Source: Weissella viridescens
GTDB taxonomy: Bacteria > Bacillota > Bacilli > Lactobacillales > Lactobacillaceae
Reading direction: 5' to 3'
Assembly: GCF_001437355.1 (NCBI RefSeq)
Contig: NZ_JQBM01000005.1
Span: 1 to 64,000, forward strand
DNA: 64,000 nucleotides
Positions 1 through 64,000 of the stretch are shown here, piece by piece. The notes beneath the pieces were generated by a model that saw nothing but the letters and a program-made list of their open reading frames with translations, had not been told where the DNA came from and made no database searches. How positions within the stretch are numbered: the first letter of the stretch is position 1; the number at the start of each line of letters is the position of its first letter. A program made the position numbers and the translations under genes.

Positions 1-100
1 GGTGACCCTACACATTTGTTTATATCGAAACGATATTCAGTTTTCAATGATCTACTTATTGTTTAGAAGAAATATTTGTTTCCCTCAGACAACTTAAACT

Positions 101-129
101 ATATTACACGCGTTCGGTTTGTTTGTCAA
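101..129 (-). promoter_or_regulatory. Probable rrn P2 promoter
   Basis: On the minus strand a consensus -35 TTGACA (124-129) is followed by 17 nt and a -10 TAATAT (101-106). It is the second of two strong promoters pointing off the left edge. Downstream (47-1) the strand carries a stretch beginning ATCATTGAAAACTGAATAT, typical of the sequence flanking bacterial 16S rRNA. The 16S gene itself is outside the window, so the rrn assignment is inference. Confidence 0.7.
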
Positions 130-193
130 CATTAATTTAGAAGTAATTTGAAACTCACTTCGCATAAACGTTGTTGAAAAACCCAACTCAATT

Positions 194-222
194 AATATAC
201 CTGAATACGCGCTTCAGGTCAA
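194..222 (-). promoter_or_regulatory. Probable rrn P1 promoter
   Basis: Minus-strand -35 TTGACC (217-222), 17-nt spacer and -10 TATATT (194-199), 93 bp upstream of a second equally strong promoter. Tandem near-consensus promoters just upstream of a 16S-type leader are the usual arrangement of rRNA operons in Firmicutes. It sits immediately past the ltaS terminator, so it starts a new unit. Confidence 0.65.
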
Positions 223-231
223 ATGTTTTTT

Positions 232-265
232 ACAAAAAAAGCTCACACAATAATTGTGTGAGCTT
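232..265 (-). terminator. Intrinsic terminator of the ltaS unit
   Basis: A perfect 12-bp stem (239-250 with 254-265, 3-nt loop) is followed on the minus strand by seven T residues. It lies 7 nt past the ltaS stop codon and separates the lipoteichoic acid genes from the strong promoters further left. Confidence 0.9.
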
Positions 266-271
266 TTTTAT

Positions 272-2422
272 TTATTGACTACTTGAAATAGCTTCTGGAA
301 TTGTTTGTGGTTCCCCACCCAATTCTGGTGCATTCGTCTCATATTCTGGAATCTTACCACCTGTTTTTTGCATTGCTGAGGTTGGCTTTTTCTTCTCCAG
401 ATCCTTCAACGACTTCAAGGTATCATTCTTCTTATATGAATAATTCTTAGGATCGTCTTGCTTATATGAATAATTCTTAGGATCGTCTTGCTTATATCCT
501 GCTAATTTGTGGAATCGTAACAAATCACCCGTTTGGACTTGATCCGAATAAGTCAAACTATCGTTAACATAGTTTTGATCATTATCAATGATCGCCTTAG
601 CGCGTGGATCTTCCTTAGGATTAATTTGTGTTCCAGTTGACGTAACATAGTAGTTACCTCCGTACTTCACGTAATTTTTAGATACAAAATTACCGTTACG
701 GAAAGGCACAACTTGCTTATTATTCTTAGCTAGTAGATCTTGTCCAAATTGAATATTATCGGCTGTTGAAATACCAAGTAGGTGCATCAACGTTGGCATA
801 ACATCAATTTCACCACCATAAGTATGCTTAATACCACCCTTCAATCCAGGTGAGTGAATAATTAACGGTACTTTTTGCCAGTTAGCTAGATCATATGGTG
901 TCACAGAATCTTTACCCATTAACTTAGCAATTGCCTTAGGGTGATTTTCAGAAATACCATAATGATCACCGTATAGCACAATTACCGTATTATCATACAT
1001 TCCTGACTTCTTTAAATATCGCTCAAATTCACCAAAGGCCTGGTCAAGGTAACGGGCTGTTTGAACATAACCATCAACAGTCTTATCACCCGTATCAGTC
1101 TTATTAATTGAGATATTCTTCTTGTCAAGATCGTAAGGGTAGTGGTTTGTAACCGTGATGACCTTTGAATAGAAAGGTTGTGGCAACTGATCAAGGTATT
1201 GAGAGGCATCCTTAAGGAAAATCTTATCCTTCATACCATAACCAATATTGTAGTCATCTTTATTTGCTCCCTTATAGAATGGCTTACTAAAGAAGTAATC
1301 ATAGCCCCAATTCTTATAAGTATTATCACGGTTCCAGAAACTAGCAACATCCCCATGGAAGGCGGCCGTTGTGTAACCACGTTGATCTAACATGTTTGGG
1401 ACAGCTTGGTACGTGTTCGTTGAACCATAATTCACCATGGCAGCTCCAGACGCTAGACCATACAACCCATTTTCAAGCATATTTTCTGCATCGGCCGTCT
1501 TACCTTGACCGACCTGGTTATAAAAATTATCAAAAGAAAGTGAATTTTGATCATGATAGAAACGGTTAATGTTTGGTGTTACCGGTTCTCCATCCACTTT
1601 ATAATCAATCAAGAATTGTTGGAACGACTCCAAATGGAACATCACAACATTCTTTCCCTTAACCGTTCCATAGTATTGTGCATTAGGAATGGTGTTATTA
1701 GATTTAACAAACTTCTCAATCTTTTCAAGGTTTTTAGGCGTCGCCTGTTTTTTGACTTCAGCAGTCTTTTGCGTCTTGTAAATATTGTAAGCTGCATATT
1801 CATTCAAGCCGAGATACTTAACAATGTAGTTATTGTCGAAAGTACGTACCAATAGACCTGAACGATCACTTTCAGAAAGTCCGTACCCTACAAACATAAG
1901 TGCAACACCAAGTAACGTTGTTAATCCTGCCACCCACCGGCGTACCGCATGGCGATTAACATGAATCAACTTAAACGCAATTAATAGCGTTAGCACAATA
2001 ATGTCAGCAAATACTAAGAAATCCGTAGGGTCAATAATACCGCCTAGGGCTTTTCCTAAATTATTTCCAGCTGAACTACCTGAATTAATGATATTAAGCG
2101 ATAGAAAATCCGAGAACTCACGATAGTACAAAATATTTGAAAACAACCAAATTGATTGCACCAAATTCATCAAAAGCATCGTCCAGTATGACGCACGCCC
2201 TTTAAAATACAATCCAATACTCAATAAAATAATTGCCGTCGGAATTGGATTGAAGAATAACAAAAATTCTTGCATCGGCCCTTTAGCCCCAAGACTAAAG
2301 TCATGCTGATAAACCATGTATGTTTTAAGCCAAACAAAGAACACGTTTAACAGGAAGAAGCCCATGGTCGAATTAAATAGATATGCACCGCTCTTTTTGG
2401 CGGTTTGTACAACACGTTCCAT
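272..2422 (-). CDS. ltaS: Lipoteichoic acid synthase, LtaS-type
   Basis: Membrane sulfatase-fold enzyme that polymerises glycerol phosphate from phosphatidylglycerol onto the glycolipid anchor of lipoteichoic acid. Residues ~15-180 hold five hydrophobic segments; the extracellular domain starts near 250 with the metal-ligand region HLES (E265). T309 in GQGKTADAE matches the catalytic Thr of LtaS. The 716-residue length is slightly above the usual ~650 because of a hydrophilic C-terminal tail. That tail contains an exact 10-residue tandem duplication (QDDPKNYSYK, residues 645-664) encoded by a 30-bp direct repeat. The gene is last in a block with two glycolipid glycosyltransferases and a flippase-like protein, which fits an anchor-plus-polymer pathway. 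Confidence 0.93.
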   Translation of the reverse strand: MERVVQTAKKSGAYLFNSTMGFFLLNVFFVWLKTYMVYQHDFSLGAKGPMQEFLLFFNPIPTAIILLSIGLYFKGRASYWTMLLMNLVQSIWLFSNILYYREFSDFLSLNIINSGSSAGNNLGKALGGIIDPTDFLVFADIIVLTLLIAFKLIHVNRHAVRRWVAGLTTLLGVALMFVGYGLSESDRSGLLVRTFDNNYIVKYLGLNEYAAYNIYKTQKTAEVKKQATPKNLEKIEKFVKSNNTIPNAQYYGTVKGKNVVMFHLESFQQFLIDYKVDGEPVTPNINRFYHDQNSLSFDNFYNQVGQGKTADAENMLENGLYGLASGAAMVNYGSTNTYQAVPNMLDQRGYTTAAFHGDVASFWNRDNTYKNWGYDYFFSKPFYKGANKDDYNIGYGMKDKIFLKDASQYLDQLPQPFYSKVITVTNHYPYDLDKKNISINKTDTGDKTVDGYVQTARYLDQAFGEFERYLKKSGMYDNTVIVLYGDHYGISENHPKAIAKLMGKDSVTPYDLANWQKVPLIIHSPGLKGGIKHTYGGEIDVMPTLMHLLGISTADNIQFGQDLLAKNNKQVVPFRNGNFVSKNYVKYGGNYYVTSTGTQINPKEDPRAKAIIDNDQNYVNDSLTYSDQVQTGDLLRFHKLAGYKQDDPKNYSYKQDDPKNYSYKKNDTLKSLKDLEKKKPTSAMQKTGGKIPEYETNAPELGGEPQTIPEAISSSQ
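431..490. repeat. 30-bp exact tandem duplication inside ltaS
   Basis: Two perfect 30-bp units lie head to tail (431-460 and 461-490), and the first 7 bases of a third follow at 491-497. The unit is a multiple of three, so copy-number change keeps the reading frame and adds or removes ten residues of the LtaS tail. The absence of any mismatch suggests a recent duplication. Confidence 0.95.
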
Positions 2423-2486
2423 GTTTACTTTGCTCCATTCAATTTAAATAATACTTATTACTCTAAGGCACTTGTTTTAAAAGAAC

Positions 2487-3506
2487 CTAATGCTTTGCCA
2501 TTTTCTTAGATGTTGTTGGCACACTGAAAGCAAAAATTCCAGCAAACATTCCGAAGTAGTAGGTAATCAAACGCCATAAAATCATTGCAATCACCAATTG
2601 CGCGTGAGTTGGTAAGAATTGGCTAAACAACACTGAGAAACCAATCTCTGCTCCCCCCGCCCCACCAGGAATTGGAAAAAGCGAAATAACCATAACGATT
2701 AACACGTTTAAGGACATAACAAGGGCGATATTTACTTGTGTTGCACCCAGCCCTAACAAGATAAAGTAAGGAATCAAGTAATACACAAACAACTGCACAA
2801 ACGTAACACAAATAGCTTGAACTACAGGCTTTACATTTTTACGCATTAAATCGCTTTCTTCATGGAAGTTTGTAATCTTATCTTCAAGTACTACTTGCCA
2901 CTCTTCTGCTTTTCTTGGTGAAAATGGATGCACCATTTTGATAAACACCTTAACAAGCGTATCGGTTGCCTTGGGCCAATACATAATCATGAGTAATCCC
3001 ACGATAACGAATAGATGAATCAAAAACCCTAAGATTAACACAACCGTCCAAGCGTGGATTTTATCAATTAGATACTGATAACCAACTAACAGTGCCATCA
3101 AGAAATTAATCACAATCATGCCTTGGTAAATAATAAATTTCATGGTCAGAATTGATCCACCACGACCGACATCAATACCGGATTGCGCTAAAGCAACCAA
3201 TTGCATTGGCTGACCTCCAGCTGCAAAAGGGGTAATCCCATTTCCAAGCTGTTCAACCAGCGGTACGCGGATGGCATCACGCCAAGTAATTTGCTCGTTT
3301 GCATCATCCACAAAAATCTTGACCACAACTGCTTCCAATAACAAATAAACAATCATCGCCACTAACGCTAAAATCAGCCAACCCCAATGTGCGCCAGCAA
3401 TACTACTAGCAAATTGAGCCCAGCTGACATCACGAAATGACCACCAGAAAATGACCCCACCTAGGGCCAGCATACAAAAGAAAACGAGGATATTTTTTCT
3501 AGACAT
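2487..3506 (-). CDS. Flippase-like integral membrane protein (LPG synthase TM/UPF0104 family)
   Basis: Polytopic membrane protein of 339 residues with about eight hydrophobic segments, matching the YbhN/AglD/MprF flippase-type domain family without the catalytic synthetase half of MprF. A GNGITPFAAGGQP stretch near residues 92-104 and PIPGGAGGAE near 296-305 are typical conserved loops. Its start codon shares one base with the stop of the preceding glycosyltransferase (TAATG at 3506), implying coupled translation. Position between diacylglycerol glycosyltransferases and ltaS suggests it helps move a glycolipid or LTA intermediate across the membrane; that role is inferred, not demonstrated for this family member. 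Confidence 0.8.
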   Translation of the reverse strand: MSRKNILVFFCMLALGGVIFWWSFRDVSWAQFASSIAGAHWGWLILALVAMIVYLLLEAVVVKIFVDDANEQITWRDAIRVPLVEQLGNGITPFAAGGQPMQLVALAQSGIDVGRGGSILTMKFIIYQGMIVINFLMALLVGYQYLIDKIHAWTVVLILGFLIHLFVIVGLLMIMYWPKATDTLVKVFIKMVHPFSPRKAEEWQVVLEDKITNFHEESDLMRKNVKPVVQAICVTFVQLFVYYLIPYFILLGLGATQVNIALVMSLNVLIVMVISLFPIPGGAGGAEIGFSVLFSQFLPTHAQLVIAMILWRLITYYFGMFAGIFAFSVPTTSKKMAKH

Positions 3507-4528
3507 TACTTTACCTCAGCCTGTTCTGTATAAAATTTTTCCCAAATCTTGGCAACATTGTCAGCAGAATAGCGTTCAGAAGCCGCCAAGGCATCTGATG
3601 ATAGCTTTTCACGTAAGGCTGTATCTGAGTCAATATTCTGCAAAGCTTGTTGCATGCCAGTACGATCTTTAGCCGGTAAATAGTATCCGTCAATGATTGC
3701 TTTATATAAGTCTAGGTCACGTAGTACCGTCGGTGTTCCAGTGCTGAATGCCTCTAAGGCTGACATCGGGAACAGTTCCGTATAACTTGGCAACAAGAAT
3801 ACATCAGACAAATTATAGTAACCGTTCATTTCACTTCGATCGACAATGCCTGGGAATTTCAAGTTGGCTGGTGGGTTCTCCACAACCTTTTTCAACTCAT
3901 CATAACCTGCAGTCATCGCTCCGAATGAGAAACCACCTGCCCAAACAAATTGCCATTGTGGATTTGCTTCAGCCAGCTTAATAAAATCAAACACACCCTT
4001 ACGTTCTTGTACTTGTCCCACACCTAGCACCACAAAATCATCAGGTTGATACCCCTGCTTTTTTCGTAGGTCTTCGCGTTCAGAAGTTGGCAATGGGTAA
4101 AAGGTATCCTTCGATACAAAGTTAGGGATATAGGTCACTTTTTCACGTTTCACCCCTAAGTTGACCAACTTATCAATAAAAGTTGGGTTAACCACCATTA
4201 AATGATCCATGCGCTTGTAGAAAGTCATTACATACCAATAAAATAGCTTTTTGATTGGACGTGGTAGGCTAATGGAATCTTCTAACGTTTCCGGCAGAAA
4301 ATGAACGTAGCCCAACTTACGACCACGGCCTGGTAGAAAGGTACTCATAAAGTATGTCGGATTAATGGTGTGGTAGTGGCTAATATCTGTTTTTTTATAA
4401 CTATTAAAGCGGAGGGCAAATTCGTTTGGGAATTTTTCCTCCAACAAATTAACGAGTTCACGGTAAGCGGATCCAACTCCTTGACCAGGAACCGTTTCTG
4501 CCGCTGAAAACATGGTAATTTTAATCAT
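3506..4528 (-). CDS. Glycosyltransferase family 4, second step of diglycosyl-diacylglycerol synthesis (LafB/CpoA/BgsA-like)
   Basis: Predicted cytosolic-face enzyme that adds a second sugar to monoglucosyl-diacylglycerol, making the LTA glycolipid anchor. The protein begins MIKITMFSAAE, a form characteristic of CpoA-type enzymes, followed by GQGVGSAY, SHYHTINP and YVHFLPETLE motifs and the C-terminal donor-site region around LPSYTELFPMSALEA. I chose the ATG at 4528 over an upstream in-frame start because GGAGAG lies just before it and upstream residues do not resemble the family. It overlaps the preceding glycosyltransferase by 8 nt (ATGATTAA). Sugar specificity cannot be read from the sequence. 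Confidence 0.87.
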   Translation of the reverse strand: MIKITMFSAAETVPGQGVGSAYRELVNLLEEKFPNEFALRFNSYKKTDISHYHTINPTYFMSTFLPGRGRKLGYVHFLPETLEDSISLPRPIKKLFYWYVMTFYKRMDHLMVVNPTFIDKLVNLGVKREKVTYIPNFVSKDTFYPLPTSEREDLRKKQGYQPDDFVVLGVGQVQERKGVFDFIKLAEANPQWQFVWAGGFSFGAMTAGYDELKKVVENPPANLKFPGIVDRSEMNGYYNLSDVFLLPSYTELFPMSALEAFSTGTPTVLRDLDLYKAIIDGYYLPAKDRTGMQQALQNIDSDTALREKLSSDALAASERYSADNVAKIWEKFYTEQAEVK

Positions 4529-5765
4529 CTTGGTCTCTCCTAAACGGATGCAAAAATGAACGAACATAAGCAGCATTATTTTGTTCTGCCATATCATCGT
4601 CGTCGTCATCATGATAAATGGTTAAAGCTTCGCGATAAAAATCAATCATTCGGTGACCAAACGTTCGCTCATCAATTTCATGAAGAATCGCCTCACGTTC
4701 ACTTGGGTCGCCAATGACTTCGCCTGTTTCTTTGGCTTTTAAATATCGCACAATCGGATCAGCTAAGGCATCCGGCGTCTCAACTAATGTACCAATACTT
4801 GGGTCAATGACAATCCCATCCATATAGTCGCTATGCATGGCAACTACTGGTGTATCAGCTGTAATGGATTCAATAAACGTAATCCCTTGCGTTTCAGAAG
4901 TTGATGCTGAGGCAAAAACATCACCAAGTCGATAATAACTATAGACTTCCTCGTGTTGTACCTCACCCACAAAAATAACACTTTCTCGAATGCCTAAGTC
5001 GCTGGCTTGACTTTCAAGCGCTGAACGTGCAGGTCCATCACCAACAATCACTAATTTAGCTTCTGGAATTCGTTCTACGACTTGTGCAAAAGCAGTGATG
5101 ACATCATCAATATTCTTTTCGAAGGCAACCCGACCAATTGACATCACAATTGGCGTTTTGGGTGTTAACCCTAGTTGCTTATACAAATCCTGGCTGTAAT
5201 CCTCCTCAGGCTTGTGCGCAACTCGCACACCCGTGGGGATAATCACAACTGGTGTATCAACCTTATATTCTTTTAATGTGTCATAAGTTTGTTTAGATGG
5301 GGATACAATGCCTGTCATGCCATGCATAAAGTATCGGGCAATCACAGCCACACCACCTGGTTTAATAATTTTACCATTCGCAATGTAATGCAAATAATCC
5401 TCATAATTTGTATGAAAAGTATGTACAATTGGAATCTTCATCTGTCGCGCCACAAATTTACCAATCATCCCCAAAGAGAACTCTGTTTGTGTATGCACAA
5501 TATCTAGTTTTAATTCTTTAGCAATTTGGAGCGCTTGAAAACCTCCACGGTAAGTCATTCGACGATCTTTAAACCAGACAAATGGCACACTTGAAAAGCG
5601 ATAAATATGCGGTTCGTTAGCGTTTTTTGAAACTTTAGGATCAGTAGATGTGAAAATATACACCTGATGCCCTTGTGCTTCAAGTTGTTCTTTGAGGGTT
5701 TTAATTGACGTTGCAACCCCAGAAACTTGCGGAAAATAAGTATCCGTGAATAATCCGATATTCAT
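4521..5765 (-). CDS. 1,2-diacylglycerol 3-glucosyltransferase (LafA/BgsB/alMGS-like)
   Basis: GT4-family retaining glycosyltransferase of 414 residues, predicted to transfer glucose from UDP-glucose to diacylglycerol as the first glycolipid step. The N-terminus MNIGLFTDTYFPQVSGVATS is the family hallmark. The C-terminal half has GRVAFEKN, VGDGP and a SETQGITFIES donor-binding segment. The tail after residue ~385 is acidic (run of Asp). The ATG at 5765 is preferred to a TTG two codons upstream because AGGTGA is well spaced before it. It heads the block lafA-lafB-flippase-ltaS. UDP-glucose could come from GalU, also encoded in this window. Confidence 0.9.
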   Translation of the reverse strand: MNIGLFTDTYFPQVSGVATSIKTLKEQLEAQGHQVYIFTSTDPKVSKNANEPHIYRFSSVPFVWFKDRRMTYRGGFQALQIAKELKLDIVHTQTEFSLGMIGKFVARQMKIPIVHTFHTNYEDYLHYIANGKIIKPGGVAVIARYFMHGMTGIVSPSKQTYDTLKEYKVDTPVVIIPTGVRVAHKPEEDYSQDLYKQLGLTPKTPIVMSIGRVAFEKNIDDVITAFAQVVERIPEAKLVIVGDGPARSALESQASDLGIRESVIFVGEVQHEEVYSYYRLGDVFASASTSETQGITFIESITADTPVVAMHSDYMDGIVIDPSIGTLVETPDALADPIVRYLKAKETGEVIGDPSEREAILHEIDERTFGHRMIDFYREALTIYHDDDDDDMAEQNNAAYVRSFLHPFRRDQDD

Positions 5766-5848
5766 ACACAATCACCTTTCACAAAAATTCATTCATTGTT
5801 CTATTTTAACAGTAAATGCCCTAAAGGTATAGTTACTCAATGCTGTCC

Positions 5849-5884
5849 AAACAAAAAACAGTCCTAGCGGTTCGCTAGAACTGT
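5849..5884 (-). terminator. Terminator of the pyr operon
   Basis: A hairpin formed by AACAGT..CTAGCG and its complement with a short loop, followed on the minus strand by a T run, lies just past the pyrE stop. It separates the pyrimidine operon from the glycolipid genes. Confidence 0.85.
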
Positions 5885-5892
5885 TTAACGCA

Positions 5893-6537
5893 TTAATTTG
5901 AATGCTTCTCACTCCAGGCACTTGGATCAACACGCCAATCTTGCAAGACATCCAAATCAGCATCAGACATTTGACCTGAGGCCTTTTCAACGTCCAAAAG
6001 TGCTGAATAAGTTGTCAATGGTGCAAAGTCAGTCTTTGCCGCCGCAAAATTCTTGTCAGCAGCTGGCAATTCGTAAGAGAAGATTGATAGTACACCCGCG
6101 ACTTGACTTCCTTCGCGACGCACTGCATCAACAGCTCCCAAAACTGATCCACCAGTTGAAATTAAGTCATCAATCAAAACAACTTGATCTTGATCTGAAA
6201 GAATGCCTTCAATTTGCTTTCCGGCACCGTGATCCTTAGGCTTTGAACGAACATAAACCATTGGCAAGTCTAAGACTTCTGCAACCCAAGCTGCGTGTGG
6301 AATTCCCGCTGTGGCAACCCCACCAATAACTGTGGCATCAGGATACTTTTCTTTAACCAAGTCAGCTAAACCATTTGCAATTAATTGGCGCACCTTTGGA
6401 AAACTGATTGTCTTACGGTTATCAGTATAAATCGGACTCTTTAAGCCAGACGCCCAAGTAAATGGATCATTTGGCTGTAGCTTAACTGCTTGAATATCCA
6501 ATAAGGCTTGTGCAACTTCTTTTTTATAATCTGTCAT
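5893..6537 (-). CDS. pyrE: Orotate phosphoribosyltransferase
   Basis: Converts orotate and PRPP to OMP, the fifth step of UMP synthesis. The PRPP-binding motif VVLIDDLISTGGS sits near residues 122-134, and the mobile-loop segment RSKPKDHGAGKQIEG precedes it, as in the short bacterial PyrE family. The 214-residue length is normal. It is the last gene of the operon, 3 nt after pyrF, and is followed directly by an intrinsic terminator. Confidence 0.96.
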   Translation of the reverse strand: MTDYKKEVAQALLDIQAVKLQPNDPFTWASGLKSPIYTDNRKTISFPKVRQLIANGLADLVKEKYPDATVIGGVATAGIPHAAWVAEVLDLPMVYVRSKPKDHGAGKQIEGILSDQDQVVLIDDLISTGGSVLGAVDAVRREGSQVAGVLSIFSYELPAADKNFAAAKTDFAPLTTYSALLDVEKASGQMSDADLDVLQDWRVDPSAWSEKHSN

Positions 6538-6540
6538 AAT

Positions 6541-7257
6541 TTAGGCTCCTTGTGTAAACTCTGCGACAACTTGTTGATAGGCGGCAACTGGATCTGCAGC
6601 CTGAGTGATGGAACGGCCGACAACAATACCATCCGCACCCATTTCATGCGCGCGTCCTGGGGTCACGACTCGACTTTGATCCCCAATGGCATCGCCTGCT
6701 AAACGAATACCAGGTGTAATTGATAAGAATCCAGCTCGGGTCGCATCGTGAATCATTTGTGATTCGAACGCCGATGAAATTGTTCCAGCTAGGCCTGCTT
6801 CGTCAGCTAATTTAGCCAGATGCGTCACAGATTCTGCCATCGATGCTTCAACCAACTGGGTAGCTTGCATTGTAGCTTCCGAAAATGAAGTCAATTGCGT
6901 AATACCTAATAACTTAGGCGCTTGCACGCCTACGGATTGAGCACCTTCGGCTGCACCCGCGACAGCGGCTTGCATCATTTCAACGCCACCTGCCGTGTGA
7001 ATCGTTAAATAGTCAATATCCAAACGTGCTAGGTTACGCACAGCATGGCCCACTGTATTGGGGATGTCATACAACTTTAAGTCTAAGAAGACTGTGAATC
7101 CTGCGGCTTTGACTGCCTCTACGAAAGCCGGACCTTCCCGATAAAAGAGTTCCATTCCAATCTTTACAGCCGGGCGAACATCTTCTGGAAATTGATTTAA
7201 GAATTCCCAAGCTAAAGTTTCATTTTCAAAATCAAGGGCAATAAATATGTTATTCAT
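6541..7257 (-). CDS. pyrF: Orotidine 5'-phosphate decarboxylase
   Basis: TIM-barrel enzyme that decarboxylates OMP to UMP. The catalytic DxKxxDIP signature is present as DLKLYDIPNT near residues 59-68, and the phosphate-binding end of the barrel appears as VTPGIR and GADGIVVGRSI. The start is placed at the ATG at 7257, spaced 7 nt from GGAG, not at a TTG two codons earlier. It follows carB after a 55-nt gap containing a GC-rich hairpin, where many Firmicutes operons carry pyrK and pyrD. Confidence 0.96.
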   Translation of the reverse strand: MNNIFIALDFENETLAWEFLNQFPEDVRPAVKIGMELFYREGPAFVEAVKAAGFTVFLDLKLYDIPNTVGHAVRNLARLDIDYLTIHTAGGVEMMQAAVAGAAEGAQSVGVQAPKLLGITQLTSFSEATMQATQLVEASMAESVTHLAKLADEAGLAGTISSAFESQMIHDATRAGFLSITPGIRLAGDAIGDQSRVVTPGRAHEMGADGIVVGRSITQAADPVAAYQQVVAEFTQGA

Positions 7258-7285
7258 CAGCAAGCTCCATTCTCTTGGTATGTAT

Positions 7286-7301
7286 GCCGGTCGAAACCGG
7301 C
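7286..7301 (-). other. GC-rich hairpin in the carB-pyrF gap
   Basis: A perfect 6-bp stem GCCGGT/ACCGGC closes a UUCG tetraloop on the minus-strand transcript, in the only sizeable gap of the pyr operon. No T run follows, so it is not a typical intrinsic terminator. It could stabilise or help process the mRNA. Confidence 0.7.
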
Positions 7302-7312
7302 TGTTTTAAGCA

Positions 7313-10300
7313 TTATTTCATAGATTCAACATCGAATGAACGCGTTTCAAGCACACGTAGCAAGGCTGAAACTGTATCGAGGTTCGTGAACAATGGGATA
7401 GCATTTTCAATCGCAGTATTACGAATCATGCGTCCGTCATTTTCAGCTGACTCATCAGCTTGCGTTGTATTAATCACAATTTGCAAGCGACCGTCGCGAA
7501 TAGCTGTGACTGGGTTGTTTTCAGATTCAGAAATCTTGTCCAAAACTTCAACTCGCATGTCATTGTCAGCAAATAACTTTCCCGTTCCTTCAGTCGCTAC
7601 CAACATGTAGCCTAGGCAATCAAAGCGCTTTGCCAAGGCCAAGGCTTCTGGTTTATCGTCGTTAGCCACAGTGAAGAGTACAGTTCCAAATTCAGGAATC
7701 TTGATATTTGATGCTTCAAAGGCTTTATATAAGGCCTTTTCGTAAGTCTTATCAGACCCCATAACTTCACCAGTTGACTTCATTTCAGGTCCAAGCAATG
7801 AATCGACCATTGGCAACTTTGTGAATGAGAAGATAGGTGCCTTAACGTGCACATCGTCTGTCTCTGGAATCAAACCTGTCTCAAAGCCCATATCAGACAA
7901 CTTTTTGCCCAACATGACGCGTGTTGCTAATTGTGCCAGCTTCAAGTGCGTTACCTTTGAAATAAATGGTACTGTTCGTGAAGCACGGGGGTTCACTTCA
8001 ATCACGTATGCAGTGTCATCATGAATAACGAATTGGACATTCATCAAGCCAACCGTATTCAATGAGCGAGCCAAAGCGATTGAAGCTGCTGTCATCTCAT
8101 CCTTTACCTTTTGTGACAAAGACTGTGATGGGTAAACTGACATTGAATCACCTGAGTGCACCCCAGCACGTTCAATATGCTCCATGATTCCAGGAATCAC
8201 TGCAGTTTCACCGTCAGACAAAACATCAACTTCAGCTTCTTGCCCAACCAAATATGAGTCAATCAAAACTGGATGATCATTTGATACTTGTACTGCACGA
8301 TCCATGTAGTCAGCTAATTCATCAGCATTAGCAACAATCTCCATGGCACGACCACCCAGAACATATGATGGACGGACAAGAACTGGGTAACCAATTTCTT
8401 CCGCAGCAGCCAATGCACCTGGTACAGTTGTTGCAGTCTTACCAACTGGTTGTGGCAAGTTTAATGACTTGATAACTTGATCAAACTCTTCGCGGTCTTC
8501 CGCACGATCCAAGTCAGCAACCGTTGTTCCCAAAATGTTAACGCCATTTTGAGCTAGTGGTGCCGCCAAGTTAATCGCTGTTTGACCACCGAACTGAACC
8601 ACAACGCCCTTAGGTTGTTCAAGCTCAATCACGTTCATGACATCTTCAAGTGTCAATGGTTCAAAGTAGAGCTTGTCTGAAACAGAGAAGTCGGTTGAAA
8701 CAGTTTCAGGATTTGAATTCATAATGATGGCTTCGTAGCCTTCAGCTTGAATCGCCTTAACTGCATGCACTGTCGCATAATCAAATTCCACACCTTGTCC
8801 GATACGAATTGGACCTGAACCCAAAACCAAAACGCTTTCGCGATCTGACTTTTCTGATTCATTGACCTTTTCATATGTTGAATAGAAGTAAGGTGTTTGT
8901 GATTCGAATTCAGCTGCCACCGTATCAACCATCTTATAAACTGGCGTCACATTATTACGTTCACGCAAAGTTTTGACTTCGCGTTCAGTCATCCCCCAAA
9001 GTCCAGCAATGATCTTATCAGCAAAACCATTCTTCTTGGCTTGTTCCAAAACGGTGATATCACCAACGCTTGTTTGCAATTCTTGTTCAATTTCAATAAT
9101 GTGTAGTAACTTATCAAGGAAGAATAAGTCGATTTCAGTACGATCGTGAATCGTTTCTGGTGTTACGCCACGACGCAAGAGTTCAGCAATCATGAAGAGA
9201 CGATCGTCACGTGCTGGCATCAAAGCATCCAACAGATCAGCATCAGTTGTTCCTTCAAAGCGCATGTCATCGAGACCAGTAACACCAATTTCAAGCGAAC
9301 GAACAGCCTTGTTCATCGCCTCTTCAATGTTACGTCCAATGGCCATAACTTCACCAGTCGCCTTCATTTGCGTTCCAAGACGACGATCAGCCGTTACAAA
9401 CTTATCAAATGGCCAACGTGGAATTTTAACGATAACGTAATCCAAAGCTGGTTCGAATTCAGCCATTGTTGTTCCCGTAACTGGGTTGGTGATTTCATCC
9501 AAAGTCAACCCAACCGCAATCTTAGCGGCCATCTTAGCAATTGGATATCCAGTTGCCTTTGAGGCCAATGCTGAAGAACGTGACACACGTGGGTTCACTT
9601 CGATGATGTAATACTTATATGACTTTGGATCCAAAGCCATTTGGATGTTTACACCACCTTCGATGTTCAACGCACGGATAATCTTCAAGGCCGCATCACG
9701 CATCATTTGGTATTCGCGGTCTGACAACGTTTGAACCGGTGCCATAACAATTGAATCCCCAGTGTGGACACCGACTGGATCAAAGTTTTCCATTGAAGCG
9801 ACAATCAACGCATTATCGTCAGCATCACGCATCACTTCAAATTCAATTTCCTTGAATCCAGCGATTGAACGTTCAATCAACACTTGCGTTACTGGTGACA
9901 ATTCAAGTCCATTTTCGGCAATTTCAACTAATTCTTGGTAGTTGTTGGCAATTCCACCACCCGTTCCACCTAATGTGTAGGCTGGACGGACGATAACAGG
10001 ATATGAATGTGTTTCAGCAAAATCAACAGCTTCATCAACCGTGGTTGCAATCGTTGATTCTGGAACTGGTTCGTCCAAACGTTCCATCAACGCTTTAAAT
10101 TCTTCACGATCTTCGGCTTCTTCAATCGCTGAAAGCTTAGTTCCCAAAAGTTCAATACTTAGTTCATCCAAGACACCAGCTTCGGCCAAATCCTTCGCCA
10201 TGTTCAAACCAGTTTGCCCACCAAGTGTTGGCAAAATAGCATCTGGGCGTTCCTTACGCAAAATGCGTTCTAAGAATTCCAATGTCAACGGCTCGATGTA

Positions 10301-10492
10301 GACTTGGTCAGCCATTTCCGTGTCTGTCATAATCGTTGCTGGGTTTGAGTTAACCAAAACAACTTCGTAACCTTCTTCTTTCAAAGACATGGCTGCTTGA
10401 GTTCCTGAATAATCAAATTCAGCGGCTTGTCCGATCACAATTGGTCCAGAACCAATTACTAAAATCTTGTGAATATCATCGCGCTTAGGCAT
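7313..10492 (-). CDS. carB: Carbamoyl-phosphate synthase, large subunit
   Basis: Makes carbamoyl phosphate from ammonia (delivered by CarA), bicarbonate and two ATP. The 1059-residue length and duplicated ATP-grasp halves are standard: the first half opens with [13 protein letters not shown], the second repeats [13 protein letters not shown] near residue 560, and the C-terminus is the allosteric MGS-like domain. I chose the ATG at 10492 (AGGAGG upstream, [11 protein letters not shown] start) over an earlier in-frame codon. It overlaps carA by 8 nt (ATGCCTAA), suggesting translational coupling of the two subunits. Confidence 0.97.
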
Positions 10493-11567
10493 GTGTTTGT
10501 TCCTCCTTGTGAGCGGCAATCATTTCTAGGAATTCATCAAATAGGTATTCGGCATCATGTGGACCCGGTGCTGCATCGGGGTGATATTGAACCGAAAAGG
10601 CTTGGTGATTCTTAAGACGTAGTCCTTCAACAGAACCATCATTAATTTCATATTGCGTAATTTCAAGGTTTGTCCCTGGAATTGAGTCACCATCAACCAC
10701 GTAACCATGATTTTGTGACGTAAAGTTAGTCTTACCACTAATGTTGTCCTTAACCGCGTGGTTGAATCCACGGTGACCAAACTTCATCTTCTTCGTTGTG
10801 GCACCATTGGCTAGGGCAAATAGTTGGTGTCCCAAACAAATTCCCATGATTGGTAATTGTTCCTCTAGTTCACGAATAACATCCAAGATTCCCTCAACGG
10901 ACTCTGGATCTCCAGGTCCGTTTGAAAGCAAGACCCCATCAGGATTTGCATCCAAAATCGTTTGTGCATCAACTGTTGCAGGGAAAACCAATACATTAAC
11001 GTTACGACGCGCCAATGAACGTAGAATTGAGTTCTTCAATCCAAAGTCAATCAAAGCAATCGTCACGCCATCAGTTGGATTAACATACATGTTCTTGCTT
11101 CCGACTTCAGCAACTTGTTCCTTTGATAGTTCGGCTGATTTCAAGTCAAGCAAAGTTGCCTCGTTAACTTCACTGACAATGGTTGCCTTTAACACACCAT
11201 AGTCGCGGAGTTCCTTCGTTAAGGCACGTGTATCACCCCCTGTAATCCCAGGTAAGTCATTACGTTCAGCCCATTCGGCGATTGACATTTGTGAACGCCA
11301 GTTCGATGGGCGGCGCGCAATTTCATGAGTCACAATCGCTGAAGCGGCTGGCTTAAATGATTCAAAATCATCACGATTAATACCGTAATTTCCAATCAAT
11401 GGGTACGTGAATGTCAAAATTTGACCATGGTAAGACAAGTCAGTAATTGATTCTTGGTAACCTGACATACCAGTGTTGAAAACTAATTCTCCAACAACGG
11501 GCTTCGTTGAACCAAAGCCTTCACCTTCATAAACTGATCCATTTTCAAGTACGAGATAACGTTTCAT
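10485..11567 (-). CDS. carA: Carbamoyl-phosphate synthase, small (glutaminase) subunit
   Basis: Hydrolyses glutamine and channels ammonia to CarB. The N-terminal CPSase small-chain domain carries TGMSGYQE; the C-terminal class I amidotransferase has the nucleophile elbow GICLGHQ and the catalytic His/Glu region SVQYHPDA. Length (360 residues) is standard. It lies 9 nt downstream of pyrC, in a pyrimidine context with no arginine genes nearby. Confidence 0.97.
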
Positions 11568-11576
11568 GTTTGCTCC

Positions 11577-12866
11577 TTATTTGTCGTTTGCAGCGTCGTA
11601 AACAACTTCCCCATTTAAGAAAGTCATGCTTGTTTGACCATAGATAGTTTCCCCAATAAACGGTGAATTAACACCCTTTGAAAGGAATTCATCAGCACTA
11701 ATCGTGTGTGCGTGGTCGATATCAAATAATGCTAAGTCGGCAGTTTGGCCAACCGTTACCTTGGTTGGGGCAGCTAAGTTAAAGTCAGCGACTGGATTTT
11801 TAACCATCCAGTTTGTCAATTCCTCTAGTGTCGCCACACCTGAACGAACCAAGTGGGTGTAGATGAGTTGGAAACTTGTTTCAATACCAGTGATACCAAA
11901 GGCCGCTCCCATAAAAGTACGATCCTTTTCTTCCACCGCGTGAGGCGCGTGATCAGTTGCAACCATATCGATGGTACCATCCAGCAAACCACCGATGACC
12001 GCCATGCGATCTTGCGGTGCCCGAAGTGGTGGGTTCATTTTATACAAAGCATTGTCACCTTGAATATCAGTTTCGTCCAGCAGCAAGTGATGTGGTGATA
12101 CTTCGGCTGTTACGTTCACCCCGTTTTGCTTAGCGATACGCACCAAGTTGACTGATTCTTTAGTAGACAAGTGAGCCACATGGTAATGAACCCCTGTAGC
12201 CTTTGCAATAACTAAATCACGTGCTAATTGTGAAGATTCACCCAATGGATCCATACCTGGTAATTCAAGTTCGGCTGACCGTTGCCCAAGGTTCATCACA
12301 CCGCCATCAATCAAGCTCTCATCTTCGACGTGAGCAACCAATGGGCGATCAACGCTAGCCGCAGCGCGCATTGCGTCGCGCATGGTCTTCGCATTTTGCA
12401 CACCTTTACCATCATTTGTGAAGGCAACAGCGCCCGCATCTGCCAAAGCTTGAATGTCATCAACTTCTTCAGACGTTAAGCCTGCAGAAATTGCGGCATA
12501 TTGGTCAATGTTAATGACACCATCTTGTTGGTTCAAAGCCTGCACTTGCTTAAAAGTTTCTACAGTACTTGGCACGGAGTTCAGATTTGGCATTGCCAAT
12601 ACTGTTGTAAAGCCGCCCCGCGCAGACGCTTGCGACCCCGTCTTAATGGTTTCCTTATATTCAAAACCAGGCTCACGGAAGTGGACGTGGACATCTACCA
12701 GTCCAGGCATCAAAAGTTGCCCCTTCGCATCAATCACACGATCAGTCTTAACCATTAAGGTTGGTGCCATTTCAGCAATTTTACCATCGCGAATAACAAC
12801 ATCAGTTTGAATTAAATCGTTATCATGTAGCACAACCCGCGCATTTTTAATCTTTAAGCTAGACAT
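11577..12866 (-). CDS. pyrC: Dihydroorotase
   Basis: Class I zinc amidohydrolase that cyclises carbamoyl aspartate to dihydroorotate. The metal-binding DVHVHFREPG motif lies near residues 59-68, followed by SPHHL and ATDHAPH histidine/aspartate motifs. The ATG at 12866 follows GGGGAGG and gives the expected start MSSLKIKNA; an upstream in-frame start would overlap pyrB. The 429-residue length is normal. It is separated from pyrB by one base. Confidence 0.96.
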   Translation of the reverse strand: MSSLKIKNARVVLHDNDLIQTDVVIRDGKIAEMAPTLMVKTDRVIDAKGQLLMPGLVDVHVHFREPGFEYKETIKTGSQASARGGFTTVLAMPNLNSVPSTVETFKQVQALNQQDGVINIDQYAAISAGLTSEEVDDIQALADAGAVAFTNDGKGVQNAKTMRDAMRAAASVDRPLVAHVEDESLIDGGVMNLGQRSAELELPGMDPLGESSQLARDLVIAKATGVHYHVAHLSTKESVNLVRIAKQNGVNVTAEVSPHHLLLDETDIQGDNALYKMNPPLRAPQDRMAVIGGLLDGTIDMVATDHAPHAVEEKDRTFMGAAFGITGIETSFQLIYTHLVRSGVATLEELTNWMVKNPVADFNLAAPTKVTVGQTADLALFDIDHAHTISADEFLSKGVNSPFIGETIYGQTSMTFLNGEVVYDAANDK

Positions 12867-12867
12867 T

Positions 12868-13767
12868 CTAATCCTCCCCAATTGCGTTCAAAATTGCCAT
12901 TCGTGCGAACACACCATTGCGCATTTGCTCGAAAATTCTTGATTTATCCGATTCGACCAATTCATCGGCAATCTCAACATCGCGGTTGACCGGAGCTGGA
13001 TGCATGATAATGGCTTGTGGTGCTAATTGATTGTAGCGTTCTTTCGTTAATCCATAATTAAAGTGGTAATTCATCGCCGAGAAGCCAGTATTTTCAACTG
13101 TTTCGATTCGTTCGTGTTGGACACGTAGGAACATGACAACATCCTGTTGATCCAATCCGTCATCAATGTCCACATATCTTCCGAATTGATCAAATTCAGC
13201 TGGATACCAGTTTTCAGGACCCGAGAATGTCACAACGGCACCTAAGCGTTTCAAAATCTCTGCATTTGAACGGGCAACTCGTGAATGTGACAAATCACCA
13301 ATAATTCGCACCTTAAGCCCCTCGAAATGACCAAACTCTTCATAAATCGTCATTAAATCAAGTAAACTTTGTGATGGATGTTGCCCGTTTCCATCGCCCG
13401 CATTAACTAAATGTGGCATCAAGTCTGAGTGTTCTGCCAATAGTGGCTCGTACCAATCGTTCAGGCTGTGTCGAATGACTGCAACTTCAACTCCTAACGC
13501 ACCAAGTGTTTTCAGAGTATCACTGAGACTTTCACCTTTTTGCGTTGAGCTACTACCAGGATCAATCATAATCCGTTCCCAACCCATTTTAACTTCCGCA
13601 ACTTGAAAGCTTGACTGCGTTCGCGTTGAATTTTCAAAGAATAAGTTTGCAACCAATTTTGATGGCGCCGTTGGCGTCGCTTCTCCCGACTTATAAGCCA
13701 ATCCGTTTTGGATGAGACTCATAATCGCATCCGTTGATAAATCATTTAAGTTCACAAAATCGTGCAT
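12868..13767 (-). CDS. pyrB: Aspartate carbamoyltransferase, catalytic subunit
   Basis: Condenses aspartate with carbamoyl phosphate, the committed step of pyrimidine synthesis. The carbamoyl-phosphate site is seen as FENSTRTQSSF (near residues 44-54), and the HPSQSLLDL motif and HPAPVNRD lie in the expected order. There is no pyrI regulatory subunit, as usual in Firmicutes. It is the first gene of the operon and sits directly after the PyrR-type attenuator. Confidence 0.96.
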   Translation of the reverse strand: MHDFVNLNDLSTDAIMSLIQNGLAYKSGEATPTAPSKLVANLFFENSTRTQSSFQVAEVKMGWERIMIDPGSSSTQKGESLSDTLKTLGALGVEVAVIRHSLNDWYEPLLAEHSDLMPHLVNAGDGNGQHPSQSLLDLMTIYEEFGHFEGLKVRIIGDLSHSRVARSNAEILKRLGAVVTFSGPENWYPAEFDQFGRYVDIDDGLDQQDVVMFLRVQHERIETVENTGFSAMNYHFNYGLTKERYNQLAPQAIIMHPAPVNRDVEIADELVESDKSRIFEQMRNGVFARMAILNAIGED

Positions 13768-13783
13768 CCTTTATCCTCCTATG

Positions 13784-13818
13784 CAAAAAAGTCCGGGAAC
13801 ATAAGAGTTCCCGGACTT
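13784..13818 (-). terminator. pyr operon attenuator terminator
   Basis: A 12-bp perfect stem (13789-13800 with 13807-13818, 6-nt loop) is followed on the minus strand by a six-base T run, 17 nt before the pyrB start. It lies between the PyrR-binding loop and the first gene, so it acts as a conditional terminator controlled by PyrR and UMP. Confidence 0.93.
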
Positions 13819-13883
13819 TTCAATAATTGCAGTAAAAATGTCCCAGTTACGTGGGAATTATTTATGTCAATTGATTCAAAAAC

Positions 13884-13912
13884 CAAACCCTTGTTAGCCT
13901 CTCTGGACTCGA
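13884..13912 (-). promoter_or_regulatory. PyrR-binding loop of the pyr leader
   Basis: The minus strand carries TCCAGAGAGGCT (13896-13907) followed by a CAAGGGT segment, the conserved PyrR recognition loop. Established knowledge: PyrR with bound UMP stabilises this anti-antiterminator so the downstream terminator forms. pyrR itself is not in the window. Confidence 0.92.
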
Positions 13913-13940
13913 TATTAAAAGGTCAATCGTTGTTGTATTA

Positions 13941-13969
13941 AATATAACACCTTTACTAACATTAGTAAA
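13941..13969 (-). promoter_or_regulatory. pyr operon promoter
   Basis: Minus-strand -35 TTTACT (13964-13969), 17-nt spacer, -10 TATATT (13941-13946). Transcription from it would give a leader of about 165 nt containing the PyrR loop and the attenuator terminator before pyrB. Confidence 0.75.
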
Positions 13970-14003
13970 CGTTTTAACAGTAAAAAATAAGACGTAAAAC
14001 TTT

Positions 14004-14321
14004 TTAACTAACTTTATTTTCAATTAAAATTTGTTGTACCAGTTGTTCCACTTCTGGTGTGCGTTCCCATTCCTGATAATGATCAATCGCAATTTCCGCT
14101 GGGATTTCAAAATGCTCATTGACGTATTTTTCATACTGCTGAACACTATTTGAGTGTGGAATATTTAACTTTAAAATGCGCACTTCTTGAATCATCTTTT
14201 CTTCTACTGCATACTCAGCCTGTCCGTTATGCAATAGATTCCCAATCTCTTTGTACTTCGAACCATCTAGACGTGTAATTTCTTCAATGATATTCAAAGT
14301 TTGAAAACCTGCTTTTGTCAT
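14004..14321 (-). CDS. Hypothetical protein, 105 residues
   Basis: I do not recognise this protein. It is soluble, without membrane segments or a signal peptide, acidic overall and rich in Glu and hydrophobics, so probably alpha-helical. The start ATG at 14321 has an AGAGGC-like ribosome site. It lies between the glmM terminator and the pyr promoter, co-oriented with both, so it is either a monocistronic gene or expressed by read-through from glmM. Coding potential rests on an open frame with a plausible ribosome site and no competing frame. Confidence 0.6.
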   Translation of the reverse strand: MTKAGFQTLNIIEEITRLDGSKYKEIGNLLHNGQAEYAVEEKMIQEVRILKLNIPHSNSVQQYEKYVNEHFEIPAEIAIDHYQEWERTPEVEQLVQQILIENKVS

Positions 14322-14344
14322 CTTCTGCCTCTTCTACCCTAAAT

Positions 14345-14369
14345 AAAAAAGCTGAGAAGCACTCAGCTT
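14345..14369 (-). terminator. Terminator after glmM
   Basis: An 8-bp stem AAGCTGAG/CTCAGCTT with a 5-nt loop, followed by T residues on the minus strand. It lies just beyond the glmM stop and before the 105-residue hypothetical gene. Confidence 0.85.
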
Positions 14370-14389
14370 TTATTTTTAATCAAATGTGT

Positions 14390-15748
14390 TTATGCAACAC
14401 CAACAGTTTGTTCAACCACGGCCACAATTTGTTCTGCATATTGTTGTGCTGCTTCATCAGTAGGTGCCTCGACCATCACACGTAATAAGTCTTGTGTTCC
14501 AGAAGGACGTACCAATACACGACCATTCCCGTTCATGTCTTTTTCAACAGCTTCAATGCTTGCTTGAATTTCTTCATTTTGCAAAGCAACCTTCTTATCT
14601 TGAACACGAACATTAATAAGAACCTGTGGATATGACGTCATTTGGCCAGCCAATTCTGACAATGGCTTACCAGTTGCCTTCATAACATGCAACAACTGCA
14701 AAGCAGTCAATAAGCCATCCCCTGTATTGGCCCAATCCAAGAACACCACATGTCCTGATTGTTCACCACCAAGGTTATAACCTGACTTAACCATTTCTTC
14801 CACCACGTAACGATCACCAACATCAGTTTTAACTGACTTAATGCCGTTTTCTTCCATGGCTTTGTACATACCAATATTAGACATGATTGTTGTAACAATT
14901 GTATCTTGCTTCAAACGACCGTTTTCATCAAGATATTTTCCAATGATAAACATAATCTTATCACCGTCAACAATGTCACCATTTTCATCGGCAGCAATCA
15001 AACGGTCACCATCACCATCAAAAGCCAATCCGACTTGAGCACCCTTTTCAACAGTAAATGCCGAAATCGTTTCTGGATGCGTTGAACCAACGCCATCATT
15101 AATGTTCAATCCATCAGGACTTGTCGCCATCGTATCAAATTCAGCACCCATGTCAGCAAATAGACTTGTTACCAAACCAGATGTCGCTCCATTAGCCGCA
15201 TCAATCGCAATATGCAATCCATCAAGATTGTCAGGAATTGTTGTTTGTAAGTATGACAAGTACTTACCAGCACCTTCAGGGAAGTTCGAAACTGACCCTA
15301 GTCCTTCAGCAGATGGACGTGGTAAATCATCAACTGGTGCATCTAATAACTTTTCAATCTCACCTTCTAATTCATCTGAAAGTTTGAAACCATCAGCACC
15401 AAAGAACTTGATTCCATTGTCTTCAGCGGGATTATGTGACGCTGTAATTTGCACACCGGCATCGGCCTGTTGCGCTTGAACAAGGTAAGAAACACCCGGT
15501 GTTGAAATTACACCAAGACGTAAAATTTCAATACCAACAGACAATAGTCCTGCAACTAAGGCTGATTCAAGCATCTCACCTGAAATACGTGTATCACGTC
15601 CGACAATGACACGTGCTTGGCGATCTTGTGCATGTTGTGTCAAAACGGCCCCGCCCATTCGACCTAGTCGAAAAGCAAGTTCTGGCGTGAGTTCCTTATT
15701 GGCAATCCCACGTACCCCATCTGTTCCAAAATAATGTAAATCTACCAT
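14390..15748 (-). CDS. glmM: Phosphoglucosamine mutase
   Basis: Interconverts glucosamine-6-phosphate and glucosamine-1-phosphate for UDP-GlcNAc and peptidoglycan synthesis. The phosphoserine loop is [12 protein letters not shown] with S104, the metal loop is DGDGDR, the sugar-binding loop GGEQSGH, and the phosphate-binding [10 protein letters not shown] lies near the C-terminus. Length 452 is standard. It ends the conserved cdaA-cdaR-glmM cluster; in relatives GlmM binds and inhibits CdaA, linking wall-precursor flux to c-di-AMP. Confidence 0.96.
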
Positions 15749-15750
15749 AA

Positions 15751-16740
15751 TTAATTTTGCTCCTTAGGTGTCACTTGCACCTTAACTTTTTCTGGGTCAA
15801 TTTTAACGTTCTTGATTGCGGTTGGTTTAACCGTCAAGGATTGCTTAGTGTGAATGTTTTTCACATCAATTGGCACCGTAATTGACTTAATTCCTTCAAT
15901 ATCTTTCATTTTACCATTAATCGTTACTTCATTCACGTTTGCAGAAAACTCAAAGTTCTTAGCATCCCCGTTTTCAGTACGGAATTTAATTGGCACTTGA
16001 CGACTACCTTCACCGCCAATTACCGGCAAATCAACCGTTGTAACTTGCGGTGAAATTGCCACGTTAACTGGCTTACCATGTTCGTCTAACGCTTGTAAGG
16101 TGACATCTTGTCGGATACTTTTCTTAGTATCACGGGGCAAGTTGACCACTGCAACAACACTTTGAACCGTTTGCACGACATCTGCTGTTCCCATCACCTC
16201 AACGTTATGTACGCTTGAAGTCACTTTACCAACATGATAGCCATTAGCAATAGCCTGACTATCATACTTGGTTTGAACAGTATAGTTTGAAATCGCTTTT
16301 TTTGCAATATCTACTGAAATGTCGGTTGGGTCAATCGTGTACGTTAAATCATTACTGATACCCGATGCTTTCAGTTTAATCGTGTGCCGACCCTCATTTA
16401 AGTGTTTGAGATCAGCGTATACCTGAAAGTTCTTTGTATTCTTGGCGGAAGTCACCAAAGCTGGTGACCCTGAAACGGTGATTTTAACCGTTTCAGGTGC
16501 TCCAGAAACATAATAATCATCAGTATTAATCCCATTTAACTGTAAAGGGACTGAAATTGTTTCGCGTTTTTTTGAAATCAACCCGACAGCCCCATCTTTA
16601 AGACCCTTGGGTGTTTTTTGTGCTGACTGTACATTTCGAGTAATGCTTGTGTCATGCTGACCATTGACATACGCAGCCAATAAAATGGCCAAGATTAGAC
16701 TGGTGATGAGATAACCAAATTTACTTAATTTCGTATTCAT
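15751..16740 (-). CDS. cdaR: CdaR/YbbR-domain regulator of diadenylate cyclase
   Basis: One N-terminal membrane helix (about residues 10-26) anchors an extracytoplasmic region of YbbR-type repeats, visible as recurring segments with VxV and SxxxxVxV patterns. The known role of the family is to modulate the adjacent CdaA. The 329-residue length is typical for lactobacilli. It lies 3 nt after cdaA and 2 nt before glmM, so the three are one translation block. Confidence 0.9.
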
Positions 16741-16743
16741 GCG

Positions 16744-17574
16744 CTAATCCTCCTGCTTAAAGCCATTCAAGAAATGTGAAAGCCATGTCTGTTTTTCACC
16801 ATCTTGATCTGGTAGCAATTGACGTTCCAGATACTTCATATAGTCATCACGAGACAAGTCCTGCATCAGTTCAGCGTTTCGTGTGATCGTGACGCCACCG
16901 GTTTCTTCAGAAACAACGATGGTCAATGCGTCAGTCACTTCTGAAATACCAACAGCTGCTCGGTGTCGCGTTCCCAATTCTTTGGGAATCATAGGATTGT
17001 CCGAAAGTGGGAAATAGGCCGCCGCAACAGCCAAACGTAAATCCTTGATAATAACTGCGCCATCATGCAATGGCGTATTTGGAATAAAGGTCTGAATCAA
17101 AAGTTGACTTGATAAATCACCATCAATTTTAATTCCCGTCTCCATATACTCTTCTAAGCCAGTCTCCATCTCAATCGTAATTAACGCACCAATGTGACGC
17201 TTTGACATGTATTGAATGGCTTCGTCTAGTGATGTAATCAAATTGCGTTCATCGTTATCGTTCGCACGATTCTTGAACAAGGCCGAGCGTCCCAAATGTT
17301 CGAGCCCACGACGGATTTCAGGTTGGAAAATGACCACCATCGCGATCACACCCCAATTAATAATTTGATCCGTCAGCCATGAAATGGTACTTAAGTCAAA
17401 ATACCAACTCACTACCTTAACCACAACCACAATCCCTACACCACGCAGCAAGGTGATTGCTTTTGTCCCACGAATCATCATAAAGAGTCGATAAATTAAC
17501 CACCATACAATTAAGACATCAACGATTTGTGTGACTTTTATTTCACTTAAAAAGTCCAGAATTTGTGTCATCAT
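16744..17574 (-). CDS. cdaA: Diadenylate cyclase CdaA (c-di-AMP synthase)
   Basis: Makes c-di-AMP from two ATP; this messenger controls potassium and osmolyte uptake and wall integrity. Three N-terminal membrane helices (about residues 14-80) precede the DAC domain, with both catalytic motifs intact: DGA (171-173) and RHR (203-205). Length 276 is standard. It is flanked by a Na+/H+ antiporter gene upstream and cdaR-glmM downstream. Two adjacent ATG codons could start it; the second is equally plausible. Confidence 0.96.
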   Translation of the reverse strand: MMTQILDFLSEIKVTQIVDVLIVWWLIYRLFMMIRGTKAITLLRGVGIVVVVKVVSWYFDLSTISWLTDQIINWGVIAMVVIFQPEIRRGLEHLGRSALFKNRANDNDERNLITSLDEAIQYMSKRHIGALITIEMETGLEEYMETGIKIDGDLSSQLLIQTFIPNTPLHDGAVIIKDLRLAVAAAYFPLSDNPMIPKELGTRHRAAVGISEVTDALTIVVSEETGGVTITRNAELMQDLSRDDYMKYLERQLLPDQDGEKQTWLSHFLNGFKQED

Positions 17575-17580
17575 TTGCCC

Positions 17581-19647
17581 CTATTCGCTATCTTGTGCTA
17601 AGTAACTCGCTTCATCTAGATTAATATTTTGCCGAATTTTAACTGCACTTTGATCATCGATAAATCCAGCTTCGTACAGATGTTCCAGCGCTGAACGTTG
17701 CGTTGTATACCCTTTTAGCGCCAGTTCACGACGTAAGACTTTTGTACTCTTTTTATTAACCGTTTTTACATTACGATGCTGATTGGCCAACCGTGAGTGG
17801 AACAGCACTTTGAGATGTTTAATGGCGGTTGTCTCTGTTCGATTCATTGATCCCGCATGTAACTGAGCGTAATCAGTCATCGCTGTTAAGCCTGCTTGAG
17901 CTGTTGCCTGAGCAGCCAATTCATACTCAGCGCGCAAGGCATCCGAATCGGTGTGGCTCACCCAAACACGAATCGCTCGGACAGCTTTACGCCAAAGGTG
18001 TTCGAGATTAAATTTATTTTGCCTTTGCGAACGTACTCGTACGGTTTGTGATAAGTCATCTTCGATACGGTCCAACCGTCGGTTTTCACTATCGTAAACC
18101 AACGAACTAATTTGATGCTCCGCATGTAATTGCGTCAATGACTCACGCTGTGCATTCAGCGCAATCATCCGGAACTTCAATTCGGTTCGTAAAATCTTTT
18201 GTAATTTTTCTTCCTGTAAAGAGCGCATTTGAATGCGTCGAATTTTCGTGTAATAGGCTGTCAGAACATCATAGACAATGCTAGCATTACTTGCCTTAAG
18301 CTCGTGTTCTAATTCCCCAACCGCAGTTTGTAAAACGTAGGTATAGGCACGTGGCTCTGACATGTGTTTGGCAACATCCAAAGGCACGGTCATTTTCTTC
18401 TTCGGCTTGCTTGATTTAGCAAGCAACGGTAGTAAAACAATCGCTGCTAATAATGAAATGACAATCACCATCGCCGCAATAAAGAGCATCATGCTCCGCT
18501 CAGGAAATGGCGCTCCGCTATCAATGAACGCTGGCACCGAAAGTACTCCGGCCATCGTCACAGCCCCACGCACACCGGTCAGACCGGCCATAAAGGCATT
18601 CTTCCATGATAGGACCGTACTTTTAACCCGTCGCTTTTCCCAAATTTGATTCAAATATGACCAAACGACTCGAATCATAAAGATTAAGAACCAAGTTAGG
18701 AACGCATACAGGAATAACATCGAAATCGGTACAAGCTGATTATTGTCCGCGTGCACATTAATGGCAACCGGTAATTCAATCCCCAACAGGATAAAAATAA
18801 ATCCGTTCATCAAGTAACTAAAGACCTGCCACGTCGTCCGATTAACCAAATAATACTCACCACTAGTCGCCCGATTACCTTTAACTTGTAAGTTTTGAAC
18901 AATTGCCGCAATGACGACCGCAATCACTCCCGACGCGTGCACCCCTTCTGCAATTTGATAAATCAAGAAGGGGGTTAAAATATTCGTTACCACATTCACC
19001 ACGGCATTGGTTGCTTGCTCCTGCATCAACCAGCTTTGTAACCGCGTCATCAACAAGCCCAGTACAATTCCAACCACTGCGCCAACTAACGTGGTATATA
19101 AGAAATCCGAGGTCGCATGGGCTAATGAGAACGTGCCGGAAACAGTCGCAGCAATCGCAAATTTAAAGGCCACCAGCCCACTCGCATCATTAATCAAACT
19201 CTCACCTGAAACAAGATGCATTAAAGCCGGTGGTAACTTAGTTTCTTGTCCAATTGACGCCACCGCTACAGGATCAGTTGGCGAAAGAATGGCCGCAATC
19301 GCAAATGCAACCGACAATGGCATCGATGGAATTAACCAGTAGATACCATAACCACCAATAATTGTCGTTAAGAACACCAGCAGAATCGCATTCCCAAAGA
19401 TAGGACCTTTTAAATTCCAAAGTTCACGTTTTGGAAAATTCCAGGCATCCGAATACAACAACGGGGCAACAAACAATAGCATAAACCAGTGACTATCTAA
19501 GTTAATTTTGACACCAAAGAAAACCGCAATAAATAACCCCAGGGTAATTTGAATCAAACTAACCGGGACACGCTTTAAAAAATGTGACAGCACATTTCCA
19601 ATCACGACTAAGAGGGTTAACCCAATAATTGTCTCCAGTATTGCCAT
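17581..19647 (-). CDS. Na+/H+ antiporter, CPA1 (NhaP/NhaK) family
   Basis: A membrane domain of about 12 segments (residues 1-420) carries the CPA1 ion-site pattern SPTDPVAVASI near 122-132 and GESLINDASGLVAF near 148-161. A long cytoplasmic C-terminal region (about 430-688), rich in charged helices, follows and probably regulates transport. It exchanges protons for Na+ or K+ and supports pH and salt homeostasis. It is inserted directly before cdaA (6-nt gap), which is notable since c-di-AMP regulates cation transporters; functional coupling is inference. Confidence 0.9.
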   Translation of the reverse strand: MAILETIIGLTLLVVIGNVLSHFLKRVPVSLIQITLGLFIAVFFGVKINLDSHWFMLLFVAPLLYSDAWNFPKRELWNLKGPIFGNAILLVFLTTIIGGYGIYWLIPSMPLSVAFAIAAILSPTDPVAVASIGQETKLPPALMHLVSGESLINDASGLVAFKFAIAATVSGTFSLAHATSDFLYTTLVGAVVGIVLGLLMTRLQSWLMQEQATNAVVNVVTNILTPFLIYQIAEGVHASGVIAVVIAAIVQNLQVKGNRATSGEYYLVNRTTWQVFSYLMNGFIFILLGIELPVAINVHADNNQLVPISMLFLYAFLTWFLIFMIRVVWSYLNQIWEKRRVKSTVLSWKNAFMAGLTGVRGAVTMAGVLSVPAFIDSGAPFPERSMMLFIAAMVIVISLLAAIVLLPLLAKSSKPKKKMTVPLDVAKHMSEPRAYTYVLQTAVGELEHELKASNASIVYDVLTAYYTKIRRIQMRSLQEEKLQKILRTELKFRMIALNAQRESLTQLHAEHQISSLVYDSENRRLDRIEDDLSQTVRVRSQRQNKFNLEHLWRKAVRAIRVWVSHTDSDALRAEYELAAQATAQAGLTAMTDYAQLHAGSMNRTETTAIKHLKVLFHSRLANQHRNVKTVNKKSTKVLRRELALKGYTTQRSALEHLYEAGFIDDQSAVKIRQNINLDEASYLAQDSE

Positions 19648-19665
19648 GCAGTAGCTCTCCTTACT

Positions 19666-20562
19666 TTATTCACCTAGAATGCGTACCTCAGGTTCTAAAT
19701 CAACTTGAAATTGTTCATGGACGACCGCTTGCACGTGTTTAATGACTGCCACATAGTCAGAACCAGTTGCCTGTCCTTTATTCACAATGAAGCCAGCATG
19801 TTTCGTCGACACTTGTGCACCACCAACTTGAAAGCCTTGTAATCCAGCATCCATGATTAACTTTCCAGCAAAATAACCTTCCGGACGCTTAAAGACCGAC
19901 CCACATGATGGGTACTCTAAAGGTTGCTTGCTGGCACGGCGATCATTGAAGTCTTCCATACGTTCCGCAATGTTCACCTTTGCATCGGGAACCAACTGGA
20001 ACGTTGCACTGACAATAATCTCGCCGGTTCCTTGGACCGCTGAATGGCGGTAACCAAAATCTAGGGCTTGCTTACTGTAAGTTTTTAGAGCACCTTCTGG
20101 TGTTAGAACAACTGCTTCCAAGAGACAGTCATCGACTTGTCCTCCGTAGGCACCAGCATTCATGTAAACTGCGCCGCCAACCGACCCAGGAATTCCAGCA
20201 GCCCACTCTAACCCTGCTAAATCATGCTCACAGGCAACTTGTGCTGTATCGATTATTGCCGCTCCTGCAGCTGCAGTGACTGTGTTTTCATTGACAGAAA
20301 CTTCTGTTAAGCGCGTCAAGAAAATGACTAACCCACGTAGTCCTTGATTCGTAATGATTAGATTCGATGCGTTCCCCAATACTGTAATCGGTAACGCTTG
20401 ATTGCGGGCATAACGTGTTACTTCGCTCAATTCATCTAAGTTACGGGGCCAAAAAATCCAATCCGCTGGCCCACCAACGCGAGTATTCGTATAGGTCGAC
20501 AAAGCTTGATTCTGCTTAATGTCATATCCTGGAAACTCCCGGATTAAGTTTATCTCTTGCAT
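19666..20562 (-). CDS. murB: UDP-N-acetylenolpyruvoylglucosamine reductase
   Basis: FAD enzyme that reduces enolpyruvyl-UDP-GlcNAc to UDP-MurNAc, an early peptidoglycan step. The FAD-binding signature is seen as NTRVGGPADW (near 26-35) and GNASNLII, and the catalytic Ser region as YPSCGSVFKRP. Length 298 fits the type IIa family. It lies in an operon with the antiporter and cda-glmM genes, adding a second wall-precursor enzyme to the cluster. Confidence 0.95.
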   Translation of the reverse strand: MQEINLIREFPGYDIKQNQALSTYTNTRVGGPADWIFWPRNLDELSEVTRYARNQALPITVLGNASNLIITNQGLRGLVIFLTRLTEVSVNENTVTAAAGAAIIDTAQVACEHDLAGLEWAAGIPGSVGGAVYMNAGAYGGQVDDCLLEAVVLTPEGALKTYSKQALDFGYRHSAVQGTGEIIVSATFQLVPDAKVNIAERMEDFNDRRASKQPLEYPSCGSVFKRPEGYFAGKLIMDAGLQGFQVGGAQVSTKHAGFIVNKGQATGSDYVAVIKHVQAVVHEQFQVDLEPEVRILGE

Positions 20563-20575
20563 ACAACAACCTTTC

Positions 20576-21115
20576 CTATATCACTTTAACAAGGGGTTTA
20601 ATTTGTTCAACCCCAAATTCATTTGCTTCATGTACTAAAATTTGTGCAGCCGCCACCGTATCATCTAACGCATTGTGATGATGCATTAAGTCGATGTTCA
20701 AGGCTTGCGAGACAGTATCCAATTTATGATTGGGCAACTGTGGGTACAATTTTCGCGATGTTCGCACCGTGTCTAATGAAAGATAGTGTGCGGGTTGCAA
20801 ACCATAATGCGTCAAGCTTGCCTTTAAGACGCCATTATCAAATGGGGCATTATGGGCAATTACCAATTGTTCTGGTGTATAAAATTGTTTAATCTGTTGC
20901 CAAACCTCTGGAAAAGTTGGCGCATCTACCACGTCCTCGGGATGAATACCATGAATCTGGATGTTACGCCGCTCAAAAGTGACATCAGCGTCTGGTTTAA
21001 TTAAGCTATAAAATTCATCAACCAACTGATTGTCACGAATGACAGCGATTCCCAAAGAAACCGCACTATGTCGTTGACCACTTGCCGTTTCGAAATCCAT
21101 TGCAATAAAATTCAT
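20576..21115 (-). CDS. DnaQ-family 3'-5' exonuclease (Pol III epsilon-like)
   Basis: A 179-residue DEDDh exonuclease domain protein. Motif I is MDFETA at the N-terminus, motif II IAHNAPFDNGVL near 104-115, and motif III HHNALDDTVAAA near 147-158, all with their acidic residues and the catalytic His. It lacks any polymerase or helicase fusion. Likely role is proofreading or nucleic-acid trimming; the precise substrate is unknown. It sits between a GNAT gene and murB in the same operon. Confidence 0.88.
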   Translation of the reverse strand: MNFIAMDFETASGQRHSAVSLGIAVIRDNQLVDEFYSLIKPDADVTFERRNIQIHGIHPEDVVDAPTFPEVWQQIKQFYTPEQLVIAHNAPFDNGVLKASLTHYGLQPAHYLSLDTVRTSRKLYPQLPNHKLDTVSQALNIDLMHHHNALDDTVAAAQILVHEANEFGVEQIKPLVKVI

Positions 21116-21118
21116 TCG

Positions 21119-21637
21119 TTATTCTCCCCCAGTCATATTTAGTTGCATCGCCTGTGTTGGCCATGCTGTTGCCTCATCATCTTGCCCATTGCTTTGGGCA
21201 TCTAATACAACTGAAAAGCCGAACTTTTCATAGATATGTATCGCTGGCGTATTCCGTTTTTGTACCGTTAACCACAATTGGTTGATGGTACTAAAAGTCT
21301 CACCCCAGTCAATGAGTTCTGCAATCAACCCCTGCGCCAATCCATAGCCTTGATAGGTTTTCAGTATGGCAACACCTACTTCAGCTACTTCGGGGTTATC
21401 TAGCAAAGCAGTGGCGGTGGCTAAGCCATATAAATTATCATCCTCATCTGCCACCACCAACATTAAGTTATTACGCGTTTGCTGAATGGCCGTTATATTT
21501 TGTGCTTCCGTGATGGCATCAATCGTTTCAAGATCTTGCGTAATGCAAAAAGTATCCGATTCTTGAGATAATTGCCGTAATAAAGCCAATAAATTGGCAC
21601 TATCGGTTGGCTCTGCTAACCTAATTATCAAGTCCAT
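21119..21637 (-). CDS. GNAT-family N-acetyltransferase
   Basis: A 172-residue GNAT-fold protein. The acetyl-CoA loop region is visible as VAILKTYQGYGLAQGLI (near 91-107), a variant of the Q/RxxGxG/A motif, followed by NTPAIHIYEKFGF typical of the last strands. Its position directly after tsaE recalls RimI, but the sequence resembles generic small-molecule acetyltransferases more, so I do not name it rimI. It overlaps the end of tsaE by 17 nt. Confidence 0.82.
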   Translation of the reverse strand: MDLIIRLAEPTDSANLLALLRQLSQESDTFCITQDLETIDAITEAQNITAIQQTRNNLMLVVADEDDNLYGLATATALLDNPEVAEVGVAILKTYQGYGLAQGLIAELIDWGETFSTINQLWLTVQKRNTPAIHIYEKFGFSVVLDAQSNGQDDEATAWPTQAMQLNMTGGE

Positions 21638-22106
21638 AAGTTTGCTCCAACTGGTTTAAAATTTGTTGTGAATGACTCCCAGTTGCAGTCACTTCAATTT
21701 TTCTTTGATCAATTTTGTCATACGTATCGGTTCGCGTTAAGGTCACGTTTAAAACGTCACTAGGTAAATCCGCCTGAATATACTCAGACCATTCAACTAA
21801 ACTAACGCTACTTGCGTTGAAATATTCAGCCAAACCTAGGTCGTCGGCTCCACCTTCCTCACCTAAACGATAAACGTCTAAGTGATATAACATAAAGTCC
21901 GGCGTTTGATACTCTCGTACCAAAGTAAAAGTTGGGCTTTTAACTGGACGCTTAATCCCCAACGCACGGGCAAAGCCTTGCGTAAAGGTCGTCTTCCCCG
22001 CGCCTAAATCACCATGCAATAAAATGGTGGTGCCAGGTGTCACAATTTGTGCTAATGTTTTTGCTAATTTTTGTGTCGTTTCGACAGATTCACTATTCAC
22101 TATCAT
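21621..22106 (-). CDS. tsaE: tRNA threonylcarbamoyladenosine biosynthesis ATPase
   Basis: TsaE is the ATPase partner of TsaB-TsaD in making t6A37 in tRNAs that read ANN codons. The P-loop GDLGAGKTTFTQG is near residues 31-43, followed by SPTFTLVREY and LYHLDVYR. I place the start at the ATG at 22106: an extended -10 TGATATACT ends 7 nt before it, so the mRNA probably begins at or very near this codon with no ribosome site. An in-frame GTG at 22151 exists but would lie upstream of that promoter. Length is then 161 residues, normal for the family. Confidence 0.92.
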   Translation of the reverse strand: MIVNSESVETTQKLAKTLAQIVTPGTTILLHGDLGAGKTTFTQGFARALGIKRPVKSPTFTLVREYQTPDFMLYHLDVYRLGEEGGADDLGLAEYFNASSVSLVEWSEYIQADLPSDVLNVTLTRTDTYDKIDQRKIEVTATGSHSQQILNQLEQTYGLDN

Positions 22107-22113
22107 AATTTTT

Positions 22114-22122
22114 AGTATATCA
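22114..22122 (-). promoter_or_regulatory. Extended -10 promoter of tsaE (leaderless start)
   Basis: The minus strand reads TGATATACT, matching TGnTATAAT closely. Seven bases separate it from the tsaE ATG, which is the normal distance from -10 to transcription start. No recognisable -35 is present, as allowed for extended -10 promoters, and no purine-rich ribosome site precedes the ATG. Confidence 0.65.
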
Positions 22123-22160
22123 TTTTTTTGTAAACTGGGCGCCATTTTCACTCATATCAA

Positions 22161-22200
22161 CAAAAAACTAGCAAAGCAATTTCTCGCTTCACTAGTTTTA
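22161..22200 (-). terminator. Terminator after pta
   Basis: An imperfect hairpin with outer arms AAAACTAG/CTAGTTTT and an inner AAGC/GCTT stem, followed by a T run on the minus strand, lies between the pta stop and the tsaE promoter. Confidence 0.8.
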
Positions 22201-22204
22201 ATGT

Positions 22205-23191
22205 TTACTTATCAGCATCGACAGCTTGCGCAGCAGTAATAATGGCTACCTTGTAAACATCTTCTTCATTGCAGCCACGTGAAAGGTCAGAGATTGGTTT
22301 AGCAAGACCTTGCAAAACAGGACCAATTGCTTCAAAACCACCCAAACGTTGGGCAATCTTATAACCAATATTTCCTGATTGAAGATCAGGGAAGACAAAG
22401 ACATTAGCCTGACCGGCTACATCTGAATCCGGCGCCTTTGAAGCTGCAACTGATTCAACAAACGCTGCATCAAATTGTAATTCACCATCAACGGCAAGGT
22501 CTGGTGCCAACTTGTGGGCAATTTCTGTTGCTTCAGCGACCTTATCAACTTGTGGTGCCTTCGCAGAACCTTTAGTTGAAAAGCTAAGCATTGCAACCTT
22601 TGGATCAATCCCAAAGACTTGTGCTGTTTCGGCAGATTGAACCGCGACCTCAGCCATCGTTTGGGCATCAAGGTCAATGTTAATCGCACAATCAGCAAAA
22701 ACATAACGTTCTTCACCACGTTGCATAACAAAGGCACCCGAAATGCGCGATGAACCTGGCTTTGTCTTAACAATTTGTAGGGCTGGACGAACCGTGTCAC
22801 CGGTTGGATGTGTTGCTCCAGAAACCATACCATCGGCAAGATCAAGGTAAACTAACATGGTTCCAAAGTAATTTTCGTCCTTCAACCACTTTTCGGCTGT
22901 AACTTCATCGGTTTTACCGTTACGACGCTTAACCAATTCCTCAATCATGAGATTCATCAAGTTTTCGTCACAATCTTCTGGATCAAGAATTTTGATTGTT
23001 TGCAAATCATAATTCTTGGCGGCAGCAACTTCTTCAATTGTTGATTTATCTCCAAGGACAGTTACTTCAACTAATGCCTCATCTGCTAAACGAACAGCAG
23101 CTCCGAGGACACGCTCATCAGTTCCTTCTGGGAAAACAATACGCTTTCCTTGACCTTTGATTTTTTCTGATAATTGTTCAAAAAGTTCCAT
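22205..23191 (-). CDS. pta: Phosphate acetyltransferase
   Basis: Interconverts acetyl phosphate and acetyl-CoA. In heterofermentative bacteria it follows phosphoketolase on the route to ethanol or acetate. Hallmarks are RIVFPEGTDERVL at the N-terminus, ATHPTGDTVRPALQIV near 124-139 and the C-terminal VFPDLQSGNIGYKIAQR. The start is the ATG at 23191 after GGAGG; an upstream in-frame start lacks support. Length is 328. A cre-like site overlaps its promoter. Confidence 0.96.
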   Translation of the reverse strand: MELFEQLSEKIKGQGKRIVFPEGTDERVLGAAVRLADEALVEVTVLGDKSTIEEVAAAKNYDLQTIKILDPEDCDENLMNLMIEELVKRRNGKTDEVTAEKWLKDENYFGTMLVYLDLADGMVSGATHPTGDTVRPALQIVKTKPGSSRISGAFVMQRGEERYVFADCAINIDLDAQTMAEVAVQSAETAQVFGIDPKVAMLSFSTKGSAKAPQVDKVAEATEIAHKLAPDLAVDGELQFDAAFVESVAASKAPDSDVAGQANVFVFPDLQSGNIGYKIAQRLGGFEAIGPVLQGLAKPISDLSRGCNEEDVYKVAIITAAQAVDADK

Positions 23192-23228
23192 TATGTCAGC
23201 CTCCAAAAAAATTTGTTTATTTCTAAAT

Positions 23229-23266
23229 ATTATACTTCTATTATCGCATACTTGTTAGCGCTTACG
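23229..23266 (-). promoter_or_regulatory. pta promoter with overlapping cre-like site
   Basis: A consensus -10 TATAAT (23229-23234) has a weak -35 at 23252-23257 (TAACAA). The element CGTAAGCGCTAACA (23253-23266, minus strand) matches the CcpA consensus TGWAANCGNTNNCA at all defined positions but the first. Its overlap with the -35 would favour repression. Confidence 0.65.
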
Positions 23267-23285
23267 CTAGCATTAATTAAATTAT

Positions 23286-23954
23286 TCACAAACTCCAATT
23301 AATCGTCTGGACGCCATGGTTTTGCAAAAAAACATTACTTTGGCTGAAAGGTTTTGATCCAAAAAAACCACGGTAAGCTGATAATGGACTAGGATGTGGC
23401 GCCGTTAAAATGAGATTATTCGGCCCCACTAATAGCTTGGCTTTCTTTTGGGCAAACTTCCCCCACAAAATAAAGACGACTGGTTGATCTTGACTGGCCA
23501 CTAACCGCATCACTTCGTCAGTAAAAGGCTCCCAAATTTTACCGGCATGTCCGTTCGACTTTCCCGCTGGTACGGTCAATACCGCGTTCAAAAGCAAAAC
23601 GCCTTGGCGTGCCCACGGATGTAAATCACCATTAACTGGAGCCGACACCTGTAAATCATCAGCCAATTCTTGAAAGATATTTCTTAATGAAGGCGGCAAT
23701 GGGAAATCAGACGGAACCGAAAAACTCAATCCTTGTGCCTGTCCCGGGTTGATATACGGATCTTGACCTAAAATAACAACTTTAATTTGCGCTAATGGTG
23801 TATTTTCCAAGGCCGCAAAGACATTTTCTCGCGCTGGATAAACGGTTTCAGTTGCGTATACGTTTGTTAAAAACGTATTCAATTGTTCAAAATAGGCATC
23901 TGGTAAGCTTTCGACCAAAGGAGCCGCCCAATCTGTGTCAAAAAAATCTGCCAT
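23286..23954 (-). CDS. ung: Uracil-DNA glycosylase
   Basis: Family 1 UDG that removes uracil from DNA. The water-activating motif GQDPYINPGQAQGLSFSV is near residues 61-78 and the DNA-intercalation loop HPSPLSAYRGFFG lies near the C-terminus. Length 222 is standard. It stands between two terminators and is probably monocistronic. Confidence 0.97.
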   Translation of the reverse strand: MADFFDTDWAAPLVESLPDAYFEQLNTFLTNVYATETVYPARENVFAALENTPLAQIKVVILGQDPYINPGQAQGLSFSVPSDFPLPPSLRNIFQELADDLQVSAPVNGDLHPWARQGVLLLNAVLTVPAGKSNGHAGKIWEPFTDEVMRLVASQDQPVVFILWGKFAQKKAKLLVGPNNLILTAPHPSPLSAYRGFFGSKPFSQSNVFLQNHGVQTINWSL

Positions 23955-23983
23955 ATTTACTCCATTTCATTGTCTCTAAAAAT

Positions 23984-24020
23984 AAAAAGGTAATCCTACA
24001 TATTGTAGCATTACCTTTTT
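23984..24020. terminator. Terminator after glnQ
   Basis: An 11-bp outer stem AAAAAGGTAAT/ATTACCTTTTT encloses a second small stem CTACA/TGTAG. T runs occur in both orientations. On the minus strand it lies 8 nt past the glnQ stop and before ung. Confidence 0.88.
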
Positions 24021-24028
24021 TAAAAACC

Positions 24029-24766
24029 TTAAGCATTTAGAATTTTGTTCAAGAAATCTTGGGTCCGTGGATTCTGTGGATGTTCGAAAACGGCCTCAGG
24101 CGTTCCTTGTTCTTGAATCTTACCATCAGCAAAGAAGACAACGCGGTCAGCAACCTGCTTGGCAAAACCCATTTCATGGGTGACGACAACCATTGTCATC
24201 CCCTCTTTTGCCAAATCCTTCATCACTTGTAAAACGTCCCCAACCATTTCAGGATCAAGCGCTGACGTTGGCTCATCAAACAACATAATCTTGGGGTTCA
24301 TTTCTAACGCACGCGCAATCGCCACACGTTGTTCTTGTCCTCCAGATAAGGTCGTTGGTTTCACATCAGCTTTATCACGTAGACCAACTTGGTCTAACAA
24401 TGCTAAACCTTTTTCATCAGCTTCTGCCTGTGACAGCTTTCCCAACTGAACTGGGGCTAATGTCATATTTTCCAATACCGTTAAATGTAGAAAAAGATTA
24501 AAGTGTTGGAAAACCATGCCGATTGTTTCACGCGTCTTATCGATGTTGGTTTTCTTGTCACTGATATCCCAACCGTTGATAACGATTTTACCACTGTCGG
24601 CGGGTTCAAGGTGATTCAAAGTTCGGAGGAAAGTTGACTTACCAGACCCTGATGGTCCGATCATCACAACAACTTCACCTTCTTGCACTTGTAAATCAAT
24701 GCCTTTTAAGACTTCATTTTTTCCATAGCTCTTATGCACATCTGTTACGTCAACAATGGCTGTCAT
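24029..24766 (-). CDS. glnQ: Glutamine/polar amino-acid ABC transporter, ATP-binding protein
   Basis: ATPase subunit driving uptake through the adjacent fused binding protein-permease. Walker [10 protein letters not shown] is near residues 38-46, the signature [15 protein letters not shown] near 138-152, Walker B IMLFDEP follows, and the switch His lies in VVTHEMGF. Length 245 is standard. Its first codon shares bases with the preceding stop (24766), so the two are translationally coupled. Confidence 0.92.
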
Positions 24767-26214
24767 TACTTAATCCTCTTTTCAATCCAATTTGATAACC
24801 AAGTTAATAGCGTGATTACAATTAAGTACATTGCTCCGATAATCAACCAAACACGGAAACCTTGTAGATTACGTGCAATAATAAGGGTTCCCGTTTGCGT
24901 CAATTCGACAATTCCAATGGCTGAAAGGATTGATGTATCCTTCAACGTAATAATGAATTGGTTAATGAAACTTGGAATCGTTAAACGAATTCCTTGTGGC
25001 ATCACGACCTTACGCATTGCTTTCCCGTATGGCAAACCTAATGAACGTGCAGCTTCTAGTTGCCCCTTGTCAACTGACAAGAAACCACCCTTAACGAATG
25101 ATCCGATATAAGCTCCTTCGTTTAAGATTAAGGTAATCAATCCAGCAGTAAAGGCTGGAATCTTTTGGCCCGTCAAGTTCGGCAAACCAATGTAGATGAA
25201 GAAAGCTAGGACCAACATAGGTAGTCCACGGAATAGATAGATGATTGTCGTTGATAGTCCACGTAGCAACTTGCTTGGCATAACACCCAAGACACCCAAG
25301 AAGAGTCCCCATAAAGCGGCTAGTAGGATTCCAAAGACCGTTAACTCAATCGTCTTAATCAAACCATCACGTAAGGCTGACTTATTATCCTTGATGATAT
25401 TCCAGATCGTTGGCTTCTCGTTCTTAGCGGCGTTAGCCTTATAGTTGTATGCACCCTTACCAACATAATGGCTAACAATCTTGTCATATTCACCTGACTT
25501 AACAATTTTGGCATAGCCATCGTCAAAGCTCTTTAAGAGCTTAGCATTTTGACCCTTCTTAACACCAAAACCATAGCCTCCTGTATTGGCAGGCTTAGTA
25601 ATCACCTTCAAAGTGGTCCCTTGCTTGATCGCATATCCCATCACCGGTTGATCTTCGAAACAAGCGACGGTATTACCAACAGTCACATCGTTATACATGG
25701 TATTAGAATCATTAAAGAATGAGAGTTTGAAATCATACTTCTTTTGAATACTTTGCGCGTATTGCGCACCTGCAGTTCCAGTTTTAACCGCAACCTTCTT
25801 ACCTTTTAAATCATCTAAAGACTTAATTGACTTGTTCTTACCATCGACGGCCACAACCACACCTGTCTTATAGTACGGTGTACTAAAGTCAAATGATTGC
25901 TTACGTTCAGGGGTAATTGACATACCAGCTAAGAGTCCATCGACTTGCCCTGCTTGGACAGCTTGTACGCCAGCGTTAAAGCTCATTGGCTTTAACGTAT
26001 AGGTAAAGCCCTCTTCTTTTGAGATGGCCTTTAACATATCCATATCGATTCCCCGGTAACTCCCATTTTGCGTCTGGAATTCGAATGGTGGATAAGTGGT
26101 ATCCGTTGCAATTGTATAGTTTGGTTTCGCATCAGCTGAAATACTGTGCGGTACCGCAACCAAACCAAGTAGCATGATACCGGTCGCGACCAAACCCTTT
26201 AGCCATTTATTCAT
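24766..26214 (-). CDS. Glutamine ABC transporter, fused substrate-binding protein and permease (GlnPH type)
   Basis: A 482-residue fusion: a signal peptide (1-27), a periplasmic-type type 3 solute-binding domain (about 30-250, opening with [14 protein letters not shown]) and a His/Glu/Gln/Arg-type permease domain (about 285-480) with the EAA-like loop [18 protein letters not shown]. Such fusions are known for glutamine and glutamate import in lactic acid bacteria. The start is the ATG at 26214 after AGGAGG; earlier in-frame codons overlap the operator region. A GlnR box lies 78 nt upstream, supporting nitrogen control and glutamine as substrate. Confidence 0.92.
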
Positions 26215-26291
26215 GACATTTCCTCCTGAGATAAGTGTTCTACAAATTTCCTGTCTAGCATACACCGCCAAAAAAACTTTGCGCGAAATTA

Positions 26292-26308
26292 TGTTAACTT
26301 TCCTGACA
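26292..26308 (-). promoter_or_regulatory. GlnR operator upstream of glnPH-glnQ
   Basis: TGTCAGGAAAGTTAACA on the minus strand fits the GlnR/TnrA consensus TGTNA-N7-TNACA exactly, and the reverse complement fits too. It precedes a glutamine transporter operon, the expected target class in lactic acid bacteria. Confidence 0.82.
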
Positions 26309-26311
26309 TAC

Positions 26312-26340
26312 AAAAAAACCACACGCGCACGTGTGGTTTT
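26312..26340 (-). terminator. Terminator after smpB
   Basis: An 11-bp stem AAAACCACACG/CGTGTGGTTTT with a 4-nt loop is followed by a T run on the minus strand. It lies 5 nt past the smpB stop. Confidence 0.92.
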
Positions 26341-26345
26341 TTGGT

Positions 26346-26810
26346 TTAACGTTTTAATGCCCTTTGTAAGTCGCGTTCTTGGTCACGACGCTTCAAGGTC
26401 TCACGTTTATCATAATTATGTTTACCGGTCGCGACGCCAATCAAAACTTTGGCAAATCCGCGTTTAATATACACTTTCAACGGAATAATCGTCTTCCCTT
26501 TTTGTGAAACTTCAGCTTCCAGCTGTCGAATCTGCTGTTTATGCAGCAATAACCGGCGTGAACGTAAAGGTTCATGATTAAACTGATTCCCTTGTTCAAA
26601 CGGACTAATATTCACGTTATCCAACCAAGCTTGACCATTTCGAATTTGCACGAATCCATCGGCAATCGTAATGCGACCAGCTCGAATTGACTTGATTTCA
26701 GTTCCGGTCAATTCAAGCCCTGCTTCCATCGTTTCGCCAATATTATAATCATGACGGGCTTTACGATTGGTTGCTAGAGCATCATTGACAACTTTTTTCT
26801 TTTTGGGCAT
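26346..26810 (-). CDS. smpB: SsrA-binding protein (trans-translation)
   Basis: Binds tmRNA and delivers it to stalled ribosomes. The OB-fold core has [17 protein letters not shown] at residues 15-31, [10 protein letters not shown], and the C-terminal basic tail beginning near [14 protein letters not shown]. Length 154 is standard. It follows rnr by 24 nt, the usual rnr-smpB arrangement; RNase R also takes part in trans-translation. The tmRNA gene was not found in the window. Confidence 0.97.
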
Positions 26811-26834
26811 GTTGGTCCCTCCAATTAATCAAAC

Positions 26835-29177
26835 TTATTTATGTTGACCCTTTTGTGCTGAACCATTTTGACGTGGCTTAGGCGCACGGTGATCTTTAGG
26901 CTTACCAGCCTGTTTGTTCTTGTCACCTTGACGACCACGGCCTTGTTGACCTGGCTTTTTGTGGTTACCACCCTTACCACCAAATGAACCACGGCGATCA
27001 TCGGCGACCTTAATATCCGTAATCGGTGCAGCATCAGGATCCACTAGAATAAAGTCCAAAGCACTTTGTTCTGTATCAACGCGAATCAACTTCACACGAA
27101 CCGGCTGTCCAATTTGGTAGATGTGGTGGAATCGACGACCAATTAGGGCCATATGTGATTCATCATAGGCATAGTAATCATCCGTTAAGTTTGACGTATG
27201 AATCAAACCTTCAACGGTGTTTTCAAGCGACACGAACATCCCAAACTTCAAGACGCCATTGACGACAGCGTCGAATTCTTGACCGACCTTGTCTTCCATG
27301 TATTGTGCCTTCTTCATGGCATCCGTATCACGCTCGGTATCAACGGCACGACGTTCGCGAACAGATGTATCTTCAGCAATCACGGGCAATTGTTCACGAT
27401 ACTTCGTCTGCGCATCAGAGCCAAAGCCAGCCTGCTCATACCACTTAATTAAACGGTGAACTGTCAAATCCGGGTAACGACGAATTGGTGACGTGAAGTG
27501 CGTGTAATAATCCGCGCCAATTCCAAAGTGTCCTAGTGGTTGATCAGAATACTTGGCTTGTTGCATTGAACGCAACATCATTGTTGAAACCATTTGTTCT
27601 TCAGGCTTGCCGACAAAGTATTGGTGAATATTTTGCAAGTCAGCGGGCTTAACATGGTTTGGGTCTGCCTTAACTGGGCAACCTAAAGCTTTCACAAAGT
27701 CAAAGAATTTCTCAACACGTTCACTATCTGGCGCTTCGTGAATACGATACAAGAATGGTACCTTGGCCAAATCATAGTGCATGGCAACCGTTTCATTAGC
27801 AGCCAACATAAATGACTCAATCATGCGTTCAGATGTGCCACGTTCACGAAGTTCAATATCCACCGGCTTTCCTTGTGGATCCACAATCACTTTCGCTTCT
27901 GGCGCATCGAACTCAATTGCCCCACGTTGCTTACGTTTTTCAGCTAAAGCATTGTGCAATTGTTGCATATCTTCAAACATTGGCACTAATTCACGATAGT
28001 TTTCACGAGCTTCTTTATCACCAGCCAAAATATCGTTCACACCAATATAAGTCATGCGGGCATGTGAACGCATCACGGACTTATGCAAACGATGGTTCAC
28101 CAAAGTACCATCTGGCGTAAATTCCATTTCAGCTGACATCGCCAAACGGTCAACACCCTCGTTCAATGATGCAATTCCGTTTGAGATGTTACGGGGCAAC
28201 ATTGGAATCACGCGATCAGTCAAATAAACTGATGTACCGCGCTTATAAGCTTCCTTATCTAGCGGAGAACCTTCAGGAACATAATGTGAAACGTCAGCAA
28301 TATGGACCCCTAGATGGAAATTACCGTTATCCATGCGCCAAACAGTCACGGCATCATCCAAGTCCTTTGACTCGATTGAGTCAATCGTAACAAGTGGTTG
28401 ATCCGTGATATCTTCACGATCTTCACGTTCCTCATCCAAAACGTGATCAGGAATTGCTTCAGCTTGTTCCATCACATCATCAGGGAAGACATGCGGTACG
28501 TCGTGGTTATAGACAATTTGCATGATATCAACGCCGGGGGCATCTTTATAACCAATTTTTTGGACAACCGTTCCAGTCATCTGTTTAGGTGCATCAATTG
28601 TTGTATAGGCATCAATCGTCGCAACAACGACTTCGCCATCAGAAGCAGCCATACCACCTTCTTTAATTAAGAATTCGTATGTTGCAAATTTCTTATCCGT
28701 TAAAGTAATTCGACCAATATAACCAGCATACTCAGATCCTAGTTTAAATTCACCCACCATTCGTTCACGTGAACGGTGCATAATTTCAACAACTTGTCCT
28801 TCTGAGCCACGGTTGCCATCACCTTTGTTCAACAACTTAACGCGGACTTGATCACCTTGTAAAGCTAACATGGTGTTATCCGGGTTAACAAAGATGTCAT
28901 CAGCATTATCGTCATAACGAATAAACCCAAATCCACGTTCATTCGCACGGAATTCACCAATCACACCTTCTTTTTCCGCATTATATTGGAAGGCACCGTC
29001 GTCATTCACTTTAATCTTTTCATCGCGTTCAAGCGCTGCTAATGCTTGAACGACTTTCGTAAAGGCATTATCACCTGGCAAGTGCAAGCCATCGACCAGC
29101 GTTTGGGCGGGAAAGGCTTGCGAAGGGTTCGCCTTTAAAAAACCATATAACTGGTCTTGTAAATTATTTTCTGCCAT
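26835..29177 (-). CDS. rnr: Ribonuclease R
   Basis: Processive 3'-5' exoribonuclease for structured RNA. Order of domains: N-terminal winged helix (1-70), cold-shock domains (75-220), catalytic RNB domain with IDSIESKDLDDAVTVWR near 266-282, an S1 domain (about 640-715), then a 65-residue tail rich in Gly, Lys, Arg, Asn and Gln. Length 780 is normal. The tail probably binds RNA or ribosomes. Confidence 0.96.
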   Translation of the reverse strand: MAENNLQDQLYGFLKANPSQAFPAQTLVDGLHLPGDNAFTKVVQALAALERDEKIKVNDDGAFQYNAEKEGVIGEFRANERGFGFIRYDDNADDIFVNPDNTMLALQGDQVRVKLLNKGDGNRGSEGQVVEIMHRSRERMVGEFKLGSEYAGYIGRITLTDKKFATYEFLIKEGGMAASDGEVVVATIDAYTTIDAPKQMTGTVVQKIGYKDAPGVDIMQIVYNHDVPHVFPDDVMEQAEAIPDHVLDEEREDREDITDQPLVTIDSIESKDLDDAVTVWRMDNGNFHLGVHIADVSHYVPEGSPLDKEAYKRGTSVYLTDRVIPMLPRNISNGIASLNEGVDRLAMSAEMEFTPDGTLVNHRLHKSVMRSHARMTYIGVNDILAGDKEARENYRELVPMFEDMQQLHNALAEKRKQRGAIEFDAPEAKVIVDPQGKPVDIELRERGTSERMIESFMLAANETVAMHYDLAKVPFLYRIHEAPDSERVEKFFDFVKALGCPVKADPNHVKPADLQNIHQYFVGKPEEQMVSTMMLRSMQQAKYSDQPLGHFGIGADYYTHFTSPIRRYPDLTVHRLIKWYEQAGFGSDAQTKYREQLPVIAEDTSVRERRAVDTERDTDAMKKAQYMEDKVGQEFDAVVNGVLKFGMFVSLENTVEGLIHTSNLTDDYYAYDESHMALIGRRFHHIYQIGQPVRVKLIRVDTEQSALDFILVDPDAAPITDIKVADDRRGSFGGKGGNHKKPGQQGRGRQGDKNKQAGKPKDHRAPKPRQNGSAQKGQHK

Positions 29178-29226
29178 TAAAACTCTCTCTTTTCTATGTT
29201 CCGTATTAATTTGTCTCTATTCGAAG

Positions 29227-29263
29227 AAAGACCTCCCGCATAAAAAATCACGAGAGGTCTTTT
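29227..29263 (-). terminator. Terminator-like hairpin between secG and rnr
   Basis: A 9-bp stem AAAGACCTC/GAGGTCTTT with an AT-rich loop lies between secG and rnr, which share orientation. It may reduce rather than abolish read-through. Confidence 0.7.
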
Positions 29264-29273
29264 CATAAATGGT

Positions 29274-29510
29274 CTAATGTGCTGATAGGTAGACAAGCGC
29301 CAAACCTAAGATAAACCAAATTGCACCCAAAATCGCAGTAAGCCGTTGCATCACAGCTTCAAATCCACGTGCCTTTTGCGTTGCAAATAAATCACCTGCG
29401 CCACCAGAAAGTGCTGATAAAGCATCTTGTTGCTTTGATGGTTGCATTAGTACGGCAACAATCAATAAAAAGCCAACAACAATCATTGCAATCAACAAAA
29501 TATTATACAT
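29274..29510 (-). CDS. secG: Preprotein translocase subunit SecG
   Basis: Small SecYEG translocon subunit. Two hydrophobic helices (about residues 3-22 and 52-73) flank a loop with QQDALSALSGGAGDLFATQKARGFE, the SecG hallmark region. The ATG at 29510, 8 nt after GGAGG, gives 78 residues, the usual size; the longer reading starts within the ribosome site. Gene order secG-rnr-smpB is widespread in Firmicutes. Confidence 0.94.
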   Translation of the reverse strand: MYNILLIAMIVVGFLLIVAVLMQPSKQQDALSALSGGAGDLFATQKARGFEAVMQRLTAILGAIWFILGLALVYLSAH

Positions 29511-29611
29511 ACTTGGCGCCTCCATTTTTCTAAATACTCATTAATTTCGATTAAATATACTTACCTAGGATAGCATATATACAGTGATAACTCAACTAAC
29601 CACTCAGACAT

Positions 29612-29644
29612 AAAAAAAAAGTTCAGCATGTCACCATGCTAAAC
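29612..29644 (-). terminator. Terminator after eno
   Basis: Stem AGTTCAGCATG/CATGCTAAACT with one mismatch and a 4-nt loop, followed by a nine-base T run on the minus strand. It lies 24 nt past the eno stop. Confidence 0.9.
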
Positions 29645-29668
29645 TCTTTAATTTAATTAAATTTGAAA

Positions 29669-31021
<1,353 letters not shown>

Positions 31022-31064
31022 TTACGAAAGATTTTAGAACCTAACGAGGTCCTTTACATGTTTA

Positions 31065-31073
31065 ATTGTAACA
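31065..31073 (-). promoter_or_regulatory. eno promoter, extended -10
   Basis: TGTTACAAT on the minus strand fits the extended -10 form TGnTATAAT with one mismatch. It gives a leader of about 55 nt before eno. No clear -35 is visible. Confidence 0.5.
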
Positions 31074-31120
31074 TATATCACGAACTATGAGCACGCTTTT
31101 AACATCGATGTGCGTGAATT

Positions 31121-31897
31121 TTATTTTAACTTCTGAGCTTGATGGGCTAACTTCACTAATTCCGCGAAATTATCAGGGTCCAGAGCTGAATTTCCCACCA
31201 AAACACCATCTATATCGGTCTGGCGCATAATTTCATAAACATTTTCGGGTTTAACCGAACCACCATATAAAATGCGTAGATTTTCAGCAATTTCGGCATT
31301 GAACATATCAGATACGGTTTCACGAATCATGTATAAATCTTTTTGCGCGAGGTCTGCATTCATCGCCATTCCGCTACCAATCGCTTGCGTCGGTTCATAG
31401 GCCAAAACGACTTGCGCCATTTGATCGTTAGTGACCCCTTTCAAGGCTTCAATTACTTGATTAACAATCCAATGCATATGCGCATTTGGCGACACAACCT
31501 GAATTGATTCGTCTAAGGCAATAATCGGACTCAAATGATTTTTTAAAGCCGCTAAAGCCTTTAGGTTGACCATTTCGTCCGTTTCACGGAAATAGTGTCG
31601 GCGTTCAGAATGCCCAATAATCACGTATTGAACCCCTAGACTCGCCACCACTTTAGGACTCGTTTCACCAGTATAAGCGCCTTCTTCTTTCCAGTAGACG
31701 TTTTCAGCACCGATTTCAATATGCGTGCCTTCAGCTGCATCTACCATTGTTTGGAGTAAGACATCTTGGCCTGCTAAAATAGGCTCAACATCTGGATATG
31801 CTTGTACCACAGCAGCTACGTCTTTTATATACGCTCGCGCTTCATCAGGTAATTTATTCATTTTCCAATTAGCCATTACGATTGGTCGGCGTCCCAT
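31121..31897 (-). CDS. tpiA: Triosephosphate isomerase with atypical loop 6
   Basis: Interconverts glyceraldehyde-3-phosphate and dihydroxyacetone phosphate. Lys of ANWKMN, His/Glu of IIGHSERR and the catalytic Glu of LAYEP are all present, and length 258 is normal. The flexible lid, normally AYEPVWAIGTGK, reads AYEPTQAIGSGM, so the lid Trp is replaced by Gln and the closing Lys by Met. In a heterofermenter the main need is DHAP for glycerolipids, so lower flux may be tolerated; that is inference. TIM identity is secure. Confidence 0.94.
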   Translation of the reverse strand: MGRRPIVMANWKMNKLPDEARAYIKDVAAVVQAYPDVEPILAGQDVLLQTMVDAAEGTHIEIGAENVYWKEEGAYTGETSPKVVASLGVQYVIIGHSERRHYFRETDEMVNLKALAALKNHLSPIIALDESIQVVSPNAHMHWIVNQVIEALKGVTNDQMAQVVLAYEPTQAIGSGMAMNADLAQKDLYMIRETVSDMFNAEIAENLRILYGGSVKPENVYEIMRQTDIDGVLVGNSALDPDNFAELVKLAHQAQKLK

Positions 31898-31953
31898 AGC
31901 TTCACCTCTTTTTTATAGTACCCCCATTATACCATTGATTATGTAGATACAAA

Positions 31954-31983
31954 AAAACAGTTAAGTCGCAACTTAACTGTTTT
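31954..31983. terminator. Terminator after ptsI
   Basis: A perfect 13-bp stem AAAACAGTTAAGT/ACTTAACTGTTTT with loop CGCA and T runs in both directions. On the minus strand it lies 5 nt past the ptsI stop and upstream of tpiA. Confidence 0.93.
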
Positions 31984-31988
31984 TTGGT

Positions 31989-33722
31989 TTATTTAATTTC
32001 TGGAACATTGGCCTTAACTAAAGCAACAACATCTTCGCTTGTATCAGCTTCAATGGCTTTTTCAGCTAACGTTTGTAACTTAGAAGCATCTAGTTGACGC
32101 ATCAAAGAACGCGTTGGTAACACTGATGTGGCTGACATTGAAAATTCATCGAGCCCCATCCCCATCAAAATTGGTACAGCAATTGGGTCGCCAGCCATTT
32201 CGCCACACATCGCCGCAACCTTACCATATTTATGAGCAGCTTTAATGACGCTATCCACAAGTCGTAAAATTGATGGATTGTATGGTTGATACAAATAAGA
32301 AACTTTATCATTTCCACGATCAGCTGCCATTGTGTAACCAATGAGATCGTTAGTTCCAATTGAGAAGAAGTCAACTTCCTGAGCAAACTTGTCTGCTAAG
32401 ACCGCCGCTGCTGGAACTTCAACCATAATACCAAGCTTGATATTATCACTAACTGCAACACCCTCAGCAACCAACTTCGCCTTCTCTTCATTGAAGATAT
32501 CACGAGCGGCTCTGAATTCAGGCAACGTCGCAACCATTGGGAACATAATCCACAAATTTCCAAAAGCTGAAGCACGAATTAAAGCTCTGAGTTGCGTCCG
32601 GAAAATATCAGACCGTCCCAATGACAAGCGGATGGCACGATATCCCAAAAACGGATTTTCTTCTTCCGGTAATGGCAAATATGGTAACTTTTTATCCCCA
32701 CCAATATCCATCGTTCGGATAGTCACATTCTCATCAGGTTCCACCCCTTCTAAGACTGACTTATAAGCTTCAAATTGCGCTTCTTCATCTGGTAATTCTT
32801 GTGAGTCCATATAAAGGAACTCAGTTCGATAAAGTCCAATCCCTTCAGCACCGTTTTCTAAGACACCCGTCAAATCTTTTGGTGTTCCAATATTGGCTGC
32901 TAAAGTAAAGTGTTGTCCATCAGCAGATAAAGTCTTTTGATCCTTTAATTTTGCCCACTCAACCTTCTGCTCAGCATAAGCATCCGCTTTGGCTTGATAT
33001 TCAGCTACCGTTTGCTCAGTTGGGTCTTGAATCACAACGCCATCCATACCATCAAGAACTAACGTATCACCTTCATTAATTGAATCAGTCGCTACTTCTG
33101 TTCCGACAACCGCTGGAATCTCAAGCGTTCGCGCCATGATGGCTGCGTGTGCTGTTCGGCCACCAACGTCCGTCACAAAGCCTTTAACATAACGACGATC
33201 AAGTTGCGCAGTATCAGACGGTGTCATATCATGCGCAACAATAATCACTTCTTCGTCAATTAGGGCTGGATTTGGCAAACGCTTGTCCAACAAGTGACTC
33301 AAAATACGCTTTGTTACGTCACGAATATCAGCTGAACGTTCAGCCATATAGGCATTACTGTCAGCCATTCCTTCAAATAATGCAATATACATATCCGCAA
33401 CTTGTTGCAAAGCCGCTTCGGCATTAATTGCGTCTGATTCTATGGCTTGTTCAATGCCCCCAGTAAATTCAGGATCTTCAAGCACCATAATATGTGCTGT
33501 GAAAACCTCGGCCGCTTCATTTCCCATTGATGCTGCTGCTTTATCACGGATTTTCTCTAAATCTGCCTTTGATGCCAAAAAAGCCGCCTCTAAGCGACTT
33601 TTTTCGACTTGAACATCATCGATTGTTCGCTTATCAAAAGACAAATCCGGAGTAATCAGCTTGTAAGCTTTTGCGATAGCAACCCCATTTGAAGCTGCAA
33701 TTCCATTGATTTGTTTTGCCAT
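31989..33722 (-). CDS. ptsI: PTS enzyme I (phosphoenolpyruvate-protein phosphotransferase)
   Basis: Transfers phosphate from phosphoenolpyruvate to HPr. The phosphorylated His is H192 in [11 protein letters not shown] (the consensus GGRTSHSAIMA with two Ser-to-Ala changes). The PEP-binding domain has [13 protein letters not shown], the FSIGTNDL motif and [10 protein letters not shown]. Length 577 is standard. It follows ptsH with an 89-nt gap that has a small hairpin. Confidence 0.96.
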
Positions 33723-33811
33723 AGCTGTTCGTTCCCCTCGAAGTTCAACTTATTTGTATTAAGTTTTATTGCTAACTCACACTTCCCCAATTGTATTGCC
33801 GGTTCGAAAAA

Positions 33812-34078
33812 TTACTTTGTCAAACCTTCTGATGCCATTGTTTCTGCAATTGCATCGATAGCTGCACTAGCATCATCACCGTCAGCAGTAATGGTAACAT
33901 CGGCACCTTGACCAACACCAAGTGACATCACACCCATGATTGACTTCAAATTAACTTCCTTACCTTGGTATGAAAGTGTAATGTTTGAAGAAAACTTTGA
34001 GGCAGTTTGTACCAACAAAGTTGCTGGACGTGCATGAATACCTGCTTCTGCTACGATCTTAAAGTCGCGTGATTCCAT
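33812..34078 (-). CDS. ptsH: Phosphocarrier protein HPr
   Basis: Carries phosphate on H15 (AGIHARPAT) for sugar transport, and is phosphorylated on S46 (LKSIMGV) by HPr kinase, encoded at 37407, to act as CcpA corepressor. Length 88 is standard. The promoter contains a cre overlapping its -35, indicating CcpA feedback on the PTS operon. Confidence 0.97.
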
Positions 34079-34162
34079 GATTAAATCTCCTTATATGTCT
34101 GTCATTTTATCGTGTTTTCACATGGTGGCTAAATGCAACACCATGCCTTTTCTACACTTGTT

Positions 34163-34200
34163 ATTTTATCAGCTTCCATGTAAGTTGGCAAGCGCTTACA
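34163..34200 (-). promoter_or_regulatory. ptsHI promoter with cre overlapping -35
   Basis: -35 TTGCCA (34186-34191), 17-nt spacer, -10 TAAAAT (34163-34168). TGTAAGCGCTTGCC (34187-34200) matches the CcpA consensus except for the final base and covers most of the -35 hexamer, so bound CcpA should block RNA polymerase. The leader to ptsH would be about 78 nt. Confidence 0.75.
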
Positions 34201-34208
34201 TAGAAATC

Positions 34209-34394
34209 CTATTCTTGATTTTCAGGGCGTTTACGATAGGTCACTTGCCCTTTCCGACCAGCTTCACCAACAATCGCACTTTGATATGGATAATTTCGCC
34301 ATACTTCAAAGAATTCTGGAAAATGCTCTGCTTCTAAGATGTACTCAGACAGTTCTCCGGTTCGTAAATCTTCCAAGATTTGATTGTAGTCCAT
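34209..34394 (-). CDS. Hypothetical small protein, 61 residues
   Basis: Not recognised. A soluble acidic N-terminal half (predicted helical) is followed by a basic C-terminal stretch with RKGQVTYRKRPENQ. It starts 3 nt after the trxB stop in the same orientation, with GGAG inside the end of trxB as a ribosome site, so it is likely co-translated with thioredoxin reductase. There are no cysteines, so no obvious redox role. Confidence 0.6.
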   Translation of the reverse strand: MDYNQILEDLRTGELSEYILEAEHFPEFFEVWRNYPYQSAIVGEAGRKGQVTYRKRPENQE

Positions 34395-34397
34395 GGT

Positions 34398-35336
34398 CTA
34401 CTCAACTCCATCTTTCAGCGTTTCGTTATAAGCATAAGCATTTTGTCCTGCAATAGCAGCATCCCCAACCGCCGTTGTAATCTGGCGGAGCTGCTTTTGA
34501 CGAACATCACCAATCGCAAAAATACCTGGTTGGGTCGTTTCCATCTGATCATTCGTCAAAATCCAGCCTTGATCATCCGTGATACCTAGTCCGTCAACTG
34601 AATCAGAAACTGGCAAAAGTCCGATATAGATAAAGGTAGCCGCTGTTGCGAAGTCTTGAACCTCATCAGTAACATTATTTTTAAGGGTCACAGAGGTCAC
34701 TTTTGTACCATCACCATTAATAGATTGCACTTCGGTATTCCAAATAAAATCAATATTATCCGCATCAAACGCACGCTTTTGCAAAATAGGTTGTGCTTTA
34801 AGCGTGTCGCCTCGATGAACGACTGTCACATGATCGACAATTCCAGCTAAATACGTTGCTTCTTCAATAGCTGAGTCACCACCACCAACGACAACAACCT
34901 CTTGTCCCTTAAAGAAAGCCCCATCACAAACGGCACAATATGAAACACCTCGACCGGCATAGTCTAATTCACCAGGCACGCCCAGTTTTTTGTATTCAGA
35001 TCCCGTTGCGACAATAACTGAATTTGCTTGGTAATCATTCATATCTGTGACCACATGCCAGGTATTATCGGCATTGGTTTCAATATGTTTTACGGTTCCG
35101 AACTGATATTCGGCACCAAATTGCGTTGAAGAAGCATACATCTTTTCAGATAAATCAGCTCCCATGATTGAGTTGTATCCAGGATAATTCTCAACCTCAG
35201 CTGTATTATTCATTTGACCACCGTAAATACCACGATCTAACATCACAACCGATAAGTTGGCACGTGAGGCATACGTTGCAGCCGTCATTCCACCAGGACC
35301 GGCCCCAATAATTACTACATCAAATTTTTCAGTCAT
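34398..35336 (-). CDS. trxB: Thioredoxin reductase
   Basis: FAD/NADPH disulfide reductase. N-terminal FAD motif VIIGAGPGGMTAA (residues 8-20), the redox centre CAVCDG (CxxC, with Val where Thr is common), the NADPH motif VVGGGDSA and C-terminal GIFAIGDVR are in order. Length 312 is standard. I prefer the second of two adjacent ATGs, 7 nt after GGAGG. It is upstream of a 61-residue unknown gene. Confidence 0.95.
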   Translation of the reverse strand: MTEKFDVVIIGAGPGGMTAATYASRANLSVVMLDRGIYGGQMNNTAEVENYPGYNSIMGADLSEKMYASSTQFGAEYQFGTVKHIETNADNTWHVVTDMNDYQANSVIVATGSEYKKLGVPGELDYAGRGVSYCAVCDGAFFKGQEVVVVGGGDSAIEEATYLAGIVDHVTVVHRGDTLKAQPILQKRAFDADNIDFIWNTEVQSINGDGTKVTSVTLKNNVTDEVQDFATAATFIYIGLLPVSDSVDGLGITDDQGWILTNDQMETTQPGIFAIGDVRQKQLRQITTAVGDAAIAGQNAYAYNETLKDGVE

Positions 35337-35465
35337 CATGCTTCCTCCTTGTGCTTTTCCTTATGCTATTCTACCCGTTTCTTTACTGAATTACTATGCA
35401 AAATCAGGCGTCTAAAGAAACCATCCCACTTACTTATTGTAAGACAATTGACGTTTTTTGTAAAC

Positions 35466-35487
35466 AAAAAGGCACCCACGGTGCCTT
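35466..35487 (-). terminator. Terminator after galU
   Basis: A short stem AAGGCACC/GGTGCCTT with a 3-nt loop is followed by five T residues on the minus strand, 9 nt past the galU stop. Confidence 0.85.
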
Positions 35488-35495
35488 AATGAAAC

Positions 35496-36371
35496 TTAAT
35501 CTAATGTTTTGGCAAGTTCCTTGATATATGCTTTAAGTGCTTCCCCAGTTTGTGGGTGCTTCAACCCAAATTCAACGTTTGTTGTCAAGAAACCAATCTT
35601 TGACCCAATGTCATAGCGACGACCCTTGAATTCATGTGCGTCGACTTGTTGACGCTTGTTCAAACTGTCGATAGCGTCTGTAAGTTGCACTTCGCCACCT
35701 TTTCCAGGTTTTGTACTTTCAAGTTCCTCGAAAATCTCCGGCGTCAAAAGATAACGACCAATAATCGCCAAATCTGAAGGTGCATCCTCTGGTTGTGGCT
35801 TCTCAACAAAATTTGAGACGCGATACAACCCGTCTGATAATTCTTCTTCAGGATTAATGACCCCATATGATGAAACCTCATCATGTGGTACGTCCATAAC
35901 CGCCAAAGTTGAATCACCGGTTGCTTCATAGCGATCAATCAATTGCTTGGTCAACGGTACTTCATCTTGCATCAAGTCATCACCTAGCATAACCACAAAT
36001 GGTTCATCACCAATGAAGGCCTTACCAGTTAGGACAGCATCTCCAAGTCCACGCGGGTGTGATTGACGAATAAAGTAAAGATTGATATCAGTTGTTTCTT
36101 CAACCAACTTCAACAACTCAGTCTTACCTTTTTCACGTAAATTATTTTCAAGTTCCGGATTTGAGTCAAAATGATCTTCAATTGAACGCTTTGACTTACC
36201 ATCGACAATCAGAATTTCCTCAATTCCTGAAGCCAAAGCCTCTTCGATAATAAATTGAATTGTTGGCTTATCAACAATAGGTAACATTTCTTTAGCTAAC
36301 GCCTTCGTTGCTGGTAAGAATCGAGTTCCTAACCCTGCTGCCGGGATAATCGCTTTTCTAACACGTTTCAT
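35496..36371 (-). CDS. galU: UTP-glucose-1-phosphate uridylyltransferase
   Basis: Makes UDP-glucose for glycolipid, teichoic acid and exopolysaccharide synthesis. The nucleotidyltransferase signature [21 protein letters not shown] starts at residue 11, the metal site region MLGDDLM near 126-132 and the C-terminal [13 protein letters not shown] are present. Length 291 is standard. It lies 6 nt after gpsA. Confidence 0.96.
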
Positions 36372-36377
36372 TGATTT

Positions 36378-37394
36378 TTATTTTCCTTCCTGTTTAACTG
36401 GTCGACTCATCAAATCTTGAATCGCCACTTGAATATCTAGGTCTTCATAAAGGACCTTATAAATTGACTCTGTAATTGGCATTGTAACATGCTTGGCTTG
36501 TGAAAGTTCATATGCCACTTTAGCTGTTGAAATTCCTTCAATGACCATTCCCATATTCTCAACAATTTCAGGTAATGTTTTACCGGTTCCTAATTGTTGA
36601 CCTGCTCTGAAATTACGTGAATGTACCGAGGTCGCTGTGACGAATAAGTCACCAACGCCTGACAAGCCCATAAACGTCAAAGGATTAGCTCCAAAAGCTT
36701 GTCCTAAGCGGGTAATTTCTGCTAAACCACGCGTGAATAATGCTGCCTTGGCATTCGAATCATAACCAAGTCCATCTAAGGCCCCAGCTCCAATGGCAAT
36801 AACATTCTTCAAGGCAGCCCCGACTTCAGCGCCAATCATATCAGAACCAGTGTACACACGAAAATGTGTATTTGTGAATACATCTTGCACTGCTTCCGCT
36901 ACTGCTAAGTTCTCGCTCACAGCCGTCACTAATGTCGGATCATGCTTAACAACCCCTTCGGCATGTGATGGTCCTTCAATTATGGCCACACCACTTCGAT
37001 ATTGTTCTGGTACTTCTTCGGCTAGCATTTCTGAAACGCGCTTAAACGTCACAGGTTCTAATCCCTTAGTTGCACCCACCAAGATGATTTTTTGATCACC
37101 TAGTTCCTTCAAGACATCTGCTAGTTTGGCAGCAACTTCACGCGTTGCTTTGGTCGGAACCACACTAACCACAATTTCGGCACCAGTCACTGCATCAAGC
37201 ATATCCGCAGTTGCAACAACGCCTGGATTAATTGGGTTATCGCCAAGATAATCCGGATTAAGATGATTTGTATTTATGAATTCTGCTTGGGCTGGTTTAT
37301 GCGTCCAAAGGGCTACTGTGTGGCCATTTTCAGCGACAACTGTGGCCAATGCCGTTCCCCATGAACCCGCACCCAAGATAGCTATTTTTGTCAT
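36378..37394 (-). CDS. gpsA: Glycerol-3-phosphate dehydrogenase [NAD(P)+]
   Basis: Reduces dihydroxyacetone phosphate to sn-glycerol-3-phosphate for phospholipid and teichoic acid backbones. NAD(P) motif ILGAGSWGTALA at residues 5-16 and GATKGLEP near 107-114; the catalytic Lys region VAALKNVIAIGAG lies near 190-202. Length 338 is standard. It follows hprK by 12 nt; many lactobacilli have lgt between these two genes, and it is absent here. Confidence 0.96.
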   Translation of the reverse strand: MTKIAILGAGSWGTALATVVAENGHTVALWTHKPAQAEFINTNHLNPDYLGDNPINPGVVATADMLDAVTGAEIVVSVVPTKATREVAAKLADVLKELGDQKIILVGATKGLEPVTFKRVSEMLAEEVPEQYRSGVAIIEGPSHAEGVVKHDPTLVTAVSENLAVAEAVQDVFTNTHFRVYTGSDMIGAEVGAALKNVIAIGAGALDGLGYDSNAKAALFTRGLAEITRLGQAFGANPLTFMGLSGVGDLFVTATSVHSRNFRAGQQLGTGKTLPEIVENMGMVIEGISTAKVAYELSQAKHVTMPITESIYKVLYEDLDIQVAIQDLMSRPVKQEGK

Positions 37395-37406
37395 GCTCTT
37401 TCGCCC

Positions 37407-38366
37407 CTACGCTTGTGGCTCAGCTGAATCATCTGAGTGCACAGAGTTTTCTTCAATTAATTGATTCAAATTATTATTGAATGTTTCAGTGGCATCAAAT
37501 CCCATCTTCTTAGCACGGAAATTCTTAGCCGCTGTCTCAATCAAGACCGCCAGATTACGTCCAGTTTGTACGGGAACGACTAGGCGTGGCAAATCAACCC
37601 CTTGAATGCGAGTGATATCTTCACCATTGCCCAAACGATCAACATCTTGATCATCTTTCCACTTTGCTAAGTGGAGATTAAAAGCAATTGTTGCATGGGA
37701 ACGCACGGCACCGGCACCAAATAAATTCAATACGTCAATAATACCAATACCACGAATCTCCATCAAGTTTCGCAAAATTGCCGGTGGTTCACCCACCAGC
37801 CGTTCTTCATCTTGCGCATAGACATCAACACGATCATCAGCGATTAATCGGTGACCGCGTTGAACTAATTCAAGCGCCGTTTCAGATTTACCAACCCCAG
37901 AGTCTCCAGTAATGAGTACACCCAGACCGTAAATATCGACTAGCACACCATGCACTGATTGACGTTCAGCCAATTTACCACTCAAGAAATAAGTCATATT
38001 TGACAAAATTTTTGAAGATGTTAACTCAGTGGCTAAAACAGGAATATGTGTTTCAGCAGCCACATCCATAAATTCTTGTGGTAATTCTAAGCCAGTTGAC
38101 ACAACAAAGGCTGGCGTTTCTGGTCGCATCATCTTGCGGGCAACCATCATCAACTCATCATGTGACATACGCTTGGCAAATGACGTTTCAGTAATACCCA
38201 TTAGCTGAATCCGTTCTGCTGCATAATAGTTGAAATATCCGGTCATTTCTAAGCCCGGACGTGAAATATCCTCGGTCTTAATGATGCGTTGGAGATACTC
38301 TTCTCCTGTAACAACACGAAGATGTGTATTACTCAATAAATCTTTTACGGTTATGCTTTTAGCCAT
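37407..38366 (-). CDS. hprK: HPr kinase/phosphorylase
   Basis: Phosphorylates HPr at Ser46 when glycolytic intermediates are high, creating the CcpA corepressor, and removes the phosphate when phosphate is high. The P-loop GDSGVGKSETALEL is near residues 154-167, preceded by a LLVDIYG-like VDIYGLGVL, and the HPrK signature EIRGIGIIDV lies near 203-212. Length 319 is standard. It fits with ptsHI and the three cre sites in this window. Confidence 0.97.
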   Translation of the reverse strand: MAKSITVKDLLSNTHLRVVTGEEYLQRIIKTEDISRPGLEMTGYFNYYAAERIQLMGITETSFAKRMSHDELMMVARKMMRPETPAFVVSTGLELPQEFMDVAAETHIPVLATELTSSKILSNMTYFLSGKLAERQSVHGVLVDIYGLGVLITGDSGVGKSETALELVQRGHRLIADDRVDVYAQDEERLVGEPPAILRNLMEIRGIGIIDVLNLFGAGAVRSHATIAFNLHLAKWKDDQDVDRLGNGEDITRIQGVDLPRLVVPVQTGRNLAVLIETAAKNFRAKKMGFDATETFNNNLNQLIEENSVHSDDSAEPQA

Positions 38367-38395
38367 GTCTATTTCCCCATTTATGCATTCTATCG

Positions 38396-38767
38396 TTACT
38401 CACGATTCAAAAAACTAGAAATAATTAGATTTACAATCGACATAATGATTGAGATCAAAAGCGCCCATCCAAATCCGTAAAAGTGAAAGTCACTCCCAAT
38501 CATACTGGCAGTTAACCATAAGACCGCTGCATTTACCACAAAGCCAAAAAGACCGAAGGTTAGTAATGTAAGCGGTAAAGCCAACAGCTGTAAAATTGGT
38601 CGGATTAGTGCGTTCAAACACCCCAAGAGCAAAGATGCTAATAAGGCGGTCCAAACGGACTTAACGTAAATGCCTTGTGGCAATAGCCCCGCTAATGCCA
38701 AGAAGGTAATTGTGTTTATGATGAGCCGTTGAAAAAACCCAAGCTGGCGCACAGTATAAACTTTCAT
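38396..38767 (-). CDS. YvlD-like membrane protein (phage holin family 4 superfamily)
   Basis: A 123-residue protein of four hydrophobic segments (about 12-28, 33-56, 62-86 and 96-118) with NALIRPILQLLALPLTLLTFG, typical of the YvlD/PF04020-type family. Despite the family name there is no phage context here. It sits 29 nt upstream of hprK, as yvlD does in Bacillus. Function is unproven, often linked to envelope stress. Its own promoter is at 38784-38812. Confidence 0.85.
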   Translation of the reverse strand: MKVYTVRQLGFFQRLIINTITFLALAGLLPQGIYVKSVWTALLASLLLGCLNALIRPILQLLALPLTLLTFGLFGFVVNAAVLWLTASMIGSDFHFYGFGWALLISIIMSIVNLIISSFLNRE

Positions 38768-38783
38768 GCGTTTTCCTCCACTT

Positions 38784-38812
38784 TAATTCCTATTATAACA
38801 AGATTTAGAGTA
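38784..38812 (-). promoter_or_regulatory. Promoter of the yvlD-like-hprK unit
   Basis: Minus-strand -35 TTGGCT, 17-nt spacer and consensus -10 TATAAT precede the YvlD-like gene. It lies just past the terminator of the small RNA gene, showing that the RNA and the protein genes are separate transcription units. Bounds are accurate to a few bases. Confidence 0.75.
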
Positions 38813-38836
38813 TTAGCCAAAATATCTTTATGTATA

Positions 38837-38866
38837 CAAAAAACGCCGATCAATAATCGACGTTTT
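38837..38866 (-). terminator. Terminator of the small RNA
   Basis: Stem AAAACG-CGAT/ATCG-CGTTTT with one mismatched pair and a 5-nt loop, ending in six T residues on the minus strand. Confidence 0.9.
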
Positions 38867-39067
38867 GAGTTTGGCAATGTTAGGAATGACCTGTCCTAAC
38901 GCAGGTGATGGTTACCCATCAGTCAACGTACACCAGTAATTGCTAACTGTTAGTCATGTGCAGATCAACGTGTTCCACAACACGTTTAATCACCTACCAG
39001 CATGCGGCTGTTAATATAGGCCGTTTGTAAAAATCTTCTAAATGAAGATTCTCTCGACTCATCGCAT
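38837..39067 (-). ncRNA. Free-standing structured small RNA, ~230 nt (6S-RNA candidate)
   Basis: The transcript is bounded by a strong promoter (39074-39102) and an intrinsic terminator (38837-38866), with no open reading frame. It contains at least five perfect hairpins: AATCTTC/GAAGATT; an 8-bp AACGTGTT/AACACGTT stem with a GUGG loop; GATGG/CCATC with a GUAA loop; GTTAGGA/TCCTAAC; and a long-range AGGTGAT/ATCACCT pairing. A short GAGT/ACTC closing stem joins the ends. Size, autonomy and position suit 6S RNA or the related Lacto-usp class, but I do not recognise a diagnostic sequence. It is not tmRNA, RNase P or SRP RNA. Confidence 0.72.
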
Positions 39068-39073
39068 GTAATA

Positions 39074-39102
39074 AATATAACATAACTACGGTTGGCTTGC
39101 AA
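39074..39102 (-). promoter_or_regulatory. Promoter of the small RNA
   Basis: -35 TTGCAA (39097-39102), 17-nt spacer, -10 TATATT (39074-39079) on the minus strand. It places the 5' end near 39067. The 155 bp between here and the divergent gene at 39259 hold only AT-rich sequence. Confidence 0.8.
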
Positions 39103-39258
39103 ATCATTTTATTTGGTTCACCTCATTTAAGGTAAGCAACATTATCTATTTTTCTGCCCCTGTTTCTTTTCTAAAAACATGTTATTATAGTTATTAATGA
39201 TGTTTTATTAAATAAGCATGAGATATTTCTTAAGTCGAATAAAAGTGAGGACACGTGT

Positions 39259-39612
39259 ATGAAAGTTATCGGTAACACTTTGGAAAATATTCATAAATTT
39301 CGCCACGAAAACATTCGCGACAAACGTTCTGGAATATTACCCACAAAATCTTCAGTAGTGAAGAATCCCTACGCTCAATTAAGCTTACTCTATTTAGATA
39401 CCAATGACACGTACTATCTAGTTGACGCTTCCAGTGCGATAGCCCACTCATTGCAATACAATGACGGTGCAATTGTTATTAGCGCTTGGCATGCAACCGA
39501 TATTATCGGTTTAAAACAAAGCTACAACCAACCTGGCTTTGACAATTATTTCCAAATGTTAGTTCAGAATACAGCTGAAGCCTATGCTGCTGAACACCAG
39601 ACGGAAAACTAA
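39259..39612 (+). CDS. Hypothetical protein, 117 residues
   Basis: Not recognised. It is one of only four genes on the plus strand. The protein is soluble with no signal or membrane segment; the middle (YAQLSLLYLDTNDTYYLVDA, then AIVISAWHATDI) looks like beta strands and the ends like helices. GAGG lies 9 nt before the ATG and a bidirectional terminator follows the stop, so the transcription unit is complete. It diverges from the small RNA gene. It may be a conserved lineage-specific protein. Confidence 0.7.
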   Translation: MKVIGNTLENIHKFRHENIRDKRSGILPTKSSVVKNPYAQLSLLYLDTNDTYYLVDASSAIAHSLQYNDGAIVISAWHATDIIGLKQSYNQPGFDNYFQMLVQNTAEAYAAEHQTEN

Positions 39613-39617
39613 TCTAC

Positions 39618-39655
39618 AAAAAAGTTCAGAACCAACTTATTGGTTCTGAACTTTT
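39618..39655. terminator. Bidirectional terminator
   Basis: A perfect 16-bp stem AAAAGTTCAGAACCAA and complement with loop CTTA, T-tailed on both strands, shared by the convergent gene at 39259 and the aquaglyceroporin at 39659. Confidence 0.95.
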
Positions 39656-39658
39656 TAT

Positions 39659-40378
39659 TTATTTAAAAATAAGTGTATACAAAATTGTGGCAACGGTTGC
39701 ACCTACGATTGGCGCAACAACTGGTACCCATGCATAGTCCCAATGTGAACTGCCCTTATGTTGTAATGGCAAAACCGCATGCATGAGACGTGATCCAAGG
39801 TCACGTGCTGGATTCAAAGCTGGTCCAGTGGCTCCACCGAGTGATGTTACCAAACTAGCCACCAGAATTCCCAAAGCAAGCCCTTCAATCGGCTTATTTT
39901 GTGGCGTCGCACCAATTGCCATTGCCGCAAAAACCAAAACAAAGGTTCCAAATCCTTCATTTAGGAAGCCATTTAAACGTGATCCCGCAGCATCATCGGT
40001 TGAGAATGGTGCAAAAATTTCATCAGGATTTGTAGTTGCATCAAAGTAAGGCTTATAAACGCCAACCACAATCAATTGCCCAATCATCGCTCCAGCCAAC
40101 TGCGCAACAATGTAAAAGACCACCTCAGCCCATGGGAATGCACCCACAATGGCTAACCCTAACGTAAACGCCGGATTAATGTGTGCTGAAATTGCGCCAA
40201 ACGCAATGACCGGTACACCGACTCCAGCTCCATATCCAAAGGCAATATTCAACCACCCCGTGTGGTTACCTTTGGTATTTTTAAGCTCGGTATTGGCGAC
40301 CGCACCATTACCTAAAATAATCAAAAACATTGTCCCAAAAAATTCTGCAAACAGTCGGACTGTTAATGCATGTTCCAT
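39659..40378 (-). CDS. Aquaglyceroporin/glycerol facilitator (MIP family)
   Basis: Six-helix channel of 239 residues with both half-helix motifs, HINPAFTLG and ALNPARDLGSR; the Asp after the second NPAR is typical of glycerol-type channels. Passive transport of glycerol, water or small neutral solutes such as lactic acid is expected. A perfect 14-bp inverted repeat lies between its -10 and its ribosome site. It is not linked to glpK or glpD. Confidence 0.92.
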   Translation of the reverse strand: MEHALTVRLFAEFFGTMFLIILGNGAVANTELKNTKGNHTGWLNIAFGYGAGVGVPVIAFGAISAHINPAFTLGLAIVGAFPWAEVVFYIVAQLAGAMIGQLIVVGVYKPYFDATTNPDEIFAPFSTDDAAGSRLNGFLNEGFGTFVLVFAAMAIGATPQNKPIEGLALGILVASLVTSLGGATGPALNPARDLGSRLMHAVLPLQHKGSSHWDYAWVPVVAPIVGATVATILYTLIFK

Positions 40379-40404
40379 AAATATTCTCCTATATAAGACC
40401 TACT

Positions 40405-40418
40405 GGTACATTTGTACC
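40405..40418. repeat. 14-bp palindrome in the aquaglyceroporin 5' region
   Basis: GGTACATTTGTACC has perfect 6-bp arms with a 2-bp centre. It lies downstream of a consensus -10 TATAAT (40452-40457) and 26 bp before the start codon, so it could be a repressor operator or a small mRNA hairpin. Confidence 0.6.
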
Positions 40419-40513
40419 TTTTTATGCTAAGCAATCTTGTTCAACCCTTTCATTATAGCCAAACCACACGTAAAAAACTATCTACTTTGTAGCTTTTTTC
40501 ACAAAAAAACAAC

Positions 40514-40553
40514 AAAAAAAGTTGTGCCGCCTAATAAGGGAACACAACTTTTT
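40514..40553 (-). terminator. Terminator after the cyclophilin gene
   Basis: Stem AAAGTTGTG/CACAACTTT with a 16-nt loop, followed by a seven-base T run on the minus strand. It ends the potABCD-cyclophilin unit. Confidence 0.85.
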
Positions 40554-40574
40554 AAAAAACACAATTATACCGCG

Positions 40575-41372
40575 CTATTTCGCAGTTTTTAGGATAGTGA
40601 TTGTTTTAATTTTGACCGGATTAACCGGCTTCGATTGCTCATTTGATTCACTCATTTTTACTTTTCCAGCTGCAATTTGATCAACAACTTGCATGCCATC
40701 AGTCACCTGACCAAAGACCGTATACTTTCCATCTAAACTTGGATTACCACCATTACGGTAAGCCTTGTATATTTTCTCGGGATACTGATTACGATCAATT
40801 TTCTTCATCTGGTTGTCATGGTTTTGATCAATGAAAAATTGCGAACCATTTGTATCAGCACCAGCATTGGCCATGGCCAGCGCGCCACGGATATTATAGA
40901 GTTTTGGACTTGTTTCATTTTTAAAGCCATTTCCGGCATCAATTTTTGAATCTTTTTGATACCAAATAGAATGACCGCCCGCACCAGTCCCTTTGGGATC
41001 ACCACCTTGAATCATAAAGTCTTTCACAACTCGGTGGAAATTCGTCCCATCGTAATAACCTTGTTTGGCATGGGTCATAAAGTTTTGAACGGCCAATGGC
41101 GCTTCTTGGTTAAATAATTTAACCGTAATTGGTCCAGCAGTCGTTTCAATCCGCACCTCTGACTCGTTACTTGCAACACCTTTTTGCAGTTGTGGTAATG
41201 CTAACTTGTCTAGTTTTGCCTTTTGTGCCTGAATTTGCTTTTTCGTTAATTTTTTTGCCTGCTGTTGTTGTTGCGCTTGTTGCTGATTGTGATAAGCGCT
41301 AACACCAATAAATAACGCAATTAGCACGGCGACCGCGACCGCCATCCAGACTTCTGGTTTTATTTTTTTCAT
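40575..41372 (-). CDS. Extracytoplasmic cyclophilin-type peptidyl-prolyl isomerase
   Basis: One N-terminal membrane helix (residues 8-26) is followed by a Gln/Lys-rich linker and a cyclophilin domain from about residue 70. Active-site motifs FHRVVKDFMIQGGDP (Arg and Phe present), ALAMANAGADTNGSQFFI and FGQVTDGMQVVD are in order. It probably folds secreted proteins outside the membrane. No lipobox Cys follows the hydrophobic segment, so it is anchored by the helix. It starts 13 nt after potD, so it is apparently co-transcribed with the polyamine transporter. Confidence 0.92.
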   Translation of the reverse strand: MKKIKPEVWMAVAVAVLIALFIGVSAYHNQQQAQQQQQAKKLTKKQIQAQKAKLDKLALPQLQKGVASNESEVRIETTAGPITVKLFNQEAPLAVQNFMTHAKQGYYDGTNFHRVVKDFMIQGGDPKGTGAGGHSIWYQKDSKIDAGNGFKNETSPKLYNIRGALAMANAGADTNGSQFFIDQNHDNQMKKIDRNQYPEKIYKAYRNGGNPSLDGKYTVFGQVTDGMQVVDQIAAGKVKMSESNEQSKPVNPVKIKTITILKTAK

Positions 41373-41385
41373 ATTTGCCTCACTG

Positions 41386-42483
41386 TTATTGATTCGTCAT
41401 CTTAAACTCTAAGAAATCATCATTATACCTTTGCGTCCAAGTTGGGCCAAGGTTTTGATAAGTTTCAAGTTTTGACAAGACTGCTTTAGATGGATACCAC
41501 GATGGATTCTCACGCGTCGTACGTGGTAAACGCTGCCAAGCAGCTTGATTTGGTGTGGCGTAACCAACGTATTCAGCATTCTTTGCTGCGATATCAGGTC
41601 GACTCATATAATTAATAAAGGCATACGCCGCATCTTTATTTTTAACGGTCTTCGGGATAACGATATTATCAAACCAGAGGTTGCCTCCATCATTGGGCAC
41701 CACATAGTGCAAGTGCTTATTACGGCTCATCATTTCAGCTGCATCACCTGAATAATCCACTGCCAGAGCTGCCTCATCTTGCGCCATGTATGTTTTTATT
41801 TCATCAGCAACAATTGCTTTCACATTTGGCATCAAGGTGGTTAATTTCCCCCGAGCCGCAGCAAGTTCTGGGAGGCTCTTGGTATTAACGGATTCACCAT
41901 TCGACGCCAGGGTCATCCCCATAATATCTCGTGCAGAATCAACCAACATAATTTGTTGTTTGTACTTAGGTTGCCATAAATCGTTCCAAGACTTAATCTC
42001 ACCTGGCTTAATAAACTTATCATTATAGACAATTCCTAAAGTTCCCCAAAAATATGGCACAGAATATTTATTTTTAGGATCAAACGGTTCATTCATAAAA
42101 GTCGGATCGTAATTTTTTAGGCCTGTCAACTTGCGATGATCAAGTGGTTCTAACATATTATCCTGGCGCATCTTCTCAACCATGTATTCAGAAGGGATGG
42201 CAATATCATAATGTGTCCCCCCTTGTTTAACCTTTGTGTACATCGCTTCATTGGAATCGAAGGTTTCGTAATCGACACGATAACCCGTTTCTTTTTGAAA
42301 TGCTTTCAATATACTTGGATCGATGTAGTCACCCCAATTATAAATAGTTAGGGTCCGGTTTCCTTGTGGTTGATCAGAGTTCCCGACGGATTTGTTCTCC
42401 AAGTGGGTAAACCAAGTTCGCATACCAAACAAGGCCGCAACAACAATCAGAATCGCTAAACTTAAATGCATTAATTTTTTCAT
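41386..42483 (-). CDS. potD: Spermidine/putrescine ABC transporter, substrate-binding protein
   Basis: Binds polyamines for PotBC. After an N-terminal hydrophobic anchor (residues 5-23) the mature domain opens with LTIYNWGDYIDPSILKAF, the PotD hallmark, and has the YDIAIPSEYMVEKM segment. There is no lipobox Cys, unlike many Gram-positive binding proteins, so it may be membrane-anchored by an uncleaved helix. The ATG at 42483 is one base past the potC stop; an earlier in-frame start would overlap potC. Length is 365. Confidence 0.93.
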   Translation of the reverse strand: MKKLMHLSLAILIVVAALFGMRTWFTHLENKSVGNSDQPQGNRTLTIYNWGDYIDPSILKAFQKETGYRVDYETFDSNEAMYTKVKQGGTHYDIAIPSEYMVEKMRQDNMLEPLDHRKLTGLKNYDPTFMNEPFDPKNKYSVPYFWGTLGIVYNDKFIKPGEIKSWNDLWQPKYKQQIMLVDSARDIMGMTLASNGESVNTKSLPELAAARGKLTTLMPNVKAIVADEIKTYMAQDEAALAVDYSGDAAEMMSRNKHLHYVVPNDGGNLWFDNIVIPKTVKNKDAAYAFINYMSRPDIAAKNAEYVGYATPNQAAWQRLPRTTRENPSWYPSKAVLSKLETYQNLGPTWTQRYNDDFLEFKMTNQ

Positions 42484-42484
42484 C

Positions 42485-43300
42485 TTAACGCACCGCCGTT
42501 CGCATCTGACGCTTTTTCTTACTACCATTATTCGTTCGCAATGAAATGTAATAATACACTCCGACCAGAACCAACGATACTAAGAACATAAGGGTTGATA
42601 ACGCATTAACAGACAAGTCGATTCCTTGCCGCGCACGCGAATAGATTTCGATAGATAAAGTTGAAAAACCATTTCCGGTCACAAAAAAAGTGACTGCAAA
42701 ATCATCCAAGGAATACGTTATTGCCATAAAGAAGCCTGCTAAAATTCCTGGCCACGCGTAAGGTAAAATAACTCGACTCAGAACTTGAAAGTCAGTGGCA
42801 CCTAAATCGTGGGCAGCATCAATCAACGCCGGATTCATCTCATTCAACCGTGGCAAAACCATCAGCACGACAATCGGAATTGAGAAAGCAATGTGTGCCA
42901 AAAGAACCGAGAAAAAGCCTAACTTCAAACCAATCAATGTAAACAAAATTAAAAAACTTGCCCCAATAATGACATCCGGCGACACAATTAAAATATTATT
43001 CAAAGAAAGTAGCGTATTTTTCAAGCCAATCCGTCGTGTCCGATAAATCGCCAAAGCGCCAAATGTACCAATTAGTGTGGCAAACAAACCAGACAGTAAG
43101 GCAATAATAAAGGTGTTTGCCAAAATCCCCATCAGGCGATAATCCGAAAACAACGTTGCATAGTGTTTCAGTGAAAATCCCGCAAAACCATTCATGTAAC
43201 TCCCCGCATTAAATGAATAAAACATGAGGTAGAAAATAGGTAGGTACATTAATGCAAAGACAAAGGCTAAATAAAGATAGCTAGGTTTTAATTTCTTCAT
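42485..43300 (-). CDS. potC: Spermidine/putrescine ABC transporter permease PotC
   Basis: Six-helix type I ABC permease of 271 residues; the ATPase-coupling EAA-like loop is AAHDLGATDFQVLSRVILP near 171-189. Its start overlaps the potB stop by 4 nt (ATGA), with GGAGG well placed. Order potA-potB-potC-potD is the classic arrangement. Confidence 0.93.
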   Translation of the reverse strand: MKKLKPSYLYLAFVFALMYLPIFYLMFYSFNAGSYMNGFAGFSLKHYATLFSDYRLMGILANTFIIALLSGLFATLIGTFGALAIYRTRRIGLKNTLLSLNNILIVSPDVIIGASFLILFTLIGLKLGFFSVLLAHIAFSIPIVVLMVLPRLNEMNPALIDAAHDLGATDFQVLSRVILPYAWPGILAGFFMAITYSLDDFAVTFFVTGNGFSTLSIEIYSRARQGIDLSVNALSTLMFLVSLVLVGVYYYISLRTNNGSKKKRQMRTAVR

Positions 43301-44106
43301 GCTTTACCTCCTCGTTTACGATCACGGGTAACATACATAGTAATGGCCATCGCAACAATCAAAACAACACCGATGGTCGAACCCATGCCCCAATTTTGCG
43401 TAACCATGAAGTGCTCTTCAATCGCAGTACCAAGTGTAATCACCCGATTCCCACCAATCAGACGTGTAATCATGAAAAGTGATAATGTCGGAATAAAAAC
43501 AGCCTGAACACCAGCACGCACGCCATTCATTGACAATGGAACAATAACACGCCACAAGGTTTGCCATTTGGTAGCACCCAAATCACGCGCAGCATTGACT
43601 AACGATTGATCCATCTCAACTAATGAATTGAAAATTGGCATAATCATAAATGGTATTTCAATGTAGGCTGCCACGGTCAAGAATGCACCATTGGTAAACA
43701 TCATTTGTTGTGGTCCCACCCCAATAAAAGTCAAAAAGTCATTGATGGTCCCTTTTTGTGCGAATAGACCGATAAAGGCGTAAGCTTTGAGCAATAAGTT
43801 CACCCACGTGGGCAGAATGACTAGCATCAACCAGAACTGAGCATGTTTTAAACGACTCATAATCAAGGCCATTGGATAACTGATGACTAAGGTAATTAAG
43901 GTGACAACAAGCGCAAAGAACACCGAATTAAAGGTCATCCGTAAATAGGTTCCAGAACCAAAATACGTTTTATAGTTAGCCAAAGTAAATTGACCATGCA
44001 AGTTTGTAAATGATTGAAAGACTAAGAGGATAACCGGTGCAATCACAAAGAGGACGAGCCAAAGATAATACGGCACACTAAAATTAATCGTCCTTTTTTC
44101 ACTCAT
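43297..44106 (-). CDS. potB: Spermidine/putrescine ABC transporter permease PotB
   Basis: Six-helix permease of 269 residues with the coupling loop [20 protein letters not shown] near 168-187. I place the start at the ATG at 44106 after GAGGAGG; a longer reading would add residues lying within potA. It overlaps potA by 8 nt (ATGAGTGA), a coupling pattern also seen at lafA/lafB and carA/carB in this window. Confidence 0.93.
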
Positions 44107-45205
44107 TGTCAGCATCCTCCTCATCTTCATATTGTTCAAGACGCGCATCAAAATCCTCTTCGGATTCATTCAAACGCATAATATGAATATCTTCTGGATC
44201 AAAATACAAACCATAGCGTTTACCGATCGTTGCAGAATTCGTGGCTTGAATTTGCCATGGGTTTTGATCATCATCATGTGCGGTAATTTCATAATAATCA
44301 CCCCGGAAGGATTCATCATCAATCGTAACAGTCAACTTACCGTCTGCAACATCAACTAAATCCAGATCCTCAGGACGTAATACCACTTCAACTGGTTCAT
44401 TTGGTCGCATACCGGCGTCGACATTTTCAAACTCCTTACCTGCAAATGAAACAACGTAATCTTGACGCATCACCCCAGGAATAATGTTTGATTCACCAAT
44501 AAATTCAGCAACATAGTGATTAATCGGTTCGTCGTAAATATCAACCGGCGTCCCATTTTGCAAGATTTTCCCATCATTCATTACAAAAATCCAGTCCGAC
44601 ATCGCCAGCGCTTCTTCTTGATCGTGCGTCACAAAAACAAACGTAATGCCAAGACGTTGCTGAATATCTCGTAGTTCATACTGCATCGTCTTACGCAATT
44701 TATAATCTAAGGCCGAAAGAGGCTCATCTAACACCAAAACCTCAGGTTCATTTGCTAAGGCGCGAGCAATCGCAACACGCTGTTGTTGTCCACCAGAAAG
44801 CTCTGAAATCTCACGATCTTCATAGCCAGAGAGTTTTACCAGTGCGAGCATTTCCGATACCTTTGCCTTGATATCGCTTTTCTTCTTTCCTTTTAATACC
44901 ATTCCAAACGAAACATTTTCATAAACATTCATATTTGGGAATAGGGCATAATTTTGAAAAACAGTATTAATTTGGCGTTTCTCAGGTGGGACATCATTAA
45001 TCCGTTGACCCTTAAAATAAATATCTCCAGAAGTCGGTGTCAAAAAGCCCGCCATCAAACGTAAAATGGTTGTCTTTCCGGAACCAGATGATCCTAGTAA
45101 GGTATAGAATTTACCTTGTTCAATTTCTAAATCAATGGACTTTAAAACAGTTGTATCACCATATTGCATGGCAACATTCTTAAACTCGATTATTGGTTGA
45201 GTCAC
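44099..45205 (-). CDS. potA: Spermidine/putrescine ABC transporter ATPase PotA
   Basis: ABC ATPase of 368 residues: Walker [10 protein letters not shown] near 38-46, signature [16 protein letters not shown] near 136-151, Walker B VLVLDEP, then a C-terminal TOBE-type regulatory domain (about 235-345) and an unusually acidic tail. The start codon is GTG at 45205 with GGTGGAG upstream. A consensus -10 TATAAT lies at 45238-45243. First gene of potABCD-cyclophilin. Confidence 0.95.
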
Positions 45206-45321
45206 TTGTCTCCACCACCTTTCTTCGCATGCCTTAAATTATACAAAATTTCTATTTTGAGCGAAATGTTTTTATGACTAGTCCGTAAAAAATTATGATT
45301 GCTTTAACTTTAGAACACAAT

Positions 45322-45354
45322 AAAACCCCGCAAGGCATAACCTTACGGGGTTTT
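45322..45354 (-). terminator. Terminator after fusA
   Basis: Stem AAAACCCCG-AAGG/CCTT-CGGGGTTTT with one mismatch and a 5-nt loop, T-tailed on the minus strand, 30 nt past the fusA stop. Confidence 0.93.
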
Positions 45355-45384
45355 ATTTAAAGCTGAGAAGCCCTAAGCAAAAGC

Positions 45385-47505
45385 TTAGTCTTCGTCATGC
45401 TTTCCATACTTCTTAACAATTTCGTCTTGAACGTTCTTAGGAACAGCTTCGTAGTGATCGAATTGCATTTGGAAAGTTCCACGACCTTGCGTTGATGAAC
45501 GCAAAGTAGTTGCATATCCGAACATTTCTGACAAAGGAACCTTAGCGTGGATAATCATTGAGTTTCCACGTTGTTCTTGACCTTCAAGCAAACCACGACG
45601 GGCTGAAACGTGTCCCATAACATCACCTAAGTTGTCTTCAGGAACAGTAATATCAACACGCATGATTGGCTCCAAGATAACGGCACCAGCAGTCTTGGCA
45701 GCTTCACGCAATGCCAATGAAGCAGCAATCTTAAAGGCAGCTTCAGATGAGTCGACATCGTGGTATGATCCATCATACAACTTAGCCTTCAAATCAACCA
45801 ATGGGAATCCGGCGATAGGACCAGCGTTCATTGAATCACGCAATCCAGCTTCAACTGAAGGGATGTATTCACGAGGAACAGCTCCACCAACGATGGCGTC
45901 TTCGAATTCGAATCCAGCCCCTTCTTCGTTAGGTGAGAATTCAATCCAAACATCACCATATTGTCCCTTACCACCAGATTGACGCTTGAAGTATCCACGA
46001 GCTTGAACAGTCTTAGTGAATGCTTCACGGTAAGCAACTTGAGGTGCACCAACATTGGCGTCAACACCGAATTCACGCTTCAAACGATCAACGATGATAT
46101 CCAAGTGAAGTTCTCCCATTCCTGAGATCAAAGTGTCACCAGTTTCTTCGTTAGTTTCGGCACGGAATGAAGGATCTTCTTCGGCCAACTTTTGCAAAGC
46201 GTTTGACATCTTATCTTGGTCTGCCTTAGTAGCAGGTTCGATAGCCAATTGGATAACGGGATCAGGGAATTCCATTGATTCAAGAACCAATGGACGATCT
46301 GGTGCAGTCAATGAATCACCAGTAGTCGTTGCCTTCAAACCGATCGCAGCAGCGATATCACCTGAGAATACTTCAGGGATTTCAGTACGGCTAGTAGCGT
46401 GCATTTGTAGCAAACGTCCAACACGTTCACGCTTGTCACGTGAAGTGTTCATAACGTATGAACCAGCTTCCAAACTACCAGTGTAGACACGCAAGAATGT
46501 CAAACGTCCAACGAATGGGTCAGTCATAACCTTAAAGGCCAAAGCGGCGAATGGATCTTCGTCGTTAGCGGTCAAGTCAACTTCTTCACCAGTCTTAGGA
46601 TCTGTAGCAACATATGGCTTAACTTCCAAAGGTGATGGTAGGTAGTCAACGACACCGTCCAATACCATTTGGACACCCTTATCCTTATATGCTGATCCAG
46701 CAAAGACAGGGTAGAATTCCAAGTTCAAAGTTGCACGACGGATAGCAGCCTTTAATTCATCAGCAGAGATTTCTTCTCCACCAAGGTACTTGTCCATGAT
46801 TTCGTCATCAACATCAGCAATGGCTTCAACCAATTCGTTATACTTTTCTTCAACAAGGTCAGCATAGTCAGCAGGCATGTCGCGAACTTCCCATTCTTCA
46901 CCAAGTTCTGTTGTTGGGTACCAAGCTTCCTTAGTAATCAAGTCAATGATTCCAGCGAAGTCATCTTCAGCACCGATAGGCCATTGAACAGCCTTAGCGT
47001 TGGCATCCAAACGATCCTTCAATGAATCAACTGACATACCAAAGTCGGCACCCATCTTGTCCATCTTGTTAACGAAAACAATACGAGGAACATCATAAGT
47101 TTCAGCCTGACGCCAAACAGTTTCAGTTTGTGGTTCAACACCAGCAGAACCGTCCAAAACAGCAACGGCACCGTCTAGCACACGCAATGAACGCTCAACT
47201 TCGATTGTGAAGTCCACGTGACCTGGTGTGTCGATGATGTTGATACGGAATGGATCATTCTTGTATTGGTCATGGAAACCATGCCAAACAGCAGTTGTAG
47301 CGGCTGATTGGATTGTGATTCCACGTTCCTTTTCTTGATCCATGAAGTCCATTTGTGAAGCTCCATCATGAGTTTCACCAATCTTATGAATCTTACCTGT
47401 GTAGTACAAAATACGCTCAGTTGTAGTTGTCTTACCAGCATCGATGTGGGCCATGATACCGATATTACGCGTACGGTTAAGTGGGTATTCACGCTTGTTA
47501 GCCAT
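45385..47505 (-). CDS. fusA: Elongation factor G
   Basis: Translocation GTPase. G1 is [12 protein letters not shown] near residues 19-30, G3 DTPGHVDF, G4 NKMD, and domain IV has the expected [12 protein letters not shown] region. Length 706 is standard for the short EF-G family. It lies downstream of rpsL-rpsG but is separated by a terminator-like hairpin and a consensus -10, so it also has its own start. tuf does not follow. Confidence 0.98.
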
Positions 47506-47570
47506 GAGTATAATATCTCCTTAAATTTAACGATTAACGTCAGAAAACGACATCAATCTGTCTTGTAACC

Positions 47571-47576
47571 ATTATA
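47571..47576 (-). promoter_or_regulatory. -10 element of an internal fusA promoter
   Basis: A consensus TATAAT on the minus strand lies 66 nt before the fusA start, directly past the rpsG-fusA hairpin. The matching -35 position is weak, so activity is uncertain. Confidence 0.5.
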
Positions 47577-47589
47577 CCGCAAAATACAC

Positions 47590-47624
47590 AAAAATGGCTA
47601 TAGCCTGTTATTGGGCTGTAGCCA
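47590..47624 (-). terminator. Terminator-like hairpin between rpsG and fusA
   Basis: An 11-bp stem TGGCTATAGCC/GGCTGTAGCCA with one G-U pair and an 8-nt loop is followed on the minus strand by TTTTTG. It should attenuate read-through from rpsL-rpsG into fusA. Confidence 0.75.
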
Positions 47625-47636
47625 AATTTTGTAATA

Positions 47637-48107
47637 TTACCAACGGTAATGTGCAAAGGCACGGTTGGCTTCAGCCATCTTGTGCGTGTCTTCACGCTTT
47701 TTAACAGATGCACCAGTGTTGTTGGCAGCATCCATAATTTCCTTAGCAAGGCGTTCGTCCATTGTGTGCTCTCCACGCGAACGTGCGTATTGAACCAACC
47801 AACGAAGACCAAGTGTTACTCGACGTTCTGGACGAACTTCGATTGGAACTTGGTAGTTAGATCCACCGATACGGCGAGCCTTAACTTCCAAAACAGGCAT
47901 GATGTTGTTCATAGCCTCTTCGAAAACTGTCAAAGGTTCTTCACCAGTTTCTTGCTTAATACGATCAAAAGCATCGTACAAAATTGTTGAAGCAGTTCCA
48001 CGCTTACCATCAATCATCAAACGGTTGATCAAACGTGAAACAAGCTTTGAATTATAAATTGGATCAGGCAAAACTTCAGCCTGTTTTGTATAACTCTTAC
48101 GTGGCAT
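47637..48107 (-). CDS. rpsG: 30S ribosomal protein S7
   Basis: Small-subunit head protein that nucleates 16S 3' domain assembly. Hallmarks [19 protein letters not shown] at residues 2-20, [19 protein letters not shown] near 77-95 and the C-terminal [15 protein letters not shown]. Length 156 is standard. It follows rpsL by 16 nt with a strong ribosome site. Confidence 0.98.
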
Positions 48108-48123
48108 TATTTATGTCCTCCCC

Positions 48124-48537
48124 TTATTTCTTTGGACGCTTAGTTCCATACTTAGAACGTGAAGTCATACGTCCTTCAACACCGGCTGTATCAAGGGCAC
48201 CACGAATGATGTGGTAACGTACCCCAGGCAAGTCCTTAACACGACCACCACGAATCAAGACAACTGAGTGTTCTTGAAGATTGTGACCGATACCAGGAAT
48301 ATATGCAGTAACTTCAATCAAGTTTGAAAGACGTACACGTGCATACTTACGCAAAGCTGAATTAGGCTTCTTTGGTGTCATTGTTCCAACACGGGTTGCA
48401 ACCCCACGCTTTTGTGGAGAAGAAACACGAGTGGCCTTCTTTAATTGTGAGTTATAACCAAAGTTCAAAGCTGGTGACTTTGACTTTGTGCTCTGTGACT
48501 TACGAGACTTACGAACCAATTGGTTAATAGTAGGCAT
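48124..48537 (-). CDS. rpsL: 30S ribosomal protein S12
   Basis: Decoding-centre protein. The conserved [19 protein letters not shown] is intact, including the Lys residues changed in streptomycin-resistant strains, and the C-terminus [11 protein letters not shown] is typical. Length 137 is standard. First gene of the str group, with a ~157-nt leader from a strong promoter. Confidence 0.98.
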
Positions 48538-48591
48538 GTCCTAGAGTCCCCTTTCAATTTTTCTATATAGTGTCTAGTCCACATTACCAGG

Positions 48592-48609
48592 CGTATCGCT
48601 TAAATACGC
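48592..48609 (-). other. Hairpin in the rpsL leader
   Basis: A 6-bp stem GCGTAT/ATACGC with a 7-nt loop lies in the 5' untranslated region of rpsL, about 55-72 nt before the start codon. It may be part of S7- or S12-dependent feedback, but no known motif is recognised. The rest of the 48538-48853 gap is promoter and leader sequence. Confidence 0.5.
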
Positions 48610-48700
48610 GTAATAATGCATAAATGGTACTTTTCGTTTAAGAGTTCAGCACGTCACGTTGAACACGTAAACACCCTTGCTCACTTAAAGCACAATCAAT

Positions 48701-48729
48701 AATATATCATCTATTCGAATCAGATGCAA
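48701..48729 (-). promoter_or_regulatory. rpsL-rpsG promoter
   Basis: -35 TTGCAT (48724-48729), 17-nt spacer and -10 TATATT (48701-48706) on the minus strand. Transcription would start near 48694 and produce a leader of about 157 nt. Confidence 0.75.
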
Positions 48730-48853
48730 GTTTTTTCTATGCAATTTAAGAGCGGTCTTAAGCGATTCATTTTGCACACAATCCCGGGCGTGTCAAAAGT
48801 GTGAATACGCGTTTAAATAGCGTCTATATCTACGTCACGAAAGGAGCAAGCTT

Positions 48854-49243
48854 ATGCAAATTTGTATCACTTACGTTTTTTTAATAACTTTATTTTATTT
48901 AGGTCGCCAAGATTTTTCTACAAAATTAATTAATAGCCTTTGGCTCATACCGAGTCTGGTCCTAGCCTTTTTAATACACCCAAAAACCTGTCTTTTTGTA
49001 CTTTTCGGGTATTTATGCGCCATTTTACTTAATCACATTAGTCATGAAAACTGGATTGGTTACGGTGATTTTGACGTTCTCGCTTGCGGCTTATGCGTTG
49101 CTCCCAACCTTATGTGGTTTACTTGGTTAAATGCTGCTTGCTGCGTTCAGTTTGCCCTTCAAATTCTCTATTATCGCCAACGTCAGGCCCCGTTCGTCCC
49201 GAGTCTAGCCATTGGGTGGACGTTAACTGCTTCGCTTATATAA
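48854..49243 (+). CDS. comC: Minimal A24 prepilin peptidase (ComC-like)
   Basis: Aspartic membrane peptidase predicted to cleave competence pseudopilins (ComGC type). Both catalytic Asp motifs are present: GRQDFSTKLIN (near residues 18-28) and GYGDFDVL (near 70-77, matching GxGDxxL). About four hydrophobic helices are visible. At 129 residues it lacks the N-terminal zinc/methyltransferase domain and cytoplasmic loop of ~220-residue ComC. AAAGGAG precedes the ATG. It is alone on the plus strand between rpsL and rplT, with a possible competence-type promoter at 48800-48807. Confidence 0.78.
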   Translation: MQICITYVFLITLFYLGRQDFSTKLINSLWLIPSLVLAFLIHPKTCLFVLFGYLCAILLNHISHENWIGYGDFDVLACGLCVAPNLMWFTWLNAACCVQFALQILYYRQRQAPFVPSLAIGWTLTASLI

Positions 49244-49273
49244 AAAAATACACTCACCCGAAAGGTAAGTGCA
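49242..49273. terminator. Terminator shared by comC and rplT
   Basis: An 8-bp stem CACTCACC/GGTAAGTG (G-U pair included) with loop CGAAA lies between convergent genes; a seven-base run of A on the plus strand gives a T tail for the rplT transcript. Efficiency for comC is uncertain. Confidence 0.7.
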
Positions 49274-49284
49274 TTAATTGATTA

Positions 49285-49845
49285 TTAAACCAATGCCAAC
49301 AATTCAGCCTTCTTAGCTGATGCTGGGAAGTCAATACCGTTAGCAGTCAAGTATTCCTTGATTTCTGCAACAGTGTTCTTTTCTGATGGCTTTGCATCTG
49401 AAGACTTCTTAGCTGCCTTAGGAGCAGCTGCGTTGATTGTAACAGTCTTTTCTGATGTAGCAGGTGTCTTTGTGGCAACGTGCTTACCAGCTTCTGACAA
49501 TGCCTTCTTTGCTGATTCAGCCAAAGCAGCGAATGCTTCAGGATCAGTAATAGCAAGGTCAGCAAGCATCTTACGGTTAACAGTTGTACCCATCAATGAC
49601 AAACCGTGCATGAAGTTTGAGTATGACAAACCGTTGATACGGGCTGCAGCGTTAATACGTGCAATCCACAACTTACGGAAGTTACGCTTTGTTTGCTTAC
49701 GGTCACGGAAGGCGTATGTCCAACCCTTCCAAACACGTTCCTTGGCAACTCGATAGTTAATGCTACGTTGACCACGGTAACCCTTGGCCAACTTGATCAT
49801 CTTTTTACGGCGTGCGCGCGTAACTGTTCCACCTTTAACTCGCAT
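49285..49845 (-). CDS. rplT: 50S ribosomal protein L20 with C-terminal HeH/SAP-like extension
   Basis: Residues 1-118 are a complete L20 ([21 protein letters not shown], the [20 protein letters not shown] core and [15 protein letters not shown]). L20 normally ends near residue 118. Here the frame continues with a Lys/Ala/Thr/Ser-rich linker (119-156) and a 30-residue module, [14 protein letters not shown] followed by [13 protein letters not shown] (157-186). That module looks like the HeH/LEM or SAP helix-extended loop-helix motif. L20 binds 23S rRNA early in assembly and represses its own operon; the tail could add nucleic-acid contact. It is the last gene of infC-rpmI-rplT. Confidence 0.95.
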
Positions 49846-49915
49846 GGATAATTCCTCCAGTAATTCTTTTTATAAAATAGCTAATTTAGATTTCGAAAAT
49901 GTACAAAAGTACAGA

Positions 49916-50110
49916 TTAACGTCCCATCATGTGAACGTAGTTCTTCAAAGTTGTGTGGTTCATCATTGAAGTCCCACGCAATTGACGACGTTGCTTCTTT
50001 GTCTTACCGTGGAAACGGTGTGATGTGTACGCGTTGGCACCCTTCAAACCACCATTAGCAGTCTTCTTAAAACGCTTTGCTGAAGCGCGGTGTGTCTTAA
50101 ACTTTGGCAT
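49916..50110 (-). CDS. rpmI: 50S ribosomal protein L35
   Basis: Small basic large-subunit protein with the standard [17 protein letters not shown] start and the [16 protein letters not shown]-type C-terminal region. The ATG at 50110, 8 nt after GGAGG, gives 64 residues, the usual length; an earlier in-frame codon lies in the ribosome site. It sits between infC and rplT. Confidence 0.97.
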
Positions 50111-50135
50111 TGTATTTTCCTCCAAACTGGTTTAG

Positions 50136-50675
50136 TTACTTAGTTTCTTTGGGTGCAAGCACCATAGACATGCTGCGCCCTTCCATCTTTGCTCTTGCTT
50201 CAACTTTTGCAATTCCTTGCAAGTCTTCGGCAAATCGGTTCATTACTTCTCGTCCGATTTCCTTGTGCGTGATAGCACGCCCACGGAAACGAATTGAAAC
50301 CTTAACCTTATTACCCTTTTCCAAGAACTTAGTTGCAGCCTTTTCTTTGGTATTAAAGTCGTTGTCATCAATTGTTGGACTTAAACGAATCTCTTTAACA
50401 CTAACAGTTTTTTGATTCTTTCGTTGCTCACGTTGCTTCTTTTGAGAATCAAACTTGAACTTACCGTAGTCCATGATTTTTGCAACTGGTGGCTTGGCGG
50501 TTGCCTGCACCAATACTAAATCAAGTTCTGCGTCATCGGCCATCTTTTGGGCTTCATCCTTTGGGATGACACCTTGATCACCATCATCCGTAATTAAACG
50601 AACTTCATGAGCGCGGATACGATCATTGATTAAATCTTTTTGCTGTTGTTGTTGTGGTTGACGTGCGTTTGCTAT
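50136..50675 (-). CDS. infC: Translation initiation factor IF-3, AUA start
   Basis: IF-3 discriminates against non-AUG starts. The N-domain contains [12 protein letters not shown] and ends with [12 protein letters not shown], the IF-3 signature; the C-domain has [12 protein letters not shown] and [10 protein letters not shown]. The first in-frame ATG (50543) would remove the first 44 residues of the conserved N-domain. Upstream the frame stays open to an ATA codon at 50675, 8 nt after GGAGG, giving 179 residues as expected. Rare starts (AUU, AUC, AUA) on infC are known to serve IF-3 autoregulation. Residues 8-12 are a Gln run. Confidence 0.95.
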
Positions 50676-50850
50676 GGTCCTTACCTCCGATAAAACTTGG
50701 CATGAAATAAATGTATAATAAAAGCGGCTTACCGTATTTGCATACGATAACCCGCTGTAAACATCAAAACTAATAGATAGTTATAAATGATTAACCCGAT
50801 AAGTACGCTTACCAAGGTGAACAGCGGGTTGCCGTTACTTTATTTCTTAA
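50676..50850 (-). promoter_or_regulatory. L20-type attenuating leader of infC-rpmI-rplT
   Basis: Two mutually exclusive structures are readable. A terminator (50720-50755) has stem GCGG-TTATCGTAT/ATACGGTAA-CCGC, loop GCAA and a T-rich tail. An alternative 9-bp pairing AACCCGCTG (50822-50830) with CAGCGGGTT (50749-50757) would remove the base of the terminator stem. This layout matches the L20 leader that represses the operon by early termination when L20 is in excess. Confidence 0.85.
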
Positions 50851-50870
50851 CAAATATTGATTATATATGA

Positions 50871-51293
50871 TTATTGTTCTTCCGTCAAGGCCTTATTCAA
50901 GACCGCATTGATAAACTTACGTGAATCATCATTGGTAAATTCATGGGCCAATTGCAATGCTTCGTTAATGGCAACATTTTTTGGTGTTTCGGTTGACTGA
51001 CCTTCATAGATAGCTAAGCGCATCAAAGCAAGATCAACAACATTCAAACGATCAATTGTCCAACCATCAGCCAAGTAATCTGAGATTTGTAAATCTAGCT
51101 CATCTTGATGATCTCGGACTGCAGTCACAAGTGTCCCAACATCTTGTGGCAAGTCGCCTTCCCACAAAACTTCTGGATCACCTGATAATACCTGACGTAG
51201 CACCGTATCAATGTCAGCATCCGGGTTGATTCCTAAACTATATAAAGTTTGGAATGCCGCTTGCCGGGCTTGGTGTCGATTTAAAGTCGTCAT
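50871..51293 (-). CDS. nusB: Transcription antitermination factor NusB
   Basis: Binds boxA RNA with S10 for rRNA antitermination. All-helical protein of 140 residues with RHQARQAAFQTLYSLGI at the N-terminus and the C-terminal NVAINEALQLAHEFTNDDSRKFINAVLN signature, here quoted in parts: NVAINEALQLAHEF and KFINAVLNKAL. I start it at the ATG at 51293, one base after the preceding stop; an ATG at 51305 abuts GGAGG with no spacer. Order efp-asp23-nusB is conserved. Confidence 0.94.
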   Translation of the reverse strand: MTTLNRHQARQAAFQTLYSLGINPDADIDTVLRQVLSGDPEVLWEGDLPQDVGTLVTAVRDHQDELDLQISDYLADGWTIDRLNVVDLALMRLAIYEGQSTETPKNVAINEALQLAHEFTNDDSRKFINAVLNKALTEEQ

Positions 51294-51294
51294 A

Positions 51295-51729
51295 CTATTG
51301 GCCATCCTCCAGCGTCTCTTCTTCTCCAAATAGGTTATTTGGATCAATTGTGCTGGCTACCTTAGGTGAAATCATCCCCTCAACATGCACATTAACAGCA
51401 TTAACTGAAAGTTCGGTCATGGCTGCAATTTGCATCTTAACTCGTTCTTGGATTTGTACCGCCAACTTTGGCACACTCACCCCGTAGTTAAGATAAACGT
51501 ACAAATCGATAGTCAAGCCGGCATCATCTTGAACGACTTCAACACCCTTACCACGCACACGGCGACCAAAGGCTTCTTGAGCACGATCAGAAAATGATCC
51601 ACGCAACCTTGCAACACCTTCAACTTCTTGTGTTGCAAGGGCAGCGATGATATCTAGGACACGTACGTTTACACGAGTTGTGCCTTCGGTACCAGTTGGT
51701 TGGTCTAATACAATTGTTTCTTCTGCCAT
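51295..51729 (-). CDS. Asp23/Gls24 family protein, YqhY-like
   Basis: A 144-residue Asp23-domain protein with VRVLDIIAALATQEVEGVARLRG near residues 22-44 in the typical order, followed by a beta-rich segment LTIDLYVYLNYGVSVPKLA and an acidic tail. Location between efp and nusB corresponds to Bacillus yqhY, linked to lipid synthesis control and envelope stress. The exact role in this lineage is unknown. Confidence 0.9.
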   Translation of the reverse strand: MAEETIVLDQPTGTEGTTRVNVRVLDIIAALATQEVEGVARLRGSFSDRAQEAFGRRVRGKGVEVVQDDAGLTIDLYVYLNYGVSVPKLAVQIQERVKMQIAAMTELSVNAVNVHVEGMISPKVASTIDPNNLFGEEETLEDGQ

Positions 51730-51745
51730 GGATTTCCTCCTTAAA

Positions 51746-51779
51746 ACATAAAAGTGCCGGCCGGCAACCGGTCGGCACT
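51746..51779 (-). terminator. Terminator-like hairpin between efp and the Asp23 gene
   Basis: Stem AGTGCCG-CCGG/CCGG-CGGCACT with one mismatch and a 3-nt loop, then TTTTA on the minus strand. Efp, Asp23 and nusB share orientation, so it likely lowers expression downstream. Confidence 0.8.
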
Positions 51780-51840
51780 ATCACTTATCATATCACTGTG
51801 CTGTCCTTAACGTTACGGTAAGTCCAACTCACCGGCATGA

Positions 51841-52407
51841 TTAAGCACGTGATGAATATGATCCACCATCATCAGTATTAATGATTAGCTTATCGCCAGC
51901 ATTAATGAAATCAGGTACAGTAACAACCAAACCAGTTTCCATTGTTGCAGGCTTTCCACCACCATTTGCTGTCGCACCCTTGATACCAGGTTGTGTTTCA
52001 GCAACAGTCAATTCAACTGTTTTTGGCACTTCAACATCTAAGATTTCGCCATCATAAGTTGTCACACGTACAACCATGTTTTCAAGCAAGAACTTTAATG
52101 CATCTTGAATCTTATCATCTGGAATTGCAACTTGTTCGTAAGTTTCTGTATCCATGAAGACGTGTGAATCACCTTCAGCATACAAATATTGCATATCAGC
52201 TGAAACAATGTTAGCTGTTTCAAACTTATCTCCAGGACGGAAAGTTACTTCGTTAACAGCTCCTGTACGCAAGTTCTTCAACTTTGAACGCACGAACGCT
52301 GCACCTTTACCAGGCTTAACGTGTTGGAACTCCAACACACGCCAGATTGATTGGTTGTACAAGATTGTCAAACCAGTCTTTAAATCATTCATACCAATAG
52401 TTGCCAT
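51841..52407 (-). CDS. efp: Elongation factor P
   Basis: Relieves ribosome stalling at polyproline. The tip loop has [10 protein letters not shown] with the conserved Lys of PGK, and the C-terminal signature region [17 protein letters not shown] is present. I place the start at the ATG at 52407 after GAGGAG ([13 protein letters not shown]), giving 188 residues; upstream in-frame codons extend into the terminator of pgi. No modification enzyme gene is in the window. Confidence 0.96.
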
Positions 52408-52497
52408 GATTGAAATCTCCTCAATTTTTGTCTTTCGTCTAATATTACCATAAGTTCTTTCGTCTTGGAACAGGCAGAACTTATTTTTTATCATGAA

Positions 52498-52529
52498 TAA
52501 AAACCCATTCCATTTGGGACGGGTTTTTA
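52498..52529 (-). terminator. Terminator after pgi
   Basis: A stem beginning AAAACCC/GGGTTTT with an inner mismatch and loop AAAT, T-tailed on the minus strand, between the pgi stop and the efp ribosome site. Confidence 0.8.
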
Positions 52530-52546
52530 ACATCTTTAATTTAGCT

Positions 52547-53890
52547 TTATAGACGGGCGCGCAGCTCGGCAGTCTTCTCTTCGTAGCCTGGCTTACCTAA
52601 TAAGGCAAACATATTTGACTTGTAAGCTTCAACCCCTGGTTGGTTAAATGGGTTAATCCCATTGAGGTAACCTGAAATACCAACGGCTAGCTCAAAGAAG
52701 TAAATCATATAACCCAAGGCAAACTCATTTTGTTGATCCAATTCAACAACCATGTTTGGTACGCCACCATCGACGTGGGCCAACAATGTGCCATCAGATG
52801 CAGTCTTATTAACGTATGACATTGTCTTACCTTCAAGGTAACCCAATCCATCATCAGCATCTGAGACAGGAATTGTCACATCTGAAACTGGCGCATCAAT
52901 GCGCACCAAAGTTTCAAAGAGGTTGCGACGACCATCTTGAATGTATTGTCCAAATGAGTGTAAGTCAGTTGAGAAGTTTCCAGACGCTGGGAAGATACCC
53001 TTACCGTCCTTACCCTCTGATTCACCCTGCAATTGTTTCCACCATTCGCTAAATTGTTGCAACGTTGGTTCATAGTTTACAAGTAATTCAGTTGTATATC
53101 CCTTGCGATAAAGAATGTTACGGTAAGCCGCATATGCATAGGCATCATTCTTTGTGACATCGGTGTCTGAATAATCAGCACGGGCTTGTGCTGCCCCAGC
53201 CATTAGTTGGTCAATGTCGTGTCCAGCTGCTGCGATTGGTAGCAAGCCAACTGCTGTAAGGACTGAGAAACGTCCCCCAACACTATCTGGCACAACAAAT
53301 TCTTCATAACCTTCTTCATCAGCCGTTTGCTTCAAGGCACCCTTATGGGCGTCCGTAGTTGCGTAAATACGCTCACGCGCTTCGGCTTCACCATACTTCT
53401 TTTCAAGCAGTTCCTTGAAGACGCGGAAAGCAATCGCTGGTTCTGTTGTCGTTCCAGATTTTGAAATCACATTAATTGAAAAGTCGCGGTCACCAATCAA
53501 CTTGATTAATGAATTAACATATTGTGGTGAAATTGAGTTACCAGCAAAAACGATTTGTGGCATCTTACGTTGATCAGCTGGATAAGCTGAATCAAAATAA
53601 TCATTCAAAAAATCATTTGCGGCACGAGCGCCAAGATATGATCCACCGATTCCAATCACAACCAAGACCTCTGAATCTGATTGAATCTTTTGTGCAGCTT
53701 GCTTAATTCGCGCAAATTCATCCTGATCATAATCAACAGGCAAATCAAGCCAGCCTAAGTAATCTGAACCAGCGCCAGTTCCCTTATGTAGTAGGCTATC
53801 AGCTGCATCAACCATTGGTTGAATCAATTGCAGTTCATCATCATTTACGAAGGTTGATAACTTGCTTGCATCAAATTTTAGTGTCGTCAT
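52547..53890 (-). CDS. pgi: Glucose-6-phosphate isomerase
   Basis: Interconverts glucose-6-phosphate and fructose-6-phosphate. [18 protein letters not shown] near residues 78-95, [15 protein letters not shown] near 143-157 and the [14 protein letters not shown] signature follow in order. Length 447 fits the short Gram-positive family. It appears monocistronic. Confidence 0.97.
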
Positions 53891-54024
53891 ATTGTCTTAA
53901 CACTCCTTTTCAAATTGGTATATACCGATTATAACATGTTCTGATTAAAAAGAAATCGTTTTCCTGTAAGAATTTCTAACTTCACCCTTTATTTTAGCAC
54001 ACCCCCACCTACACGCAGGATAAT

Positions 54025-54053
54025 AAAAAAGCACTGAAATCATTCAGTGCTTT
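54025..54053 (-). terminator. Terminator after the sugar permease gene
   Basis: A perfect 11-bp stem AAAGCACTGAA/TTCAGTGCTTT with loop ATCA and a T run on the minus strand. Confidence 0.92.
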
Positions 54054-54061
54054 GGTTATTA

Positions 54062-55024
54062 TTAAGCTAAGCTACTCAAGTTTGAAATGATAATTGATCC
54101 AACAACAACTAAGATTGTTCCAATTGAGATATAAAGCATTTGGCGAGATGTCTTCTTCTCATGCAAGATGTAAATTCCACCAAATGTTCCAACGATGATT
54201 CCTAGTTGTGACAAAGTTGCTGCAGTTGCTTGTCCGATTTGTGGATTTGCAGCTGAGATGAACATTGCAATGTTACCGATACCCCAAACCAATCCTGTAA
54301 GGATGTTACGGAAGGTTGCTGGTTGCCACATTGTCTTACCTTGATGCATAACGAAGACAACAATAATCAAGGCACCAATCACTTGTCCAATTGATTGTGG
54401 TCCAACAATCGCAGTCATGTAGTGCAAGCCACTACCATGAGGTGCTCCGTGAACGGCATCTGAGATAAAGCCAAACTTATTCAACAAGTTAGGGAAGACG
54501 AAGTACATCATGAATCCCAATGATGAAAGGGCAATCGCCATGTAACCACCTTTAGGATCAGCTTCAGGATTTGGCGTTGCCTTAGAGTTAGGATCTGGCA
54601 ATGATGTCAAAACGGCTCCGATAACAACCGCGATAATGGCTAGTAGTCCGAAGAACCACATCTTTCCATTCGTCCATTCTCCCAAAACAGAAGCGGCCAT
54701 CAATGCGTTTAAGGCAATTTGACTAGCAGTTGAAACTGGGTTACCAACTGATACCCCTAATTTCTTGAACGCAACGAATTGTCCAGCCGTTCCAATCGCC
54801 CAGAACAAACCTGAAACAAAACCAACCACCCAAACACGCGGGTTAAAGGCAAAATCAAGCCCTGCTGATGGAATCACGTAGAAGAGCAAAGTTGAAAGAC
54901 CAAAGATTAAGGCCCCCAATGTCATTCCTAATGTTCCTTGAGCGGCTGATCCACCCATCTTTGTTGTAATAATACCTGTTGATCCCCAAGCTAAAGCTGG
55001 AATCAACGCAATTAAAATTGCCAT
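54062..55024 (-). CDS. Glucose/ribose uptake permease, GRP (GlcU/RbsU) family
   Basis: A 320-residue protein of about ten membrane helices of the drug/metabolite transporter superfamily. The N-terminus ALIPALAWGSTGIITTKMGG, the repeat-like GLFWAIGTAGQFVAFKKLG and GLVWGIGNIAMF are typical of GlcU/RbsU. These carry non-phosphorylated sugar by proton symport, complementing the PTS. A perfect cre overlapping its -35 shows carbon control and supports a sugar substrate; glucose versus ribose cannot be told apart. Confidence 0.88.
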   Translation of the reverse strand: MAILIALIPALAWGSTGIITTKMGGSAAQGTLGMTLGALIFGLSTLLFYVIPSAGLDFAFNPRVWVVGFVSGLFWAIGTAGQFVAFKKLGVSVGNPVSTASQIALNALMAASVLGEWTNGKMWFFGLLAIIAVVIGAVLTSLPDPNSKATPNPEADPKGGYMAIALSSLGFMMYFVFPNLLNKFGFISDAVHGAPHGSGLHYMTAIVGPQSIGQVIGALIIVVFVMHQGKTMWQPATFRNILTGLVWGIGNIAMFISAANPQIGQATAATLSQLGIIVGTFGGIYILHEKKTSRQMLYISIGTILVVVGSIIISNLSSLA

Positions 55025-55077
55025 AATTAGTTCTCCTCAAAATTTCTAAATAAATCGTTCTCTTTGGTACATGAATA

Positions 55078-55115
55078 ATAATAGCATATGAAAATTGCTT
55101 ATGCAAGCGTTTTCA
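55078..55115 (-). promoter_or_regulatory. Sugar permease promoter with perfect cre
   Basis: -35 TTGCAT (55101-55106), 17-nt spacer, -10 TATTAT (55078-55083). TGAAAACGCTTGCA (55102-55115, minus strand) fits the CcpA consensus at every defined position and covers the -35, so repression in glucose is expected. Confidence 0.8.
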
Positions 55116-55137
55116 TAAAACCAATCATAAAAAATAT

Positions 55138-55177
55138 AAAAAGGTCTAAAGTAGCACTACAGCACCACTTTAGACCT
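55138..55177 (-). terminator. Terminator after the topoisomerase gene
   Basis: A stem AGGTCTAAAGT/ACTTTAGACCT with a structured 14-nt loop and a T run on the minus strand, 6 nt past the stop. Confidence 0.88.
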
Positions 55178-55182
55178 CTATT

Positions 55183-57234
55183 TTATGCTTTCAATAGTTT
55201 GAAACCCGTGTATTCATTTCCGCGAAATGTTCTTTTTCCTAACTGACCTTTTGCTGTAAAAGGCTTTTTTTGTTTGGTGGTCGTTTCAAAAGTAATTGTT
55301 TTACCCGCTAATAAATCTGCTATTTCCGTCTCAGTGAATGTATGGTTCCCCCAAGTTTTTGCAAAATGCACTTCTTGCCCCTTAAAGATTCCTGTCACTT
55401 GTTCCGCTTTTGGCTTCGCTTTGACTTTACGTTTCTTTGGTGGTGGTCCAAGACGTTGGGTCAGATTGGCAACATTCGCTTCCATTTGTGGCATATCGTG
55501 GGCAATCACCTGCGTCACGGAATCCAATAGCTGCGCCATCGGCATCTTAAATTGTTCCACTTCGTCCATCATCTCAAAAAGCCGTTTCGTTATTTTAGGC
55601 GAGGCAATCCACGTATTTTCTACCATTATCGCTGAGATGTTTCCGGTTTGAGTCGGCGTTAATTTACCCCGTGACTCGTTTAGCATCCCCTTTGTACCTT
55701 GACTCATATCGGACAAAGTTGAGACACGGGTCGCCCCAGTCCCCACATTATTCTTTTCCAAGAAAGCCATAATCCATTTAGTTGTTGGCGTTTGTGGTTT
55801 GGGATTCTTTCCCTCAGCTAACTCTGGTTGGGCCGTCGGCCCCAAGGTCGCACTTTGACTCTCTGTATCATCCGTCTCAACATTAAAGATTGCCTTATAA
55901 TTCAACGCAATCGGCACATTAAAAGCTGTCTTAAAATCAGGATAGTCTAATAAATCTGCTGTCACGTGATCATAAACATAGTCTTCCGCCAGCATCGCCA
56001 AATAGTTCTTAGCTAACGTCGTATAAATCTGGCGCGCACCAGGGCCATACTTCTCCAGCTGATCCAGTGAAACCGGTACCTTAGTCCCTGGTCGGTTAGC
56101 CCCGTGACTCCCCTGTGGCTTCACATGGGTTTTACGTGGTTGGCGATGACTTAGCAGTTGGCGATCAACTTGAACTAAATCCGCAATCTGATCAACTGCC
56201 GGCAAAAGTTCATTGAATTGTTCAGGAGTTACATTGCGATCCTCGGTACGCGGATAAGAAACATATTGTGCTTCATACAGCTTTTGATACGTGCTCAAAA
56301 CCTGCTTTGCCGATAAACCTTGAGGCGCAAGTAGTGCTGCCAACCCTGCCAAATCGATTAATTTAGGTGGCGCTTGGCGTTTCGTCGTGTGTTTCTCATT
56401 GGCTACGGCACTCTCATGGTAAGTTGCCACGTCAGCTTCACCTTCACTGCGTTGCGCGTGCCGCCATGCAATTTGCTCAGCTTTAGGATCCACCTTACGC
56501 GCAAAGACATGCCCCGCGGGATCTTTAAACTTTACTTCATAATAAGGCACTGGGACATAGGCATTAATCTTTTGCCATTGCTCATAAATTTTCCAAATGA
56601 TAACAGACTTTAAACGCCCTTCTCGGGCTACAACAGCATAGCCGGCCCCTTTCACTAAAGTTGTCGCAATCCGAGTTAACTGCATCGACGCAAAATCCCA
56701 TCGACTGCGACTCTCACCTTTAAGGTATGGGCCATATTGCCATTTATCGGCAATAGGGACTAACTGACGCATTGCCTGTTGAATTGATTGCGGCGTTTCA
56801 TCCATAAAGTTAGCTCGAAGAACTGCCCCTTGCCACTTCATTGCATCAATTGCTTCAAAGGCAAGTAAATCACCTTCACCGGATGGATCTGTATCAGTCG
56901 CAATAATAATGCCATCGTAGCCTTGTTTAAGTTCTGCTTTAATTTGATCAAGCAATTGCTTATTTGTTGTTCCTTTTGTTCGGGTACGAATATAGGTCCT
57001 TTGCCAATTCAAATCATTGAGTTGCCAAGGCATATCGGCTAACTTCCATGATTTATATTTTTTGGCTAACGTTTCAGGAACCATCTCCTCTGGCTCCCGA
57101 AAAGTCATGAGATGTCCGCGTAGGTTCATAATCCGGTAATCAAAATCAGCGAAATGTCCTGCCGAACCTCCTAATGCCTTTGCAAAATTTTTAGCTGCTG
57201 ACGGTTTTTCCGCCAGAATAAGATATTTAGGCAT
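55183..57234 (-). CDS. Divergent type IA DNA topoisomerase (TopB-like)
   Basis: A 683-residue type IA topoisomerase. TOPRIM region: LILAEKPSAAKNFAKAL at residues 5-21 and IIATDTDPSGEGDLLAFEA near 112-130, a variant of DxDxEGE. The active-site Tyr lies in YVSYPRTEDRN near 328. The usual GRVQTPTL motif is replaced by EGRLKSVII. There are no zinc fingers; the C-terminus has a basic linker (KKRKVKAKPK) and an accessory domain. I start at the ATG at 57234, 8 nt after AGGA. It most likely relaxes or decatenates DNA alongside TopA. No plasmid or mobile genes flank it. Confidence 0.88.
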   Translation of the reverse strand: MPKYLILAEKPSAAKNFAKALGGSAGHFADFDYRIMNLRGHLMTFREPEEMVPETLAKKYKSWKLADMPWQLNDLNWQRTYIRTRTKGTTNKQLLDQIKAELKQGYDGIIIATDTDPSGEGDLLAFEAIDAMKWQGAVLRANFMDETPQSIQQAMRQLVPIADKWQYGPYLKGESRSRWDFASMQLTRIATTLVKGAGYAVVAREGRLKSVIIWKIYEQWQKINAYVPVPYYEVKFKDPAGHVFARKVDPKAEQIAWRHAQRSEGEADVATYHESAVANEKHTTKRQAPPKLIDLAGLAALLAPQGLSAKQVLSTYQKLYEAQYVSYPRTEDRNVTPEQFNELLPAVDQIADLVQVDRQLLSHRQPRKTHVKPQGSHGANRPGTKVPVSLDQLEKYGPGARQIYTTLAKNYLAMLAEDYVYDHVTADLLDYPDFKTAFNVPIALNYKAIFNVETDDTESQSATLGPTAQPELAEGKNPKPQTPTTKWIMAFLEKNNVGTGATRVSTLSDMSQGTKGMLNESRGKLTPTQTGNISAIMVENTWIASPKITKRLFEMMDEVEQFKMPMAQLLDSVTQVIAHDMPQMEANVANLTQRLGPPPKKRKVKAKPKAEQVTGIFKGQEVHFAKTWGNHTFTETEIADLLAGKTITFETTTKQKKPFTAKGQLGKRTFRGNEYTGFKLLKA

Positions 57235-57253
57235 CTTCAACATCCTTTTTCAT

Positions 57254-57871
57254 TTATTCTGATTGTACTCTTATGCATTCATATACGTTTTGTAGTTTTC
57301 GAAGTGCCTCACACAGAGCATAATCCAAATCAGCCGTCCCAAAGCGAGGGTCCCCTTTTGCAATTCTAAGACCAACTGAAAATTCGGTATGCTTTTTCTG
57401 CCCGAATTGCATCACGGTACGTTCAAAATTGGTGGCATCCAAAGATATGACCGCAGGTTCCATATGGTTTGGGCTAATAACAAAGTTTTGTGGCAAATCT
57501 AAAAAATGGCTTTGTTGCGCCTGGATACGTTCAGTCCACAAGGCTTGCTGCGTTGCATCCTGCTTCAAATTCTCTAAAAAGCTTAAATATAAATACAAAC
57601 AATCATCCCAAAGCCCTAATTCAAAATGTGGTAGCATCTTGTACCCACGCTTATTTGGGGCAAATGCCACCCAGGTATTGTCTGGTGGATAAACTGTTCG
57701 GCGCAAATGTTTAGCAACATGCGCATACCACGCTTGGCCATCCTCTTCTAAAATTGGCAAAGCCAATTTAGCAAAGTCCTCAAATTTTGGATCAATTTGT
57801 TGTTGGATAAGTTGCATGCGTTCAGCTAAAGTTGGCGCCTCAAATATCCTAAAATCTTGATTATTAAACAT
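57254..57871 (-). CDS. YktB-like DUF1054 protein
   Basis: A 205-residue cytosolic protein of the UPF0637/YktB family, recognised by HVAKHLRRTVYPPDNTWVAF near residues 52-71 followed by KRGYKMLPHFELGLW. Family function is unknown. The second of two adjacent start codons (ATG 57871) is chosen. It begins 2 nt after the mechanosensitive channel stop, so the two are probably co-transcribed. Confidence 0.88.
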   Translation of the reverse strand: MFNNQDFRIFEAPTLAERMQLIQQQIDPKFEDFAKLALPILEEDGQAWYAHVAKHLRRTVYPPDNTWVAFAPNKRGYKMLPHFELGLWDDCLYLYLSFLENLKQDATQQALWTERIQAQQSHFLDLPQNFVISPNHMEPAVISLDATNFERTVMQFGQKKHTEFSVGLRIAKGDPRFGTADLDYALCEALRKLQNVYECIRVQSE

Positions 57872-57873
57872 CA

Positions 57874-58941
57874 CTAATCCCCCGTTTCACCTGCATCGGA
57901 TTTTGCAAATTTAATATGCAACGTCTGCGCCGCTTTCATCACATTCAAATTCAAAATAGCCTTGGCGTCGTCACCGTTTTCAACTCCTTTCGGAGAAAGC
58001 GGTCCATTAACTTGAATATGAATCCCTTGATTGACAACTTCCGGAATTTTAACTTGATATTCCATATGTTTAGCCATGAATCGCTCGTCTTTTGACAAGA
58101 AATCCAGAATGCGTTGTCGTAACGCACTGACTTGTTCGTCGGAAGTCGTAACATCTAGATAGTAATCCAATGTAATACGTGGCATGTCGACTCGACTGTC
58201 ATTCGTGATCGGCTCATTAGCTAAAGTTGAGTTAGGCACAACTTGCAAGGCGCCTGTTGCCGTCCGCAGCTTGGTCGAACGAAAGGTAATGTCTTCAACT
58301 GTCCCTTGAATTGAAGGCGATTCGATTTTATCGCCAATGGAAAATGATTGTTCGCCAATGATGACCGCGCCCCCCAAGAAGTTTTTAATCTGGTCTTGGG
58401 CCGCCATTGAAACGGCAAGTCCCGTCAATCCAACGCCAGCAAATAATCCACTAATATTAATTTGCCAAGTTTCAAGAATGGCAAAGATAATGACCACTAC
58501 CATTAAAATCTGTAAAAGCGTGGTCAAAAATGAACGCATAATCGCACTTAATTCAAAACGCTTATGCTTTCCAGCCTTCGTCACAGTCTCCATTAAAAGT
58601 GGAATCAGGTGATATAAAATCACGCCAAAACTTATCAAAATCCAGGTGCGTAACACCTGATTTGTGATAATCACCAGTCCACGTGGCGCTTGCAAATATG
58701 CAAACAACAAATTCATCCCCACTGTATATATAATCACCGTAATGGGACCTGCTAAAGCCTTAATGATCAACGGGGCTGATGTTGTAAAATGCTTAAAATG
58801 ATGTTTTGACCACTTATTCATCACAAACCGCACACCATAATGACCGACTAATCCCATAATGATTAAACTCGCTACGGTAATTGCTAAGTTTTGCCAATCA
58901 AATGTCACTTCAATCCAATTTAAGATATTTTTGGTTTTCAT
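57874..58941 (-). CDS. Small-conductance mechanosensitive channel, MscS family
   Basis: Four or five N-terminal helices (to about residue 190), the pore-lining helix GVGLTGLAVSMAAQDQIKNFLGG (split here: GVGLTGLAVSMAAQDQI then KNFLGG) and the beta domain motif FSIGDKIESPSIQGTVEDI mark it as MscS-like. It opens under hypo-osmotic stress to release solutes. The start is uncertain: GTG at 58950 is too near AAAGGA, while the ATG at 58941 is 12 nt from it; I give the latter. Confidence 0.9.
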   Translation of the reverse strand: MKTKNILNWIEVTFDWQNLAITVASLIIMGLVGHYGVRFVMNKWSKHHFKHFTTSAPLIIKALAGPITVIIYTVGMNLLFAYLQAPRGLVIITNQVLRTWILISFGVILYHLIPLLMETVTKAGKHKRFELSAIMRSFLTTLLQILMVVVIIFAILETWQINISGLFAGVGLTGLAVSMAAQDQIKNFLGGAVIIGEQSFSIGDKIESPSIQGTVEDITFRSTKLRTATGALQVVPNSTLANEPITNDSRVDMPRITLDYYLDVTTSDEQVSALRQRILDFLSKDERFMAKHMEYQVKIPEVVNQGIHIQVNGPLSPKGVENGDDAKAILNLNVMKAAQTLHIKFAKSDAGETGD

Positions 58942-58990
58942 CAGGTTCACGTGTCCTTTTTTGTTTACTTATATTGCATTGTACCAAACA

Positions 58991-59019
58991 TTGCCAAAGG
59001 CAGTCGCCTGTGCTAAACT
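58991..59019 (+). promoter_or_regulatory. Promoter of the SMR exporter gene
   Basis: -35 TTGCCA (58991-58996), 17-nt spacer, -10 TAAACT (59014-59019) on the plus strand. It gives a leader of about 112 nt with a terminator-like hairpin. Confidence 0.75.
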
Positions 59020-59042
59020 ACATTTTATCAAAAATTAAATCA

Positions 59043-59118
59043 GCGCCACCGGGCGCATCACACGAAATGTCACACCGATACCATTAGGTCACAGAAGGTA
59101 TCGCTGGGGGCATTTTTT
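59043..59118 (+). promoter_or_regulatory. Structured leader with terminator-like hairpin upstream of the SMR exporter; possible riboswitch
   Basis: Hairpin 1 (59043-59056) is GCGCC/GGCGC with loop ACCG. Hairpin 2 (59065-59115) pairs AAATGTC with GGCATTT and CGATACC with GGTATCG, separated by an internal loop and capped by a 14-nt loop. It runs straight into six T residues, ending 6 nt before the ribosome site. Such an arrangement is typical of transcription-attenuating leaders. Guanidinium exporters are often controlled by guanidine riboswitches, but I do not see the ACGR loops of class II or the class I core, so the class is unassigned. Confidence 0.55.
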
Positions 59119-59137
59119 ATTTTGGAGGAATACACAC

Positions 59138-59458
59138 ATGGCATGGCTTTATTTAGGTTTGGCAGGAATTTTCGAGGTCGTTTGGGCAACCACCATGAAA
59201 CTCAGTGACGGGTTTACCAAATGGCCATTTGTTTTAGCAACACTCCTCGGCATGGTGTTCAGCTTCGGGTTCTTAGCCCTGGCCACCAAGACACTCCCCT
59301 TAAGCACCGCCTACCCCGTTTGGACTGGCATTGGTGCTGTTGGCGCAATCTTAGCTGGGGTCATTATTTTTGGCGATTGCATCTCCCCTATCACTTGGGT
59401 CTTTGTCGTCTTGTTACTCATTAGTTTAGTTGGTATCAACATTACGCATAGTCACTAA
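59138..59458 (+). CDS. SMR-family exporter, SugE/Gdx (guanidinium) subtype
   Basis: A 106-residue four-helix protein of the small multidrug resistance family. The essential proton/substrate Glu is E13 in FEVVWATTMKLSDGFT; this EVxWA...SDGFT form is characteristic of Gdx/SugE guanidinium exporters and not of EmrE. It appears to be a single-gene dimer type, since no partner follows. GGAGG precedes the ATG. It is preceded by a structured leader and followed by a bidirectional terminator. Confidence 0.88.
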   Translation: MAWLYLGLAGIFEVVWATTMKLSDGFTKWPFVLATLLGMVFSFGFLALATKTLPLSTAYPVWTGIGAVGAILAGVIIFGDCISPITWVFVVLLLISLVGINITHSH

Positions 59459-59461
59459 CTG

Positions 59462-59506
59462 AAAAAGCTAACCGGCTTCCACTGCTGTGGTTCCGGTTAG
59501 CTTTTT
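59462..59506. terminator. Bidirectional terminator between the SMR gene and gpx
   Basis: Stem AAAAGCTAACCGG/CCGGTTAGCTTTT, perfect over 13 bp, with a loop that can form a further small hairpin. T-tailed in both directions. Confidence 0.93.
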
Positions 59507-59972
59507 ATTTAAGTAATTTTTCAATTTCAGGTTCAATATGTTCTGGTTCCGTTATTGGGGCATAGCGATGTACCAATTTACCAGATTGATCAATCAAGAA
59601 CTTTGTATAATTCCACTTAATCATGCCATGGCCACTCATCTTTTTCAAATACACAAATAGTGGCGTTGTATCAGGCCCGTTGACTGCAACACGTTGTGTC
59701 ATGGGAAAAGTGACACCATAGTGTATTTGACAGTAATTTGCGGTTTGAGAATCAGTAGCCAATTCATTTTTAAATTGATTTGATGGCAATCCAATCACCA
59801 CTAGCCCCTTAGCATAATATTTTTCGTACAAAGCCTGCAGCCCATTTAATTGTCCAGCTAAACCACACTTACTAGCCGTATTCACAATCAACAATATCTT
59901 TCCTTTATAATCAGCTAGGTCTAATTTAGAGCCATCCATCTCATCCAACTTAAAATCATAAATTTGTGTCAT
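59505..59972 (-). CDS. Glutathione/thioredoxin peroxidase (Cys type)
   Basis: Thioredoxin-fold peroxidase of 155 residues. Peroxidatic C36 in NTASKCGLAGQ replaces selenocysteine, and the Gln and Trp tetrad positions are seen in GLPSNQF and MIKWNYTKF. It reduces hydroperoxides; the reductant may be thioredoxin rather than glutathione, as in many bacterial Cys enzymes. It follows tag by 21 nt, apparently in one operon. Confidence 0.9.
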   Translation of the reverse strand: MTQIYDFKLDEMDGSKLDLADYKGKILLIVNTASKCGLAGQLNGLQALYEKYYAKGLVVIGLPSNQFKNELATDSQTANYCQIHYGVTFPMTQRVAVNGPDTTPLFVYLKKMSGHGMIKWNYTKFLIDQSGKLVHRYAPITEPEHIEPEIEKLLK

Positions 59973-59993
59973 GTTGTTTCCTCCTAGGAAGTG

Positions 59994-60548
59994 CTACTTA
60001 TATTTAAAATCGCAGCTTTCAATATGGTCATTAACCATGCCAATCGCTTGTAAAAATGCGTAAGTTGTTGTTGGCCCAACAAATTTAAACCCGCGTTTTT
60101 TCAAATCACGACTAATTTTTATAGCCAAAGGTGTTATCGCGGGGACCTCATCGGCCTGTTGCCAGTGATTCACGATAGGCGTGCCGTCTACAAACTGCCA
60201 GATATAGGCCGAGAAATCAACTGGGGCTGCATCCATCGCTACAAACCGTTGGGCATTATTAATCACCGCTTCAATTTTCTGACGGTGTCGAATAATTGAG
60301 GCATCTTGCACAAGTTCATCGACTCGCGCTTGATCGTACTGTGCCACCTGAGTATAGTCCCAATTTGAAAAAGCTAACTTAAAGTTATCACGTTTTTTCA
60401 TAATTGTTTTCCATGAAAGACCTGCCTGCATCAACTCCAGTGTTAAGGCTTCAAACAATGACCGTTTTTCACATTGAGGCCAACCCCATTCTTCATCATG
60501 ATATGTTTGATTTACGGGGTCACTTCCCCAGTCACATCTGACAACCAT
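59994..60548 (-). CDS. tag: DNA-3-methyladenine glycosylase I
   Basis: Removes 3-methyladenine from alkylated DNA. RCDWGSDPVNQTYHDEEWG near the N-terminus, FEALTLELMQAGLSWKTI and the C-terminal GFKFVGPTTTYAFLQAIGM are the family hallmarks; Cys and His ligands of the zinc snap are present (C6 and the C-terminal ESCDF). I choose the ATG at 60548; codons at 60560 and 60593 are in frame but have no better ribosome site. Length 184 fits. Confidence 0.92.
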   Translation of the reverse strand: MVVRCDWGSDPVNQTYHDEEWGWPQCEKRSLFEALTLELMQAGLSWKTIMKKRDNFKLAFSNWDYTQVAQYDQARVDELVQDASIIRHRQKIEAVINNAQRFVAMDAAPVDFSAYIWQFVDGTPIVNHWQQADEVPAITPLAIKISRDLKKRGFKFVGPTTTYAFLQAIGMVNDHIESCDFKYK

Positions 60549-60704
60549 TATTGGCACCATCCTTAATTTACCGACTTCCAAGTACGCTTTCACTCAGATT
60601 GATTCTTCATAATATATGCCCATTCGCTAGTAATTTCAAGCTATATATTATAGAATCCTAATAATACTTAACCTTTTTCAAGCGAAAGATAGCGAGGAAC
60701 AGCC

Positions 60705-61346
60705 ATGCAAAATATGCTATTCGACTTCGACGGGACGTTAGCAAATTCAGGCGCGACAGTCGCATTAGCTACACAAGCGGCTTTTAGGGTTTTGTCCCTT
60801 CCCGAACCAAGTCACGATACAATTGCTTACTACATGGGGATTCCAATTGAAACCTCTTTTAAAGCAATGGCCCCTGAGCACGATTTTACAACCGCAGAAT
60901 ACGATCGGTTATTATCCAGCTTTCGCGAACATGCTCAGTCACTTGAACGGACTCAGGTCACACTCTTCCCCGACATCAGTGCTGTTTTAACTCATTTAAA
61001 ACAGGATGGTCGCCAACTTTTCATCGTGACTAGCAAACCAACACACACACTCAATCGAAATCTCAAACGATTAAATATCGCGCATTTTTTTACTGATTGC
61101 ATTGGTTCTGACCAAGTTACCCACTATAAACCGGCTCCCGATGGCATTTTAATATTGCTTGATCGATACCACCTCGATCCAAAACAAACCGTCATGGTCG
61201 GGGATGCAACCCATGACTTACAAATGGGCAAAGCCGCAGGCGTCAAAACAGCCGCCGTCACTTGGGGTGCCCACACCACGGCAGCCTTGCAATCTGAAAA
61301 ACCTGATTGGCTTTGCCAAACCGCCCTCGAACTCACACAGCTATAA
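60705..61346 (+). CDS. HAD-superfamily phosphatase, phosphoglycolate phosphatase-like
   Basis: A 213-residue class IA HAD hydrolase. Motif I FDFDGTLANS (both catalytic Asp), motif II IVTSKP, motif III Lys in HYKPAPDG and motif IV MVGDATHDLQMGK are in order. Many relatives act on phosphoglycolate, beta-phosphoglucomutase-type substrates or pyrophosphate; the substrate cannot be read here. GAGG lies before the ATG. It is isolated on the plus strand between two convergent or divergent neighbours. Confidence 0.87.
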   Translation: MQNMLFDFDGTLANSGATVALATQAAFRVLSLPEPSHDTIAYYMGIPIETSFKAMAPEHDFTTAEYDRLLSSFREHAQSLERTQVTLFPDISAVLTHLKQDGRQLFIVTSKPTHTLNRNLKRLNIAHFFTDCIGSDQVTHYKPAPDGILILLDRYHLDPKQTVMVGDATHDLQMGKAAGVKTAAVTWGAHTTAALQSEKPDWLCQTALELTQL

Positions 61347-61350
61347 ATAA

Positions 61351-61380
61351 AAAAATGCTTACTTTTCAGTAAGCATTTTT
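61351..61380. terminator. Bidirectional terminator between the HAD gene and the reductase
   Basis: A perfect 13-bp stem AAAAATGCTTACT/AGTAAGCATTTTT with loop TTTC, T-tailed on both strands. Confidence 0.94.
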
Positions 61381-61403
61381 GTTTATTTTATTAATTTAAG
61401 ACA

Positions 61404-62177
61404 TTAATGGAAAACCATGCCCCCATCAACAACTAGTGTTTGACCAGTCATATAGTTAGAATCTGGCCCAGCTAAGAAGGCAACACCGGCAGCAACATCC
61501 TCAGGTTCTGACAATCGTCCTAAGGCGATACCGTCAGAGAATTGCTTCAAGCCCCATTCGTCTGACTCACCCGCCTCTTGGGCAACATCATGTGCAATTC
61601 CCATCATCATCGGTGTCTTCACAATTCCTGGCGCAAAGGCATTCACCGTAATACCTAGTGGCGCTAACTCTTTGGCTGTCGTTTGTGTAATCCCACGAAT
61701 CGCAAACTTTGTTGATCCATACACGGTTAGATTTGGATTACCTTCAATTCCGGCTTGAGAACTGGCGTTAATAATCTTACCGCCATGCCCCAACTTTTTA
61801 AAAGCTTCGGTTGCCGCTTGAATCCCCCAAACGGTTCCGTTGATATTGATTTTATCTGCTAACTCAAGTGTCTTTTCATCAACATCTAGAATGGGTTGTG
61901 AAGGCGCAACACCGGCATTGTTAATTAATACTGTTAAATCACCAAAATGTGCGACAGTCTTCTCAATGGCATCGAAAACTTGATCACGCTTCGCAACGTT
62001 AACTTCGACCGCAAACGCTGTATCAGGTTTTTGATGATTAATCTCATCTGCCACTTTTTGTGCGGTATCCAAATTTAAATCCGCAATCTCTACTTTGAAA
62101 TCGTCCTGAACCAAACGCTTCGCAATGGCTTCACCAATTCCTTGACCTGCTCCAGTAATAAATGCAACTTCTGTCAT
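61404..62177 (-). CDS. Diacetyl/acetoin reductase, (S)-acetoin-forming SDR
   Basis: Short-chain dehydrogenase that reduces diacetyl and acetoin with NADH, regenerating NAD. Cofactor motif TGAGQGIG at residues 8-15, NNAG, the catalytic Ser and YGSTK (Tyr, Lys) are present, and the C-terminus GRLSEPEDVAAGVAFLAGPD with YMTGQ and VDGGM is typical of ButA/BudC. The ATG at 62177 after GGAGC gives 257 residues; the longer upstream frame overlaps the previous gene's terminator. Confidence 0.92.
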   Translation of the reverse strand: MTEVAFITGAGQGIGEAIAKRLVQDDFKVEIADLNLDTAQKVADEINHQKPDTAFAVEVNVAKRDQVFDAIEKTVAHFGDLTVLINNAGVAPSQPILDVDEKTLELADKININGTVWGIQAATEAFKKLGHGGKIINASSQAGIEGNPNLTVYGSTKFAIRGITQTTAKELAPLGITVNAFAPGIVKTPMMMGIAHDVAQEAGESDEWGLKQFSDGIALGRLSEPEDVAAGVAFLAGPDSNYMTGQTLVVDGGMVFH

Positions 62178-62242
62178 GTTCTCGCTCCATTTCTTTTGTG
62201 CTGTCTTGCTGGCTACACCATCATTATACGCTTTTAATTTCA

Positions 62243-62273
62243 CAAAAAAAGGACACCCCCTTGAGCGTCCTTT
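62243..62273 (-). terminator. Terminator after the family 4 glycosyltransferase gene
   Basis: A 7-bp stem AAAGGAC/GTCCTTT with a C/G-rich loop, followed by seven T residues on the minus strand. It appears to end the exopolysaccharide gene run that enters from the right edge. Confidence 0.8.
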
Positions 62274-62277
62274 CTCG

Positions 62278-63435
62278 TTATACATACTTCTTATAAATTT
62301 CGAGCATCGCTGCATCCACAGATGAAGCGTCAAACTGCATGAGTTCAGCGCGATGTTTCTCTAAATCAGGCTTTCTTTGATTTCGGTATACCTGTTCAAT
62401 CGACTGAGCAATTGCATCAACATCAGTCACGTCAACTAGCAACCCTAAATCTTCAGAGGTGAGATAATCCGCCATTCCCGTATTTTGAGATCCAATCACA
62501 TAGTTACCATCGACCAGTGACTCAAGACCACCTAAGCCAAGCCCCTCTCTTAATGAAGGGAAAACATTCAAATCAGCGGCATAATGAATATTGGTAATAT
62601 CAGAACGGTAACCCAAAAATTGAACTTGTGATTCTAATCCCAACTCTGCAACCTTTGCTTCAAGCATAGCCAAATTTGGTCCCACACCTGCTATCAACAA
62701 TTGTAATTGTGGATTATCCAGTTTAGCCATGGCTTCTAGGACCACAATTTGATTTTTATTGTCATTGAGTTCACCAATTGTGGTTAACACATAATCAGAA
62801 TCAGATAGTCCTAATTCAGTACGGATTTCCGTACGGATTGCTTGTTTTTGGACAGCAGAAACTGCCAAAGCACCTGCAACATCAATCCCAACGCCCGCAA
62901 TATAATCGACTGTCGGCTTTTTAAAATTTTTCTTTGCCAAACGATAATCACGATGGTTAATGGTAATCAATTCATTAGTCCAGTAACTAAAAGCTTTTTC
63001 TACTGGATAAAATACCCAGTTTTTCTTAGGACCCCCACTAAAGAATTGGAAGCCGTGTGCTGTATACAATGCAGGAACTTTGAACTTATGAGCAACATAG
63101 CGCCCAATTATACCACCAAGTGGTGAGTGACAATGCACGAATGCCCAATCACTACTTGGACCGTCATTGAAGACCTGCTTTAACGCCTTGGCTGATGCCC
63201 GATTTCCCTTAATACTGCCAATCCCACGTTCAAAGGGAATTTGATGGATAACAGCGCCAATCTCATCAAGCCAATTAAGTAACTTATTTGTCTCATCCTC
63301 ATCCATAGAACCATAATCGATAAAATCACTGGCAACATGGACTTCCATGCCTAATGATTGTGTCATCAAAATGTTTCGAATATTGAATTGTTGAATCATA
63401 TTCGCTTTAGCAGCGATAAAAAGCACTTTTTTCAT
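62278..63435 (-). CDS. Exopolysaccharide glycosyltransferase, GT4 family (EpsD/EpsF-like)
   Basis: A 385-residue GT4 enzyme. The N-domain has HCHSPLGGIIGRYVA near 110-124 and LYTAHGFQFFSGGP near 137-150, typical of capsular and exopolysaccharide enzymes; the C-domain has GELNDNKNQ, AGVGPN and FPSLREGLGLGGLES donor-site motifs. It should transfer a sugar to a lipid-linked repeat unit; acceptor and donor are unknown. It lies 10 nt after a pyruvyl-transferase gene. Confidence 0.9.
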   Translation of the reverse strand: MKKVLFIAAKANMIQQFNIRNILMTQSLGMEVHVASDFIDYGSMDEDETNKLLNWLDEIGAVIHQIPFERGIGSIKGNRASAKALKQVFNDGPSSDWAFVHCHSPLGGIIGRYVAHKFKVPALYTAHGFQFFSGGPKKNWVFYPVEKAFSYWTNELITINHRDYRLAKKNFKKPTVDYIAGVGIDVAGALAVSAVQKQAIRTEIRTELGLSDSDYVLTTIGELNDNKNQIVVLEAMAKLDNPQLQLLIAGVGPNLAMLEAKVAELGLESQVQFLGYRSDITNIHYAADLNVFPSLREGLGLGGLESLVDGNYVIGSQNTGMADYLTSEDLGLLVDVTDVDAIAQSIEQVYRNQRKPDLEKHRAELMQFDASSVDAAMLEIYKKYV

Positions 63436-63445
63436 GTACAGCTCC

Positions 63446-64000
63446 CTATTTCATGTCTGATGTTTGGACAAGGTGAGTAATCGTATCAAGTAATGGCTTG
63501 TATTTGGCACCGACATCAAATTCAGGCACAGCTCCATCAATAATCGTATCAAAGGCTTGTTTAACCTCAGCAACCACATCCTGATTTTGGTCACTTTGTT
63601 CAAAGAAGCGGATATTTTGATAATCAGATAACCAATCATTATATTCGTTTTTAACCTTAGAGTTGTAATTATCAAAAACAATTGCGGGTGTTCCGGTAAT
63701 CACAGAAAAAATCATACCATGTAGGCGATCCGTGACAACTAAACTAGCTGATTGGAATTCTGCAATCTTCTTTTGTACAGCCGCATCACGAGTAAACTTA
63801 TCTAAAGCAACACCGATATCAGTATCGGTATCTTTAACCACATATCCTTCATTTTCGATATGTTGGCGCAATTGTTCCACTAATGTATCATCCAATTCTT
63901 TCTCTACATCAGCACGCAAAGCAAATAGCACGCCACTCTTTTGTGCGTCAACACGTTCATTCAATGACAGCACAATATCCGGCACCAATTGAATGTTGTT
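63446..64000 (-). CDS. Polysaccharide pyruvyl transferase family protein, partial
   Basis: The 5' end is beyond the right edge; the frame stays open to base 64000 and the TTG at 63988 is not a likely start. The visible 184 residues include SDRL-type VTDRLHGMIFSVITGTPAIVF (in parts: VTDRLHGMIFSVI and TGTPAIVFDN), the hallmark of PF04230. Such enzymes add ketal pyruvate to exopolysaccharide sugars. It points to an exopolysaccharide cluster upstream. Confidence 0.88.
   Translation of the reverse strand, partial: NNIQLVPDIVLSLNERVDAQKSGVLFALRADVEKELDDTLVEQLRQHIENEGYVVKDTDTDIGVALDKFTRDAAVQKKIAEFQSASLVVTDRLHGMIFSVITGTPAIVFDNYNSKVKNEYNDWLSDYQNIRFFEQSDQNQDVVAEVKQAFDTIIDGAVPEFDVGAKYKPLLDTITHLVQTSDMK

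Follow-up and report, generated by a model that had tools for sequence, protein, structure and literature searches.

Within the window, by which is meant the whole 64,000-nucleotide stretch of Weissella viridescens DNA that was analysed, a gene for a structured RNA of ~230 nt is predicted on the minus strand (39067→38838). An autonomous structured RNA gene had been proposed at this place in a preliminary description of the stretch, and both its position and its autonomy held: every element lies on the minus strand, the gene has its own promoter and terminator, and covariation spans nearly its full length. The predicted transcript (38838..39067, 230 nt) would start at the A of the 5′-end motif AUGCGAUGAGUCGAG, as suggested by promoter spacing; this A, at 39067 and 6 nt past the −10 element, is position 1 in the numbering used below. 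The limits of the transcript are consistent with the terminator and with the match to R1, a full-length model built from Weissella copies alone, which scored 228.4 bits at 38838-39067 with the copy from this locus itself included in the model.

The promoter (39074..39102, minus strand) is of the σ70 type, with a −35 element TTGCAA (39102-39097), a 17-nt spacer and a TG preceding the −10 element TATATT (39079-39074). With 9 of 12 consensus matches, the "consensus promoter" described previously is present but is near consensus rather than at it. Its spacing is conserved in the genus copies, and promoters with at least 9 of 12 matches were found in 21 of 28 of these, a level reached by 3.6% of base-shuffled upstream sequences. 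At the other end of the gene, the intrinsic terminator noted earlier was confirmed from the sequence as a hairpin with a U-run (38866-38838, minus strand), in which 8 of 11 pairs have changed on both sides. A consensus terminator scanner listed 0 terminators at the locus; we think that it missed this one on account of base pairing between the U-run and an A-run.

Folding of the minus-strand transcript gave −73.7 kcal/mol with a z-score of −4.29, and 0 of 200 shuffles folded equally well. The plus strand also folds well (z-score of −3.19), as reverse complements do. Only on the minus strand is the terminator correctly oriented, and only there are the promoter and both named loops, GUGG and GUAA, found. 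The next gene on the same strand matches PF04020 and is the yvlD of the preliminary description; a promoter-like site of its own, with 10 of 12 matches, lies at 38820..38792. On the other side, a divergently placed gene of 117 aa (39259-39612, plus strand) gave no Pfam match; a gene of similar size and the same orientation occupies the equivalent place in close relatives (e.g. L037, L044 and L045), the sequences not having been fully compared.

Secondary structure and covariation

Covariance analysis across Weissella was performed on an alignment (A1) of 24 distinct full-length copies from the genus and revealed strong covariation. Three copies identical to L032 (L033-L035) were left out of A1, as was L038, which comes from a 66%-complete genome (G253), diverges past ~172 nt and is without the pseudoknot described below, features that could reflect either degeneration of the copy or faulty assembly. 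Unguided RNAalifold analysis of A1 recovered the closing helices GCG/UGC and GUCGA/UUGAC, P2, P3, P4, P6, the second stem of the pseudoknot and the terminator, and the first pseudoknot stem was added by eye before all 60 pairs were counted. Across these pairs, 95.7% of cells were paired compared with 79.2% in shuffles, double changes occurred in 35 of the 60 pairs, and 232 double-change cells were counted compared with 63 in shuffles. None of 500 shuffles was as high on any of five measures, and the signal was lost when partners were slid. A second alignment (A2) comprised 63 loci, with L070, L093, L095, L097, L100 and others left out. It was fitted to the model, so that its counts lean towards structure, and the count keeps a few short spurious matches (the second rows of L071 and L085 and short rows of L026 and L069).

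From the 5′ end, hairpin P1 (39029..39053, minus strand, as for all elements that follow) folds in 24/24 copies. Hairpin P2 (38992..39021) consists of an outer helix (39021-39016/38997-38992) and an inner CAGC/GCUG helix, with 8 of its 10 pairs changed on both sides. Hairpin P3 (38963..38991) carries an invariant UU-GUGG-AA apical loop (38980-38973) that by register would be the counterpart of the MarS target-binding site discussed below. P4 (UGCAC/GUGUA, 38929..38962), the pairs of which are mostly invariant, encloses AUGACUA and hairpin P5, which folds in 24/24 copies and is weak in some. In hairpin P6 (38906..38921), 100% of cells are paired and 5 of 6 pairs have changed on both sides. The two loops named in the preliminary description were both located, GUGG at 38978-38975 in P3 and GUAA at 38915-38912 in P6.

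Two helices would close the RNA. In H1, the UGC of UGCCAAA (38870..38876) is paired with GCG at 39065-39063, and in H2, UUGAC (38922..38926) is paired with GUCGA (39058-39054). Because both consist mainly of invariant pairs, with G-U/G-C changes in addition, H1 and H2 are less certain than the other elements. A long-range 7-bp pairing had also been described, its strands not being specified. A real 7-bp pairing exists, GUUAGGA/UCCUAAC, and is the second stem of the pseudoknot; the long 9-bp helix of the single-sequence minimum-energy fold (38997-38989/38909-38901) is not conserved and was rejected, since 56.5% of its cells are paired, a level that shuffled sequences also reach.

The H-type pseudoknot (38879..38905) is formed by S1, CCUG (38905-38902) with CAGG (38893-38890), interlocked with S2, GUUAGG (38900-38895) with CCUAAC (38884-38879), the S2 helix extending to GUUAGGA/UCCUAAC. 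Its loops of 1 and 3 nt give the classical H-type geometry, and the sequence of both stems varies among copies while pairing is kept. The pseudoknot rule was satisfied by 33 of 34 sequences, comprising 24 from Weissella and 9 of 10 others (three Periweissella, Convivina, Oenococcus, a Leuconostocaceae bacterium, two MAGs and two further family members), compared with 18 of 1360 dinucleotide shuffles. The sole sequence that failed, L072, has by eye a three-pair S1.

The distribution of this domain was examined in a pattern scan of named genomes. It gave 101 stretches, and the analysis covered the 80 that were listed; two of the stretches, L138 (Pseudomonas) and L155 (Lentibacillus), are apparently fortuitous. 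Scores of at least 68 bits to R1 were obtained for 12 of the 80 listed loci, all from Weissella, Periweissella, Convivina, Oenococcus, a Leuconostocaceae bacterium or Lactobacillaceae MAGs, and the next score among the 80 was 49.8, for Furfurilactobacillus siliginis. Among 127 other copies, 7 passed a strict pseudoknot rule and 24 had the GCCAA anchor; a looser rule with many anchors was passed by 47 of the 127 and is unspecific. The strict-rule passers were all five Furfurilactobacillus copies (L151, L172, L180, L190 and L194, representing two sequence types) plus L147 and L207, the last two of which look like chance matches. In Furfurilactobacillus, the pseudoknot is followed by ACGCCAAAC, as in Weissella, and judging from these sequences the 3′ domain is probably genuine there; other lactobacilli are without it. 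These copies rule out a pseudoknot confined to the Weissella–Oenococcus group. The 3′ domain is thus a property of Weissella, its neighbours and Furfurilactobacillus, a part of the Lactobacillaceae.

Family membership and the 5′ motif

A search of the whole 64-kb window at Rfam gathering scores yielded a single match, RF02840, at this locus (38970..39066, minus strand). The score was 58.5 bits against a cut-off of 44, and the model was matched completely (1-124). RF02840 is named Ref68, Enterococcus sRNA 68 or Lacto-3 RNA, and the Ref68 traits are evident at the locus: the 5′ UGCGAUGAGUCGA is present, and the P2 and P3 helices covary. The locus is therefore a member of a known family that was not recognized as such in the preliminary description, where a new lineage-specific sRNA had been considered. 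The core belongs to the order-wide Ref68 family; lineage restriction does apply to the ~100-nt 3′ part, which lies outside the RF02840 model and covaries strongly in the 24 distinct genus copies. In a survey of the genus, RF02840 was found once per genome in 28/28 genomes, in 26 of them above the cut-off.

A second model, asd/MarS (RF01732), gave 17.9 bits at the locus (E 0.47) and did not reach its cut-off of 84, with a 5′ end identical to that of the Ref68 alignment. In a sample of 246 Lactobacillales genomes, RF02840 was matched in 119, RF01732 in 53 and one or the other in 144; neither was matched in the remaining 102. Wherever both models matched (28/28 genomes), they did so at the same place, on the same strand and in the same register, the asd start falling exactly one base upstream of the Ref68 start. 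The genome of Lactococcus lactis, included as a control, was also matched by both models. Given this coincidence, Ref68 and asd/MarS were taken as a single family, although the two share no Rfam clan, and MarS appears to be its streptococcal form. R1 also recovered 5 of the 6 streptococcus-type loci supplied to it (E 2.6e-9 to 0.009). When 299 genomes were sampled at class level, with an unstated share from other orders, the 8 hits obtained all fell within Lactobacillales. The distribution of MarS/asd across lactic acid bacteria has already been published (PMC5613026; table in PMC2864571); a published link between Ref68 and MarS/asd was not found in a search of the open-licence literature. The analysis contributes the joining of Ref68 and MarS as one family, which corrects their separate listing, and a well-supported pseudoknot domain that is missing from the Rfam model.

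Sequence conservation in the family is highest in the 5′ motif (39053..39067, minus strand) and the P3 loop. UGCGA, at positions 2-6, was kept in 106/106 loci read (L001-L106), a count biased in favour of the motif because these loci were found with motif-containing models. Of these, 91 came from a table selected by motif pattern; the other 15, overlooked or wrongly placed by that pattern, were read on their own. Elsewhere in the motif, position 7 is U or C, position 12 is C or U, and position 9 is G in two loci. Position 11 is U in most loci, and among the 15 read separately it is G in 8 and C in 5. A co-variation inside the motif was also observed: C at base 15 goes with UU (20/20) or GC (8/8) at bases 11-12 and never with UC (0/71) or CC (0/5). 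The P3 loop UUGUGGAA is invariant in 24/24 Weissella copies, and asd-type copies read UGUGUGAACC. In the asd-type copies L059-L062, an SD-like AAGGAGGUC is present in P2, the region at which an initiation peak has been reported for srf-17 by ribosome profiling (PMC9426450).

Possible function and comparison with known systems

The RNA at this locus is the Weissella copy of one order-wide Ref68 and asd/MarS family, and on balance the reading favoured is that of a free RNA that acts in trans, most likely by antisense pairing through its P3 loop, with the 5′ end as a second surface and the 3′ domain contributing to folding. Transcription in this strain from its own promoter to its own terminator would release a free RNA, which by analogy may be a trans-acting regulator. 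The conserved apical loop of P3, GUUGUGGAAC, is the predicted recognition site for antisense pairing on mRNAs, as for MarS of Streptococcus pyogenes, and the conserved 5′ end, AUGCGAUGAG, is a putative second interaction surface for protein or RNA. The ~100-nt 3′ domain (P4/P5, P6, the H-type pseudoknot and UGCC) would fold the RNA into a closed body in which the 5′ end is paired back onto the 3′ side.

For S. pyogenes MarS, an 88-CC-89 change has been reported to abolish binding to the mga leader in gel shifts, and MarS deletion to lower mga expression (PMC5613026). In asd-type genomes, the CC of UGUGUGAACC, just 3′ of the P3 loop, was found at 88-89 in 6 of 9 distinct genomes, at 85-86 in two and at 96-97 in one. 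The 9 genomes correspond to 12 rows, three of which are further pieces of genomes already counted; they were taken as streptococci on the basis that they pass the asd cut-off or belong to the same genus as those passing. On this register, the pairing site tested in MarS would lie at the loop of P3, and P3 is the most conserved hairpin in the family. Because Mga is a regulator of streptococci, the known MarS target would not account for conservation across the order. The GUGG loop is also short and tightly closed and so is not an ideal seed, which counts against P3-loop pairing. As for the 5′ motif, a search of the genome with its complement gave the gene itself as the sole exact site and 18 one-mismatch sites, none of them convincing. 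Three of the 18 lie near a possible start codon, and a backward control pattern gave 10 sites compared with 19.

An appreciably less probable reading, though one to be taken seriously, is that the RNA is mainly protein-binding or of a housekeeping type, an RNP scaffold or a protein-sequestering RNA, with MarS antisense pairing as a streptococcal side line. The compact covarying fold with its closed ends and pseudoknot, the single copy in each genome having the RNA, and the invariance of the unpaired bases of the 5′ end and of the P3 loop are consistent with such a role. The presence of U, G or C at position 11 of the 5′ motif points the same way, since it misfits pairing with one constant RNA partner. 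Against this, MarS is reported to bind an mRNA leader and to lose binding through a two-base change beside the conserved P3 loop (PMC5613026), and no protein partner is among the results of the present analysis. More speculative, and rather unlikely, is a reading in which Ref68/MarS is one ancient Lactobacillales RNA with an ancestral role other than virulence. Here the Weissella-type pseudoknot domain would capture the conserved 5′ end (GCG/UGC and GUCGA/UUGAC) and so serve as a gate, covering or uncovering the interaction surface by a change of conformation, and the sRNA would be self-regulating.

Action in cis, as a leader of the downstream PF04020 (yvlD-like) gene, is highly improbable. 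That gene is on the same strand and starts 300 nt past the first base of the RNA, and PMC5613026 mentions an earlier prediction that the asd motif acts in cis, an entry marked "?" in the original table (PMC2864571). However, a terminator intervenes, the PF04020 gene has a separate promoter-like site, and MarS is reported to be transcribed independently of its neighbours (PMC5613026). Neighbouring genes differ between groups, which counts against cis action in general, and regulation of a conserved neighbour was rejected; of the 71 named loci for which 700 nt of sequence upstream could be examined, just 17 have a gene for an LRID-motif protein there. The LRID-motif protein, of ~150 aa, is encoded just upstream of the RNA in L002 and L010, among others; the hosts of the 17 loci are Lentilactobacillus, Paucilactobacillus and one Liquorilactobacillus, and no Pfam match was obtained for the protein in the two pieces searched.

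An mRNA for a small protein, or a dual-function RNA, is similarly very doubtful. In 9 of 24 copies (considering the two longest frames per copy), a frame beginning MSR... starts from the AUG at position 6, and a ribosome-profiling peak is reported for the pneumococcal homologue srf-17 (PMC9426450). Yet the frames span 21-39 codons, their sequences differ past the motif and none is kept in all copies, and substitutions follow the paired helices. A small ORF common to all copies was accordingly rejected, and the earlier statement that the gene contains no reading frame was borne out in that no open frame is conserved among the 24 copies.

The identity first suggested, 6S RNA, is barely credible: its size, its own promoter and terminator and an apparently open slot (no RF00013 match in the genome at E 0.001) are all that recommend it, whereas the locus matches neither RF00013 nor RF01710, its fold is branched and pseudoknotted instead of a rod with a central bubble, and its synteny is wrong: 6S candidates of Weissella have been described downstream of rarA (PMC8414754), and a weak full-length 6S match occurs at that place, on contig C2. 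The Lacto-usp identity (RF01710), without a match at the gathering score in the window or at E 1 at the locus, was likewise rejected by score, shape and place.

The rarA-side candidate (L240; G000:C2:436300-438300, 246-435, plus strand) scored 19.5 bits to RF00013 against a cut-off of 46.4 and spans the whole model. Inspected by eye, it is flanked by a TATAAT-like box and a terminator-like hairpin, beyond which come first one reading frame and then another that is usp-like. The single rarA (PF12002) match is at C2:435969-436466, and the locus studied here is on C5, so the two are different genes. L240 is likely a non-canonical Weissella 6S RNA; transcribed, non-canonical 6S candidates have been reported downstream of rarA in Weissella by a study that cites public RNA-seq data for W. 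confusa and W. koreensis (PMC8414754).

Among the streptococcal members, the S. pyogenes transcript is reported as 161 nt by RACE, with a main blot band at ~80 nt instead of full length (PMC3542284). This counts against the favoured reading, as do the low asd score at the locus and the 102 Lactobacillales genomes matched by neither model. The asd motif is present in the pneumococcal member, srf-17/F38 (PMC6212727, PMC9426450), and the F38 mutant is reported not to have been recovered from the nasopharynx (PMC3395615). Expression of the group B streptococcus member falls in late stationary phase and under low pH (PMC4448216). MarS, studied in group A streptococcus as a regulator of virulence, seems to represent the form that this RNA takes in streptococci, with lactobacilli and Weissella keeping it as well. 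Its basic function is therefore open to study in harmless laboratory lactic acid bacteria, with the pseudoknot domain as a natural variant for comparison.

Compared with Ref68/Lacto-3, the locus matches the whole model, that is, the 5′ motif, P1, P2 and P3 with its GUGG loop; the difference is that the Rfam model stops in P3 at 124 positions, whereas the locus adds a ~100-nt 3′ domain of P4-P6 and the pseudoknot. With the streptococcal asd/MarS/srf-17/F38 RNAs (RF01732), it shares the 5′ motif AUGCGAUGAGUCGA, P2, P3 with a UGUG loop and, as reported for MarS (PMC5613026), its own promoter and terminator. It differs in that the above-cut-off asd matches are 136-171 nt long and in its P3 loop, which reads UUGUGGAAC at this locus in place of the asd-type sequence given above.
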